48,301 nt of DNA from Bacteroidia bacterium (GTDB taxonomy: Bacteria; Bacteroidota; Bacteroidia; Bacteroidales; VadinHA17): assembly GCA_026391475.1 (NCBI GenBank), contig JAPLED010000008.1, positions 1-48,301 of the forward strand. Reading direction: 5' to 3'. Made by a program: the position numbers and the translations under genes. This document shows, piece by piece, positions 1-48,301 of the stretch (position 1 is the first letter of the stretch; every line of letters starts with the position of its first letter). Under the pieces are notes generated by a model. The model had not been told where the DNA came from and ran no database searches. It saw only the letters and a list, made by a program, of their open reading frames with translations.

Positions 1-135
1 GACTTTATCAGGATCATCAGGATGAGCCCCGATAATAATAATATGTAGTTTCTGTTCCTGCTTGTTCTGGGCCTGTAATACAGGTAATAATGCAAACAGA
101 AAAGTGATCAGAATTAACGAAACAAGTGATTTCAT
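1..135 (-). CDS. PIG-L family deacetylase, 5' part only
   Basis: This is the first 45 codons of a minus-strand gene that runs off the left edge, with its ATG at 133-135. A signal peptide of about 22 residues (MKSLVSLILITFLFALLPVLQAQ, written in two pieces: MKSLVSLILITF then LFALLPVLQAQ) is followed by IIIIGAHPDDPDKV. The AHPDD motif is the N-terminal zinc-binding signature of PIG-L/LmbE-type N-acetyl-sugar deacetylases, where His and the following Asp bind metal. The signal peptide suggests an exported enzyme acting on amino sugars or glycoconjugates. The substrate cannot be read from this fragment, and the second half of the active site is not in the window. Confidence 0.8.
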   Translation of the reverse strand, partial: MKSLVSLILITFLFALLPVLQAQNKQEQKLHIIIIGAHPDDPDKV

Positions 136-163
136 ATACTAGATTTAGTTAATAAACTTGGTT

Positions 164-215
164 CTCGGTACTCGGTAAAATACTACCCAGTACCTAGGAC
201 CGAGTACCCATCACC
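164..215. repeat. Two adjacent heptad tandem arrays
   Basis: The unit CTCGGTA occurs twice in tandem (164-177). It is followed by five 7-nt units of the form NANNACC at 181-215: TACTACC, CAGTACC, TAGGACC, GAGTACC, CATCACC. The array lies between the PIG-L start and the end of a tiny ORF. It belongs to a set of 7-nt-period arrays scattered through the intergenic DNA of this window. Confidence 0.7.
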
Positions 216-232
216 TTTAGTTAGTCATAAAT

Positions 233-370
233 CTACCAGGTTGTATTTGCCAGTTCCCACACATTTGCAAAACTGATCCTGATTATTTTTTTCACAGGTG
301 CCAGCTGGCTGTAATTCAGTGATATTGTGATAAAACTTAAGGTTAATATTGAAAATAAAATCTTCTTCAT
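233..370 (-). CDS. Tiny secreted protein or gene remnant (45 aa)
   Basis: An ATG-to-TAG frame encodes 45 residues on the minus strand. It starts with a good signal peptide (MKKILFSILTLSFITISLNYSQ, i.e. KK, a hydrophobic core, then a polar cleavage region), leaving about 23 residues that end in ANTTW. I recognise no family. It may be a genuine small exported peptide, or the broken 5' end of a longer secreted-protein gene whose remainder is lost. It is transcribed in the same direction as the PIG-L gene, 98 bp upstream of that gene's start. Low confidence because short signal-peptide-like frames also arise by chance. Confidence 0.35.
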   Translation of the reverse strand: MKKILFSILTLSFITISLNYSQLAPVKKIIRISFANVWELANTTW

Positions 371-434
371 TGAGTTAAGGATTTTGCATTGAATGTTTCA
401 CTGTTGAATTTACTAAGGTAATTATTAATTGCAG

Positions 435-953
435 ATGTTTTTATTGATAACGGTTTTAATCAGTTCAAGCTCAATCGGTCAGGGAAAAAAAGTATATGAT
501 GAAGGTTATATTATTAAAGTAGGGGATAAGGCCCCTGATTTTACAATCAAAGAAGCAGGTGGAAAGACCTACAAAATATCAGATCTTAAAGGGAAAGTTG
601 TGATGCTTCAGTTTACAGCAAGCTGGTGCAGCGTATGCCGCACAGAGATGCCTTTCATTGAAAAGGAGATATGGCAGGAAAAAAAGGCTGCCGGCCTGGT
701 TGTTATTGGTATTGACCGGGACGAACCGGTTGAGAAAGTACTCCAATTCCAAAAAGATATTGCAGTTTCCTATCCGTTGGCTCTTGATCCGGGAGCTGAT
801 ATTTTCGGGCTTTTTGCAGAGAAGGAAGCAGGTGTGACAAGAAATGTGATAATTGACCGGTCGGGTAAAATAATTTTTCTTACACGATTGTATGAACGGG
901 AGGAATTTGACAAGATGAAAAAAATGATCTTTGCTGAACTGGCTGCAAAATAA
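435..953 (+). CDS. TlpA/ResA-like thiol-disulfide oxidoreductase
   Basis: A redoxin/AhpC-TSA-type thioredoxin fold of about 172 residues. The core begins with VGDKAPDF around residue 32. The active-site WCSVC motif follows at about residue 67 (family pattern WCxxC), then EMPFI, and a cis-Pro region near RNVIIDRSGKI. The short hydrophobic N-terminus (MFLLITVLISSSSIGQG) looks like a signal peptide lacking a positively charged start. The protein therefore probably acts in the periplasm, reducing disulfides, for example in apocytochrome c or in damaged envelope proteins. I chose the ATG at 435. An in-frame TTG at 429 is the only alternative, since TAA lies at 426-428. It is a single gene with no operon partner visible. 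Confidence 0.85.
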   Translation: MFLLITVLISSSSIGQGKKVYDEGYIIKVGDKAPDFTIKEAGGKTYKISDLKGKVVMLQFTASWCSVCRTEMPFIEKEIWQEKKAAGLVVIGIDRDEPVEKVLQFQKDIAVSYPLALDPGADIFGLFAEKEAGVTRNVIIDRSGKIIFLTRLYEREEFDKMKKMIFAELAAK

Positions 954-1102
954 TTGAACATTTCTACCGTTTTTAATTATAATTGATGATAATAAGTGGT
1001 CCGAAATGCAACCTTTTAGCATCAGTTTACGTTATATTAAAGTCTTTATTAACATTAAAAATTTGTTAACTTATTGATATAGTAAACTTAAAACATAAAA
1101 TT

Positions 1103-1720
1103 ATGAAAAAATTATTTGCAATTATCTTAGTAGTTCTTATAGCAATTCCGGCTTTCTCCCAGATTAAATTTGGGATAAAAGCAGGAATTGGCACAACAAC
1201 GGTTCCTACATATACTTTTGATGGAGGAGCAAATACCATTGACGCTCTTAAAACCGCATCCTACGGTTTTCATGGTGGTGTTTTCCTACGTCTTTCACTG
1301 TTGGGAATATATCTCCAACCAGAAGTATTGCTAGCTACGAATTCATATGAGTATAATGTAAAAATGGGAACTAATCCCGCAGTTCTGACAAAGCAAACTT
1401 TCAATAAGCTTGATGTACCTGTTCTGTTAGGGTTAAAGCTTGGCCCGTTAAGGATCAACGCCGGACCTGTTGCAACACTCCAGATCGGTACCCCCAAGGC
1501 TCTTATTGATGATCCTGACTTTAAGGAAATGTACAAGGGAGCAACTTTCGGCTACCAGGCTGGTGCCGGATTTGATCTGTTCAAGACACTTACATTTGAT
1601 GTCAGATATGAAGGAAGCCTGAGTGGCGAATTTGGTGATGCTGCTACTATAGGAAGCCAGACCTTTAAACTTGACAGCCGTCAGCCTACGGTGTTGTTCA
1701 GCCTTGGCCTGATGTTCTAA
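1103..1720 (+). CDS. Outer-membrane beta-barrel protein (porin family)
   Basis: A 205-residue protein with a clean signal peptide (MKKLFAIILVVLIAIPAFSQ). It is followed by alternating amphipathic strands and ends on an aromatic residue (LFSLGLMF), as outer-membrane barrels do. The opening IKFGIKAGIGTTT and the closing strand pattern match the OMP_b-brl_2 (PF13568) type common in Bacteroidota, with about eight strands. The function is unknown; it may be a small channel or a structural barrel. A strong terminator follows directly, so the gene is monocistronic. Confidence 0.8.
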   Translation: MKKLFAIILVVLIAIPAFSQIKFGIKAGIGTTTVPTYTFDGGANTIDALKTASYGFHGGVFLRLSLLGIYLQPEVLLATNSYEYNVKMGTNPAVLTKQTFNKLDVPVLLGLKLGPLRINAGPVATLQIGTPKALIDDPDFKEMYKGATFGYQAGAGFDLFKTLTFDVRYEGSLSGEFGDAATIGSQTFKLDSRQPTVLFSLGLMF

Positions 1721-1740
1721 GATAAATTATGATTGAAATT

Positions 1741-1771
1741 AAAACTCTCCCCGAAAAGGAGAGTTTTTTTT
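1741..1771. terminator. Rho-independent terminator between convergent genes
   Basis: ACTCTCC pairs with GGAGAGT around a CCGAAAA loop. The hairpin is preceded by an A-run and followed by eight T residues. It sits 20 bp after the barrel gene and just before the end of the convergent TauE gene, so it can stop transcription from both sides. Confidence 0.9.
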
Positions 1772-1790
1772 CAATAAGGAATTTTAAAGT

Positions 1791-2159
1791 CTATTTTGAT
1801 AGAAGCATTTTTGCTGCAACCAGAAGCAAAAGAACTCCGAATATTTTTTTCAGTAACGGTTGTGGAAGATTCAATGCAAGCTTCGATCCAAAGTAGGAAC
1901 CAATGAGGAACGCAACAGCAAGGATTATTGCAAACTTGATATTTACCTGTCCTGCTTTATAGTAGTTGTAAGCAGCAAGAATTCCGATAGGAGGTAGCAT
2001 TACTGCAAGGCTGGTCCCCTGTGCCATCTGCTGGCTGAATCCCATAAAAAATACCAGAGCAGGAATCATAATTATTGCACCGCCAATTCCAAGCATTCCT
2101 GCCATTGCTCCGGTGACGATTCCTATGACGATAAGAATCAGTAGCATTGATGTTGACAT
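1791..2159 (-). CDS. TauE/SafE-type sulfite/sulfonate exporter, half-length
   Basis: A 122-residue membrane protein with about four hydrophobic helices. The glycine-rich segment GAMAGMLGIGGAIIMIPAL near residues 17-35 is the hallmark of the TauE/SafE (PF01925) repeat. A GTSLAVMLPP segment follows, as in the same family. Usual members have two such repeats and about 250 residues, while this protein has one. It would have to work as a dimer if functional. Anion export (sulfite, sulfonates, sulfoacetate) is the family role; the substrate here is unknown. ATG start at 2159. No neighbour suggests a sulfur pathway. Confidence 0.8.
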   Translation of the reverse strand: MSTSMLLILIVIGIVTGAMAGMLGIGGAIIMIPALVFFMGFSQQMAQGTSLAVMLPPIGILAAYNYYKAGQVNIKFAIILAVAFLIGSYFGSKLALNLPQPLLKKIFGVLLLLVAAKMLLSK

Positions 2160-2219
2160 TTTTATCGAGTATTAGTTTGATAATCAATCATCACAAATTT
2201 ATAAAAAAAATATGGGTAT

Positions 2220-2240
2220 ACGACAAACGACACACGACCA
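2220..2240. repeat. Heptad tandem array, ACGACNN x3
   Basis: Three contiguous 7-nt units: ACGACAA, ACGACAC, ACGACCA. The array lies in the divergent gap between the TauE gene and mltG, 24 bp before a second array with a different unit. Confidence 0.75.
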
Positions 2241-2264
2241 AAGGAAGAAAATTATTGATTTCCC

Positions 2265-2299
2265 GTGAGCCGTGAGTCGTGAGTCGTGAGTCCTGAGTC
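2265..2299. repeat. Heptad tandem array, GTGAGTC x5
   Basis: Five contiguous units: GTGAGCC, three copies of GTGAGTC, and CTGAGTC. It ends 8 bp before the -33 element of the mltG promoter, so it could influence promoter activity or be a neutral insertion there. Confidence 0.85.
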
Positions 2300-2306
2300 G
2301 ATTTTT

Positions 2307-2337
2307 TTTGCCACTTACGACAATATCAGTAAATTTG
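2307..2337 (+). promoter_or_regulatory. Bacteroidetes-type promoter of mltG
   Basis: TTTG at 2307-2310 and TAAATTTG at 2330-2337 are separated by 19 bp. This matches the Bacteroidetes sigma-ABfr promoter (TTTG at -33, TAnnTTTG at -7) with ideal spacing. The start codon is 18 bp further on, giving a very short leader. Confidence 0.8.
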
Positions 2338-2355
2338 CAGATCGGTTGAAAGACA

Positions 2356-3387
2356 ATGAAGAAAAAGAAAATATTATATTTTTTATCAGGGCTTGGAATT
2401 GTGGCTGTTGTAATTATAAGCCTGATCTACAGAAACCTGTTTGGTTTAAGCATTAGTGCAGAAGAGAATAATAAGGTTATTTATATTCCAACGGGTTCAT
2501 CATATGATCAGGTACTTGATACTCTTGAATCAAACCTGATAATAAAAAACCTGAAAGTCCTTGATTGGGTGGCAAATAAGAAAAACTTTCCGGCGTTGAT
2601 AAAACCAGGAAGGTATGTCATCAGCAGAGACTTAAGTTATAATGGATTAATCAATCTCCTGAGATCTGGGAGGCAATCACCTGTCAAAATTACTTTTAAT
2701 AATATCAGAACACTGAATCAATTGGCTGGCAAAATTGGAAAACAGATCGAAGCCGATTCTTCTCAGATAATTAACTTTCTTTCAGATGATTCTAACTTCA
2801 GCTCTGACGGATTTAAAAAAGAGGATATTATTGCTCTCTTCATCCCGAATACTTATGAGTTTTACTGGAATACTGATGTTAAAAGACTTTACACCAGGAT
2901 GCTGAAAGAATATAGGTTGTTCTGGAATGATCAGCGTCTGGCAAAAGCAAAAGAGAAGAATCTTGATCTTCTTGAAGTTGCTATCCTGGCATCCATTATT
3001 GATGATGAGGTTACAAAACCGGATGAGAAGCCCCGTATTGCAGGTGTCTACCTTAACAGATTAAAAAGAGGTATTCCGCTTCAGGCTTGTCCGACAATCA
3101 AATTTGCGTTAAACGATTTTACGATCACCAGGGTATTGAAGAAGCATTTGCTGGTCGACTCTCCCTACAATACTTATAAACATAACGGGTTTCCTCCCGG
3201 ACCAATCGGATGCCCTACCATAGAAGGTATTGATGCAGTGCTGAATGCAGGGAAGCACGATTATCTGTTTTTTGTTGCAAAAGCTGATTTCTCGGGCTAC
3301 CATAACTTTTCCAGAACACTAACGGAGCATATACATTATGCGGCATTATATCAGAAAGAACTTGACAAGAGGAAGATATTTAAATAG
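2356..3387 (+). CDS. mltG: Endolytic murein transglycosylase MltG
   Basis: An inner-membrane lytic transglycosylase that cuts nascent glycan strands and sets peptidoglycan chain length. The 343-residue protein has an N-terminal membrane anchor (about residues 7-25), a LysM-like segment (about 40-90, PTGSSYDQVLDTL) and the YceG/MltG catalytic domain. The expected catalytic Glu is present in ASIIDDEV at residue 218. FIPNTYEFYW and NTYKHNGFPPGPI are further family motifs. The length matches the E. coli enzyme. Its last 8 bp overlap the end of the convergent murB gene. Both genes serve cell-wall metabolism, although they are on opposite strands. Confidence 0.95.
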   Translation: MKKKKILYFLSGLGIVAVVIISLIYRNLFGLSISAEENNKVIYIPTGSSYDQVLDTLESNLIIKNLKVLDWVANKKNFPALIKPGRYVISRDLSYNGLINLLRSGRQSPVKITFNNIRTLNQLAGKIGKQIEADSSQIINFLSDDSNFSSDGFKKEDIIALFIPNTYEFYWNTDVKRLYTRMLKEYRLFWNDQRLAKAKEKNLDLLEVAILASIIDDEVTKPDEKPRIAGVYLNRLKRGIPLQACPTIKFALNDFTITRVLKKHLLVDSPYNTYKHNGFPPGPIGCPTIEGIDAVLNAGKHDYLFFVAKADFSGYHNFSRTLTEHIHYAALYQKELDKRKIFK

Positions 3388-4399
3388 TTCCAACGACTTC
3401 AACTTCCCGTTCCAATTCAATGCTGAATTTCTCCCGGACAGATTTTTTAATTTCTTCAGAAAGATTATAGATTTCTTTTCCGTTCGCTTTTCCAAGGTTT
3501 ACAAGGACTAAAGCCTGTTTATCGTGCACACCGGCATCTCCTATCCTTTTGCCTTTCCAGCCGCACTGATCAATCAGCCACCCTGCCGCCAGTTTGATAC
3601 CCCCTGACTGATCTTCATAAGCAGGCATCTGAGGATACATTTTTTTAAGACTCTCTGCAGCAGAACTGCTCACAACCGGATTCTTGAAGAAGCTTCCTGC
3701 ATTACCAATTATTTTTGGGTCTGGTAATTTACTTCTTCTGATATTTATTACTGCCTGTCTGACATTTTTAAGGGTTACATCTCCCGGTTTTTTGATTTCA
3801 TCGTTTAAGGAACCATAATCCAGTTTTAGCAAAGGATTGGTAGTCAGTCTGTAATAGACTCTGGTTACCAGGTACTTCCCTTTAATTTTGCCCTTGAAAA
3901 TGCTGTTTCTGTATTCAAACCTGCAATCATTATTATTGAATTCTGTTATGGCTCCATCTTCTATTGATACCGCCCTGACTTTTTCAATTGTATCCTTAAC
4001 TTCGACTCCATAAGCACCGATGTTCTGAACCGGAGTAGCTCCGACCAGTCCGGGAATCAATGAGAGGTTCTCCAATCCACCAAATCCTTTATTGACTGTC
4101 CATTCAACCAGATTGTCCCAATTTACTCCGGCGCCAGCTGAGATTAAAACATTTTCCCGGTCTTGTTCTTCAATTTTTATTCCACCTATTTCAGGACAGA
4201 GAATTGTACTTTTAAAATCACTTGTAAACAGAATATTACTTCCGCTTCCCATTATAAGAAGAGGTTTTTCCCAGAAAATTTCTCCCCTGAAAAGTGATAT
4301 TGCTTCCTCTTCTGTTTTAGGTAAGATCAGGCAATTCGCTCTGTAGTCGAAACCGAAAGTATTATACTTTTTGAGAGAAATATTTCTAAAGATTTTCAA
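3380..4399 (-). CDS. murB: UDP-N-acetylenolpyruvoylglucosamine reductase MurB
   Basis: A cytoplasmic FAD enzyme that reduces UDP-GlcNAc-enolpyruvate to UDP-MurNAc with NADPH, the second committed step of peptidoglycan synthesis. The 339-residue protein opens with KKYNTFGF. It has the FAD-binding GSGSNIL (about residue 52) and IPGLVGATPVQNIGAYG (about 115-131). It also has the YRNSIFK segment with the substrate-binding Arg, and GNAGSFFKNP carrying the proton-donating Ser. YRxSxF marks a type I (E. coli-like) enzyme. Translation appears to start at a TTG (4397-4399): an in-frame TAA lies nine codons upstream and there is no ATG between. Confidence 0.95.
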   Translation of the reverse strand: MKIFRNISLKKYNTFGFDYRANCLILPKTEEEAISLFRGEIFWEKPLLIMGSGSNILFTSDFKSTILCPEIGGIKIEEQDRENVLISAGAGVNWDNLVEWTVNKGFGGLENLSLIPGLVGATPVQNIGAYGVEVKDTIEKVRAVSIEDGAITEFNNNDCRFEYRNSIFKGKIKGKYLVTRVYYRLTTNPLLKLDYGSLNDEIKKPGDVTLKNVRQAVINIRRSKLPDPKIIGNAGSFFKNPVVSSSAAESLKKMYPQMPAYEDQSGGIKLAAGWLIDQCGWKGKRIGDAGVHDKQALVLVNLGKANGKEIYNLSEEIKKSVREKFSIELEREVEVVGTI

Positions 4400-4443
4400 T
4401 ATGATTTTTTTGTAAAAATATACACATTACTCAAATATACATC

Positions 4444-4464
4444 AAAGTAGAAAGTAGAAAGTAG
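4444..4464. repeat. Heptad tandem array, AAAGTAG x3
   Basis: Three perfect AAAGTAG units lie upstream of murB, in the gap divergent to the GH109-type gene. They have the same 7-nt period as the other intergenic arrays. Confidence 0.75.
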
Positions 4465-4592
4465 AAATATAAGGAAGATAATTCTAACATAGAGTTTTTT
4501 ATTCTTGCATTGCAGGATTACATTTCTTTCTAAATAAAATATTAATTTGCGGTGAATTAATTTTATTGAACTAACCTGAAAATAATCTCATC

Positions 4593-6083
4593 ATGACAAC
4601 CAATCGTCGCAATTTTTTAAAGACAGCTACATTCGCTGGTGCAGGCGCCATGGCCGGTGGTTTAATATCCGGTTGTGCTCCTAAACAGCCCGGATCAAAC
4701 CTGGCAGTGATTCTTGAATCCGTTAAAAAGTCTCATAACCAGAGGTTTAATATGTCGGGATATGCAGCTCCGGCTTTGCCAACCGTAAGAGTTGGTGTTA
4801 TCGGACTGGGCGACAGAGGGAGCGGAGCTGTGCAACGGTTATCCTATATTGAGGGTGTTGAAATTACAGCATTGGGCGATCTCCGGAAAGTGGCAGTAGA
4901 AGGTTCTCAGAAATACCTCACAAGTATCGGAAGACCTGCTGCCCGGGAATTTTATGGCGATGATTTTGCCTGGAAAAAACTTATTGAATTGTCTGACCTG
5001 GATCTTATATATATATGTACTCCATGGGTTTGGCATACACAGATGGCTGTATATGCTATGGAGAACCGAAAACATACCACATGTGAAGTACCGATTGCAC
5101 GAACTATTGATGAAGCATGGCAACTTGTTGAGACATCTGAAAGAACCAAAAAGCATTGCATGATGCTTGAGAACTGTTGTTATGATTTCTTTGAATTGCT
5201 TACACTCAATATGGCTCGGCAGGGAATGTTCGGAGATATCATTCACGGAGAAGGTGCTTATATCCACAACCTTATGGGTTATAATTTCAAGAAACCACTT
5301 GACGACAAACAGACAGATGGAGCGTACACAGGTATGTGGAGGCTTAAAGAGAATGCTACCAGAGATGGTAATCTTTATCCTACTCATGGGTTAGGTCCAA
5401 TCTGCCAGGTAATGAACATCAACCGTGGTGATAAAATGGATTATCTCTCCTCAATGTCAACATTTGATTTTACAATGGGTCCCAGGGAAAAGGAACTTTC
5501 GGCAAATGATCCGTTTTTTGCAGAATGGAAAAATTCTAAGTTCAGGGGCAACATGAACACGACACTGGTAAAGACAACACTTGGTAAGACAATAATGATA
5601 CAACATGATGTATCGTCCACTCAACCTTATTCAAGAATTCACCTTGTAAAAGGCACACAGGGGATGGCTCGTAAATATCCCGAACCGCTTATTGCATTGG
5701 GAGAAAGCTGGGCTAAAGACGATGAAATGAAGGCTATCTGGGATAAATTCACACCTGAGATTGTTAACAGGGTAGGAGAGATGGCTAAGAAAGTCGGAGG
5801 ACATGGAGGGATGGACTTTATAATGGACTGGAGAATGATTGACTGTCTGAGGAATGGGTTGCCACTTGATCAGAATGTATATGATGGTGCTCTCTGGAGC
5901 TCGATTGCACCATTAAGCGAATGGTCTGTTGCCAACAGATCGCAATCTATTGATGTTCCTGACTTTACCGGAGGTTCCTGGAAAACAAACAAACCACACG
6001 GGATAAATCTTGAGGCCGGAGGTACAACGAAAGTGCTGGAGGTAACTGAACTTAAGGAGGAGATGCAGTTGAATGTGAAATAG
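4593..6083 (+). CDS. Gfo/Idh/MocA oxidoreductase, GH109-type lipoprotein
   Basis: A 496-residue NAD-dependent protein that resembles GH109 alpha-N-acetylgalactosaminidases, which use NAD in a redox-assisted hydrolysis. NRRNFLKT at residues 4-11 is a twin-arginine motif, and ISGC at 25-28 is a lipobox, so it should be a Tat-exported lipoprotein. VGVIGLGDRGSGAV (about 67-80) is the Rossmann nucleotide site. CEVPIARTIDEA corresponds to the EKP region, and YPTHGLGPICQ to the GH109 active-site His/Tyr segment. The convergent neighbour is gamma-glutamyltranspeptidase, an unrelated function. GH109 activity on GalNAc is inferred from resemblance; other Gfo/Idh/MocA chemistry on glycosides is possible. 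Confidence 0.85.
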   Translation: MTTNRRNFLKTATFAGAGAMAGGLISGCAPKQPGSNLAVILESVKKSHNQRFNMSGYAAPALPTVRVGVIGLGDRGSGAVQRLSYIEGVEITALGDLRKVAVEGSQKYLTSIGRPAAREFYGDDFAWKKLIELSDLDLIYICTPWVWHTQMAVYAMENRKHTTCEVPIARTIDEAWQLVETSERTKKHCMMLENCCYDFFELLTLNMARQGMFGDIIHGEGAYIHNLMGYNFKKPLDDKQTDGAYTGMWRLKENATRDGNLYPTHGLGPICQVMNINRGDKMDYLSSMSTFDFTMGPREKELSANDPFFAEWKNSKFRGNMNTTLVKTTLGKTIMIQHDVSSTQPYSRIHLVKGTQGMARKYPEPLIALGESWAKDDEMKAIWDKFTPEIVNRVGEMAKKVGGHGGMDFIMDWRMIDCLRNGLPLDQNVYDGALWSSIAPLSEWSVANRSQSIDVPDFTGGSWKTNKPHGINLEAGGTTKVLEVTELKEEMQLNVK

Positions 6084-6108
6084 GAGCTCGGTTTTTGCCT
6101 TTTGACTT

Positions 6109-7797
6109 TCAATACCCTGCCGCCTGACCATCTTTCCTTGATTCCGAGGCTCCGAACCACACTTTATTCTTTGCATCCCACATGATTGCCTGGTAACCAC
6201 CGTAACCGCCAAGATCCCATTGTACTGTATGTCCCATACTGATGAGCCTTTGTATGACTTCCCAGCGGAATCCGTTCTCAAGAAGAAGAATTCCTCCGTC
6301 GGTCATCTGCTGGCCAGTTGGTTCAGATGATCCTATATGATGTATCCTGGGGGCATCACCTGCTTCCTGCAGATTCATCTTAAAATCAATCAGATTGATA
6401 ACTATCTGCACATGTCCTTGTGGTTGCATATCTCCACCCATAACACCAAAACTGATCCATGGTTTATTATTTTTAGTGATGAAAGCAGGTATTATTGTGT
6501 GAAATGGCCTTTTGCCCGGTGCATACACATTGTTATGACCTTCTTCCAGACTGAACATTTCGCCTCTGTCCTGAAGAACGAAACCAAGGCCGGTAGGACA
6601 CATGCCTGATCCCATTCCACGGTAATTGCTCTGGATGAGCGAGACCATATTGCCAAATTTGTCTGCTACTGTGAGATAAATTGTATTTCCGGCTTCAATC
6701 TTACCTGCATCGTAGATCTTTGCTGCCTTCTCCAGATCGATAAGTTTGCGTCTTTCAGCAGCATATTTTTTTGATATAAGTTCAGCAACAGGTGTTGCGC
6801 TGAAAACAGGATCGGCATAATATTTTGCACGATCTTCGAAAGCCAGTTTTTTAGCCTCAGTGAAAACATGAATATATTCGGAAGATCCAAATCCCATTGC
6901 GGCTATATTAAAGCCTTCGAGGATATTTAGCATCTGGAGAGCCGCAATTCCCTGTCCGTTTGGAGGCAGTTCCCATATCTCATAACCCCGGTAGGTAGTA
7001 CTGACAGGCTGCACCCATTCAGAATGATGGCGCGACATATCATCATAGGTTAGGAAACCGCCTTGCTTTTTCATAAATATATCGATATCCCTGGCTATGC
7101 TTCCCCTGTAGAACTCGTTTCTCCCGCCTTTTACAATTTTTTCCAGTGTGTTGGCAAGTAATGGGTTTTTGAAAATTTCACCTTTGGAAGGCGCCTTACC
7201 TCCGGGCATATAAACCTCTTTTATATTCGGATATTCTTTCAAAACTGCTGTCCCTCTTTCGAGATAATATGCAATTACTTCGGTAACCGGAAATCCATCC
7301 CTGGCATAGCTTATTGCAGGCTGAAGGATATCCTTCATTGGAAGACGGCCGAACATATCATGCATTTCAAACCAACCATCAACACATCCGGGAACTGAAA
7401 CCGGAAGCGGACCATATGAAGGAATAAACTCAAATCGGTTCTCCTTAAAATATTCTAATTTAAGTGACCGGGGCGATTTTCCACTGGCATTCAAGCCATA
7501 TAACTTCCCTTTCTCGGCACTCCATATTATTGCAAACAGATCTCCTCCAACACCCGACCCCGTCGGTTCCATAACTCCAAGCACTGCATTAGCGGCAATT
7601 GCCGCATCAATGGCATTACCACCTTTTTTCAGTATGTCGAGGGCTACCTGGGTGGCCAGCGGCTGACTTGTTGCTGCCATCCCGTTACGGGCAATTACTT
7701 CAGATCTCGTTGCAAAATCCCGGCCCGTAATCCTGTCCTGAGAATATATCAGAACCGGGAATATGACTAATATTATAGTTGTAAAGAAGATTTTCAT
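6109..7797 (-). CDS. ggt: Gamma-glutamyltranspeptidase
   Basis: An N-terminal-nucleophile enzyme that removes gamma-glutamyl groups from glutathione and similar peptides in the periplasm. The roughly 562-residue precursor has a signal peptide (MKIFFTTIILVIFPVLIYSQ). It has the Ggt opening motif AARNGM-like (VIARNGMAAT), GGNAIDAAIAA, and GSGVGGDLF near the gamma-glutamyl site. The self-cleavage region is GNTIYLTVADKFGNMVS, where the Thr after Asn is the likely nucleophile. GVMGGDMQPQGHVQ is another family block. I chose the ATG at 7797. A TTG at 7821 would extend the frame, but it lies inside a TACCTTTG promoter element (7819-7826) and would not be transcribed. Confidence 0.93.
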   Translation of the reverse strand: MKIFFTTIILVIFPVLIYSQDRITGRDFATRSEVIARNGMAATSQPLATQVALDILKKGGNAIDAAIAANAVLGVMEPTGSGVGGDLFAIIWSAEKGKLYGLNASGKSPRSLKLEYFKENRFEFIPSYGPLPVSVPGCVDGWFEMHDMFGRLPMKDILQPAISYARDGFPVTEVIAYYLERGTAVLKEYPNIKEVYMPGGKAPSKGEIFKNPLLANTLEKIVKGGRNEFYRGSIARDIDIFMKKQGGFLTYDDMSRHHSEWVQPVSTTYRGYEIWELPPNGQGIAALQMLNILEGFNIAAMGFGSSEYIHVFTEAKKLAFEDRAKYYADPVFSATPVAELISKKYAAERRKLIDLEKAAKIYDAGKIEAGNTIYLTVADKFGNMVSLIQSNYRGMGSGMCPTGLGFVLQDRGEMFSLEEGHNNVYAPGKRPFHTIIPAFITKNNKPWISFGVMGGDMQPQGHVQIVINLIDFKMNLQEAGDAPRIHHIGSSEPTGQQMTDGGILLLENGFRWEVIQRLISMGHTVQWDLGGYGGYQAIMWDAKNKVWFGASESRKDGQAAGY

Positions 7798-7818
7798 TTC
7801 AAAATTTTTATAGAAAGA

Positions 7819-7826
7819 CAAAGGTA
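7819..7826 (-). promoter_or_regulatory. -7 element for ggt
   Basis: TACCTTTG on the minus strand fits TAnnTTTG. It lies 21 bp before the ggt ATG. No clear -33 TTTG is visible upstream. Its position decides the ggt start, because the TTG at 7821 falls inside it. Confidence 0.6.
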
Positions 7827-7926
7827 AATAATATGGGCTACTTCGCGCACTGAATTGTTACATATTTTGTTGATCAGTCCGAGGATATACGGGTTTTGAG
7901 GTTCGAAGACTGTCCCTTATGCATTC

Positions 7927-7993
7927 TTTATAAAATCTTTATAGGGCTCACCCTATTCTTTATAACATCTTTATGAAGTCCTGCGCAATTTTG
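7927..7993 (+). promoter_or_regulatory. First KdpE-type operator/promoter
   Basis: There are two direct-repeat boxes: TTTATA at 7927 and 7938, then TTTATA at 7959 with TTTATG at 7970. In each pair the half-sites are offset by 11 bp, the spacing used by OmpR/PhoB-family regulators, and the two boxes are 32 bp apart. A -7-like CAATTTTG sits at 7986-7993, 27 bp after the start of the second box. TTTATA-N5-TTTACA is the form known for E. coli KdpE, and a kdpE gene lies in this island. The promoter faces the 36-aa ORF. Confidence 0.75.
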
Positions 7994-8023
7994 TATTGTC
8001 ACAAAACCCGAAATTTTATAAAA

Positions 8024-8134
8024 ATGATATTCTGGATTCTATATCTGATATTTTTATTTATTTCTGTTTGTCTGTTGTACGGATGGGCAATGAATTTCTT
8101 TTACAAGATGTTCTTCAATAAGAAAGGAAGGTAA
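8024..8134 (+). CDS. 36-aa single-span membrane peptide in kdp leader
   Basis: An ATG-to-TAA frame encodes a 36-residue peptide: a hydrophobic span (MIFWILYLIFLFISVCLL), then YGWAMNFFYKMF and a basic tail NKKGR. The positive-inside rule puts the tail in the cytoplasm. It has its own promoter with KdpE-type repeats and is followed by a second such promoter before kdpF. I recognise no family and see no clear similarity to KdpF. By analogy with small subunits or regulators such as KdpF, it may stabilise the transporter or modulate the sensor, but this is speculation. It may also be a leader peptide only. Confidence 0.55.
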   Translation: MIFWILYLIFLFISVCLLYGWAMNFFYKMFFNKKGR

Positions 8135-8155
8135 TTCCAATTTAATGATTCTTCC

Positions 8156-8221
8156 TTTATAAAATCTTTATAACCAAAGAATAATACTTATAAAACCCTT
8201 ATAAAAGCTGTTGTATTTTTG
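8156..8221 (+). promoter_or_regulatory. Second KdpE-type operator/promoter, before kdpF
   Basis: TTTATA occurs at 8156 and 8167, and CTTATA at 8187 and 8198. Both pairs are offset by 11 bp, with 31 bp between boxes. A perfect -7 element TATTTTTG follows at 8214-8221. The distance from the second box to the -7 element is 27 bp, exactly as in the upstream copy, so the two control regions share one architecture. This should be the main promoter of kdpF-E. Confidence 0.8.
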
Positions 8222-8243
8222 TATCGTAGTAAAATAATCAGAT

Positions 8244-8381
8244 ATGAATGCAACAATTTTATTGGTATTATCCAAACCCGTTGAGACGAATCTTTCCTCA
8301 GGGTATATAATCGGAGCAATAATCGCCCTGTTTATATTCGGATACCTTTTTTACTCACTTGTTAAACCCGAAAAATTCTAA
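8244..8381 (+). CDS. kdpF: Potassium-transporting ATPase small subunit KdpF
   Basis: A 45-residue single-span peptide. Its C-terminal half, GAIIALFIFGYLFYSLVKPEKF, has the KdpF form: a hydrophobic helix ending in Y-x-L-x-x-PEKF. KdpF stabilises the KdpABC complex in the inner membrane. The N-terminus (MNATILLVLSKPVETNLSSG) is about 15 residues longer than the shortest KdpF proteins. The start codon follows the second KdpE-type promoter by 22 bp. The gene ends 3 bp before the porin gene, so it is the first cistron of the structural operon. Confidence 0.8.
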   Translation: MNATILLVLSKPVETNLSSGYIIGAIIALFIFGYLFYSLVKPEKF

Positions 8382-8384
8382 ATT

Positions 8385-9149
8385 GTGAAAAACAAATATT
8401 TTTTGCTGGTGGTGTTCATCACTTTAGCCTGCTTTGCAAGTCTTCCTGTAAATGCTCAAAAAAGTGAACCAGTTTCTCCGTTTAAGGTAACAGCAGATCT
8501 GGTTAGTCATTATGTCTGGAGAGGTTCAATGGCAACCGGAAGTCCTACCCCAAACTTCCAGCCAACTTTAGCTTTTACAAAAGGGAATTTTGAAATTGGG
8601 GTTTGGGGATCTACAGATTTTGTTGGGGACTATAAAGAAGTTGACCCATATGTTTCTTTTATTGCCGGACAGTTTAAATTTGCATTTACAGATTACAACT
8701 GGAATTTTAGTCAGGCTAATTACTTCAATTATAAGAATAGTGAAACCGGTCATAGGTTTGAAGGTACTATTGGTTTTATCGGTAATGAGACTGTACCAAT
8801 AAGTGTTACATGGAATACACTGTTTTACGGGTTAGATAAGAAATCTGACGATTCGACCAGACAGGCTTATTCTACATATATTGAATTGGGTTATTCAAAT
8901 GGTGCTGCCAGTTTCTTTTTTGGATTTACCCCATGGTCAGGTTATTATAATAATTACGGAGTAACAACTTTTGATCCCGGAGCCGGTAATAAGACATTTT
9001 CAATAGTCAATATTGGTGCCAGCGTTACAAAAAAATTGAAAATTAATGAAACTTTTTCTCTGCCACTAAAAGCTACTCTGGTTATTAATCCTTCGGCTAC
9101 ATATTCCAGGAATGATTATATTCATCTGGTATTTGGAATAACATTCTAA
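8385..9149 (+). CDS. TorF-like outer-membrane porin in kdp operon
   Basis: A 254-residue outer-membrane protein with a signal peptide cut after about VNA/Q at residue 24. The mature start (KVTADLVSHYVWRG) and the alternating strands match the TorF-type putative porin family (TIGR02001), and the protein ends in the aromatic strand LVFGITF. It starts at a GTG 3 bp after kdpF and is followed 41 bp later by kdpA. Its placement inside the kdp operon suggests it supplies potassium across the outer membrane during limitation; this is inferred from context. In the family the substrate is unknown. Confidence 0.8.
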   Translation: MKNKYFLLVVFITLACFASLPVNAQKSEPVSPFKVTADLVSHYVWRGSMATGSPTPNFQPTLAFTKGNFEIGVWGSTDFVGDYKEVDPYVSFIAGQFKFAFTDYNWNFSQANYFNYKNSETGHRFEGTIGFIGNETVPISVTWNTLFYGLDKKSDDSTRQAYSTYIELGYSNGAASFFFGFTPWSGYYNNYGVTTFDPGAGNKTFSIVNIGASVTKKLKINETFSLPLKATLVINPSATYSRNDYIHLVFGITF

Positions 9150-9190
9150 TATTACAAAAATAATTCCAGTAAAACTTTAAATTTAAAAAT

Positions 9191-10876
9191 ATGAACGAAG
9201 CAATTCAATTGATTCTTTTCATGGTGGCGCTGGCTGCCCTTGCGCCTTTGTTAGGCAAGTACATGGCAAAGGTATTCATGGGTGAAAAGCATATTATGAA
9301 ACCGGTTTTTGGCTGGTTTGAAAAATCAGTTTACCGGGTATCCGGTATCAAAAGCGAGGAGGAAATGAACTGGAAGACCTATTTATATGGTGTCCTCCTT
9401 TTCAACCTGTTTGGTTTTGTGCTTTTGTTTCTTTTACAGATATTGCAAGCCTATTTGCCACTGAACACTGAAAAATTGCCTAATGTTTCGTGGCATCTCG
9501 CATTTAATACGGCTATGAGTTTCACCACTAACACCAACTGGCAGTCCTATAGCGGCGAAAATACCCTGAGTTACATGGTCCAAATGCTGGGTCTGACAGT
9601 TCAGAATTTTGTTAGCGCAGCGACCGGTATTTCTGTTGTACTTGCTCTTATACGTGGATTGACCAGAAAAACAACCGATTCATTGGGTAATTTTTGGGCC
9701 GATATGACCCGCAGTGTGGTTTATGTTTTGTTGCCACTAGCTATTATTCTCACTATGGCTTTGGTGGGACAGGGAGCTGTGCAGACATTTTCGCATTATG
9801 TCAAAGCGACCACTTTACAGGGCACTGAGCAGGTTATTCCACTTGGCCCGGCGGCGTCGCAAATTGCAATTAAACAACTTGGCACAAACGGAGGAGGATT
9901 TTTTAATAGCAATAGCTCTCATCCGTTCGAAAATCCATCGCCTTTTTCCAACTTTTTGGAAATGTTTGCCCTCATAATCATTTCAGCCTCATTAGTATTT
10001 ACTTATGGTCATTACGCGAAGTCTAAACGCCATGCACGGGCAATATTTATCACCATGTATATCCTGTTTGCGGTAGGTATTGCCATATCTCTATGGTCAG
10101 AGTACAGTCATAACGATGTGTTGAATGTTTCGGGAGGTATGGAAGGAAAGGAAACCCGCTTTGGAGTGATGAACAGCGTCCTATGGTCTGTTACTACAAC
10201 CGTTACATCGAATGGTTCTGTGAATGCCATGCATGACAGCTTATCTCCATTATCCGGGATGGTTTCAATGTTCAACATGATGCTTGGTGAAATCATTTTT
10301 GGAGGGGTAGGATCCGGATTATATGGGATAATCATCTTTATCATTCTTACCGTTTTTATTGCCGGTCTCATGGTAGGCCGGACACCTGAATACCTGGGTA
10401 AGAAAGTGGAAGCCTTTGAGATGAAAATGGCAATACTTGCAGTTTTAGCTCCCAGTATAGTCATCAAATTATTTTCAGCAATAGCCTGCTCGGTACCTGC
10501 AGGGCTTTCGAGTCTCAATAATGCAGGGCCTCATGGACTTTCTGAAATTCTGTATGCCTTCAGCTCTGCAGCAGGAAATAATGGCAGCGCTTTTGCAGGG
10601 CTCAATGCCAACACCGTCTTTTATAACCTGATGATCGGATTTGGTATGCTCATAGGCCGTTTTGGAGTTATCGTTCCTGTAATGGCCATAGCAGGAAGTA
10701 TGGCAAAGAAAAAGATCACCCCGGTTTCATTAGGTACATTTAAAACAGACAACTGGTTATTCGTACTATTGTTGATCGGAGTAATTCTGATTGTTGGCGG
10801 TTTGACCTTTTTCCCTCCACTTGCATTAGGTCCTATTGTTGAACATTTATTAATGAATCTGGGTGTTACATTTTAA
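9191..10876 (+). CDS. kdpA: Potassium-transporting ATPase subunit A (KdpA)
   Basis: The channel-like potassium-binding subunit of the high-affinity KdpFABC pump in the inner membrane. At 561 residues it is full length, with about ten membrane helices. The four selectivity-filter loops are all visible: TNTNWQSYSGE (113-123), TNGGGFFNSNSSHPFENP (232-249), TSNGSVNAMHDS (339-350) and AGNNGSAFAGL (461-471). Each keeps the glycine expected at the filter. Potassium enters here and is passed to KdpB. The gene is followed 22 bp later by kdpB. Nothing is missing or truncated. Confidence 0.98.
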   Translation: MNEAIQLILFMVALAALAPLLGKYMAKVFMGEKHIMKPVFGWFEKSVYRVSGIKSEEEMNWKTYLYGVLLFNLFGFVLLFLLQILQAYLPLNTEKLPNVSWHLAFNTAMSFTTNTNWQSYSGENTLSYMVQMLGLTVQNFVSAATGISVVLALIRGLTRKTTDSLGNFWADMTRSVVYVLLPLAIILTMALVGQGAVQTFSHYVKATTLQGTEQVIPLGPAASQIAIKQLGTNGGGFFNSNSSHPFENPSPFSNFLEMFALIIISASLVFTYGHYAKSKRHARAIFITMYILFAVGIAISLWSEYSHNDVLNVSGGMEGKETRFGVMNSVLWSVTTTVTSNGSVNAMHDSLSPLSGMVSMFNMMLGEIIFGGVGSGLYGIIIFIILTVFIAGLMVGRTPEYLGKKVEAFEMKMAILAVLAPSIVIKLFSAIACSVPAGLSSLNNAGPHGLSEILYAFSSAAGNNGSAFAGLNANTVFYNLMIGFGMLIGRFGVIVPVMAIAGSMAKKKITPVSLGTFKTDNWLFVLLLIGVILIVGGLTFFPPLALGPIVEHLLMNLGVTF

Positions 10877-10898
10877 TTATTTTCTAAGATAACTAAGT

Positions 10899-12986
10899 AT
10901 GGAAAAACAAAATATGAGTCGCCTGTTTACCAGAGAAATTGCAGTACAGGCAATAAAAGATTCCTTTATTAAACTGAACCCGTCAGCACTGGTCAGGAAT
11001 CCTGTAATCTTTATAGTAGGAATTGGAGCATTGATGACTACGGTAGTGGTAATTCTGGATATTTATGCAGGAAATTTTTCATCCTTCAATTTTCAGATAA
11101 CATTATGGCTTTGGTTTACCGTCTTGTTTGCCAACTTTGCCGAAGCGGTTGCTGAAGGCCGGGGAAAAGCGCAGGCAGATAGTTTGCGCAAAAGCCGTAC
11201 CAAAACAAAAGCCCGCAGGCTGGTTCATAATATAGAGGAAATTGCATTGGCAACAGATCTGAAAAAGGGAGATATTGTCATTTGTGAAGCTGGAGATATT
11301 ATACCGGCTGATGGTGATGTGATCGAAGGAATAGCCAGTGTTGATGAATCGGCTATTACTGGTGAATCAGCTCCTGTCATCCGCGAAAGTGGTGGCGACC
11401 GTTGTGCAGTGACAGGGGGAACAAAAGTAATCAGCGACAGGATTATCATTAAGGTGACGTCTGATCCGGGTAATACATTTTTGGACCGAATTATTGCATT
11501 GGTTGAAGGTGCAAAACGTCAGAAAACACCGAACGAAATTGCTTTGACCATCCTTTTATCCGGGCTTACAATAATATTCCTGTTAGTGGTCGTCTCCTTG
11601 CCGGCTTATTTTGGTTATAGTTTAAAAGCTTCAGGTGTACCTGCAAATCATAATCTGACTTTACCTGTTCTGATATCATTGCTTGTCTGTCTTATTCCAA
11701 CAACTATCGGAGGTTTGTTAAGTGCAATAGGTATAAGCGGAATGGACAGGTTGTTACGTAAGAATGTTATTGCAACCAGTGGTAAAGCTATTGAAGCAGC
11801 AGGTGATACAGATGTTCTGCTGCTGGATAAAACCGGAACCATTACATTGGGTAACCGGATGGCTACTGAATTTATTCCTGCAGAAGGCTTTACGAAAGAA
11901 CAATTGGCGGATGCAGCACAATTAGCATCCCTGGCTGATGAAACGCCAGAAGGACGCTCGATTGTCATATTGGCCAAAGAGCAATTTAATATCCGGGGAA
12001 GAGAAATTAACCCTACTGGTACTGTACTTATTCCATTTACTTCACAAACCAGGATGAGTGGTATCGATTTAAGGCCTAATGGTCAATTACGCAGTATTCG
12101 GAAAGGTGCTGCTGACGCGATAAAGACATTTATTCAAAACAACAATGGATTCTTTCCTGAAAAAGTGGAAGAGGTAATAAACGATCTTTCACGACAGGGT
12201 TCCACGCCATTGGTGGTTGCAGAAAATAATCAGGTACTGGGTGTTGTCCACCTCAAAGATATTGTGAAAGGAGGTATTAAGCAACGTTTTGCCGAGTTGC
12301 GGAAAATGGGTATTAAAACGGTAATGATTACCGGAGATAATCCTTTAACTGCAGCCGCTATTGCTGCTGAAGCAGGAGTTGACGATTTTATGGCCGAGGC
12401 AATGCCCGAAGATAAATTACAGCGCATACGTGATGAACAAGCCAACGGTCATCTGGTAGGGATGATTGGTGATGGCACCAATGACGCTCCGGCCCTAGCC
12501 CAGGCCGATGTGGGTTTGGCTATGAACACCGGCACTCAAGCTGCACGTGAGGCCGGGAACATGGTTGATCTTGATAGTAACCCCACAAAACTCATTGAGG
12601 TGGTGGAAACCGGGAAGCAGTTGCTGATGACCCGTGGCGCTTTAACTACATTCAGCATTGCCAATGATGTGGCTAAATATTTCGCTATTATTCCTGCTAT
12701 TGCCACATTGTTGTATATTACATCTTCCGGAGTATCTCCTTTAAGTGTTCTGAATATTATGAAACTATCTACTCCAGAAAGCGCTATCTTAAGTGCCGTA
12801 ATATTCAATGCACTGATAATTATCGCCCTTATCCCTCTTGCCCTCAAAGGTGTGAAATACCGTCCTATTTCCGCCACACGCGTACTGGCATTGAACATGG
12901 TGATCTACGGTATTGGCGGTATAATCATTCCATTTATAGGAATCAAGCTGATCGATATGCTGCTTGTGTCAACGCACATGATCTAG
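10899..12986 (+). CDS. kdpB: Potassium-transporting ATPase subunit B (KdpB)
   Basis: The P-type ATPase subunit that hydrolyses ATP to drive potassium uptake. At 695 residues it is full length. The actuator-domain motif TGES is at 154-157. Its Ser is the one phosphorylated to inhibit the pump in E. coli. The phosphorylation loop DKTGTIT has the catalytic Asp at 310, preceded by the membrane-helix CLIPTTIGG motif (about 264-272). The hinge motif MITGDN is at about 476-481, and GDGTNDAP at 524-531. All catalytic residues are intact. It sits between kdpA and kdpC in the standard order. Confidence 0.98.
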
Positions 12987-13024
12987 GGATCAGAACAAAA
13001 AATTAATTTAAAAAAGAGAATATT

Positions 13025-13621
13025 ATGAAAACACAAACGATTATAGCATTAAAATTTTTACTGATTATGACTGTTCTGACCGGAGTTATTTATCCGTTTT
13101 TCATGACAGGAGTGGCACAGCTTACCTTTCGGGCCAAAGCGAATGGGAGTCTGATAATAAAAGATGGTAAAATTATAGGCTCTGAGTTAATTGGCCAAAA
13201 ATTTGACAGCACTATCTATTTCTGGTCAAGGCCCTCAGCCATTGATTATAACCCCATACCATCTGGAGCATCCAACCTCGGTCCAACAAGTGATAAGTTA
13301 AAAAAGCAGGTTGTGGAACGACGCATTTTATTTGCAATAATGAATACCATAACGGATACAACAGCTATACCCAAAGAAATGATTTTTGCATCAGCAAGCG
13401 GCCTCGATCCTCATATTTCTCAAAAAGCAGCTCTATTGCAGGTGGACCGGGTTGCTAAAGCCAGAAATTTCAATACTATCCAAAAGCATAATTTGGTTCA
13501 AAGTGTAAAAAACCTTACTGAAAAACCTCAGTTTTTAGTTCTTGGCGAAGAAAGAGTTAATGTATTGGCTTTAAACCTTGAACTTAATAAACTTGACCAG
13601 AACATTACAAATAACAAATAA
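13025..13621 (+). CDS. kdpC: Potassium-transporting ATPase subunit C (KdpC)
   Basis: The single-span periplasmic subunit needed for assembly and high potassium affinity of KdpFABC. The 198-residue protein has one N-terminal helix (about residues 8-30). IGSELIGQKF and YFWSRPSA follow. The conserved block SASGLDPHISQKAALLQVDRVAKARN (shown here as SASGLDPHIS then QVDRVAKARN) lies around residues 122-148. The C-terminal VNVLALNLELN matches the family ending. It follows kdpB by 38 bp and precedes the HAMP receptor by 12 bp. Confidence 0.97.
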   Translation: MKTQTIIALKFLLIMTVLTGVIYPFFMTGVAQLTFRAKANGSLIIKDGKIIGSELIGQKFDSTIYFWSRPSAIDYNPIPSGASNLGPTSDKLKKQVVERRILFAIMNTITDTTAIPKEMIFASASGLDPHISQKAALLQVDRVAKARNFNTIQKHNLVQSVKNLTEKPQFLVLGEERVNVLALNLELNKLDQNITNNK

Positions 13622-13633
13622 AATCGATATTTT

Positions 13634-14527
13634 ATGAAAACTTCAATCCGCAGCACAAGATTTACTATGGGTATGGTGCTTTTCCTGGTAATCATTTTGT
13701 TGTTATCAATCTCCTCTGCTTTTTATCTTAACAGGCTGTCGGGGAAAACAAATGCAATCCTCAAAGAAAACCATTATTCCGTTGTTTATGCCCGAGACAT
13801 GTCAGAAAACCTGACAAATATTAATCAGGGAATTATTAATTGCTTTTTAACAAATAAAAATCCTGATACTTTAATTATTAACAAGGAGTTTATGTTATTT
13901 AACAAATCGCTTAAATTAGAAAAAAATAATATAACAGAGCCCGGTGAAGATAAACTTGTATCCGGTATTGAGACTGATTATATTGAATACCGCGATTCAG
14001 TTTTAAAGTTCATAAAATCGCCAAATCCAGTTATTAAGGTTCTTAACCTGCAAAAGAAATTTGACAGTCTTTACCAACAATTGATGCTTTTGTCTCAAAT
14101 GAACGAGAAAGCCATTGAAGTAAAGACCGATGACGCTAAAGTTTCGGCAAAAAAGGCTACGTTACAAATGACATTTATTGGAACTTTATGTTTTTTGATT
14201 GCTTATGGTTTTACCTTTATCTTTTCATCATATTTCAATGAACGGTTTTATAAATTGTATAATGGGATAAAAGAAATAGTTTCCGGTAATTATAGCCAAA
14301 AGCTTTATCTTGATGGGAATGATGAACTCTGCGAAATTTCATTAATTTTTAACGAAATGGCAGAGAAATTAAACAAGAACAAGCAAAAAATGTCAGTAAC
14401 TTTACAGGAAGATTTGGTAAAGGAGTTAAGTTCTAAAGACATTCAGGAGTTGAAAAAGACTCTGTTACGGATAAAAAGTATAGAAGAACAAGCCGTAGAG
14501 TTAATTTCCAGGTTAGAAAAAAAGTAG
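13634..14527 (+). CDS. HAMP-domain membrane receptor without kinase
   Basis: A 297-residue two-span protein. Helix 1 is at about 12-32. An extracytoplasmic helical domain spans about 33-170 and resembles four-helix-bundle sensors (NHYSVVYARDMSENL). Helix 2 is at about 172-195. A HAMP linker follows at about 196-250 (FYKLYNGIKEIVSGNY, DGNDELCEISLIFNEMAEKL). The tail is a 45-residue charged coiled coil. There is no H-box, ATPase, PAS or receiver domain. It lies 12 bp after kdpC and 6 bp before kdpD, so it is co-expressed with the sensor kinase. It may pass a periplasmic signal to KdpD or modulate it. That role is inferred; the domain reading is solid. Confidence 0.75.
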   Translation: MKTSIRSTRFTMGMVLFLVIILLLSISSAFYLNRLSGKTNAILKENHYSVVYARDMSENLTNINQGIINCFLTNKNPDTLIINKEFMLFNKSLKLEKNNITEPGEDKLVSGIETDYIEYRDSVLKFIKSPNPVIKVLNLQKKFDSLYQQLMLLSQMNEKAIEVKTDDAKVSAKKATLQMTFIGTLCFLIAYGFTFIFSSYFNERFYKLYNGIKEIVSGNYSQKLYLDGNDELCEISLIFNEMAEKLNKNKQKMSVTLQEDLVKELSSKDIQELKKTLLRIKSIEEQAVELISRLEKK

Positions 14528-14533
14528 TATTAT

Positions 14534-17206
14534 ATGGACATCAGTGACAATCGCCCTAATCCCGATGAACTTTTGGCTTCATTAAAGTTTGAGGAAGAAA
14601 AAAGCAAACGGGGCAAGCTGAAAATATTTTTTGGCATGTGTGCCGGTGTAGGTAAAACTTATACTATGCTTCAAACAGCACAAGCTGAGAAGTTGAAAGG
14701 GAAAGATATTATCATTGGCTATGTTGAAACGCACAATCGAAAGGAGACAGCTGAGTTGGTAGAGGGCTTTGAATTGATTCCCCGCAAAACCTACCAGTAC
14801 AAATCTACTACTGTTCAGGAAATGGATTTGGATGCAATAATAGCCCGAAAGCCCCGGATTGTTCTGGTTGACGAACTTGCTCATACTAATGCCCCCGGTA
14901 GCAGGCATACAAAAAGGTTTCAGGATGTTTTGGAAATTCTTGATAACGGCATTAACGTTTACACTACCGTTAACGTGCAACACCTCGAAAGCCGTTCCGA
15001 TACCGTAGCGCAGATTACTGGCATTATTGTCCGGGAAACCCTCCCCGATGAAATTTTTGAAAGCGCCGATGAGGTTGAATTGGTAGACCTTACTCCTGAT
15101 GAATTGCTGCAAAGACTTTCGGATGGCAAAGTATATACTCCCGAACGGTCGAAAGAAGCCATCGAGAGTTTTTTCCGCAAAGGAAACATAACAGCTTTGC
15201 GGGAAATGGCATTGCGAATAGTTGCCGACCGGGTGGACAAGCAACTACACGAATATATGCAACTTAAACGAATAAAAGGCCCATGGAAATCGGGATTACA
15301 TCTATTGGTTGCAGTTAGTCATACCCAGCAATCAGCTAAATTACTCAGGTGGGCTAAAAACCTTTCTTACACAATGGGCGCTGATCTACAAGCTGTCTAT
15401 GTAGAAACTTCCTACAAGCTTAGCCCTAAAGAAAGTGAACAACTAAATAAGAATATCAATCTTTCCAGACAGTTAGGTATTAAGTTCCGCTTTATTACCC
15501 ATAGTGATATGGTTAAAGCAATTGTGGATTTTGCCCAAAAGGAAAATATTACGCATATAATCATCGGTAAACCCCGTGTACGTAATCTGTTGACCCTATT
15601 GCGGCTTGGCAACTTTGTGAACCGGCTTATTCGTTTTAGCGGTAATATCGATGTATACATACTAGGATCCGATATTCAGTCGAAAGATAAGTTTAAGGAA
15701 AAAGTCTCTTTGCCATCATTCACTTCAAATATCCGGCAATACTTTACAGCTTCGTTAATAGTAATACTTGCAGCGATTACCTGTTTTTCCATTAAAGAAT
15801 TTATCGGTTATCAGGTTGTTTCATTTGCTTTATTGTTTGTTGTTTCAACGCTTGCATTTTTCTTTGGTACAGGGCCCATTTTGCTGTCCGCAACATTGAG
15901 CGCCCTAATTTGGGATTTCTTTTTCATACCACCACCCTATACCCTGCATGTCGATAAGCCGGAAGATATGCTTATGCTAATAATGTTTTTCATTATTGCG
16001 TTGTTAAGCGGGGTGCTGACATCAAGGATAAAGATACAGGAGATGAAGATCAGGATACGTGAGGAACGTACAAATGCCCTATACCAGCTTACCAGAGAAC
16101 TTTCCACCGCTACAGGTATCGAAGAGGTTATTAATATTGCTAAAAACGATATTAAGAAATATTTTAACCTTAAGAGTCGAATCTTACTTAAAAATGACAC
16201 AAACCAGCTTGATTACACAAGTCAGAATGATGCAAACATCATCCTGTCAGGAAACGACATGAGTGTTGCAGTATGGACATTCCAACACTCTACCAAGGCA
16301 GGAAAGCATACCGATACTTTACCATCCGGTAATTTTACATTTTACCCTTTAAAAGGAAATCAGATGAACTTAGGGGTTATTGCCATTCAACAGGCAAATG
16401 TCTTCACTCAGGGTGAAGAGCAGTTCTGGGAGGCATTTATTTCCCAAATATCTGGAAAGTTCGAACGGGAATATCTGCGCAATATGGCTAAGCAGGCCTT
16501 TTTGCTAAACGAATCCGACAAACTGTATAAAACGCTATTTAACTCAATATCACACGAATTGAGGATTCCTGTTGCAACAATTATGGGCGCTTCCGACTCT
16601 CTGCTTACAACTCAGCATCCTCAGGAAATACGAAACGAACTCTCTCATGAAATATTTAAAGCCTCCAAAAGATTAAACCGCTTGATCGAGAATCTCCTGA
16701 ATATGTCCCGACTCGAAAGTGGCCGGATAACTCCACGACTTGATTGGTGCGATATTCACGATCTGATAAATAAAGTCACTGAAAACCTCAAGGATGAACT
16801 CAAACCGTTCAGACTTCATGTCGTTATTCCAGATGATATGCCTTTTGTAAAGATCGACTTCGGATTAATGGAGCAAGTCCTTTATAATCTTATTTATAAT
16901 GCCACCCAGTATGCTGCTACTTCAATTAATTTAAGAGTTAAAGCATTCTATGACAATGGATTTATGACTTTGCAGGTTATGGATAGAGGACCCGGTTTTC
17001 CCAGGAAGGAAATAACACTTATATTTAATAAGTTTTACAGGGTAGAAGGATCAAAAGCAGGTGGTACAGGACTAGGACTTTCAATTGCAAAAGGTTTTGT
17101 TGAAGCACAAAAAGGGACAATAATAGTGGAAAACAGACAGAATGGTGGTGCAATATTCACAATCAGGATACCTACTGAGATACCTCAGGTAGATTTTAAG
17201 GGATAA
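14534..17206 (+). CDS. kdpD: Osmosensitive potassium sensor kinase KdpD
   Basis: The inner-membrane histidine kinase controlling kdp expression. At 890 residues it is full length. The N-terminal KdpD domain has Walker A GMCAGVGKT (34-42; more often GAAPGVGKT) and VDELAHTNAPGSRH (112-125). A Usp domain is at about 255-378, four membrane helices at about 403-498, and a GAF-like segment at about 515-640. The kinase core has SISHELRIP with His674, an N-box with Asn789, DRGPGF (817-822) and GTGLGLSIAKG (844-854). It senses low potassium or ionic strength and phosphorylates KdpE, whose gene begins 13 bp downstream. Confidence 0.97.
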   Translation: MDISDNRPNPDELLASLKFEEEKSKRGKLKIFFGMCAGVGKTYTMLQTAQAEKLKGKDIIIGYVETHNRKETAELVEGFELIPRKTYQYKSTTVQEMDLDAIIARKPRIVLVDELAHTNAPGSRHTKRFQDVLEILDNGINVYTTVNVQHLESRSDTVAQITGIIVRETLPDEIFESADEVELVDLTPDELLQRLSDGKVYTPERSKEAIESFFRKGNITALREMALRIVADRVDKQLHEYMQLKRIKGPWKSGLHLLVAVSHTQQSAKLLRWAKNLSYTMGADLQAVYVETSYKLSPKESEQLNKNINLSRQLGIKFRFITHSDMVKAIVDFAQKENITHIIIGKPRVRNLLTLLRLGNFVNRLIRFSGNIDVYILGSDIQSKDKFKEKVSLPSFTSNIRQYFTASLIVILAAITCFSIKEFIGYQVVSFALLFVVSTLAFFFGTGPILLSATLSALIWDFFFIPPPYTLHVDKPEDMLMLIMFFIIALLSGVLTSRIKIQEMKIRIREERTNALYQLTRELSTATGIEEVINIAKNDIKKYFNLKSRILLKNDTNQLDYTSQNDANIILSGNDMSVAVWTFQHSTKAGKHTDTLPSGNFTFYPLKGNQMNLGVIAIQQANVFTQGEEQFWEAFISQISGKFEREYLRNMAKQAFLLNESDKLYKTLFNSISHELRIPVATIMGASDSLLTTQHPQEIRNELSHEIFKASKRLNRLIENLLNMSRLESGRITPRLDWCDIHDLINKVTENLKDELKPFRLHVVIPDDMPFVKIDFGLMEQVLYNLIYNATQYAATSINLRVKAFYDNGFMTLQVMDRGPGFPRKEITLIFNKFYRVEGSKAGGTGLGLSIAKGFVEAQKGTIIVENRQNGGAIFTIRIPTEIPQVDFKG

Positions 17207-17219
17207 CAAAAATCAAATT

Positions 17220-17903
17220 ATGAATTTATCCGAAACAATATTGATTATTGACGATGAAGTGCAAATTCGCCGTTTACTTGAAATTACTCTTTCATCCAGT
17301 GGTTATAAGATTTCTGAAGCTGCTACGGGAAAGGATGGACTTATTGCTGCTGCCACACATCACCCGGCACTGATAATTCTTGATTTAGGGTTGCCTGATT
17401 CTGATGGCATCGAAATACTTAAAAAATTAAGGGAATGGTATCAGAAACCAATTATTATTCTTTCAGCAAGGAATTCGGAAGAAGACATAGTCCACGCGTT
17501 GGATAATGGTGCTAACGATTACCTGACTAAACCCTTCAGAACAGGAGAGCTTCTTGCCCGTATAAGAGTTGCAATACGACAAAACCTTGGAGCGGATGAT
17601 AATCCAATTCTAACTTTTGGCTCTCTTTCTATTGACCTGGCAAATCATACCGCTCGTAAAAATGGCGAAATATTGAAACTTACCTCAACCGAGTTTTCTT
17701 TATTGGCACTTCTGGCAAAAAATTCAGGGCGGGTAATGACCCACCAGAATATCCTTAAAGAAATATGGGGATTTGGTTATGTTGGACAAACACAATACCT
17801 GAGAGTATTCGTAGCTCAGCTTCGTAAAAAAATTGAAGACGATCCTGCAAAACCACAGTTGCTTATTACTGAATCCGGAATCGGATACCGGTTTCATGAA
17901 TAA
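17220..17903 (+). CDS. kdpE: Response regulator KdpE
   Basis: A 227-residue OmpR/PhoB-family transcription factor. The receiver domain has the acidic pair at residues 11-12, the phosphoacceptor Asp55 in IILDLGLPD, and the switch Lys in NDYLTKPF near residue 103. The winged-helix DNA-binding domain covers about 130-227 (LTSTEFSLLALLAKNSGRVMT, recognition helix near QTQYLRVFVAQLRKKI). OmpR-family proteins bind direct repeats with 11-bp offset, and exactly such repeats stand before the 36-aa ORF and kdpF. It is the last gene of the island and ends 42 bp before a convergent gene. Confidence 0.97.
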   Translation: MNLSETILIIDDEVQIRRLLEITLSSSGYKISEAATGKDGLIAAATHHPALIILDLGLPDSDGIEILKKLREWYQKPIIILSARNSEEDIVHALDNGANDYLTKPFRTGELLARIRVAIRQNLGADDNPILTFGSLSIDLANHTARKNGEILKLTSTEFSLLALLAKNSGRVMTHQNILKEIWGFGYVGQTQYLRVFVAQLRKKIEDDPAKPQLLITESGIGYRFHE

Positions 17904-17945
17904 TTTCTTGATTCGAATTAATGCCCTGGATGTCAGATACGTACA

Positions 17946-19316
17946 TCAGAATTCTATAATTTTCTCCACCCTGTTTCTTTTAAGATAACTTTTCAAAATT
18001 ACCTGAATATCTCTGTTATCGGTGGAACTTTTTATACATTCGTGCACGGCTGACAAGCCAAATCCCATATCATTAATATTAAAGTACCCATAACCTCCAT
18101 ATTTACCATTAACTATTTTCACTGCACAACGTTCCTCATCATCACGTCCTTTATCAATTATAAAAAAGTTGCGTCTTGTAAAAATGAACTCTTCAGTAGC
18201 CTTTGCTGCCCTCTCGTTATACTCCTTTGAAGTCTCTTTACCGATACATGCTCCCTTGCAAATTCCAACCTGGTAGTGAAAGCATGCACCTTCTGTCTCG
18301 TAAAGACCTGATAACTTCTGACATAAACCATAAGCTTCAACCAATGAATTAAGTTTCGATTTGGTTTTTTCTTTCGAAGCAAATACTGAAACTGGCGAAT
18401 CATCATAGTCAAGTTGCCCGTACCTGTAATTGGTGTACCCATTATCATCTGTAAAACTGAAGATACCCCACTGAAATCCAGACCTTCTTTGTGCCCTGTT
18501 ATAGATTGGTTTATTTAGCTTAATCTCTGAAGATTCCTTAAGTAACGCAATTAATTCACTCCCGGTTTTTTCCCAGTTAATATCAGCAATCTGGTCCCGC
18601 ATTTCCATCGAACGGTTAGTGGTATTGTTCGAAAGATGGGTGCTTATTCTCTGCTGGAGATTACGACTCTTTCCAATGTAAATCAAATCGCCATTCTCAT
18701 TATAGAAATAGTAAATACCCGGTTCATCAGGTATATTGTCAATTTTAGTGATATCGAGTTTCGGATTCAGTTTTGATATCATTGTATTTCTCAACATAAC
18801 AGATTTACTGCTATTAATTTCCCTGTCTTTTTCCATGAGCATTTCAAAGAGCTTCACAGTAGCAAGAGCATCTCCTGCCGCCCTATGCCTTCCGTTAATT
18901 GAAATCCTGAGATCCTTGCAAATATTTCCAAGGCTGTAGGACCGGTAGCCAGGGAAAAGTTTTCTGCTGAGTGCAACTGTATCAAGAATGTTTCTTTTAT
19001 AATTGAAGCCAAGAGATTTAAACTCCTGCCTGATGAATGAATAATCAAATCTTGCATTATGAGCCACGAATGTGCTGCCCTCAGTCAATTCAACTATTGT
19101 TTTGGCAATTTCAAAAAATCGTGGAGCATCTTCAACCATCTCATTTGTTATACCTGTAAGGTTGGTAATAAAATAGGGAATATTTCTTTCAGGGTTTACA
19201 AGCGAAATAAATTCTCCTGTTATCTGATTTCCATCATGCAGATATATGGCAATTTCAGTGATTTTTTCTATGCGGGCACTTCCTCCTGTGGTCTCGATAT
19301 CAATTATCGCATACAT
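17946..19316 (-). CDS. DnaQ-like exonuclease fused to GIY-YIG endonuclease
   Basis: A 456-residue nuclease fusion. Residues 1-165 form a DEDDh 3'-5' exonuclease: DIETTG with Asp6/Glu8 region, VAHNARFDYSF near 83-93, and HRAAGDALAT near 143-152. Residues about 195-280 form a GIY-YIG domain as in UvrC/Cho (PGIYYFYN, LIYIGKSRNLQQR). The C-terminal part has a Cys-rich stretch (about 343-357: CFHYQVGICKGACIG) typical of UvrC-Cho relatives. Such fusions are known in other bacteria and are thought to act in repair or excision. A good Shine-Dalgarno (AAAGGAG) lies 10 bp before the ATG, which is rare in this window. Confidence 0.9.
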   Translation of the reverse strand: MYAIIDIETTGGSARIEKITEIAIYLHDGNQITGEFISLVNPERNIPYFITNLTGITNEMVEDAPRFFEIAKTIVELTEGSTFVAHNARFDYSFIRQEFKSLGFNYKRNILDTVALSRKLFPGYRSYSLGNICKDLRISINGRHRAAGDALATVKLFEMLMEKDREINSSKSVMLRNTMISKLNPKLDITKIDNIPDEPGIYYFYNENGDLIYIGKSRNLQQRISTHLSNNTTNRSMEMRDQIADINWEKTGSELIALLKESSEIKLNKPIYNRAQRRSGFQWGIFSFTDDNGYTNYRYGQLDYDDSPVSVFASKEKTKSKLNSLVEAYGLCQKLSGLYETEGACFHYQVGICKGACIGKETSKEYNERAAKATEEFIFTRRNFFIIDKGRDDEERCAVKIVNGKYGGYGYFNINDMGFGLSAVHECIKSSTDNRDIQVILKSYLKRNRVEKIIEF

Positions 19317-19387
19317 GTGTTGAAATCTCCTTTGAAATAGTGACTACGAATATAATCAGAATTGTGGGCAGAGTAGCCGATAGTTTG

Positions 19388-19395
19388 TATTTTTG
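19388..19395 (+). promoter_or_regulatory. -7 element for the aminotransferase gene
   Basis: TATTTTTG fits TAnnTTTG and lies 12-20 bp before the two candidate start codons. A TTG at 19362 could be part of a -33 site, but the spacing is slightly long. Confidence 0.55.
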
Positions 19396-19406
19396 TTCTT
19401 TTAAAA

Positions 19407-20243
19407 ATGTTTATCATGAATGAATGTTACGGAAAAAAATTCATACTTAGCGGTGATCTCCAACCGGTAGAATTGTTCGATAACTCTCTTGTTTATGAGG
19501 GTGATTCAATTTATGAAGTAATCAGAATGGTAAAAGGGAGTCCGGCCTTTTTTTACGACCACATGGAACGGCTGGCTATCAGTGTAAAACTTCAGCGAAA
19601 AGAACACCTTGCTGATGTCCCTACACTGAGAAAAGCTATTATTTACCTTACCAGATCGGACAGGAAAAAGGAGGCAAACATCAAAATCGTTTTTAACTAC
19701 AATAATGGCTCAGCCAACTATCTTGTCTATTTTATTGAGCCGATGTATCCTTCTGAAGAACAATATAAAAAGGGTGTGAAAGGTATACTATTTTATGCTG
19801 AACGGAAAGACCCTGAATCAAAAGTGATTAATCATAAATTAAGGTCTTCAATCTATCATAAACTTATTCATGAAAGCGGTTATGAAGCTCTTCTGGTAAA
19901 TGAAAATAATTTTATAACTGAAGGGAGCAGGTCCAACATTTTTTTTCTTAAAGGCGACACTCTGGTAACTGCACCCGATAATGTTATTCTTAATGGTATT
20001 ACAAGGAAACATATTCTTGAAATATGCAGGGAAAACAAGATTAAGGTTGAATTAGCCTGTGTGAAGGTTGAAGATATTTCTGAATATGAAGCAGTTTTTA
20101 TGACCGGTACCTCACCAATGGTTCTTCCTTTTTATTGTATAGATGATAAGTTTTTTAATGTCAGACTGCCGTTGATGGAGAGGTTGAGGAATTTCTATAT
20201 CATAAAAGCAGAGGAGAGTATCCGGCTTTTCAGGTCTGAATAA
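19407..20243 (+). CDS. Class IV aminotransferase (PabC/IlvE/Dat superfamily)
   Basis: A 278-residue PLP-dependent enzyme of fold type IV. Visible blocks are SLVYEGDSIYEVIRMVKG (entry to the fold, shown as two shorter motifs SLVYEGDSI and YEVIRMVKG), the PLP-binding Lys region VINHKLRSSIYHKL near residue 150, EGSRSNIFFL near 183-192, and ILNGITRKHIL. These are shared by branched-chain aminotransferase, D-amino-acid aminotransferase and aminodeoxychorismate lyase. The sequence does not decide between them, and no folate genes are adjacent. ATG at 19407 is used; a second ATG at 19416 is equally plausible. Confidence 0.85.
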   Translation: MFIMNECYGKKFILSGDLQPVELFDNSLVYEGDSIYEVIRMVKGSPAFFYDHMERLAISVKLQRKEHLADVPTLRKAIIYLTRSDRKKEANIKIVFNYNNGSANYLVYFIEPMYPSEEQYKKGVKGILFYAERKDPESKVINHKLRSSIYHKLIHESGYEALLVNENNFITEGSRSNIFFLKGDTLVTAPDNVILNGITRKHILEICRENKIKVELACVKVEDISEYEAVFMTGTSPMVLPFYCIDDKFFNVRLPLMERLRNFYIIKAEESIRLFRSE

Positions 20244-20278
20244 TGATTGTCCGTTAAACAGACTGAAGGATAATTTAT

Positions 20279-20286
20279 TATATTTG
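20279..20286 (+). promoter_or_regulatory. -7 element for the 97-aa gene
   Basis: TATATTTG fits TAnnTTTG and lies 28 bp before the start codon. No -33 TTTG is seen at the right distance. Confidence 0.5.
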
Positions 20287-20314
20287 TACCCTGATTAATT
20301 CAACCCCGTATCGT

Positions 20315-20608
20315 ATGGCAAGTGTAAGAGGACTGAAAAAAGATATTGATTCCCTGATTTTTGAAGTGATTTCTGATTGTTTTGTTTATTCAGGAGTTCA
20401 TCCTGACAATAAATCTGATGAATTATCAGCTATAATTACCGATGCCGTGAATTTCAGAACCGACCTCATTGCAAGGGTTAATAACCCTGACGGCAAGGAT
20501 AATCCTAAAATTCTGAAGGCTTATTATAAGACACTGGAAAAAGATCTTCTTTCAGGTGTCGATAAACTATTTAACAGACTCAGCTCTTTGACGGAGAAGA
20601 AAAATTAA
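20315..20608 (+). CDS. Small conserved cytoplasmic protein, unknown function
   Basis: A 97-residue, mostly helical, charged protein without signal peptide or membrane span. Opening KKDIDSLIFEVISDCF, the middle segment RVNNPDGKDNPKILKAYY and the closing DKLFNRLSSL have the look of a short Bacteroidota protein family of unknown function that I recall in this form, but I cannot assign a role. Its last 29 bp overlap the end of the convergent amrS gene. It has its own -7 promoter element. Confidence 0.75.
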   Translation: MASVRGLKKDIDSLIFEVISDCFVYSGVHPDNKSDELSAIITDAVNFRTDLIARVNNPDGKDNPKILKAYYKTLEKDLLSGVDKLFNRLSSLTEKKN

Positions 20609-21596
20609 AGTGCCTGTAAACCATGGTTCCGCAAACGGCACACTTTCCCTCTTTATCCAGGTTTAACAACCGTGTTTTATATCCCGTTCTTTTTGTTACC
20701 ACAGTTCCGCATTTCAGGCATGTAGTGTTTTGTCCGGAATCTGAATTCGTATTCCCCATATAAACATGATCCAGATTTTTTGAGGCTATTTCAAATAGTC
20801 TGTTCAAAGTTTCCTGTGATGTTGCCTGATCGTCTCTTTTGAACATGGGGAAGTATCTGCTGAGATGAAGAGGAACATTTTTCCCCAGTTCCCCTGAAAT
20901 CCATTCGGACTGCAAAGTCATTTCCCTTTCATCATCATTCTGCCCGGGTATAATAAGAGTCGTAATTTCCAGATGTTTACCCGACTTTGCAATCTGTTTC
21001 AAACAATTCTTAACCGGCTCAATATCAGCACCAGTCAGTTTACGATAAAAACTGTTGTTAAATGCTTTGAGGTCAATATTGAAAGCATCAATGAAATGAA
21101 TTATTTCATTCAGAGGTTCACTGTTCACATATCCATTGCTGACCATAACAGTGAATAATCCTTCATTTTTAGCAAGTGTGGCAGCATCTCTCATAAATTC
21201 AAACCAGATAACCGGTTCGTTGTAAGTAAATGCAATGCCAATATTCTTATCAGCAGAAAGAGCTGCCTTAACAATTTTTTCAGGAGTTGTTTCCGGGATG
21301 AGGCTTTCGGGTATTTTTTGGGATATGTTGTAATTCTGGCAAAAATCACATCTCATATTACAACCGTATGATCCGACAGATAAAATATTATATCCGGGAA
21401 AAAAATGATAAAGAGGTTTTTTTTCAACCGGGTCGAGAGAATAACCTGAAAGGACGCCATATGTTAGGAGCTCAATTCTTTCTCCGGTGTTTTTTCTGAC
21501 TCCGCAAATACCGGTTTTACCTTTCGCGATTTTGCAGAAATGGGGGCAGAGGAGACATTCTGCCTTATCATTAATTATTTTACATAGAGGTATCAT
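20580..21596 (-). CDS. amrS: AmmeMemoRadiSam-system radical SAM enzyme AmrS
   Basis: A 338-residue radical SAM protein. The 4Fe-4S motif is CNMRCDFCQNY (Cys79, Cys83, Cys86). The N-terminus has a second Cys cluster, CLLCPHFCKIAKGKTGICG (Cys14-Cys31), and the C-terminus has two CxxC pairs (CLKCG and CAVCG) that could bind zinc or iron. YNEPVIWFEF and the ITTLIIPGQND block are typical of AmrS/PFL-activase-like proteins. In many genomes AmrS is partnered with AmmeMemo proteins acting on an unknown tRNA/protein target; neither partner is here. Start ATG 21596, with a -7 promoter element just upstream. Confidence 0.9.
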   Translation of the reverse strand: MIPLCKIINDKAECLLCPHFCKIAKGKTGICGVRKNTGERIELLTYGVLSGYSLDPVEKKPLYHFFPGYNILSVGSYGCNMRCDFCQNYNISQKIPESLIPETTPEKIVKAALSADKNIGIAFTYNEPVIWFEFMRDAATLAKNEGLFTVMVSNGYVNSEPLNEIIHFIDAFNIDLKAFNNSFYRKLTGADIEPVKNCLKQIAKSGKHLEITTLIIPGQNDDEREMTLQSEWISGELGKNVPLHLSRYFPMFKRDDQATSQETLNRLFEIASKNLDHVYMGNTNSDSGQNTTCLKCGTVVTKRTGYKTRLLNLDKEGKCAVCGTMVYRHFNFSSPSKS

Positions 21597-21613
21597 ACCA
21601 TTTGATCCAAAAG

Positions 21614-21621
21614 CAAATTTA
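21614..21621 (-). promoter_or_regulatory. -7 element for amrS
   Basis: TAAATTTG on the minus strand fits TAnnTTTG and lies 17 bp before the amrS ATG. Confidence 0.55.
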
Positions 21622-21720
21622 CATTAATAATTTACCTTTTAACAGAATTTTATTCTTACAACATTTTACTCTTGCTGCACGAAATATTCCAAGCGCACTT
21701 TTCTGCTTTTAATATCTGAT

Positions 21721-21728
21721 TATCTTTG
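21721..21728 (+). promoter_or_regulatory. -7 element for the heparinase-like gene
   Basis: TATCTTTG fits TAnnTTTG and lies 20 bp before the ATG at 21749. Confidence 0.55.
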
Positions 21729-21748
21729 AGTTTATTACTGAAACATAG

Positions 21749-23665
21749 ATGTCAGGTCAAATAATAAAAATGAGTATAATAAATATCAGGTACGGGTTTC
21801 TGATTCTCTCATTTGCAATGGCATTTCAAACGACCTGTAAAAAAGATGAATCAATAAAACCGGCTCAAAAAATAGTATATAAAGGTATATTGACCAATTT
21901 AATTCAGGATCACCCTCGTTTGCTTCTTACCGATGAACGTTTACAGGAACTTAAAAAGCTAAGTTCAACGGATAATCAATTATATAAATATGTAAACGAT
22001 GTAATAGCCCAGGCTGATAAGGATTATGCTAAATCACCAATACAATATATTTTAATAGGACCGCGATTGCTGGACAAATCCAGAGAATGCCTGAATCGTC
22101 TGTATAACCTTGCTTTTGCTTACAGATGGACTGGGAATAAACTATATTTAAAGGCAGCTGTTTCAAATATGAAAACAGTCTGTGCCTTTCCTGACTGGAA
22201 TCCATCTCATTTTCTTGACGTAGCCGAAATGACACATGCTGTTGCCATTGGTTATGACTGGTTATTTAATGACATGGACCAGGAGTCCCGTGATATTATA
22301 AAAGCAGGGTTGCTTATAAAAGGACTTTATGAAGGGAAAAAGGCATATACCGATCCGCTATATTCCTATGGTTGGTGGAAAAATAGTGCCTTTAACTGGA
22401 ATCAGGTATGTAACAGCGGTCTATTGATCGGAGCCATTGCCGTAGTTGAGGAAGATACTACAGTTGCTTCTGTAATTATTTCGAATGCAATAAAAAATTT
22501 GCCATATGCCATTAAGAGCTATGGACCTGACGGAGCCTGGGGTGAAGGACCGGGATACTGGGATTATGCAACAAGTTATACCGCTTATGGTTTGTCTGCA
22601 CTGGAGGTTGCACTTGGAAATACATTTGGTTTGACCGCTATTCAGGGATTATCTGAAACAGGAAATTTTCCGATGTATTCAGCCGGACCAACAGGATATT
22701 TTCTTAACTACGCCGACGCCGGCGAAAAATCAAAGCTTGGTGCACCAGTCGCTTCTATGTGGCTTGCTTCTGCATTTCAGAATGATGCTTTTTCCGATTT
22801 TATCGAAGACCAGCTTAAAACCAGAACCGCCAGTGTACACCATATAATATGGTATAGACCGTATTCATCTTCATCCCATACAAAAAGCCTTGATAAATAT
22901 TTCGGAGGAGATGTTTCAGTGTTCCTGTCAAGGAGCTCATGGACTGATCCTAATGCTCTGTTTCTGGGAGCAAAAGCCGGATATAACAAAGTAAATCACG
23001 CTCATCTCGATCTGGGTAATTTTGAATTTGATGCACTTGGTGTGCGCTGGGCACGCGATCTGGGCTCAGATGATTATAACCTTCCGGATTACTTCAGCGG
23101 AAGCACTCAGACAAGCGTGCGATGGACTTATTACAGGTTAAATTCATTCAGCCACAATATCCCGGTTCTTGGGAACAAAAACCAGGACGTTAATGCGACA
23201 TCTTCTTTTGTTACGCATAGCGAGGGTGTCACAGAGCCTTTTGCAATTGTTGACTTTACTTCAGCTTATAAGGAATTTGCTTCTTCTGCAAAACGTGGTT
23301 TTAAAGTATTGGATAACAGAAAGGCCATTCTTGTTCAGGATGAATTTGTATTGAGTAAATCGTGTGATATTGCCTGGGGAATGACAACCGATGCAACTAT
23401 TGAGATTATAGAACCACAGAAAGCGGTTCTTACGATGAATGGTCAGAAACTGACTGCAAGAATTCTTTCGCCTGCAAACGGTGCTTTTAGTTCCGGATCT
23501 GCAGAACAGGCGGCTCCGCAAAAGCAGAACCTGGGAGTAAAAAGATTGTTTGCCAAGTCTTCTCCAACTAGCGGAAATGTGACATTTATTATACTCTTAT
23601 CACCACAATGGTCAGGTGTTGAGAGTAATCTGAACCCTGTTATTAAACCCTTATCATCCTGGTAA
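21749..23665 (+). CDS. Heparinase II/III-like polysaccharide lyase
   Basis: A 638-residue exported protein. A hydrophobic N-terminus ends in FQTTCKK, so it may be a lipoprotein, though Thr before Cys is not ideal. An alpha/alpha toroid follows (about 50-340: DHPRLLLTDERLQEL, WKNSAFNWNQVCNSG, PDGAWGEGPGYWDY). Then comes a heparinase II/III beta domain (about 385-620) with KVNHAHLDLGNFEFDALG, where the His and neighbouring Asn/Asp are the family core. Such lyases cleave uronic-acid polysaccharides (heparin, alginate, chondroitin-type). The next two genes encode a CE15-like esterase and a ketogulonate reductase, which fits uronate breakdown. The exact substrate is unknown. Confidence 0.85.
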   Translation: MSGQIIKMSIINIRYGFLILSFAMAFQTTCKKDESIKPAQKIVYKGILTNLIQDHPRLLLTDERLQELKKLSSTDNQLYKYVNDVIAQADKDYAKSPIQYILIGPRLLDKSRECLNRLYNLAFAYRWTGNKLYLKAAVSNMKTVCAFPDWNPSHFLDVAEMTHAVAIGYDWLFNDMDQESRDIIKAGLLIKGLYEGKKAYTDPLYSYGWWKNSAFNWNQVCNSGLLIGAIAVVEEDTTVASVIISNAIKNLPYAIKSYGPDGAWGEGPGYWDYATSYTAYGLSALEVALGNTFGLTAIQGLSETGNFPMYSAGPTGYFLNYADAGEKSKLGAPVASMWLASAFQNDAFSDFIEDQLKTRTASVHHIIWYRPYSSSSHTKSLDKYFGGDVSVFLSRSSWTDPNALFLGAKAGYNKVNHAHLDLGNFEFDALGVRWARDLGSDDYNLPDYFSGSTQTSVRWTYYRLNSFSHNIPVLGNKNQDVNATSSFVTHSEGVTEPFAIVDFTSAYKEFASSAKRGFKVLDNRKAILVQDEFVLSKSCDIAWGMTTDATIEIIEPQKAVLTMNGQKLTARILSPANGAFSSGSAEQAAPQKQNLGVKRLFAKSSPTSGNVTFIILLSPQWSGVESNLNPVIKPLSSW

Positions 23666-23823
23666 CAACATGTAGACAGGCATAGAACCGAACCAGAATT
23701 ACTTTTACTCTTCCCCCGGTAAATGATGCTCTTATCAGTTTCGAATAAATCTTATTAAAGGTCTTTACAGGGAATATACTTGATCGCAACAACAGTTTTC
23801 AGTTTTTTCTTTTCTCCCGGCTC

Positions 23824-23858
23824 CTGACGCCTGTTGCCTGCAGCCTGATACCTGTACC
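23824..23858. repeat. Heptad tandem array, CTGNNNC x5
   Basis: The 308-bp gap between the lyase and CE15-like genes holds five contiguous units: CTGACGC, CTGTTGC, CTGCAGC, CTGATAC, CTGTACC. The same unit family recurs at 26524 and 38893. The rest of the gap has only a -7 promoter element at 23925. Confidence 0.8.
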
Positions 23859-23924
23859 TTTTTCAGTCAATTTTACTATCTGAAATGATTATATGCTAAG
23901 ATTACTAACTATCACAATTATTGA

Positions 23925-23932
23925 TAGATTTG
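23925..23932 (+). promoter_or_regulatory. -7 element for the CE15-like gene
   Basis: TAGATTTG fits TAnnTTTG and lies 41 bp before the ATG at 23974. Confidence 0.5.
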
Positions 23933-23973
23933 TATAAGAATTTGAGAATACAATAAGCTATCAATTAAATCAA

Positions 23974-25248
23974 ATGGTATATAGAAGAGATTTTCTCAGA
24001 AAACCTGGAATCGCAATTATAGTCTTAATATTAATATTTCAGATTTATAATGCTGCAGCTCAATCAGACAACAGTTGGCGCGCTTCTACCCAGACTGTTG
24101 AAAAACTATCTAAGTCGGGGTCTGAGTTTAACTATTATGAAGAAAAAGTTCCATCATACACTTTGCCTGATGTTCTTACTACTACTATTGATGGCAGGAA
24201 GGTGACTAAATCCAGTATGTGGACTAAGGTAAGGCGTCCTGAGATTCTTGAACTATTCCGTGAAAATGTCTTTGGAAGGGTGCCTGAAACACAGTATCAG
24301 AAGAATTTCAAAGTTGTCAATCTTGATAAGAAAGCAATGGATGGAGCTGCAACACTTAAACAGGTAGATATCACAATAACCGCTACCGGTAAATCGCTTG
24401 TTATCCATCTCACCCTTTTTACACCTAACAAAGCACAGAAACCTGTTCCGGCATTTCTCCTGATCGACAACCGCGGACCCGCAAATACTGATCCATCCAG
24501 AAAGGTAAAAAGTGAGTTCTGGCCTGTAGAAGAGGCTATTGCAAGAGGATATGGTATGGCAGTCTTTAGTAATGCTGATGTAGATCCTGATGATTTCGAC
24601 GATTTTAAGAATGGGATACACGCACTTCTCGACAAAAACCCGCGTCCGGATGATGCATGGGGAACCATAGCAGCATGGGCTTGGGGTGCAAGCCGTTGTA
24701 TGGACTATCTTGTAACTGATAAAGACATAGCCGGCGATATGATAGCTGTGGTTGGTCATTCACGTGGCGGTAAAACTGCATTATGGGCAGGAGCGGAGGA
24801 CACCCGTTTTGCCATGGTGGTATCTAATGAATCGGGTGCCGGGGGAGCTGCTTTAGCCAGACGCCACTTTGGAGAAACCGTTGGCAGGATAAACGCTTCA
24901 TTCCCTCACTGGTTCTGTTCAAACTACAAAAAGTACAGTAATAATGAAGATGCACTTCCTGTCGATATGCATATGCTTTTAGCCTTAATTGCACCAAGGG
25001 CTCTTTATGTTGACTGTGCCAGCGATGATCTATGGGGCGATCCTCGCGGATCATATTTGTCGCTTTATAATGCGGTTCCTGTATTCAATTTATTAGGTAC
25101 AAACTCTGTTATCCCGGAAGCTATGCCTCCACTTAATAAACAGGTAATGAGTGGGAAAGTCGCTTATCATATAAGAGATGGAGTTCATAACATGTTGTTG
25201 AAAGACTGGAGTTGGTTTATGGATTTCGCAGATGTCGTTTTGAAATAA
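23974..25248 (+). CDS. CE15-type glucuronoyl esterase-like hydrolase
   Basis: A 424-residue alpha/beta hydrolase with a signal peptide (about residues 11-29). The nucleophile elbow is GHSRGGKTALW with Ser263, followed by SNESGAGG carrying Glu286. ARRHFGETVGRIN and FPHWFCSNYKKY are CE15 substrate-site blocks. Asp352 is in CASDDLWGDP and the catalytic His405 is in DGVHNML. Ser, Glu/Asp and His are spaced as expected for CE15. Members cleave esters of 4-O-methyl-glucuronic acid in lignin-carbohydrate or xylan side chains. The N-terminal RRDFLRK resembles a Tat motif, but the following helix is very hydrophobic, so Sec export is likelier. It is followed by a repeat element. Confidence 0.87.
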   Translation: MVYRRDFLRKPGIAIIVLILIFQIYNAAAQSDNSWRASTQTVEKLSKSGSEFNYYEEKVPSYTLPDVLTTTIDGRKVTKSSMWTKVRRPEILELFRENVFGRVPETQYQKNFKVVNLDKKAMDGAATLKQVDITITATGKSLVIHLTLFTPNKAQKPVPAFLLIDNRGPANTDPSRKVKSEFWPVEEAIARGYGMAVFSNADVDPDDFDDFKNGIHALLDKNPRPDDAWGTIAAWAWGASRCMDYLVTDKDIAGDMIAVVGHSRGGKTALWAGAEDTRFAMVVSNESGAGGAALARRHFGETVGRINASFPHWFCSNYKKYSNNEDALPVDMHMLLALIAPRALYVDCASDDLWGDPRGSYLSLYNAVPVFNLLGTNSVIPEAMPPLNKQVMSGKVAYHIRDGVHNMLLKDWSWFMDFADVVLK

Positions 25249-25263
25249 TTATTTGGGATTGTT

Positions 25264-25441
25264 GAGGCTGTATCATAATTATTTGCAACCACCCCGTCAT
25301 GACCCTTCGGGCATGACACCCCTCCTCTGAAGAGGAGGGGAAAGTTCTGATATACAATATTATAACTTTCTCCTCCTCTTCAGAGGAGGAGTACCCTGAC
25401 CGAAGCGTCAGGGGGAGGTGGTGGGCTTTTAAGACATCCTA
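25264..25441. repeat. Four-hairpin dispersed element, copy 1
   Basis: Starting 15 bp after the CE15-like stop codon, ~178 bp carry four hairpins in order. The stems are GTCATG/CATGAC (25296-25317), CCCCTCCTC/GAGGAGGGG (25319-25340), CTCCTCCTC/GAGGAGGAG (25370-25391) and CCCTGAC/GTCAGGG (25394-25413). The set is bracketed by CAACCACC and GGTGGTGGG. The ends GAGGCTG (left) and AGGATG (right, inverted) are near-inverted repeats. A second copy is at 36237-36411 in the same orientation. It may be a MITE-like element and could terminate or process the transcript. Confidence 0.85.
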
Positions 25442-25469
25442 GTCAGATCAATAATTGAAAATTCTTTTT

Positions 25470-26489
25470 ATGTCCAACATTGAACGAATTGTCAGAATAT
25501 CTTCAGATAAGATGAAATCTGAATTTTCCAGGATTCTTTTGAGCCTTGGTTTTTCAGATCATAAGGCCGATAAATGCGCTGAAATATTTACATTGAATAG
25601 CCTCGAAGGAGTCTATTCTCATGGTGTTAACCGATTTCCAAGATTCGTAAAAAACATTAAAGAGGGACATATTAAACCTGACGCTGTCCCCTCGCTCGTT
25701 CACCGGACAGGTTCGCTTGAACAGTGGAACGGTAACCTTGGCCCCGGGCCGCTTAATGCATCGTTTGCTACGGAGAGAGCCATGGAACTGGCTCAGGAAA
25801 ATGGGATTGGCCTTGTTGCCCTGGCAAATACCAATCATTGGATGAGAGGTGGAACTTATGGCTGGCAGGCCGCCAGGAAAGGGTTTGTTTATATTGGATG
25901 GACTAATACATGTCCAATTATGCCCGCCTGGGGGGCAACCGACCCAAGGCTTGGTAATAATCCTTTCGTAATTGCAGTTCCTTTTTTGAGTGAGGCTATT
26001 GTACTTGATTTTGCCATGACACAGTTTTCATATGGAAAAATGGAATCATTCAGGAACGAAGGGACACAGCTTCCCTATCCGGGTGGGTTCAACAATCAGG
26101 GCGAATTGACAACTAAGCCTGAGGAGGTCCTTGAGACATGGAGAGCTCTTCCTGTTGGTTACTGGAAAGGGGCAGGACTATCGTTGTTACTTGATATCAT
26201 GGCAACAATTCTATCCGGAGGTTTGTCTACTCATGAAATAAAAAGTTGTAAACCAGAATTTAGTGTTTCACAGGTTTTTATTGCTATCAACATAAGCAGC
26301 CTGAAAAACTTTCCTGCCATTGGCAATTCAATACAACAAATCATCGACGATCTGCAAAAATCAAAGCCTGAAAACGAAACCACAAAAATCCGTTATCCCG
26401 GAGAAAACGTGGTTCATGTAAGAAATGAAAATCTTAAAAATGGCATTCCGGTAAACAAGCAAATCTGGGAAAAGATACTGAGTTTGTAG
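25470..26489 (+). CDS. YiaK-like 2,3-diketogulonate / lactate-malate-type reductase
   Basis: A cytoplasmic NAD(P)H-dependent oxidoreductase of the malate/L-lactate dehydrogenase (Ldh_2) family, 339 residues from the ATG at 25470. A TTG at 25455 would add five residues. The motif SHGVNRFPRF (about residue 40) holds the catalytic His. NTNHWMRGGTYGWQAA and TCPIMPAWGATDPRLGNNP bind cofactor and substrate, and GYWKGAGLSLLLDIM is the C-terminal family block. The match is closest to 3-dehydro-L-gulonate 2-dehydrogenase (YiaK), which handles C6 keto acids from ascorbate, gulonate or uronate breakdown. Downstream of a lyase and glucuronoyl esterase, a uronate role is likely. Confidence 0.85.
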   Translation: MSNIERIVRISSDKMKSEFSRILLSLGFSDHKADKCAEIFTLNSLEGVYSHGVNRFPRFVKNIKEGHIKPDAVPSLVHRTGSLEQWNGNLGPGPLNASFATERAMELAQENGIGLVALANTNHWMRGGTYGWQAARKGFVYIGWTNTCPIMPAWGATDPRLGNNPFVIAVPFLSEAIVLDFAMTQFSYGKMESFRNEGTQLPYPGGFNNQGELTTKPEEVLETWRALPVGYWKGAGLSLLLDIMATILSGGLSTHEIKSCKPEFSVSQVFIAINISSLKNFPAIGNSIQQIIDDLQKSKPENETTKIRYPGENVVHVRNENLKNGIPVNKQIWEKILSL

Positions 26490-26492
26490 TAC

Positions 26493-26551
26493 AGTCGGAA
26501 GTCAGAAGTCAGTCTCCTTCCACCTGCAGCCTGTCGCCTGTCGCCTGTTAT
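26493..26551. repeat. Two different heptad arrays side by side
   Basis: AGTCGGA, AGTCAGA, AGTCAGT (26493-26513) are followed after 10 bp by CTGCAGC, CTGTCGC, CTGTCGC, CTGTTAT (26524-26551). They fill the gap between two convergent stop codons; the last unit overlaps the stop of the next gene. Confidence 0.8.
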
Positions 26552-27021
26552 ATCTTTTCCTCAACTACCTCAAGTGGAATGTTATTTGATTCTGCAAAAC
26601 TGAGAATCTCATCCTTTATCTTTTCATTTATCTCATGATAGGTAGTACCGAAACGGAGTAGTATCCTCTTTTTTGATTTTAAAAAGAAGATAAGATTCAG
26701 TGGAAATAATTCTATTTTTTCAATTTCACCTGTACTCATCTCTATGGGTGGAAGTATTGGATTTTTCTTAAGCCGGATATAGTCAGGAGCAATTTCAATA
26801 AATCTGGTTGCACGACCCAGCCCTGACCAAATCTGGTAAAAGCCAAATCCTGTAAGGAAAATAATAGTTATCCAGAGTGTCCCATCAACTTTTAATGACT
26901 TGATATTAAAGGAGAACCAATAGATTGCAACAGCAATACAAACGACACCGAATAGTATCCGGATTATTTTTACAAGTCTGTTGTTTTCACTTGTATCAAA
27001 AGAAAAATATTTTATTTCCAT
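26548..27021 (-). CDS. Two-span membrane protein with PH-like tail, unknown
   Basis: A 157-residue protein. Two hydrophobic helices (about 20-38 and 48-65) are followed by a soluble C-terminal half. That half has repeated short strands (FIEIAPDYIRLKKNP, IEKIELFPLNLIFFLKSKKRILLRFG) and a final helix, suggestive of a bacterial PH-like fold. I do not recognise a named family with confidence. It stands alone: its neighbours run in the opposite direction on both sides. No catalytic motif is visible. Confidence 0.7.
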   Translation of the reverse strand: MEIKYFSFDTSENNRLVKIIRILFGVVCIAVAIYWFSFNIKSLKVDGTLWITIIFLTGFGFYQIWSGLGRATRFIEIAPDYIRLKKNPILPPIEMSTGEIEKIELFPLNLIFFLKSKKRILLRFGTTYHEINEKIKDEILSFAESNNIPLEVVEEKI

Positions 27022-27248
27022 ATTTAATTATTTCCGGCAATTTATTCTTTTTTTCCGAATACAGGCAATAGTCAATATTAATGACTGAAAATTCATTTAG
27101 CAATAAGAAAATTATATATTTTTATAAGTTGATTATATAAAAATGATCTCTATCAAATGAGGTCCTTATAAATATTCACGATCTTTCGGTTTAATTATTT
27201 GATTATTACATATATAAAAAGCTTCAAATTTTATTAATATAAGAAATT

Positions 27249-28040
27249 ATGAAAAAACTATTGATTTTCAGCTTGATGCTATTCACTTATGCCTACAGTT
27301 CAGCTCAGGAACAACAAAGGACAGCCCCTGCAACACCACGACCTGTTGATCCCAATAAAATGACTCCCGGGATGACTGAGATTTGGGATCCTGAAGTTAA
27401 AATCATAACACCAGGCGCAAAAGACAGTGATGCTCCATCCGATGCGATCATATTATTTAATGGATCTGATATCAACTTTGAATGGACTGATAATAAGGGA
27501 AATCCTTCAAAGTGGATTGTTCAGGATGGTTCATTGATAAGTGTCAGGGGAGCAGGTGTGATCAAATCAAAAAGAAAATTTTCCAACTTCCAGTTGCATA
27601 TTGAATGGAAGACACCATCTGAAGTAACCGGCGAAAGTCAGGGAAGAGGAAACAGTGGAGTTTTTTTACAGGAGCTTTATGAAGTTCAGGTTCTTGATAG
27701 TTATAACAATCGTACCTATCGTCATGGTCAGGCAGGCAGTATATATAAACAATTTGCACCTCTGGTAAACAACAGCAGGAAACCAGGAGAATGGCAATCT
27801 TATGATATTATTTACACTGCACCGACTTTTAATAATGATACTACAACATATTATACTCCTCCAAGGGTTACGGTTCTTCATAATGGAGTTTTGATTCAGA
27901 ATAATGTAAGTTTGAGAGGGCCAACTGAATATATAGGAATTCCTGAATATTTCATTAAGAAACATGGACCTGCCAGTCTTGTCCTTCAGGATCATGGTAA
28001 TCCGGTTGCTTATAAAAATATCTGGATAAGAGAATTGTAG
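27249..28040 (+). CDS. DUF1080 / 3-keto-disaccharide hydrolase-domain protein
   Basis: A 263-residue exported protein with a signal peptide cut near SSAQ (residue 19). The DUF1080 (PF06439) jelly-roll follows: IILFNGSDINFEW (about 67-79), WIVQDGSLISVRGAG, FQLHIEWKTP, GNSGVFLQELYEVQVLDSY, and IWIREL at the end. Members bind or hydrolyse sugars; some cleave 3-keto-glycosides made by partner Gfo/Idh/MocA oxidoreductases, and such a partner follows 109 bp downstream. Periplasmic location is likely. The sugar is unknown. Confidence 0.87.
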   Translation: MKKLLIFSLMLFTYAYSSAQEQQRTAPATPRPVDPNKMTPGMTEIWDPEVKIITPGAKDSDAPSDAIILFNGSDINFEWTDNKGNPSKWIVQDGSLISVRGAGVIKSKRKFSNFQLHIEWKTPSEVTGESQGRGNSGVFLQELYEVQVLDSYNNRTYRHGQAGSIYKQFAPLVNNSRKPGEWQSYDIIYTAPTFNNDTTTYYTPPRVTVLHNGVLIQNNVSLRGPTEYIGIPEYFIKKHGPASLVLQDHGNPVAYKNIWIREL

Positions 28041-28149
28041 TTTTCTTAATATATAATAGATCATGTTATTAAATATGGTTTCTAAAAGCAAAAATTAATT
28101 TAAAATTATTAATTTTATCGATCAATAATAAAATTTAATCTACCTGACA

Positions 28150-29640
28150 ATGAAAGAAAATTCAAAAAACATTACACGCCGGTCATTTGTTGAGAGAACC
28201 GGTGCTGTTGCCGCAGGTCTGACTATACTTCCGGGCTCAGTTATGAGTGGCTTTGGCTACAGGGCTCCCAGTGACAAGCTGAATATCGCAGTTATTGGTA
28301 TTGGTGGTATGGGTAATTCAAACCTGAAAGCTGTTACTCCAACTGAAAATATTGTCGCTCTCTGCGATGTTGACTGGGGGTATGCAAAAAAGGTATTTGA
28401 AGCAAATCCAAATGCAAAAGCTTATTGGGATTGGCGAAAGATGTATGATGAAATGGGTAAATCAATTGATGCAGTTATTGTTGCTACTGCTGACCATTCT
28501 CATTGTGTCGCAGCATCTAATGCAATCACGATGGGCAAACATGCCTATGTACAAAAACCATTAACACACTCCGTTTATGAGTCAAGGTTATTGACCAAAC
28601 TGGCTGCCAAACATAAGGTTGCTACACAAATGGGTAACCAGGGTTCATCTGATGAAGGTGTTAACCTGACTGTTGAGTGGCTGAATAATGGTGAGATAGG
28701 TGATATAAGGAAAGTTGAAGCTTTCACCGATCGTCCCATCTGGCCTCAAGGACTTAACCGCCCAAAAGGTGAATGGGTTCCTGATACACTTAACTGGGAT
28801 CTCTTTATTGGTCCTGCTCCAATGCGTCCTTATAATAGTATTTACACACCATGGAATTGGAGAGGCTGGTGGGATTTTGGTACAGGTGCTCTCGGCGATA
28901 TGGCCTGCCATATTCTCCATCCTGTATTTAAAGGACTGAAACTTCAGTATCCGATCAAAGCACAAGGCAGTTCAACATTGTTATTAACAGACTGTGCACC
29001 ATCTGCTCAGATGGTTACCCTGGTCTATCCTGAGAGAGTTACCCCAAAAAATGCTAAAATGAAATTACCTCAGGTTGAGGTTATCTGGTATGACGGTGGC
29101 TTGCAGCCTCCGAAGCCTCAAGGATGGCCTGCCGGAAAAAATATGAATGACTCCGGAGGAGGTGTGATATTCCATGGAACAAAAGACAAACTGATTTGCG
29201 GATGCTACGGGGTGCGTCCCTGGTTATTATCAGGCCGCAAACCTGTCGTTCCACAGACAGAACGCAGAGTTGACCGGCTTATTAAAGGACATGAAATGGA
29301 CTGGGTACGTGCTTGTAAAGAGAGCCCTGAAAGCAGAGTTCTTTCAAAATCAGATTTCTCAGAAGCCGGGCCATTCAACGAGATGGTTGTTATGGGTGTT
29401 CTTGCTGTCAGACTTCAGGGTCTGAATAAAGAACTTGAATGGAATGGTGAAAAAATGGAGTTCACAAATATTGGCGATAATGACACGGTAAGCCTCACCC
29501 TTTCAGATAATTTCACAATCATAGATGGCGATCCTAAATTCGACAGACCAACCAGTAAACTGAATGCAAAACAATTTGCAGCTGAGATGGTTAAGCATAC
29601 TTACCGCAAAGGCTTTACATTACCTGAAATGCCGGTGTAA
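28150..29640 (+). CDS. Tat-targeted Gfo/Idh/MocA oxidoreductase
   Basis: A 496-residue NAD(P)-dependent sugar oxidoreductase. The Tat motif TRRSFVERTG is at about 9-18. The Rossmann motif is AVIGIGGMGNSN (about 48-59), and VATADHSHCVAASNAITMGKHAYVQKPL carries the substrate-site block (VQKPL in place of the usual EKPL, i.e. Glu replaced by Gln). NWDLFIGPAP and WRGWWDFGTGALGDMACHI are family C-terminal motifs. It lies 109 bp after the DUF1080 gene on the same strand. The pair fits periplasmic oxidation of a glycoside to the 3-keto form followed by cleavage. This pathway assignment is inferred. Confidence 0.9.
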   Translation: MKENSKNITRRSFVERTGAVAAGLTILPGSVMSGFGYRAPSDKLNIAVIGIGGMGNSNLKAVTPTENIVALCDVDWGYAKKVFEANPNAKAYWDWRKMYDEMGKSIDAVIVATADHSHCVAASNAITMGKHAYVQKPLTHSVYESRLLTKLAAKHKVATQMGNQGSSDEGVNLTVEWLNNGEIGDIRKVEAFTDRPIWPQGLNRPKGEWVPDTLNWDLFIGPAPMRPYNSIYTPWNWRGWWDFGTGALGDMACHILHPVFKGLKLQYPIKAQGSSTLLLTDCAPSAQMVTLVYPERVTPKNAKMKLPQVEVIWYDGGLQPPKPQGWPAGKNMNDSGGGVIFHGTKDKLICGCYGVRPWLLSGRKPVVPQTERRVDRLIKGHEMDWVRACKESPESRVLSKSDFSEAGPFNEMVVMGVLAVRLQGLNKELEWNGEKMEFTNIGDNDTVSLTLSDNFTIIDGDPKFDRPTSKLNAKQFAAEMVKHTYRKGFTLPEMPV

Positions 29641-29681
29641 TTAAAAACTCTTTTATCTTATTTTAATAAGAAACATTTAGG

Positions 29682-29713
29682 GGCTGGATCGTATGATTCA
29701 GCCTCTTCTCTTT
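29682..29713. terminator. Hairpin terminator between convergent genes
   Basis: GGCTGGATC pairs with GATTCAGCC around a GTAT loop (one G-T pair), followed by TCTTCTCTTT. It lies 41 bp after the oxidoreductase stop and at the end of the convergent HD gene, so it likely serves the plus-strand transcript. Confidence 0.65.
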
Positions 29714-30293
29714 ACCCCCCAATTCCCTTTAAACCAATCTCTGCTGCCACAGTTCTCATACCCATTATACAATCTGTAATAAGATCATCGAGACTAACGC
29801 CAAGCATTTCAGCACCTTTTTCTATTACTGTCCGGTTAACACCCGCCGCAAATTTTTTGTCATTCCATTTCTTTTTTACAGATCTTGCTTCCATATCCAT
29901 TACACTTTTTGAAGGTCTGACCAGCGCACTTGTTGCAACCAGCCCCGTAAGTTCATCTATTGCATAGATCGTCTTTTCAAGCAATGTTAATGGCTTAACA
30001 TCAGATGCCAGTCCCCATCCATGGCTTAACACAGCCCTTATATATTCTTCCGGCCAGCTATTCTCTTTCAGAATCTTTTCAGTCATTATGCAATGCTGAT
30101 CAGGATACATCTCATAATCAAGATCGTGAATCAATCCTATTATTCCCCATTTCTCCTCATCTTCTTCCGATTTATTTGCCATATATCTCATAACACCTTC
30201 AACAGAAAGCGCATGTTTTAAAAGACTCTCCGATTTGTTGTATTTTTTGAACAAATCAATAGCCATATCATGGGTTGGTGTTGTGGTTGACAT
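29712..30293 (-). CDS. HD-domain hydrolase
   Basis: A 193-residue soluble protein. The metal-binding HD signature is spread as His27 (LLKHALSVEGVMRYMA), His56-Asp57 (IIGLIHDLDYEMYPDQH) and the later Asp in YAIDELTGLV. Such small HD proteins hydrolyse phosphate esters of nucleotides or related small molecules. This group (HALSVEG...IHDLDYE) is widespread and uncharacterised. Start ATG 30293. Gap to the protease gene behind it is only 37 bp, and both are on the minus strand, so they might be co-transcribed. Confidence 0.85.
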   Translation of the reverse strand: MSTTTPTHDMAIDLFKKYNKSESLLKHALSVEGVMRYMANKSEEDEEKWGIIGLIHDLDYEMYPDQHCIMTEKILKENSWPEEYIRAVLSHGWGLASDVKPLTLLEKTIYAIDELTGLVATSALVRPSKSVMDMEARSVKKKWNDKKFAAGVNRTVIEKGAEMLGVSLDDLITDCIMGMRTVAAEIGLKGIGG

Positions 30294-30330
30294 ATTTGCA
30301 GGGATTATTTAAGATAGTGACAGAGTTAAA

Positions 30331-33300
30331 TTACTTATTGATTTTTAGAACAGGTATTGTCTTATTGATTGTAATTCCCCTGATATTAAGGTAATAGAGA
30401 GAAGGCAATAATCTGACATCTGCAATAATTATTGTATTCTTTCCGGCGATGATATCTTTTTCAACGTTATACAATTTAACTCCGGAAACGTTGGTAATTG
30501 ATATCTGAAGTTTGTCAGCAACCCGGGAATCGATAATTATGGTAAACTGATCTGTAAACGGATTCGGAAATACAATTAATGGCTTATAAATTTCGGTATT
30601 TATCCTCATTGTGTCATTTAAAATGTAATCATCATTATTATCAACGATATAAGTAATGATTTCATAAAAGCCATATTTTGACATATCAGCTTTTGTATTG
30701 AATGAAACTGTAACCGAATCACCGTAAGGAATCACCGTATTTTCGAAAAATTGTTTTTCAGGGGGGAACTGATCATTTACTTCATAAGCCAGATTAAAGC
30801 CATTTATAACTTCTTTGCCAATGTTCAGAACTTTTACAGTTATTGTTCCTTGTCCATTTTGATCCCTTTGAACAGGTGCAACTATTCTGGCAACCTGGAG
30901 GTCTTTATTGATGTAGCTGACTGAACCTGGCCCTGCAAAATCAATCATATCGATCCAGGCACAATCTGAGCCATCTGAAAGAGATGGGTCCTTTTTATAT
31001 ATCCATTCCATTTTATTTAGTCCTGCTGGAACAGGAATAGCTATTTTTGTCCATGGTATTCCTCCCGATTTTTTTAATACCTCTATGTCATTAAGTCTGA
31101 ATAAAAGGTAATCACCGTCAGCTTCAGATGATACCTTATAAAAGAACTTGACAGAATCGGCTATAGCGTAGATGGCTCTTATTATTAAGGAAGTGGATCC
31201 GTTATGGGAGATAGCACCCGATCTTGCAGAAATAATGCCGTCATAAGAACTCGTTCCGGTTATGGTCCATGGGATAGGACTGACATTGATCCATGGAAAG
31301 ACATTAAATGATGATGCTTCGAAACTCTCCCTTAACCTGCCGACTCTGAATGAGAAATCATTGCTTATAAGGAATGGGCTGCAATCAAGTGTTGATGAAA
31401 CTGAAATGAAACTGCCGGATGAGACTGTCTCTGATAGTTTTACCATTATCGGAATATCTGTGATCTCACCGAATCTCAGGATGCCTGATTTGACACTTGG
31501 TTCTAAAATAGTAATATCATTATCCGGACTGACAATGCTAAATTGTCCGGAAATATTGCTGCTTCCCTGATTACGAACCCTGAAGACGAGTTTAAAAGTT
31601 TCTCCGGGATCGGCGATATGGTTGCTATTTCCGAAGCTTGTATCATCAATTATACAACTTATTATCTGGAGTATAGGTGCATGAACACATATATCGATAG
31701 TGTAATGTTTCTCTGAATTCTGATCTTTCAGAATCAACTTAATTGTTACTACTTCCTTATCAGGAACATTATTTGAAATAGTAATACCCAGATTATATAA
31801 AAGAACAACATCTGATTTGGCTGGCAAAGTCCCTATAAATGCTGAATCACTGTTAATTGTTATCCAATCTGAGGTTGATGATATTTTGGCATAGAGGTTA
31901 CTGGCATCAGATAAACCAAGGTTGCTCACTTTAAGGTTCAGGTAAAATGTCTCTCCATTGTCAGCCAGACCATTGCCATTTCCCTGACTATCATTTATGC
32001 TGGTGGATGTAAGATTAATGAACTCCTTTTTGACATCAGAAAAACGAATCGTCTTGATGACAGGTACTTTGTTCTGACCTGTTATTACAATCATGCAGGA
32101 ATCATTTGACAACCCTGGCATATCAAGAACAACTGATCCTGATGGACTTGCAAATGATGCGTCCCAGAGAGTATCAAAATGCGATACAGCTACATAAGCG
32201 AACGGTTCAATATTCAGTGAAAGTGATTTTATCCCGTTTGGAAGTGTGTCGGGTAATGAGATATTGAAAAAACCCGGTTTCCCCATGATGGGAATAACAC
32301 TTGGATCTCCCACGAGGTTATAGGTCTCCCAGTAATACTTCTTCCATGTGCTTGTACTTGCGCTGACAGCAAGATTTCCGGCATAATTAACCTGTCCCAT
32401 TGTGAAATACCAGTCAGAAGCAGGTTCCCCGTGAGTATGAAAAAGTCGGTCGTAAGCTCCAAGCCCTGTTGTGAGATAGGTGGGATCAGCAGAAGGTGTA
32501 CCGGCGCCGACAGACCAGTAAAAATCCTCATCCCAGTATGAGTCGTTTGAGCATCCAATAAATCCTATTGCCCCCTTTTCACTGGTCACTACCATTTTAT
32601 TTCCAAATGAAGAAGCAATATTAAACTGGGCGGTTCCGCAGGCATTGCTGATTACAAAAGGATACATGTTTTTATTCTCAAAAGCTGGTATGTCAGGAAC
32701 CTTAATATTAAGATGCAACCATCCAGCAATTTCACCATGACCGGTATAATTAATGAACGAGACACCTTTTTTTAGTAGCTTTAAGATTGAATCCCTGGAC
32801 GTGTATGACTTGGGATAATAAAAGTGGTATTCATCAATTTTATTGATTTTTGTCAGATAGTTTGATATAGCATACTTTACCTGTCCGTTCATATGATTTG
32901 CATAATTTGCATCGTATCCTGCAGTGGCAATTGCCCGTGAATAGAATTTATTAGTATCGGCAAATTCAAACTTCTCATACTGAATTATTTTATTAACCAC
33001 AGATTTTAATTCAGTTGTGTCGGCAACAGGCAGCCTGCCGATAAACATTTCAGGAATATAATCACCATTACCGTCAAATTCGCCATAATACATGTCGGTA
33101 ATATTTCCGTAACCATAATAAGGTACTCTTTTTACGTCTCCAATAATAAGAAGGTACTCAGGCGGAGGGTCGGTTTCGGATGAGGCATTATAAATTTTAG
33201 TCAGAGTATCCTTCAGTTGAGTATAAGTATTACCAGCAAGACCTGTTCCTTTGTAAAGAACATTAAGTTTATAACCTTTCTGCGTTTTCCATCTGAAAAA

Positions 33301-34098
33301 AGGCTCAAGGTGCTTTCTGAAAGCAGTATCGGTAATGATTACCATCTTCACAGGCTGGTCGGAGTAACCCGGAATCACATCCTCAGGATTATAGTTAATT
33401 ACCCCTTTATCAAGTGATTCATTAAAAAGTGCCGATTCCGGGAAAAGAGCTTTTGATTCAATTTTTTCTGTATATGAAAAAGTTATCTCAATCTTCATGG
33501 AAGTAATAACCTCGAGTACGTTCGAATGTGGATTATATCTTACCGGGTAAACATACAGGTTCGCCAGTTTTTTATTCCTTACTGTACCTAATGATTCAAT
33601 CTTTACAGTGTCCGATGAGATAATTCCCCTTATCGCATACACCGTTTTATCAAACAGAAACTCAGGTTTCTTTCGCTGTACTTCCTTTGTTTCACTTTCC
33701 TGTACCGGGAAAAGAATACCTTCAATTTTTTTTCCTGAAGGATTGATTCTGGATGATCGGACTTTAGAAATCTTCACTTTGTATTCAGATCCTTCAGGAA
33801 TTGAGATCAAACGGCTTAATACCGGAAGCTCAGGCTTACCCGGAATGACTGAGGGTAAATGACCTGGTATGGAGACACGGTAAAAAGAACCATTTTCATT
33901 GATAATACTTTCAACGTTAAGTTCTGATATTGAATAATTTAAGATAAGTGATTGGTTTCCGGTAATGACATCGCTCTTCTTCAAATCACCATCAAGTTGG
34001 TATTTGAAACTTTTTCCTGCCTGACCACTGGCTGATGCTGAAAAAAGCAGAAAAACTGCTAAAGAAATAGCCTGTTTATTTTTTCCTAAATGCGTCAA
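30331..34098 (-). CDS. Gingipain-like C25 protease with T9SS sorting domain
   Basis: A 1255-residue secreted cysteine protease. Signal peptide about 6-26, gingipain-type propeptide about 70-240 (VSIPGHLPSVIPGKPELPVL region). The C25 catalytic domain is at about 245-610, with LLIIGDVKRVPYYGYG, His454 in YTGHGE and Cys487 in SNACGTAQF. Ig-like CARDB-type repeats fill about 690-1160. A type IX sorting domain (about 1170-1255, VFPNPFTDQFTI ... INKTIPVLKINK) directs export and surface attachment. The start is a TTG (34096-34098); an in-frame TAA lies three codons upstream. A perfect 16-bp palindrome abuts the start. It probably digests extracellular proteins. Confidence 0.93.
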   Translation of the reverse strand: MTHLGKNKQAISLAVFLLFSASASGQAGKSFKYQLDGDLKKSDVITGNQSLILNYSISELNVESIINENGSFYRVSIPGHLPSVIPGKPELPVLSRLISIPEGSEYKVKISKVRSSRINPSGKKIEGILFPVQESETKEVQRKKPEFLFDKTVYAIRGIISSDTVKIESLGTVRNKKLANLYVYPVRYNPHSNVLEVITSMKIEITFSYTEKIESKALFPESALFNESLDKGVINYNPEDVIPGYSDQPVKMVIITDTAFRKHLEPFFRWKTQKGYKLNVLYKGTGLAGNTYTQLKDTLTKIYNASSETDPPPEYLLIIGDVKRVPYYGYGNITDMYYGEFDGNGDYIPEMFIGRLPVADTTELKSVVNKIIQYEKFEFADTNKFYSRAIATAGYDANYANHMNGQVKYAISNYLTKINKIDEYHFYYPKSYTSRDSILKLLKKGVSFINYTGHGEIAGWLHLNIKVPDIPAFENKNMYPFVISNACGTAQFNIASSFGNKMVVTSEKGAIGFIGCSNDSYWDEDFYWSVGAGTPSADPTYLTTGLGAYDRLFHTHGEPASDWYFTMGQVNYAGNLAVSASTSTWKKYYWETYNLVGDPSVIPIMGKPGFFNISLPDTLPNGIKSLSLNIEPFAYVAVSHFDTLWDASFASPSGSVVLDMPGLSNDSCMIVITGQNKVPVIKTIRFSDVKKEFINLTSTSINDSQGNGNGLADNGETFYLNLKVSNLGLSDASNLYAKISSTSDWITINSDSAFIGTLPAKSDVVLLYNLGITISNNVPDKEVVTIKLILKDQNSEKHYTIDICVHAPILQIISCIIDDTSFGNSNHIADPGETFKLVFRVRNQGSSNISGQFSIVSPDNDITILEPSVKSGILRFGEITDIPIMVKLSETVSSGSFISVSSTLDCSPFLISNDFSFRVGRLRESFEASSFNVFPWINVSPIPWTITGTSSYDGIISARSGAISHNGSTSLIIRAIYAIADSVKFFYKVSSEADGDYLLFRLNDIEVLKKSGGIPWTKIAIPVPAGLNKMEWIYKKDPSLSDGSDCAWIDMIDFAGPGSVSYINKDLQVARIVAPVQRDQNGQGTITVKVLNIGKEVINGFNLAYEVNDQFPPEKQFFENTVIPYGDSVTVSFNTKADMSKYGFYEIITYIVDNNDDYILNDTMRINTEIYKPLIVFPNPFTDQFTIIIDSRVADKLQISITNVSGVKLYNVEKDIIAGKNTIIIADVRLLPSLYYLNIRGITINKTIPVLKINK

Positions 34099-34114
34099 TG
34101 TTAATTAATTAACA
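34099..34114. promoter_or_regulatory. 16-bp palindrome at protease start, copy 1
   Basis: TGTTAATTAATTAACA is a perfect palindrome immediately upstream of the protease TTG start. An identical copy is at 40535-40550. It could be an operator for a dimeric regulator; this is inferred from symmetry and recurrence only. Confidence 0.45.
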
Positions 34115-34250
34115 CTATAACCTAAATTCTGATGGCAAGTTATTAAAAAATCAAGATATAATGAATGTGACCAGATAAAATTTGATTAAAACATAAAATT
34201 CGTATTTTTATGGCTGAATTTGTATATTGTGAATTCAAAATTATACTATT

Positions 34251-35003
34251 ATGGTCAACTGTTATTTAACCAGAGTTTTAAAAGTTTTTCTAACCATAAA
34301 TCTTATTGCAATGGCCTTTCCGGGTTTTTCTCAGGAACTTCCTGCAATTGACAAAATAAATACTTCTGCAGGAATAGTTGAAATGCACTTTATCGGACAT
34401 GGATCGCTCATGTTTAAAGTAAATAGTTTTATTATTTATATTGATCCGGTTCGAAGCTCGGGTAACTATGATAATCTTCCAAAAGCCGACCTTATTTTAG
34501 TTACTCATGAGCATGGCGATCATCTCGATGCCAAATTAATTAATGACCTTCAAAAACAAGGAACAGTGTTGTTCTGTAACGAAAATTCTGCCTCAAAAGT
34601 TTCATGGGCAAAGGCTATGAAGGCAGGCGACATGAAAGAAATCAATAATATTAATATTGAAGCCGTAGCTGCATATAATATCGTTAATGAACGTGCACCA
34701 GGTCAGCCTTTTCACCCGAAAGGAGTAGGGTTAGGATATATCCTTACAGTTGGGGATAAAAGATTTTATATTGCTGGAGATACTGAAAACACACCTGAAA
34801 TGAAAGCGCTCAGGAATATAAATGTTGCTTTCCTCCCGATGAATCTTCCCTACACCATGACTCCTGAAATGGTTGCTGATGCAGCACGGGCGTTTAAACC
34901 GGAGATTTTATACCCATACCATTATGGAGATACTGACACTAATATAATTTTAAAGCTTTTAAAGAATAGCAATATTGACGTACGAATCAGAAACTTAAAA
35001 TAA
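34251..35003 (+). CDS. Exported metallo-beta-lactamase-fold hydrolase (UlaG-like)
   Basis: A 250-residue MBL-fold protein with a signal peptide ending near GFSQ (residue 27). Metal-binding motifs are HEHGDHLD (about 85-92), the upstream FIGHGSLMF, and GDTENTPEM near 176-184. The final block YPYHYGDTDT supplies another His. This is the UlaG/L-ascorbate-lactonase-like subgroup, many members of which are uncharacterised. The aldo/keto reductase gene begins 10 bp downstream, so the two form an operon. Its periplasmic location is inferred from the signal peptide. The substrate is unknown. Confidence 0.87.
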   Translation: MVNCYLTRVLKVFLTINLIAMAFPGFSQELPAIDKINTSAGIVEMHFIGHGSLMFKVNSFIIYIDPVRSSGNYDNLPKADLILVTHEHGDHLDAKLINDLQKQGTVLFCNENSASKVSWAKAMKAGDMKEINNINIEAVAAYNIVNERAPGQPFHPKGVGLGYILTVGDKRFYIAGDTENTPEMKALRNINVAFLPMNLPYTMTPEMVADAARAFKPEILYPYHYGDTDTNIILKLLKNSNIDVRIRNLK

Positions 35004-35013
35004 AAGTGATATC

Positions 35014-36225
35014 ATGAAAAGCATAAACAGGAGAAAATTTCTTAAGACAGGAATAACAGGTGCCGCCGGAATAATGGCTTTGTCGCCTTCATTAGTTTCA
35101 GCATCATCATCTAAATCATCTGCATCATCAGAGCAGGATAAGAATATCATTTACAGAACTCTTGGGAAGACAGGACTGAAGGTCCCTGTAATCAGTTTTG
35201 GAGTAATGAGAGCCGATAACCCAAACCTCTGCAAGGCTGCTTATGAAAAAGGAATTAAACTTTTTGACACTGCTAACGGATACCAGAATGGCAATAACGA
35301 GACAATGCTTGGAAATCTTTTAAAAAATTACCCCAGAAGCTCATTCTTTCTTGCTACAAAAGTAAAACCTGATGGTGTTGACAGAGACGGCAAGCCTACT
35401 GATCAGACTACAGCTGAAACTTTTTTAGAAAAATTCAATACCAGTCTTTCCAGGCTAAAGATGGATTATGTTGATATTCTGTATATTCATGATATGCGCA
35501 ATCCGGAAATGCTTGAATATAAGCCTATTATTAATGCCCTTAAAAAGCTGAAGAAAGATGGTAAGATAAAGTTTATGGGGTTCTCAACTCATATTAATGA
35601 ACCGGTAGTTATAAACGCTGCAGCAGCAACAGATAACTGGGATGTGATCCTTACAGCCTATAATTTTAAGCAGACCTATATCAGTGAATTAAATAGTGCA
35701 ATTAAGAAAGCAACTGATGCTGGAATAGGTATTGTTGCAATGAAACCATTAGCCGGTGGCGGATTTCTCGACAAGGAAAAAACCAAGCCGATCAATTCTA
35801 CAGCTGCTTTGAAATGGGCGTTATCAAATCCTGATATTACTACAACAATTCCAGGCATGACAGACTTTGATCAGCTTGATCTTAATGTCAAGATTTTGGC
35901 TGATATTACAATTACAGATGCGGAAAAGAAGGACCTGATGATCGCAAGCGCTGAAACCGGTCTTTACTGCACCGGCTGCACTAAATGCATTATGGCATGT
36001 CCGATGCACCTTCCGGTTCCTGATCTTATGAGAGCATATATGTATGCTTATGGTTATTCGAACCCGGCTATGGCCTACTCATTGCTTGGTGAGTTGGGTA
36101 CGACCGATAATCCCTGTAAAGAGTGTAACACCTGTAAAGTAAATTGCACCAAAAACTTCAATATAAAAGAGAAAATTGCAGATATATCACGGCTTGTAAA
36201 TGTTCCATCAGATTTTCTGGCTTAA
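35014..36225 (+). CDS. Tat-targeted aldo/keto reductase with ferredoxin clusters
   Basis: A 403-residue protein. NRRKFLKTGITG at 5-16 is a Tat motif, followed by a hydrophobic stretch and a Ser-rich linker (about 35-42). An aldo/keto reductase barrel spans about 47-310. It has LGKTGLKVPVISFG and the catalytic FDTANGYQNGNNE region (Asp-Tyr), plus DYVDILYIHDM. The C-terminus has two Cys clusters: CTGCTKCIMACP (about 318-329) and CKECNTCKVNCTKNF (about 369-383), as in ferredoxin-type 4Fe-4S proteins. It is probably a periplasmic redox enzyme. It forms an operon with the MBL gene (10-bp gap); the substrate is unknown. Confidence 0.9.
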   Translation: MKSINRRKFLKTGITGAAGIMALSPSLVSASSSKSSASSEQDKNIIYRTLGKTGLKVPVISFGVMRADNPNLCKAAYEKGIKLFDTANGYQNGNNETMLGNLLKNYPRSSFFLATKVKPDGVDRDGKPTDQTTAETFLEKFNTSLSRLKMDYVDILYIHDMRNPEMLEYKPIINALKKLKKDGKIKFMGFSTHINEPVVINAAAATDNWDVILTAYNFKQTYISELNSAIKKATDAGIGIVAMKPLAGGGFLDKEKTKPINSTAALKWALSNPDITTTIPGMTDFDQLDLNVKILADITITDAEKKDLMIASAETGLYCTGCTKCIMACPMHLPVPDLMRAYMYAYGYSNPAMAYSLLGELGTTDNPCKECNTCKVNCTKNFNIKEKIADISRLVNVPSDFLA

Positions 36226-36236
36226 AAAATATATAC

Positions 36237-36411
36237 GAGGATGACTTAAAAGTACGATCAACCACCCAGTCATGACCCTGCGGGCATGACACCCCTCCTT
36301 TAAACAGGAGGGGAAAGTGTTGAAATACAGTACTATAACTTTCTCCTCCTCTTTTGAGGAGGAGTACCCCCGACTTATCGGGGGGGAGGTGGTGGGTTTT
36401 GAGGCAGCCTC
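36237..36411. repeat. Four-hairpin dispersed element, copy 2
   Basis: A 175-bp second copy begins 11 bp after the aldo/keto reductase stop, same orientation as copy 1. Stem 1 GTCATG/CATGAC and stem 3 CTCCTCCTC/GAGGAGGAG are conserved. Stem 2 is CCCCTCCT/AGGAGGGG with a changed loop. Stem 4 is CCCCCGA/TCGGGGG instead of CCCTGAC/GTCAGGG, so paired bases changed together. ACCACC and GGTGGTGGG flank the set. Confidence 0.85.
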
Positions 36412-36436
36412 ATAATTATAAATTAATTCTTCAATA

Positions 36437-37282
36437 ATGAGAAACAAGATTCTTATTGGATTTTTCCTGATTGTTCTTTTTGGATCTGCTACTGCTCAGG
36501 AGTTTGTCTTACCCGAACTTGAGGGTTTTAAAAAGGCCACCAACTACCCTGTCTTTGGTCCTGAAAACCTTTGGGATTTTATAAACGGCGCTGCTGATAC
36601 ATATCTCGCCTACGGGTTCATTGATCTGCATGTTGCAGAATATAAAAAGGGCAAGAATGTAATTAAGCTCGAAATATACCGCCATAGTGATAATATCATG
36701 GCATTTGGAATATATTCAACTGAACGCTCACCTTCCTTCAGATTCATGAATCTTGGAGCCCAGGGATATATAGCTGATGGGGCAATAAATTTCTTTAAAG
36801 GAAATTATTATGTCAAGATCAGGACCTATTCGAAAAGTGAAAAAACTTTACAATCTACTAAATCATTAGCTCTTAGGGTTGCTAATATGCTGGAGGGCGG
36901 TTCCGAAATGCCTGCTGTGCTTTCTAAGTTCCCTGAAATTGGAAGGAAGATGAACGAGGAAACTTATATCAATGAGAGTGTTCTGGGACATAAGTTTTTA
37001 AACAAAGCATATAAAGCTATTTACGAAATAGGGAGCGATAACTTTTCAATCTTCATAATGGAAAACAGTTCCACCGAAGAGGCAAGAAAATCTGTTGAAG
37101 CTTATCTTGCAGCAACCGGAATAGATACTGTAGAATCGGGGAGTGGCAAATACATGTTAAAAGACGGGTACAACGGAACTGTTTTCCTGGCCTGGAAGGA
37201 TAATTTAATTGTTATTATTTCTGGTCTGTCGAAAGATCAGACTGAAATTGCAGACCGATACACTTCGGAAATTCTTAAATAG
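36437..37282 (+). CDS. DUF6599-type secreted protein
   Basis: A 281-residue protein with a signal peptide cut after ATAQ (residue 21). The motif series PENLWDFINGAADTYLAYGF (shown as PENLWDFING and AADTYLAYGF), IYRHSDNIMAFGIYS and GAQGYIADGAINFFKGNYYVKI matches the DUF6599 family pattern as I know it. The function of the family is not known to me. It follows the repeat element and ends 3 bp before the convergent DoxX-fusion gene. The last residues lie in a short charged helix. Confidence 0.75.
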   Translation: MRNKILIGFFLIVLFGSATAQEFVLPELEGFKKATNYPVFGPENLWDFINGAADTYLAYGFIDLHVAEYKKGKNVIKLEIYRHSDNIMAFGIYSTERSPSFRFMNLGAQGYIADGAINFFKGNYYVKIRTYSKSEKTLQSTKSLALRVANMLEGGSEMPAVLSKFPEIGRKMNEETYINESVLGHKFLNKAYKAIYEIGSDNFSIFIMENSSTEEARKSVEAYLAATGIDTVESGSGKYMLKDGYNGTVFLAWKDNLIVIISGLSKDQTEIADRYTSEILK

Positions 37283-37285
37283 TTT

Positions 37286-38833
37286 TCAGGAAAACCATTC
37301 TCTTTCCCGCTTTTTAATATCTCCAAGGATCTTATTGGCAGTATTCACATTGTCAACAACCTGGAAATCAAACATTCCCACGCAGATAAAATCTGCTCCA
37401 TTCTCGAATGCAAACCTGAAACCATCTTCCGGTAATATGGCTCCGCCTGCAAGAACCTTGAAAGCAATCCACGGTTTTTTAACCTCTTTCATATATTCTG
37501 TGGTTCTGACAGGGAAGAGATCGAACATATTATCATGGATCTTATTGTGATCCTGATTTCTCTTCGTATCAACACTGAATTCTTCTCTTTCTGATTCAGG
37601 ATGAGCCGACCAGTAATTATCATTATGGAAAGTTTTTACATAGTAGTCAACAGGTAAACCTTCCTTCTCACAGGCTTTGACAACTTCCAGCGAATGAGAT
37701 CCCATACCTGCCAGATACCCTTGTTTTTTAATGTGTTCTATTGCTTTTGCCAGCATGCTGATCTTCCCTTCCCTTACAAAACGGTCACCTTCAGCACCTT
37801 GAATATATAAGGTATTAGCCCCATTACCAATTGCCCGGTCAATATCCCCCAGAAAGTCTTCCGGCTTGAGGTAGGTCTGGCATACCGATTGCATTTTGCC
37901 TCCGTACATCTTCAGATACTTATTGAAAAGCGGGTAAAAATCATTAACCATGAATGTTGCATTTATTCCTGCCATCTCACCAAGATGCAAAGTCTCTAAT
38001 ACTTTCTGATCAGTATTATAAGCCTTGAAAAGTGTATTCGCGTAATTTAAGTCGCGGGCATGAGCCCAGCCACCAATCAGGTTACAACCCATTATCATCC
38101 TGGTAATATTCATCTCTCCCAGCTTGCCTTCAGGCAGTTTACCTTTAAGCTCGGAAAGGTTTTTAAATTCAACCCTTATGGCAGAAGCTCCTGAAACAGC
38201 ATCAGTTCCTGTTACAGACATATTTCTTAGAAACACTCCTGAAAATGCTGCAAGGAAAGGAATTCCTGCCAGTCCCTTTAAAAATTCCCTCCTGCGATTA
38301 ATGTCATTGGATTCAGTTTCTTCTTCTTTATTTAATTCTTCAGAAAGAACACCTTCCTTTTTTCTTTGACGTAACTTATCCAATCCGAAAAACTGACCTG
38401 ATTGAGTCATGGCCAGAAGAATCAACGCAAACATTTCAACAAGATTCTTATTCACTATCAGATAGTTGCCTTCAGATAGTGCTCCATAACTATACCCACC
38501 GAATGGAGGATATGCTAAATAGTACATCAGTAACATTACCACCCCACTCCACGATGCAAGCCTGGTAAAAAGTCCAAGAATAAGCGCAAGTCCGATCAGG
38601 GTCAAACCATAAGCGTTTGCTGCATCAATGATCCACATGCCGGTATCACCTGAAGCCATCCAGCGGAACAGATCACCAAATATCCATCTGGATCCCTCTA
38701 AAAACTGTCTGGCTGACCACGCAGGATTCAGAAGTTTTATTAATCCTTCGTATAGAAAATGCCAACCGATTACGATTCTGAGAAGTGCAAGAAAAATCGG
38801 TACAAGTCTGTTTTTAAATGTTATAGATATCAT
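37286..38833 (-). CDS. DoxX membrane domain fused to Tat-exported TIM barrel
   Basis: A 515-residue fusion. Residues 1-150 are a DoxX-type four-helix membrane domain (helices about 11-31, 65-90, 93-113, 131-150). A charged linker (151-178) leads to a second export signal: NRRREFLKG at 179-187 with a hydrophobic stretch to about 202, a twin-arginine motif inside the protein. Residues about 215-515 look like an aldo/keto reductase-like or other TIM-barrel domain (MIMGCNLIGGWAHARDL, GADFICVGMFDF) that would sit in the periplasm. It would therefore need both Sec and Tat translocation. The enzyme reaction is unknown. Confidence 0.85.
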   Translation of the reverse strand: MISITFKNRLVPIFLALLRIVIGWHFLYEGLIKLLNPAWSARQFLEGSRWIFGDLFRWMASGDTGMWIIDAANAYGLTLIGLALILGLFTRLASWSGVVMLLMYYLAYPPFGGYSYGALSEGNYLIVNKNLVEMFALILLAMTQSGQFFGLDKLRQRKKEGVLSEELNKEEETESNDINRRREFLKGLAGIPFLAAFSGVFLRNMSVTGTDAVSGASAIRVEFKNLSELKGKLPEGKLGEMNITRMIMGCNLIGGWAHARDLNYANTLFKAYNTDQKVLETLHLGEMAGINATFMVNDFYPLFNKYLKMYGGKMQSVCQTYLKPEDFLGDIDRAIGNGANTLYIQGAEGDRFVREGKISMLAKAIEHIKKQGYLAGMGSHSLEVVKACEKEGLPVDYYVKTFHNDNYWSAHPESEREEFSVDTKRNQDHNKIHDNMFDLFPVRTTEYMKEVKKPWIAFKVLAGGAILPEDGFRFAFENGADFICVGMFDFQVVDNVNTANKILGDIKKREREWFS

Positions 38834-38892
38834 AATTGCTATTATAATTGAGCAAAGAAAAATTTATATCCATTTCAAATTGTTCCAACTGC

Positions 38893-38927
38893 CTGTAGCC
38901 TGTCGCCTGTAGCCTGTAGCCTTTCGC
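38893..38927. repeat. Heptad tandem array, CTGTAGC x5
   Basis: Five contiguous units: CTGTAGC, CTGTCGC, CTGTAGC, CTGTAGC, CTTTCGC. It lies between the end of the cytochrome gene and the start of the DoxX-fusion gene. The unit is closely related to the arrays at 23824 and 26524. Confidence 0.85.
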
Positions 38928-38929
38928 CA

Positions 38930-40435
38930 TTAATACAGATATTTATGGCATTCAGCACAATTGGCTTCTTTCCATGCTGTACCGATATCTACCGGATGCT
39001 GGAATTCAAGAGTTTCTCTTATGTTGGTATACTCCATCATTCCTTGTTTCCCCTGGCCTACAATCGTGTGGCAGAGATTGCAATCCCGTGATATTGTACG
39101 TCCGTTATCTGCTTTAAATGTATTATTGTGACATCTGAAACAGCCATCTGATTCGAGGTGTCCGATATGTTCCGGATAGAAATCATAAGCTACTTTCATT
39201 TTTGGGAAGGTGTTCTGGTTGAATGCTTTCTGAACTGAAACAACAGAGTTATTTATCAAATCAAAATTATTTGTATAAAAATCATTATAATTTGATTTGT
39301 AATAACTTTTGATACTGTTCTCTATTTTTAAAAGAGCTGTATCCTTGTCATTGAAAGTATCTCTTAATATCCCCATAGCAACTTTTTTAAAGAAGGGGAT
39401 TTTTTTTGAAACTTCTCCGGTCAGCATCGCTTTATCGAAATAGACAGTTGGTGAATTATAGTTATGGGAAGGCCGGTTATGACAATCGATGCAATCCATG
39501 GTCCTTGTTGTTGCTGCGGAAACAAGACTGTCGGAGACAGGATTATTATCATTTCTGTAAACAGTCACCTCACCGGTAGATTTATTGGTATACTTTACAT
39601 ATGTAATATTTTCACGTTTATCATTTTCTGAAATGTATTCAATGTTAACTGCCGGATTGATGTGCCAGTGAATACCCTCTCTCAGACCTAATCCGCTATA
39701 TTCCGGACCGGTTTTCATCTGAAGCATAATATCCCATTCAGTATTCAGTGAATCGGCAAGAAAATATTTATTGGTCCAGAGAGTACGTGCATAAAATTTT
39801 TGCGGCCAGTGACATTTTTCACAGGTTTCTCTTGCCGGACGCAGGTCATGAAGAGGTGTTTCAATTGGTGTAGGATAGGTTTTTGTGAGTACTGCATATA
39901 CCTGATGCAACCCTGATAACTTGGATTTTACATACCATGATGCTCCTGATCCTACATGACATTCTACACAGGAAACATTTGCATGAGGGGAGTTCAGGTA
40001 AGCAGTATGTTCGGGCTCCATAACCTGGTGACATAAAGTGCCGCAAAATTCAACAGACTCAGTTATATGATAGGCCTTAAAACTTCCAAGAGTTGAAAGG
40101 AATAGAATAATAATTGTAGCAATAGTGAAGATAATAAAAGCGTTTCTGTGCCTTGGATCATTAAGATCAATACGCGGAAGCCGGGCAACTTCATGAACCA
40201 GACTCTTGAAGATCCTTCTTCTCTCAAGGAACATGCCTATCGGAATCATCAATAGTCCAAAAATCATAAAGCCTGGTAGTATAATGTAAATAAACAACCC
40301 CAGGTTGGTGTTCCCTTTATTGAATATTGTTGAGATTATAAATAGCAGGATTATTAATGCCAGATTGATGCCGGCAATAATAGAACCAATAATTGTTAAC
40401 CAGTTTTTGGAGGAGGGTGGTAGTTTCATTGTCAC
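38930..40435 (-). CDS. NapC/NirT-type multihaem cytochrome c
   Basis: A 501-residue membrane-anchored electron carrier. Three hydrophobic helices (about 12-36, 48-70, 99-117) precede a periplasmic domain. Seven haem motifs are seen: CGTLCH (CX3CH, at 131-136, as usual in this subgroup), CVECH, CEKCH, CIDCH, CFRCH, CNLCH and CAECH. EPEHTAYLNSPHANVSC is the NapC/NirT quinol-binding signature. It would pass electrons from quinol to a periplasmic reductase, perhaps for nitrite, nitrate or another acceptor, but no such reductase gene is adjacent. No cytochrome maturation gene is in the window. The TlpA-like thioredoxin gene is distant. Confidence 0.93.
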   Translation of the reverse strand: MTMKLPPSSKNWLTIIGSIIAGINLALIILLFIISTIFNKGNTNLGLFIYIILPGFMIFGLLMIPIGMFLERRRIFKSLVHEVARLPRIDLNDPRHRNAFIIFTIATIIILFLSTLGSFKAYHITESVEFCGTLCHQVMEPEHTAYLNSPHANVSCVECHVGSGASWYVKSKLSGLHQVYAVLTKTYPTPIETPLHDLRPARETCEKCHWPQKFYARTLWTNKYFLADSLNTEWDIMLQMKTGPEYSGLGLREGIHWHINPAVNIEYISENDKRENITYVKYTNKSTGEVTVYRNDNNPVSDSLVSAATTRTMDCIDCHNRPSHNYNSPTVYFDKAMLTGEVSKKIPFFKKVAMGILRDTFNDKDTALLKIENSIKSYYKSNYNDFYTNNFDLINNSVVSVQKAFNQNTFPKMKVAYDFYPEHIGHLESDGCFRCHNNTFKADNGRTISRDCNLCHTIVGQGKQGMMEYTNIRETLEFQHPVDIGTAWKEANCAECHKYLY

Positions 40436-40534
40436 CGGGTCAGGTTAAAAAGTAAGAGTAGAAGAAAAGTAAAAATAGAAAAATATTGGATTAATCGTCA
40501 GTCCTTTTGAAAATTATTAATAAAACAAACTCTG

Positions 40535-40550
40535 TGTTAATTAATTAACA
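40535..40550. promoter_or_regulatory. 16-bp palindrome, copy 2
   Basis: TGTTAATTAATTAACA, identical to the site at 34099, lies 100 bp upstream of the cytochrome start and 27 bp after the end of the thrH gene. Function is inferred from exact recurrence. Confidence 0.4.
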
Positions 40551-40577
40551 GCATAATTCTTAATTGACTGAGTCTGG

Positions 40578-41189
40578 TTATTGTTCCTTGTCAATAAGCT
40601 GCGAAATGATCTCCTTCAGATCATTGTAGGATTTAACAACCATCAGATCGTTGTGTTCGTCAATTACATTCTGTGGCGGATTATATAGTATTCCAAGCTC
40701 TGCCTTCCGGAGCATCGAAATATCGTTGTAGGAATCGCCAATGGCAATTACCTTGTAATTAAGGCTTTGGAGTGCTTCAACCACCTTCTTTTTTGCATCT
40801 TTCTGCCTGAGGTTATAATTAATTATATTTCCGGCATTATCGGTTGTAAGATTATGGCAGAACAGAGTCGGTCTTCCCAATTGTTTCAGCAGCGGATCAG
40901 CAAATTCAATAAATGTGTCGGAAACAACTATAAGCTGTGATCTTGTTCGGAGCCAGTCAACGAATTCTAATGCTCCGGGCAGTGGTTTAAGTAGTGAGAT
41001 AACTTTCTGAATATCATGCAACGTGAGGCCGTGTTGTCGCAATAATTCTAATCTCCGTTTCATGAGGACATTGTAGTCACTAATATCACGCGTGGTAAGC
41101 TTTAGCTCATCAATTCCTGTCTGCTTTGAAACATTTATCCATATTTCCGGTACAAATACCCCTTCAAGATCAGAACATACTATATACAT
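40578..41189 (-). CDS. thrH: ThrH: phosphoserine phosphatase / homoserine phosphotransferase
   Basis: A 203-residue HAD-family protein that closely follows the Pseudomonas ThrH pattern. It has DLEGV with the nucleophile Asp7 and Glu9, VPEIWINVSKQTGIDELKLTTRDISDYNVLMKRRLE (shown as VPEIWI, KLTTRDI and YNVLMKRR), VVSDTF and GDSYND. ThrH hydrolyses phosphoserine and can transfer its phosphate to homoserine, giving O-phosphohomoserine, the substrate of threonine synthase. The gene is the third of a thr operon with no homoserine kinase, 19 bp after thrC, so this transfer is its likely job here. Cytoplasmic. Confidence 0.92.
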   Translation of the reverse strand: MYIVCSDLEGVFVPEIWINVSKQTGIDELKLTTRDISDYNVLMKRRLELLRQHGLTLHDIQKVISLLKPLPGALEFVDWLRTRSQLIVVSDTFIEFADPLLKQLGRPTLFCHNLTTDNAGNIINYNLRQKDAKKKVVEALQSLNYKVIAIGDSYNDISMLRKAELGILYNPPQNVIDEHNDLMVVKSYNDLKEIISQLIDKEQ

Positions 41190-41208
41190 ATTGTAATGCT
41201 TATTCTTA

Positions 41209-42579
41209 TTAATAATATTTAAGGATAAAGTCTTTCAAAATTCCGTAATTATTTTCTAACGAAAAATATTTTTCAGTTTTTTCTGTTATGCCAATAAGAG
41301 ATGCCGGAAGGGGAGGATCTACATTAATAATTTGCCGTATCTCCTCAGGGAATTTTGCAGGATGAGCTGTTTCAAGAGATATGCAAAGTTGCTTTTCAGA
41401 ATTGATGTTCTTGTTAAACCTGAAATATTCATTTATTCCATGCCATGCAATGGCTCCATGTGGTTCGAGCAGGATGTTATATTGTTTGTAAATGTCTGCA
41501 ATTGTCGCTCTTGTCTCTTCATCGGTTACACTTACTGCGAAGAGATCTTCACGCATCTTTTTAAGGTCAGGTACTTTGATAATGTTTCCGGTTTCATCCA
41601 TCATTCCCCCGTAAAGTGCCACAATTCTTGCAAGGTTGCTGGGGTGACCAACATTCATAGCACTTGAGATGCAATTTTTTGATGGAATGATTGATTTGTA
41701 GTTCCCGGTTCGTATGAATTCAGGAACCTCGTTATTTTCATTTGTTGAAACAATAAATTGCTTAACCGGAAGTCCCATCTTACTGGCAATAAGTCCGCCC
41801 ATCAGGTTTCCGAAATTGCCTGATGGAACACTGAAGACTGCTTTGTCATCTACTCTCCCCGAGAGTCTCGACCATGCATAAAAATAGTACACCGTTTGGG
41901 GGAGTAACCTTCCGATATTGATAGAATTTGCAGATGACAGAGAGATTTGTGAAAGTGATGGATCTAAAAAGGCCTTTTTGACCAGCCTCTGGCAATCGTC
42001 GAACTTCCCGTTTATTGCAATAACCTTAATATTATCTTGAAGCGTTGTCATCTGTTTTCTTTGCATCAAACTCACTTCATCGTCAGGGAATAAGATAATT
42101 ACATTGATGTTTTTGAGACCGTAAAATGCACTTGCAACTGCGCTTCCTGTATCGCCTGATGTGGCCGTTAGTATTGTAAGATGTTGATTATTAATTGATA
42201 GATAATATTGCATAAGCCTGCTCATCATCCTTGAAGCAAAATCTTTGAATGAAGCTGTCGGGCCCTGATCAAGTCGCATAATATATTTACGGTCGCATAC
42301 TTTTTCAAGAGGAACTTCAAAATTATATGCATCGCGGCAAAGAGACATTAGTTCGTAGCTATTTGTTTCATTGCTTAAGAATTTATTTAGAACACTAAAA
42401 GCAATTTCATGATATTCTTTTGCAGTAAAACTTTCAAGTTCCTCCCTGGTTATTTTTGGAATGGATAAAGGCATATATAATCCTCCGTCAGGGGCAAGGC
42501 CTTTCAGAAGAGCTTGGCTGAAAGTGAGTTCAGTTGACTTTCGGTTTGTTGAATAATATTTTAAAGGTTTACTTTTCAA
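41209..42579 (-). CDS. thrC: Threonine synthase ThrC
   Basis: A cytoplasmic PLP enzyme that converts O-phosphohomoserine to threonine. The 456-residue protein has the N-terminal KYYSTNRKS, then GLAPDGGLYMP. The PLP Lys is in GPTASFKDFASR (about 106-117), and the glycine loop is SGDTGSAVASAFYGL. SVPSGNFGNLMGGLIASKMGLP contributes to PLP binding, as in the family. The length is normal. The start is a TTG (42577-42579) because an in-frame TAA lies two codons upstream. The 40-bp gap to thrA contains an 8-nt tandem array. Confidence 0.96.
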   Translation of the reverse strand: MKSKPLKYYSTNRKSTELTFSQALLKGLAPDGGLYMPLSIPKITREELESFTAKEYHEIAFSVLNKFLSNETNSYELMSLCRDAYNFEVPLEKVCDRKYIMRLDQGPTASFKDFASRMMSRLMQYYLSINNQHLTILTATSGDTGSAVASAFYGLKNINVIILFPDDEVSLMQRKQMTTLQDNIKVIAINGKFDDCQRLVKKAFLDPSLSQISLSSANSINIGRLLPQTVYYFYAWSRLSGRVDDKAVFSVPSGNFGNLMGGLIASKMGLPVKQFIVSTNENNEVPEFIRTGNYKSIIPSKNCISSAMNVGHPSNLARIVALYGGMMDETGNIIKVPDLKKMREDLFAVSVTDEETRATIADIYKQYNILLEPHGAIAWHGINEYFRFNKNINSEKQLCISLETAHPAKFPEEIRQIINVDPPLPASLIGITEKTEKYFSLENNYGILKDFILKYY

Positions 42580-42585
42580 TTCTTA

Positions 42586-42617
42586 GTTCGTCTGTTCAAT
42601 TGTTCGTTTGTTCGTTT
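42586..42617. repeat. Period-8 tandem array between thrA and thrC
   Basis: Four contiguous 8-nt units on the plus strand: GTTCGTCT, GTTCAATT, GTTCGTTT, GTTCGTTT. It fills the 40-bp thrA-thrC spacer. Confidence 0.75.
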
Positions 42618-42619
42618 AT

Positions 42620-45049
42620 TCACACATTTACCACTCTCATTAAATCAGCAAACACTCCGGCAGCAGTGACTTCCGCTCCGGCACCGTACCCTTTGATCAC
42701 CATTGGCAGTTCGTGGTACCTGTTGGTTGTGAGCAGAATAATATTATTGCTTCCTTCAAGGTTAAAAGAAGGATGATCAGAATCAATAGTCAGAAGTTCA
42801 ACTTTTGCCTTACCATGATCAAGAGTGGCAAAAAATCTCCACTTTTTGTTCTGTCTTACAAGATCTTTCCTTTTTTGTTCGAATTCAGCATCATGCTCTT
42901 TAACTTTTTCAAAAAAATTATTTATATCGCCTTCAAAGCAATTATCCGGAAGGAATTTATTAACAATAACATCATCTTTTTCAATAGGATAACCGGCTTC
43001 CCGAGCCAGTATCAGGATTTTTCTGACCACATCTGTTCCGCTGAGATCCACACGAGGATCCGGTTCTGAATAGCCTTTTTCCCTTGCCTTCCTGATAGCA
43101 CTGCTTAAAGGCATTTCAGGGCCGATTTCATTAAATATGAAATTCATGGTTCCGGAGAGTACAGCCTCAATTTTAAGGATCTTGTCGCCACTTACCACAA
43201 GGTCATTTATTGTTTTGATAATTGGTAATCCGGCTCCCACCGTAGTCTCATAAATGAATCTTACTCCCCTTTCATTTGCTATGGTCTTCAGTTTTTGATA
43301 ATAATTATATTCTGAGGAGCAGGCGATTTTATTTGCAGTTACTATTGAAACATATCTTGAAAGAATATCACCATATCGGGATGCAATATTTTCATTGGCT
43401 GTGCAATCGATGAATACTGCATTCCTGAGATTAAGCCTTGTCATCTGTTGAATGAAATCGGTTATATCTCCTTTTTCACCGGATGTTTTAAGAGTATCCC
43501 TGTAATTCTCCAATGAAATACCTTTCTTATCGATGAGCATTCTCCTTGAATTAGTCACACCCATCAGATTTACTTTAAGGTTATGCTCACTGAGTAGAGT
43601 TGAAGACTGGTTTTGAATCTGTTTCAACAGGCTTGTTCCTACCAACCCGGTGCCTGCAACAAAAAGATACATTTCCTTGTAACGGGAAAGGAAGAAGCCA
43701 TCATGAATAACATTAAGCGCTTTTTTCAGACTCTCATTCTTTATAACTACCGAAATATTTAATTCAGATGAGCCCTGTGCAGTGGCTATCACATTTATTC
43801 CATTCCTGCCAAGCGACTTGAAAAGGGTTGCTGATATTCCGGGGGTGTTTTTCATTCTTTCACCCACAATTGCAATAATCGATAAATTCTTTTCAAGAAG
43901 AACTTTTAATTCATTATTCAGATTAATCTCTCTATTGAATTCCTCATATATTGCTTCCGATGCCGGTACTGAATCAGAAGGGCTTACAGCAAAGGTTATT
44001 GAATACTCTGAGGAGGCCTGTGTTATCAGAATTATGTTGATGTTCCGCCTGGCCAATGCTCCAAACAACCGCATAGATGTTCCTGTTACTCCAACCATGC
44101 CGGTACCCTGCAAAGTGATCAGATCGATATGATCAATCGATGAAATTCCTTTGATGGGGCTTCTGTTATCATCAGATGATTTATGGCTGATAACAGTTCC
44201 TTTTGACTCCGGGTTGAATGTGTTAAGAACCAGTATCGGGATGTTCTTTTTATAAACCGGTCGGAGGGTAGGTGTATAGATTACTTTTGCACCAAAATGC
44301 GATAATTCAATAGCTTCTGAATATGTCAGGCTTTCAATTGCATATGCCTTTTCTACTTTCTTAGGATCGGCAGTCATGAACCCATCTACATCAGTCCATA
44401 TTTCGAGAACTTCTGCATTGAGCGCAGCTGCTATTATTGCAGCAGTATAATCCGAACCTCCTCTGCCCAAAGTGGTTGTCTCGTTACTTTGATTGCTGGC
44501 AATGAAGCCCGGAACAATAATATGTTTACCGGTTTCAGTAATATTCTTTCTGATAAGACTATCTGACAGGGCGAAATCAACATTTGCAAATCCGAAATTG
44601 CTGTCTGTTTTAATAAAGTGTCTGGAGTCAACAAGAATACTATTATCAATCAGGTTGCTTATTATCAGGGATGATAGTATTTCTCCAATGCCAAGTACTT
44701 GATCAAGTGAATGTTTGCTTAATTCACGAAGCAGATAAATTCCGTTAAGAGTTTTCCGGACGTCATTGAAGATATTTTTAATGTCTTCATGAATAACATC
44801 CTGCTTATCTTTGATTATTAGTTGTTTTACATATTCTGTATGCTTTAGAATTATCTTCTCAAGAAGTACTTTGTATTCATCATTCGTGGTGGAGGCAAGT
44901 TCACTGATATGCTTTAGTTCATCTGTTATCCCCTGAAAGGCCGATACAACTATCACACAAGGAGAACTTTGGGATTCTATTATCTTTTTTACTCCCCTTA
45001 TCCGTTCAGGTGTTCCAATGGATGTGCCGCCAAATTTAAGTACTTTCAT
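42620..45049 (-). CDS. thrA: Bifunctional aspartokinase / homoserine dehydrogenase ThrA
   Basis: An 809-residue cytoplasmic enzyme catalysing the first and third steps of the aspartate pathway. The aspartokinase domain starts with VLKFGGTS at residues 3-10, and has GRGGSDYTAAIIA and DVDGFMTADP. Two ACT domains follow (about 310-460: GTGMVGVTGTSMRLFGAL, GERMKNTPGISATLF), the usual site of threonine feedback. Homoserine dehydrogenase fills about 465-809 (LFVAGTGLVGTSLL, VTANKIA, GAGLPIIKTINDLV, EPDPRVDLSGTDVVRK). It starts 3 bp after the POT transporter stop, so the two are co-transcribed. Confidence 0.96.
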   Translation of the reverse strand: MKVLKFGGTSIGTPERIRGVKKIIESQSSPCVIVVSAFQGITDELKHISELASTTNDEYKVLLEKIILKHTEYVKQLIIKDKQDVIHEDIKNIFNDVRKTLNGIYLLRELSKHSLDQVLGIGEILSSLIISNLIDNSILVDSRHFIKTDSNFGFANVDFALSDSLIRKNITETGKHIIVPGFIASNQSNETTTLGRGGSDYTAAIIAAALNAEVLEIWTDVDGFMTADPKKVEKAYAIESLTYSEAIELSHFGAKVIYTPTLRPVYKKNIPILVLNTFNPESKGTVISHKSSDDNRSPIKGISSIDHIDLITLQGTGMVGVTGTSMRLFGALARRNINIILITQASSEYSITFAVSPSDSVPASEAIYEEFNREINLNNELKVLLEKNLSIIAIVGERMKNTPGISATLFKSLGRNGINVIATAQGSSELNISVVIKNESLKKALNVIHDGFFLSRYKEMYLFVAGTGLVGTSLLKQIQNQSSTLLSEHNLKVNLMGVTNSRRMLIDKKGISLENYRDTLKTSGEKGDITDFIQQMTRLNLRNAVFIDCTANENIASRYGDILSRYVSIVTANKIACSSEYNYYQKLKTIANERGVRFIYETTVGAGLPIIKTINDLVVSGDKILKIEAVLSGTMNFIFNEIGPEMPLSSAIRKAREKGYSEPDPRVDLSGTDVVRKILILAREAGYPIEKDDVIVNKFLPDNCFEGDINNFFEKVKEHDAEFEQKRKDLVRQNKKWRFFATLDHGKAKVELLTIDSDHPSFNLEGSNNIILLTTNRYHELPMVIKGYGAGAEVTAAGVFADLMRVVNV

Positions 45050-45052
45050 GGT

Positions 45053-46900
45053 TTAACTTTGTCCTACTTTCTCAAGCCTTTTAAGTATAGAGAAGATGAA
45101 AGCAGCGGAGGTAAGACAACATATAATAAATACCAGCCAAAGCTGCCATAGTTCAACTTTATCCCAGAGAAGGGTTCCAACAAAAAGAAGCTTATTCCCG
45201 ACAGCTGTTGCAAGCAGCCATCCACCCTGCATCAGTCCCTGGAATCGTGAAGGAGCTACCTTGGAAACAAATGAAAGTCCCATAGGACTGAGGAACAACT
45301 CTGCAATTGTCAGAGTAAGGTAACTGCTCATAAGCCAGTATGGCGATACCCTGTCTATCTCAGCTACAGGGGCTCCGGCCAGAGATGCAGGTGAAGGCAC
45401 ACCGATTGAAGATATCAGGACTACAATAAACCCAAGTGCTGCTATAATCATTCCAATTCCAATCTTCTTGGGTGTGGAAGGTTCAATCCCTTTCTTGTTC
45501 ATCCAGGCAAAGGCTGCCATAACCGGGAAGGTAAGAGCTACGATAAACAGAGGATTGAACGACTGAAATATTTCCGGTGAAATTGAATTTTGTAATCCAA
45601 ACGGAGTGAACAATTTGCCCAACAAACCTGTTGGATCAAAACCATTTGTAAAAAACAAAGCAAATAGAAGTGCAATCGCAAAAAGTATTCCTCCTGTTAT
45701 TTTAATCTTGGTTTTAATATTCCTGTATACCAACAAAACCAGACCTGCAACTGCACCAATAACAGCAAGCATTGAGGGTAAGGTGAAGAAAAGGTTAGTA
45801 AACGGCCCAACCTGTTTTACAGTGTAGTCCCTGGCAAATAGAGACTGTGTAAGTCCATTCTGGTGAAATGACATCCAGAAGAAAATCACTACAACAAAAA
45901 CCAGCACCAGGGATATGATCCTTGCCCTCTCTTCTTTACGCGAGCTGAGAATTATCCAGGTTACAAATCCTGTAAACAAACCAAAGGCTAACCCTGTAGC
46001 CCAGCGCTGTGCGGGAGTATCTCCTAATACCGTAATAAATTGTAATATGAACGCAGTTGTTCCCATAGCAACGATAGCTGCAAAAAGGACTGAAGGTTTA
46101 AAATTGACTTTTTCAGCAACTGCTGTAACTTTCTTTTCTTTATTCGGCAACAGCCTATTAAAGAAGATATATACCAGCAGTGAAATAACCATTGCAATGG
46201 CTGCAATACCGAACGCATAGTTATAACCTTTTGAAAAAGCCTCAAGGTAATTGGTTGCAAATGTACCGAGATCCGTTACGGGACCGCCAATATTCACATT
46301 GTTAGCCAGTTGCTGGAAAGTAGAAGTATTGATCAGGGTACCATTAATATATTGATGACATAGAGAAGGTAGAGTTGCATCCTGTACAAATCCATTTATC
46401 TTCAGCCACCAGTTAAGAATACCTTTAGCAGCGTGGGGTGCAAAGAAAGCTCCGACATTTATACCCATGTAAAAGATCATGAATGCTGAATCCCTAAGTT
46501 TTGAATACTTGGGATCATCATACATCTGACCAACAACAGCCTGAAGATTGCCTTTGAAAAGCCCGTTTCCAAACGCTATAGTAAATAAACCAATTATAGT
46601 GACCGTCAGTGTCATCCCGGGTACAGCCATAATGATGTAACCACCAAACATTATTATGATCCCGGCAAGAATAACAAGTTTGTATTTCTTTGTAGAATCG
46701 GCAAGGATACCACCAAAAAGGGCCAGTGCGTAGATGCTGAAATAAAACCAGCTATAAATTCCACCGGCTTTTTCAGCTGAAAGACCAAATTTGGCTTGCA
46801 GAAAATAAACAAGAATTGCCATCATTGTATAAAATCCGAACCTCTCACCCATATTTGAGAAGAAGGCAACAAGTAGTCCTTTGGGATGATTTTTTAGCAT
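45053..46900 (-). CDS. POT-family proton-coupled peptide transporter
   Basis: A 615-residue inner-membrane protein of the major facilitator superfamily. The opening FSNMGERFGFYTMMAILVYFL has the POT ExxERFxYY-type motif (ERFGFY). GGILADSTKKYK and FGNGLFKGNLQAVVGQMY (shown as FGNGLFKGNL) are other POT landmarks, and APSRFQGLMQGGW near the end fits helix 10-11 of the family. About fourteen hydrophobic segments are seen, with a long loop near 180-230. It imports di- and tripeptides with protons. It is first of the POT-thrA-thrC-thrH cluster. Confidence 0.9.
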   Translation of the reverse strand: MLKNHPKGLLVAFFSNMGERFGFYTMMAILVYFLQAKFGLSAEKAGGIYSWFYFSIYALALFGGILADSTKKYKLVILAGIIIMFGGYIIMAVPGMTLTVTIIGLFTIAFGNGLFKGNLQAVVGQMYDDPKYSKLRDSAFMIFYMGINVGAFFAPHAAKGILNWWLKINGFVQDATLPSLCHQYINGTLINTSTFQQLANNVNIGGPVTDLGTFATNYLEAFSKGYNYAFGIAAIAMVISLLVYIFFNRLLPNKEKKVTAVAEKVNFKPSVLFAAIVAMGTTAFILQFITVLGDTPAQRWATGLAFGLFTGFVTWIILSSRKEERARIISLVLVFVVVIFFWMSFHQNGLTQSLFARDYTVKQVGPFTNLFFTLPSMLAVIGAVAGLVLLVYRNIKTKIKITGGILFAIALLFALFFTNGFDPTGLLGKLFTPFGLQNSISPEIFQSFNPLFIVALTFPVMAAFAWMNKKGIEPSTPKKIGIGMIIAALGFIVVLISSIGVPSPASLAGAPVAEIDRVSPYWLMSSYLTLTIAELFLSPMGLSFVSKVAPSRFQGLMQGGWLLATAVGNKLLFVGTLLWDKVELWQLWLVFIICCLTSAAFIFSILKRLEKVGQS

Positions 46901-46947
46901 AATTGTATTTATTTATAAAATTGATTCACTTTTAAATTATTATCTTT

Positions 46948-47007
46948 TTGTTCAATTATTTCAATCTATTTCAACTTTTATCAACCTATTTCAACTTATT
47001 ATCAGGA
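46948..47007. repeat. Period-10 tandem array upstream of POT gene
   Basis: Five to six 10-nt units of the form ATTTCAACTT run along 46948-47007, for example ATTTCAATCT, ATTTCAACTT, TTATCAACCT, ATTTCAACTT. It lies in the 260-bp divergent gap between the POT gene and the hydrate-repair gene, which otherwise holds only one promoter element. Confidence 0.65.
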
Positions 47008-47131
47008 GTCATTTAACATTGATTCTGCTCATAACAAATATATTAATCTTTTTGAAAGTAAAAAACCTGCTTTTCCTGGCTCTTTTACATTCATAATTGC
47101 CTGCATCATTTTTATTAATGGATGAAGAGTG

Positions 47132-47139
47132 TAAATTTG
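47132..47139 (+). promoter_or_regulatory. -7 element for the NAD(P)H-hydrate repair gene
   Basis: TAAATTTG fits TAnnTTTG and lies 21 bp before the ATG at 47161. No -33 TTTG is obvious. Confidence 0.55.
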
Positions 47140-47160
47140 TGAAACAATTGTAATCCAAAA

Positions 47161-48301
47161 ATGAAAATATTCCGTTGTGAACAGATAAAAGAGATTGATG
47201 AATATACCATACAGCATGAACCTATTGCATCCATTGATCTTATGGAGAGGGCTGCCGGACAATTACTTAGATGGTATCTTGCGAGGTTTGAAAGATCCAG
47301 GCGTATTTTTATTTTTGCCGGTCCGGGTAATAATGGAGGCGACGGTCTTGCTCTTGCCCGTATGCTGGCTGCAAACAGATATGATGCTGAAGTACATTAT
47401 GTTAAATTTACAGAAAAGACATCCAACGATTGGGAGATAAACCGGCAGCGTCTGGAAACAGAAACAACCGTCCCGCTGAATTATCTGACCAGTTCAGATC
47501 AGTTTCCTGTCATCTCATCGGGGGATCTTATAATCGATGCAATCTTTGGTTCCGGACTGTCCCGTCCTGTTGAAGGCTTGCCGGGAGAAGTTATTAAACG
47601 GATCAACCATGTTGATGTAACAGTAATTTCAATTGATATTCCTTCAGGGTTGTTTGGTGAGGATAATAGCAAAAATTCATATGACACAGTTGTTAAAGCT
47701 GATTTCACTCTTAGTTTTCATTTTCCCAAACTATCCTTTATGTTTGCCGAAAATGCTCATTATGTCGGAGAATGGTTTGTGTTGCCAATCGGGTTGAATA
47801 GCAATGCAATCAGAAACACATTATCTCCCTATGCATTATCAGGAAACAGTGATGTAGCACCGTTGCTCAAAAAAAGAGATCAATTTGATCACAAGGGAAA
47901 TTTTGGCCATGGCTTGCTGATTTCCGGCTCTTCAGGAAAAATGGGTGCTGCAGTTCTTGGAGCAGAGGCAACTCTCAGAACTGGTATCGGTCTGATAACA
48001 TGTCATATACCTTCATGTGGGAACTTAATCATACAGAGTGCTCTGCCCGAAGCAATGGTAACGGTTGATAAATCTGAAAAATATATTTCAGATATTGGAA
48101 ATACTGATTCTTTCAATGCTGTTGGTATTGGCCCGGGCTTAGGAACGGAACCGGAATCTCAAAAAGCACTTCAAAACCTATTATCAGAATGTAAAAAACC
48201 GATGGTAATTGATGCTGATGCACTGAATATCCTCTCTTTAAATAAGAAATGGTTTTCTCTTTTGCCCACAGGAACAATTCTCACACCCCATCCAAAAGAA
48301 T
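47161..48301 (+). CDS. nnr: Bifunctional NAD(P)H-hydrate epimerase/dehydratase, 5' part
   Basis: Open from the ATG to the right edge (380 codons), so the 3' end is missing. The N-terminal epimerase domain (about 1-215) has FAGPGNNGGDGLALAR at about 51-66 and the catalytic SIDIPSGLFGED. The C-terminal ADP-dependent dehydratase domain begins near 240 with HKGNFGHGLLISGSSGKMGAAVL (shown as HKGNFGHGLLISG). It continues through GIGPGLGTEPES and DADALNIL to TPHPKE at the edge. It repairs hydrated, damaged NADH and NADPH in the cytoplasm. The dehydratase active-site block N(A/G)GTGD should follow outside the window. Confidence 0.93.
   Translation, partial: MKIFRCEQIKEIDEYTIQHEPIASIDLMERAAGQLLRWYLARFERSRRIFIFAGPGNNGGDGLALARMLAANRYDAEVHYVKFTEKTSNDWEINRQRLETETTVPLNYLTSSDQFPVISSGDLIIDAIFGSGLSRPVEGLPGEVIKRINHVDVTVISIDIPSGLFGEDNSKNSYDTVVKADFTLSFHFPKLSFMFAENAHYVGEWFVLPIGLNSNAIRNTLSPYALSGNSDVAPLLKKRDQFDHKGNFGHGLLISGSSGKMGAAVLGAEATLRTGIGLITCHIPSCGNLIIQSALPEAMVTVDKSEKYISDIGNTDSFNAVGIGPGLGTEPESQKALQNLLSECKKPMVIDADALNILSLNKKWFSLLPTGTILTPHPKE

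What the first reader, a model, noticed from the sequence alone, without database searches (positions are those of the whole stretch)
7927..8221. Two matched KdpE-type promoters ahead of the kdp island
Upstream of both the 36-aa ORF and kdpF there are two direct-repeat boxes, each of TTTATA-N5-TTTATA form with 11-bp offset. The boxes are 31-32 bp apart, and the second is 27 bp from the -7 element in both copies. The exact repetition of spacing, with otherwise different sequence between, is hard to explain by chance. OmpR-family regulators bind such repeats, E. coli KdpE is known to use a TTTATA-N5-TTTACA site, and this island encodes KdpE. That these are KdpE operators is inferred.
Basis: partly seen in the sequence, partly recalled or inferred. 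Interest (0 to 1): 0.7.

Follow-up and report, generated by a model that had tools for sequence, protein, structure and literature searches.

The report
Tandem KdpE switch before potassium pump
Two copies of a paired DNA switch sit in front of this bacterium's emergency potassium-pump genes; comparison with many related genomes indicates that they are docking sites for the potassium-starvation regulator KdpE, and a similar two-box layout shows up in distant bacteria, E. coli included.

Summary
Promoter A (7927-7993, before a 36-aa ORF) and promoter B (8156-8221, before kdpF) each hold a distal and a proximal TTTATA-N5-TTTATA-type box, offset 32 and 31 bp, the proximal box ending 10 bp before a YAnnTTTG -7 element. 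A sequence model built from other genomes only finds these two places as the only strong hits in the 2.8-Mb genome (54.2 and 50.9 bits; next 20.1). The site follows the OmpR-type regulator KdpE, not the pump: it co-occurs with KdpE in 60 relatives and in 395 class genomes (Fisher p 3e-10, 1e-12), while 21 Bacteroidia kdp loci without such a KdpE beside them lack it. In genomes without kdpA it stands mostly before kdpDE, Kup, TrkH or porins. The KdpE reading is strongly supported; binding is untested. Beyond the finding: a half-site recurs at +43/44 from the distal box in kdp promoters of other phyla, and E. coli K-12 has TTTGCG-AAATC-TTTGCA at +32, 10 bp before TACCCT. Likely mechanism: KdpE binds both boxes on one DNA face, the proximal box standing in for the -33/-35 element, as in PhoB promoters (recalled). 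New variant of a known kind.

The parts
7927..7943 (+). Promoter A, distal KdpE box (TTTATA-AAATC-TTTATA)
   Evidence: Sequence; model R1 hit 7924-7998, 54.2 bits, E 3.4e-14
7959..7975 (+). Promoter A, proximal KdpE box (TTTATA-ACATC-TTTATG), offset 32
7986..7993 (+). Promoter A, -7 element CAATTTTG, 10 bp after the proximal box
   Evidence: YAnnTTTG pattern in other genomes; -7 consensus TAnnTTTG in PMC7366714 (passage)
8024..8134 (+). 36-aa single-TM ORF, possible product of promoter A
   Evidence: hydrophobic, starts 25 bp after the model hit; no family hit at E 0.001 (one chance-level Pfam match at E 1.1); no significant homologue in the fetched loci
8156..8172 (+). Promoter B, distal KdpE box (TTTATA-AAATC-TTTATA)
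   Evidence: Sequence; R1 hit 8155-8226, 50.9 bits, E 3.5e-13
8187..8203 (+). Promoter B, proximal KdpE box (CTTATA-AAACC-CTTATA), offset 31
8214..8221 (+). Promoter B, -7 element TATTTTTG, 10 bp after the proximal box
8244..8381 (+). kdpF, 45 aa
   Evidence: PF09604 E 1.3e-7; TIGR02115 E 2.8e-8; coordinates
8385..9149 (+). putative outer-membrane porin between kdpF and kdpA (weak TorF-family match)
   Evidence: TIGR02001, 26 bits, below its cut-off of 47.15; no Pfam hit
9191..10876 (+). kdpA
   Evidence: PF03814 E 4.4e-243
10899..12986 (+). kdpB
   Evidence: E1-E2 ATPase and hydrolase domains
13025..13621 (+). kdpC
   Evidence: PF02669 E 6.8e-66
13634..14527 (+). 297-aa protein with a HAMP domain and no kinase domain found, between kdpC and kdpD
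   Evidence: PF00672 E 1.7e-5
14534..17206 (+). kdpD sensor kinase
   Evidence: PF02702, Usp, DUF4118, HisKA, HATPase_c
17220..17903 (+). kdpE, OmpR-type response regulator, presumed binder of the boxes
   Evidence: Response_reg and Trans_reg_C; best NCBIfam match KdpE, 255 bits, below its 325 cut-off; best PDB match E. coli KdpE 4kny, E 2e-65

Best explanation
Each promoter is a tandem KdpE operator. Under potassium limitation KdpD phosphorylates KdpE, and KdpE binds two boxes, each an 11-bp direct repeat. The boxes lie about three helical turns apart (31-32 bp), hence on one face of the DNA. The proximal box ends 10 bp before the -7 element and takes the place of a -33/-35 element, so KdpE there probably touches RNA polymerase, while the distal box, in the place of the one described E. 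coli site, adds occupancy. Promoter B drives kdpF, the porin and kdpABC, and perhaps on through the HAMP protein and kdpDE (autoregulation); promoter A drives the 36-aa membrane peptide and may read on into kdpF. Shown here: the geometry, its conservation, its co-occurrence with KdpE, its place before potassium genes. Inferred: binding, dependence on phosphorylation, activation rather than repression, operon extent, contact with polymerase.
For: (1) Fixed geometry: a scan free to choose offset 31-33 and gap 11-15 chose gap 13 to TTTTGT and offset 31 or 32 in all 21 loci (20 and the window's own) that scored 7 or less, of 30 scanned. (2) Model R1 (22 sites, no window copy) puts the two window sites alone at the top of the genome. 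(3) Co-occurrence with KdpE, counted by hand from the listings: 60 relatives, 22 both, 3 KdpE only, 3 site only, 32 neither; 395 class genomes, 11 of 12 site-bearing ones have KdpE against 31 of 395 overall (Fisher). (4) Of 20 KdpE loci (19 genomes) that the class scan had missed, 19 hold R1 matches; 28 of 28 matches lie on kdpE's strand, 15 between -8 and 160 bp from the end of kdpE, 11 upstream of a KdpD-like gene. (5) Control: 0 of 21 Bacteroidia kdp loci without an OmpR-type KdpE beside them has a site upstream of kdp, and none of these genomes is among the KdpE-positive ones. (6) All 48 KdpE-like regulators picked by overall similarity from the fetched loci keep R193, R200 and T215; PMC3264566 says R193 is conserved only among KdpE orthologues (passage). 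(7) Outside Bacteroidota, a copy of the distal half-site lies at +44 in 42 of 68 loci (8 of 23 clades), +43 in 4 (3 clades), +32 in 5 (4 clades); every other offset from 20 to 75 has 0-3 loci. (8) In four Enterobacteriaceae 16 of 17 columns of the +32 repeat are invariant against 7 of 15 in the spacer before it and 4 of 10 in the gap after it. (9) 0 of 24 sites (22 training, 2 window) has TTTG at 19-21 bp from the -7 element.
Against: No binding or start-site data exist for this organism. In E. coli the footprint cited in PMC3264566 covers only about -72 to -50, the distal box, so the proximal box may be weak or unbound there. Single boxes are hardly enriched. Promoter A has CA instead of TA in its -7 element. 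The training sites were found by a scan that asked for boxes and TTTTGT, so their invariance there is partly by selection. G055 and G375 have sites without a detected KdpE; the three KdpE-bearing relatives without a site (G019, G024, G035) are explained only by contigs cut upstream of kdp. Of 72 loci outside Bacteroidota, 4 had no distal box at the threshold and 18 of the other 68 show no copy at +32, +43 or +44 (26 of the 42 at +44 are Pseudomonas). Ideonella, Cupriavidus and Deinococcus gave no clear box in the scan.
Confidence: 0.85

Rival explanations
1. Only the distal box is a KdpE operator; the proximal box is an AT-rich -33/-35 promoter element that resembles it.
For: The E. coli footprint cited in PMC3264566 covers only the distal site (passage); in Pseudomonas and Rhizobiales the first half of the proximal box is diverged (TCTCG).
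Against: In Bacteroidales the proximal box is a full direct repeat in 11-bp register with a conserved C before its second half, and TTTG at -33 is absent in 24 of 24 sites. Proximal half-sites tend to change with the distal ones by clade (TTGAGA in Kapaibacteria, TTGATG in one Anaerolineae locus, CTAATG in Methylobacterium).
Confidence: 0.25
2. The boxes bind another OmpR/PhoB-family regulator or a nucleoid protein, and stand before kdp for that reason.
For: OmpR-family sites are direct repeats in general (PMC3264566 passage); the first look shows that these genomes hold many further regulators of related sequence.
Against: Co-occurrence with KdpE across 60 and 395 genomes and adjacency to kdpE in genomes that lack kdpA; absence from kdp loci without an OmpR-type KdpE beside them.
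Confidence: 0.06
3. Promoter A is a second promoter of the kdp operon, or a leader; the 36-aa ORF is not translated or only a by-product.
For: The 36-aa ORF has no significant homologue in the loci fetched and no family; I did not look for a terminator between it and kdpF; the stretch 7996-8250 folds somewhat better than shuffles (z -2.7).
Against: In relatives extra sites stand before genes of their own (L166 has four sites before four genes), and five sites (L139, L153, L155, L157, L165) are followed within about 25 bp by another small single-TM ORF.
Confidence: 0.35
4. The paired boxes are a chance product of AT-rich intergenic DNA.
For: Single boxes are only mildly enriched.
Against: Simulations, genome-wide rank and conservation.
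Confidence: 0.01

Closest known systems
E. coli KdpE operator of kdpFABC (PMC3264566, passages)
   Same: TTTATA-N5-TTTA(C/T)A 11-bp direct repeat upstream of kdpF; cognate OmpR-type KdpE with R193, R200 and T215.
   Different: One site of 23 bp (-72 to -50) is described in the passages seen; here two boxes stand in tandem at 31-32 bp, the second next to the -7 element. The E. coli record holds a diverged repeat at the same second place.
PhoB pho boxes replacing -35 (recalled, read in no call)
   Same: Direct repeats of an OmpR-family regulator, the promoter-proximal one about 10 bp before the -10 element.
   Different: Other regulator and half-site (TGTCA(T/C) for PhoB against TTTA(T/C)A for KdpE, PMC3264566 passage); here the boxes are 14-15 bp apart.
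Mycobacterium smegmatis KdpE site (PMC5401905, passages)
   Same: KdpE-dependent activation of kdpFABC.
   Different: A 22-bp A-rich motif that its authors found unlike the others. They state (2017) that KdpE sites had been identified in four species only: E. coli, C. acetobutylicum, S. aureus and M. smegmatis.
NtrC-type regulators beside kdp in other Bacteroidia (seen here)
   Same: Accompany kdpFABC and a split KdpD in the same class.
   Different: Regulator of about 445 aa, alike to KdpE only in the receiver, many with the sigma-54 GAFTGA motif; no tandem boxes found.

Membership tests
KdpE operator (OmpR/PhoB family) | Two TTTA(T/C)A half-sites as an 11-bp direct repeat | tested here: met
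   the proximal boxes carry 1 (A) and 2 (B) mismatches to TTTATA-N5-TTTATA
KdpE operator (OmpR/PhoB family) | A cognate KdpE with the residues needed for binding | tested here: met
   R195, R202, T217 of the window KdpE align with E. coli R193, R200, T215
KdpE operator (OmpR/PhoB family) | Upstream of kdpFABC or other potassium genes, tracking the presence of KdpE | tested here: met
KdpE operator (OmpR/PhoB family) | Binds KdpE; active under potassium limitation | not testable with these tools
   Needs gel shift, footprint, reporter
Bacteroidota primary-sigma promoter | -7 element TAnnTTTG | tested here: met
   TATTTTTG in B; CAATTTTG in A, one mismatch; C is also the commonest base there (16 of 27 sites); consensus in PMC7366714 (passage)
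Bacteroidota primary-sigma promoter | TTTG near -33 | tested here: not met
   0 of 24 sites has TTTG at 19-21 bp from the -7 element, 1 has a TTG within 22-26 bp; [quoted passage not shown] the 19-21 bp spacing is recalled
PhoB-like promoter with the activator box replacing -35 | Box ends about 10 bp before the -10 element | tested here: met
   10 bp in both window promoters, E. coli, Enterobacter, Duffyella and Mycetohabitans and two Klebsiella; the PhoB yardstick itself is recalled
PhoB-like promoter with the activator box replacing -35 | Contact of the regulator with the sigma factor | not testable with these tools
   Needs structure or suppressor genetics

The most novel reading that the evidence does not exclude
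The tandem KdpE operator with fixed geometry (box, 32-33 bp, box, 10-11 bp, -10/-7) is the general form of KdpE-dependent promoters across several phyla, and the textbook E. coli kdp promoter holds an overlooked second box (TTTGCG-AAATC-TTTGCA). In Bacteroidia the same operator defines a potassium regulon that reaches beyond the Kdp pump to Kup, TrkH, a KimA-like permease, outer-membrane porins, kdpDE itself and small single-TM peptides.
Probability: 0.6. Interest if true: 0.68.

Novelty: new variant of a known kind. Interest (0 to 1): 0.56.

Why it matters
A second, promoter-adjacent box at constant spacing would make KdpE a PhoB-like activator, and it gives a simple mutational test in E. coli K-12. 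The operator also works as a genome-readable mark for potassium-starvation genes in Bacteroidia, for which my searches showed no KdpE site: it points to porins as part of potassium scavenging, to KdpE control of Kup and TrkH in species without a Kdp pump, and to unnamed small membrane peptides.

Tried and rejected
Single-box search: mildly enriched in the window and no commoner in the genome than a reversed control (57 against 49 at 2 mismatches), so single boxes carry little weight. The third own-genome hit (C55:12026-12064, 20.1 bits) lies inside a 1034-aa ORF and was set aside as chance. Rows dropped before building R1: 5 of 27 sites, namely the two window copies, L040 (same site as L021), and the weaker sites L008_1210 and L010_1209. 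The 36-aa ORF as a member of one of the two recurring peptide groups: not shown, no significant match. G041 C46:67 scores as the C30 hit, both at contig ends, and was not counted as a second site. L158 (site 458 bp before a PAS kinase) and L164 (before a 77-aa ORF by Kup and TrkA) stay unexplained. Klebsiella: the first anchor chosen was another upstream box; the second gave the tandem pair. RNA fold of 7996-8250: z -2.7, read as probably incidental. Whether the tandem form is in print: paper searches (listings; no paper) showed none on it; the library is open access only, so this is weak evidence. PMC12316311 on sigma-54 regulons holds no 'kdp'.

Full report
What is there. Upstream of a 36-aa ORF (8024-8134) and of kdpF (8244-8381) stand two promoters of one plan: distal box (7927-7943; 8156-8172), 15 or 14 bp, proximal box (7959-7975; 8187-8203), 10 bp, -7 element (7986-7993 CAATTTTG; 8214-8221 TATTTTTG). 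Each box is a TTTATA-N5-TTTATA-type 11-bp direct repeat; the proximal ones have 1 and 2 mismatches. Downstream lie kdpF, a putative porin, kdpA, kdpB, kdpC, a HAMP protein, kdpD and kdpE.

Chance. Single boxes are only mildly enriched. The full plan, scored by mismatches, gives 1 and 2 for the window against a best of 8 in 40 first-order Markov simulations of 48 kb, one strand. I built a sequence-only model, R1, from 22 sites of other genomes, leaving out the window's two copies, one duplicate and two weaker sites of 27. In the 2.8-Mb genome it finds 7924-7998 (54.2 bits, E 3.4e-14) and 8155-8226 (50.9 bits, 3.5e-13); the next match has 20.1 bits and lies inside an ORF. The genome also holds one Kup and TrkH matches at two places, on contigs where R1 lists no hit, so in this genome the strong operator is confined to the kdp genes.

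Relatives. kdpA was found in 22 of 60 genomes, own included. R1 gives a hit over 40 bits in 18 of these 22; 14 of the 18 had supplied training sites, G000, G006, G032 and G041 had not. The four without are G019 and G035 (contig cut upstream), G056 (kdp with another regulator) and G057 (a kdpA fragment; it has a 32-bit hit before kdpDE instead). Of the 36 kdp loci first examined, 6 were skipped because my kdpA search missed them, 30 were scanned, 21 (the window's own among them) scored 7 or less and all 21 chose gap 13 and offset 31 or 32; 9 had no such site (L007, L013, L025, L027, L036, L037, L038, L041, L048; L007, L013 and L027 are cut by contig ends). In the 27 sites, which still held the two window sites and the later dropped rows, the A and the TTT of YAnnTTTG are invariant and the G is 26 of 27; the scan asked for TTTTGT with at most 2 mismatches, so this is partly selection, but the A was not asked for.

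The site follows KdpE. KdpE (E at most 1e-55) is in 25 of 60 genomes. With R1 at E at most 1e-4, counted by hand: 22 genomes have both, 3 only KdpE (G019, G024, G035, contigs cut upstream of kdp), 3 only the site (G010, contig ends within kdpD; G027, site near a contig end; G055), 32 neither; Fisher p 2.9e-10. In 395 class genomes 12 have a site at E at most 1e-4, 31 have KdpE, 11 have both; p 1.2e-12. These p values ignore kinship among genomes. The class scans score few candidates per genome, so I fetched 20 KdpE loci from 19 genomes without a listed site: 19 of 20 contain R1 matches (not L254), 28 of 28 on kdpE's strand; 15 lie between -8 and 160 bp from the end of kdpE, 11 upstream of a KdpD-like gene, 2 elsewhere. 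Matches as weak as 7.7 bits are in that count. A further locus, L261, has one at 19.8 bits.

The control. 63 of 395 class genomes have kdpA over the cut-off. In the upstream 1.5 kb of 29 kdpA loci no tandem pair scored better than 6 mismatches. In 21 kdp neighbourhoods fetched whole (L221-L240, L151; 19 of them among those 29) no full-length KdpE-like regulator was labelled; 16 have one alike only in part (89-156 aligned residues), 15 an ORF with the GAFTGA sigma-54 motif, 20 one or the other, L223 neither; L233 and L238 hold KdpD-like fragments, so a KdpE just outside L233 is possible. None has an R1 hit over 13 bits, and the one of 13 bits lies inside kdpA. None of these 21 genomes is KdpE-positive. 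So the boxes go with the OmpR-type KdpE rather than with the pump.

What the operator stands before. In kdp genomes: kdpF, an APC permease (PF13520) that I call KimA-like from recall, BBP2 or other porins, Kup, TrkH and kdpDE; in kdpA-less relatives TrkH beside kdpDE (G004, G012, G033, G040), with G027 and G055 less clear; in the class sample kdpDE, Kup and BBP2-like porins. Some sites stand within about 25 bp before small single-TM ORFs; two groups of such peptides recur, one ending FHIHLL and one with GHxFKLDKYY, without a Pfam family. The window's 36-aa ORF resembles them in size, topology and position but matches none significantly.

Other phyla. Anchored on the distal box alone, 68 of 72 kdp loci outside Bacteroidota (E. 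coli included; 23 clades that I assigned by hand from the titles) were usable. A hexamer within one mismatch of the locus's own distal half-sites occurs at +44 in 42 loci (8 clades; 26 of them Pseudomonas), at +43 in 4 (3 clades), at +32 in 5 (4 clades), and at any other offset from 20 to 75 in at most 3; 18 of 68 have none of the three. Half-sites tend to vary together by clade: TTGAGA in Kapaibacteria, TTGATG in Anaerolineae L037, CTAATG in Methylobacterium. In E. coli K-12 the distal box is TTTATA-CTTTT-TTTACA and at +32 stands TTTGCG-AAATC-TTTGCA, then 10 bp, then TACCCT. Among E. coli, one Enterobacter and two Klebsiella records, 16 of 17 columns of that repeat are invariant against 7 of 15 in the spacer and 4 of 10 in the following gap. 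Duffyella has TTTACA-ACAAA-TATATA there and Mycetohabitans TTGCCG-TGCGA-TTTATG, each 10 bp before a TA-initial hexamer. Ideonella, Cupriavidus and Deinococcus gave no clear box in that scan.

Mechanism. PMC3264566 (passages) gives the E. coli site at -72 to -50, two half-sites bound independently, and R193 as peculiar to KdpE; the window KdpE keeps R193, R200 and T215. I did not check those residues in other regulators of these genomes. The distal box here lies in the corresponding place; the proximal box lies where a -33/-35 element would be, and 0 of 24 sites has TTTG there. The simplest mechanism is PhoB-like: KdpE on both boxes, one DNA face, the proximal one touching polymerase. That step is inferred and the PhoB comparison is recalled. 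PMC5401905 (passages, 2017) lists KdpE sites in four species, none a Bacteroidota; PMC7366714 (passages) gives the -7 and -33 consensus.

Verdict. The new parts are the tandem geometry as a probably general feature and the wider potassium regulon in Bacteroidia.

Noticed in passing
window 8385-9149; L138:6742-7818; L143:9271-10347; L166:6177-6944; L222:11543-12628: Putative outer-membrane porins of different kinds (weak TorF match, BBP2 by Pfam in L138 and by similarity elsewhere, unassigned in L166) sit in or beside kdp operons repeatedly, some with their own tandem operator.
   Followed up: partly
window 13634-14527: A 297-aa HAMP protein without a kinase domain hit lies between kdpC and kdpD and is found there in nine other fetched kdp loci (57-81 percent identity); a possible extra sensor part.
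   Followed up: no
L221-L240, L151: Other Bacteroidia kdp operons carry a split KdpD and mostly a regulator of about 445 aa with the sigma-54 motif instead of OmpR-type KdpE.
   Followed up: partly
L209:4170-6003; L211:5179-6931; L213; L216; L218: A short KdpD-like kinase (DUF4118 plus kinase domains in L209) with KdpE stands beside Kup, and in several beside BBP2-like porins, in kdpA-less Bacteroidia.
   Followed up: partly
L139, L155, L165, L029, L142; L147, L153, L156, L157: Two groups of unnamed single-TM peptides (GHxFKLDKYY and FHIHLL types) recur right after tandem operators or kdpF.
   Followed up: partly
L156 (G023): kdpF and a 35-aa peptide follow an operator of their own near kdpE, apart from kdpABC, which has another operator.
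   Followed up: no
L278:508-612: Mycetohabitans has an annotated 34-aa hydrophobic peptide upstream of kdpF, a parallel to the window's 36-aa ORF in another phylum.
   Followed up: no
L273 and L275, about 190-200 bp before the end of the stretch scanned (near kdpF): Both Klebsiella records hold a further perfect TTTATA-N5-TTTACA box about 90 bp upstream of the tandem pair.
   Followed up: no
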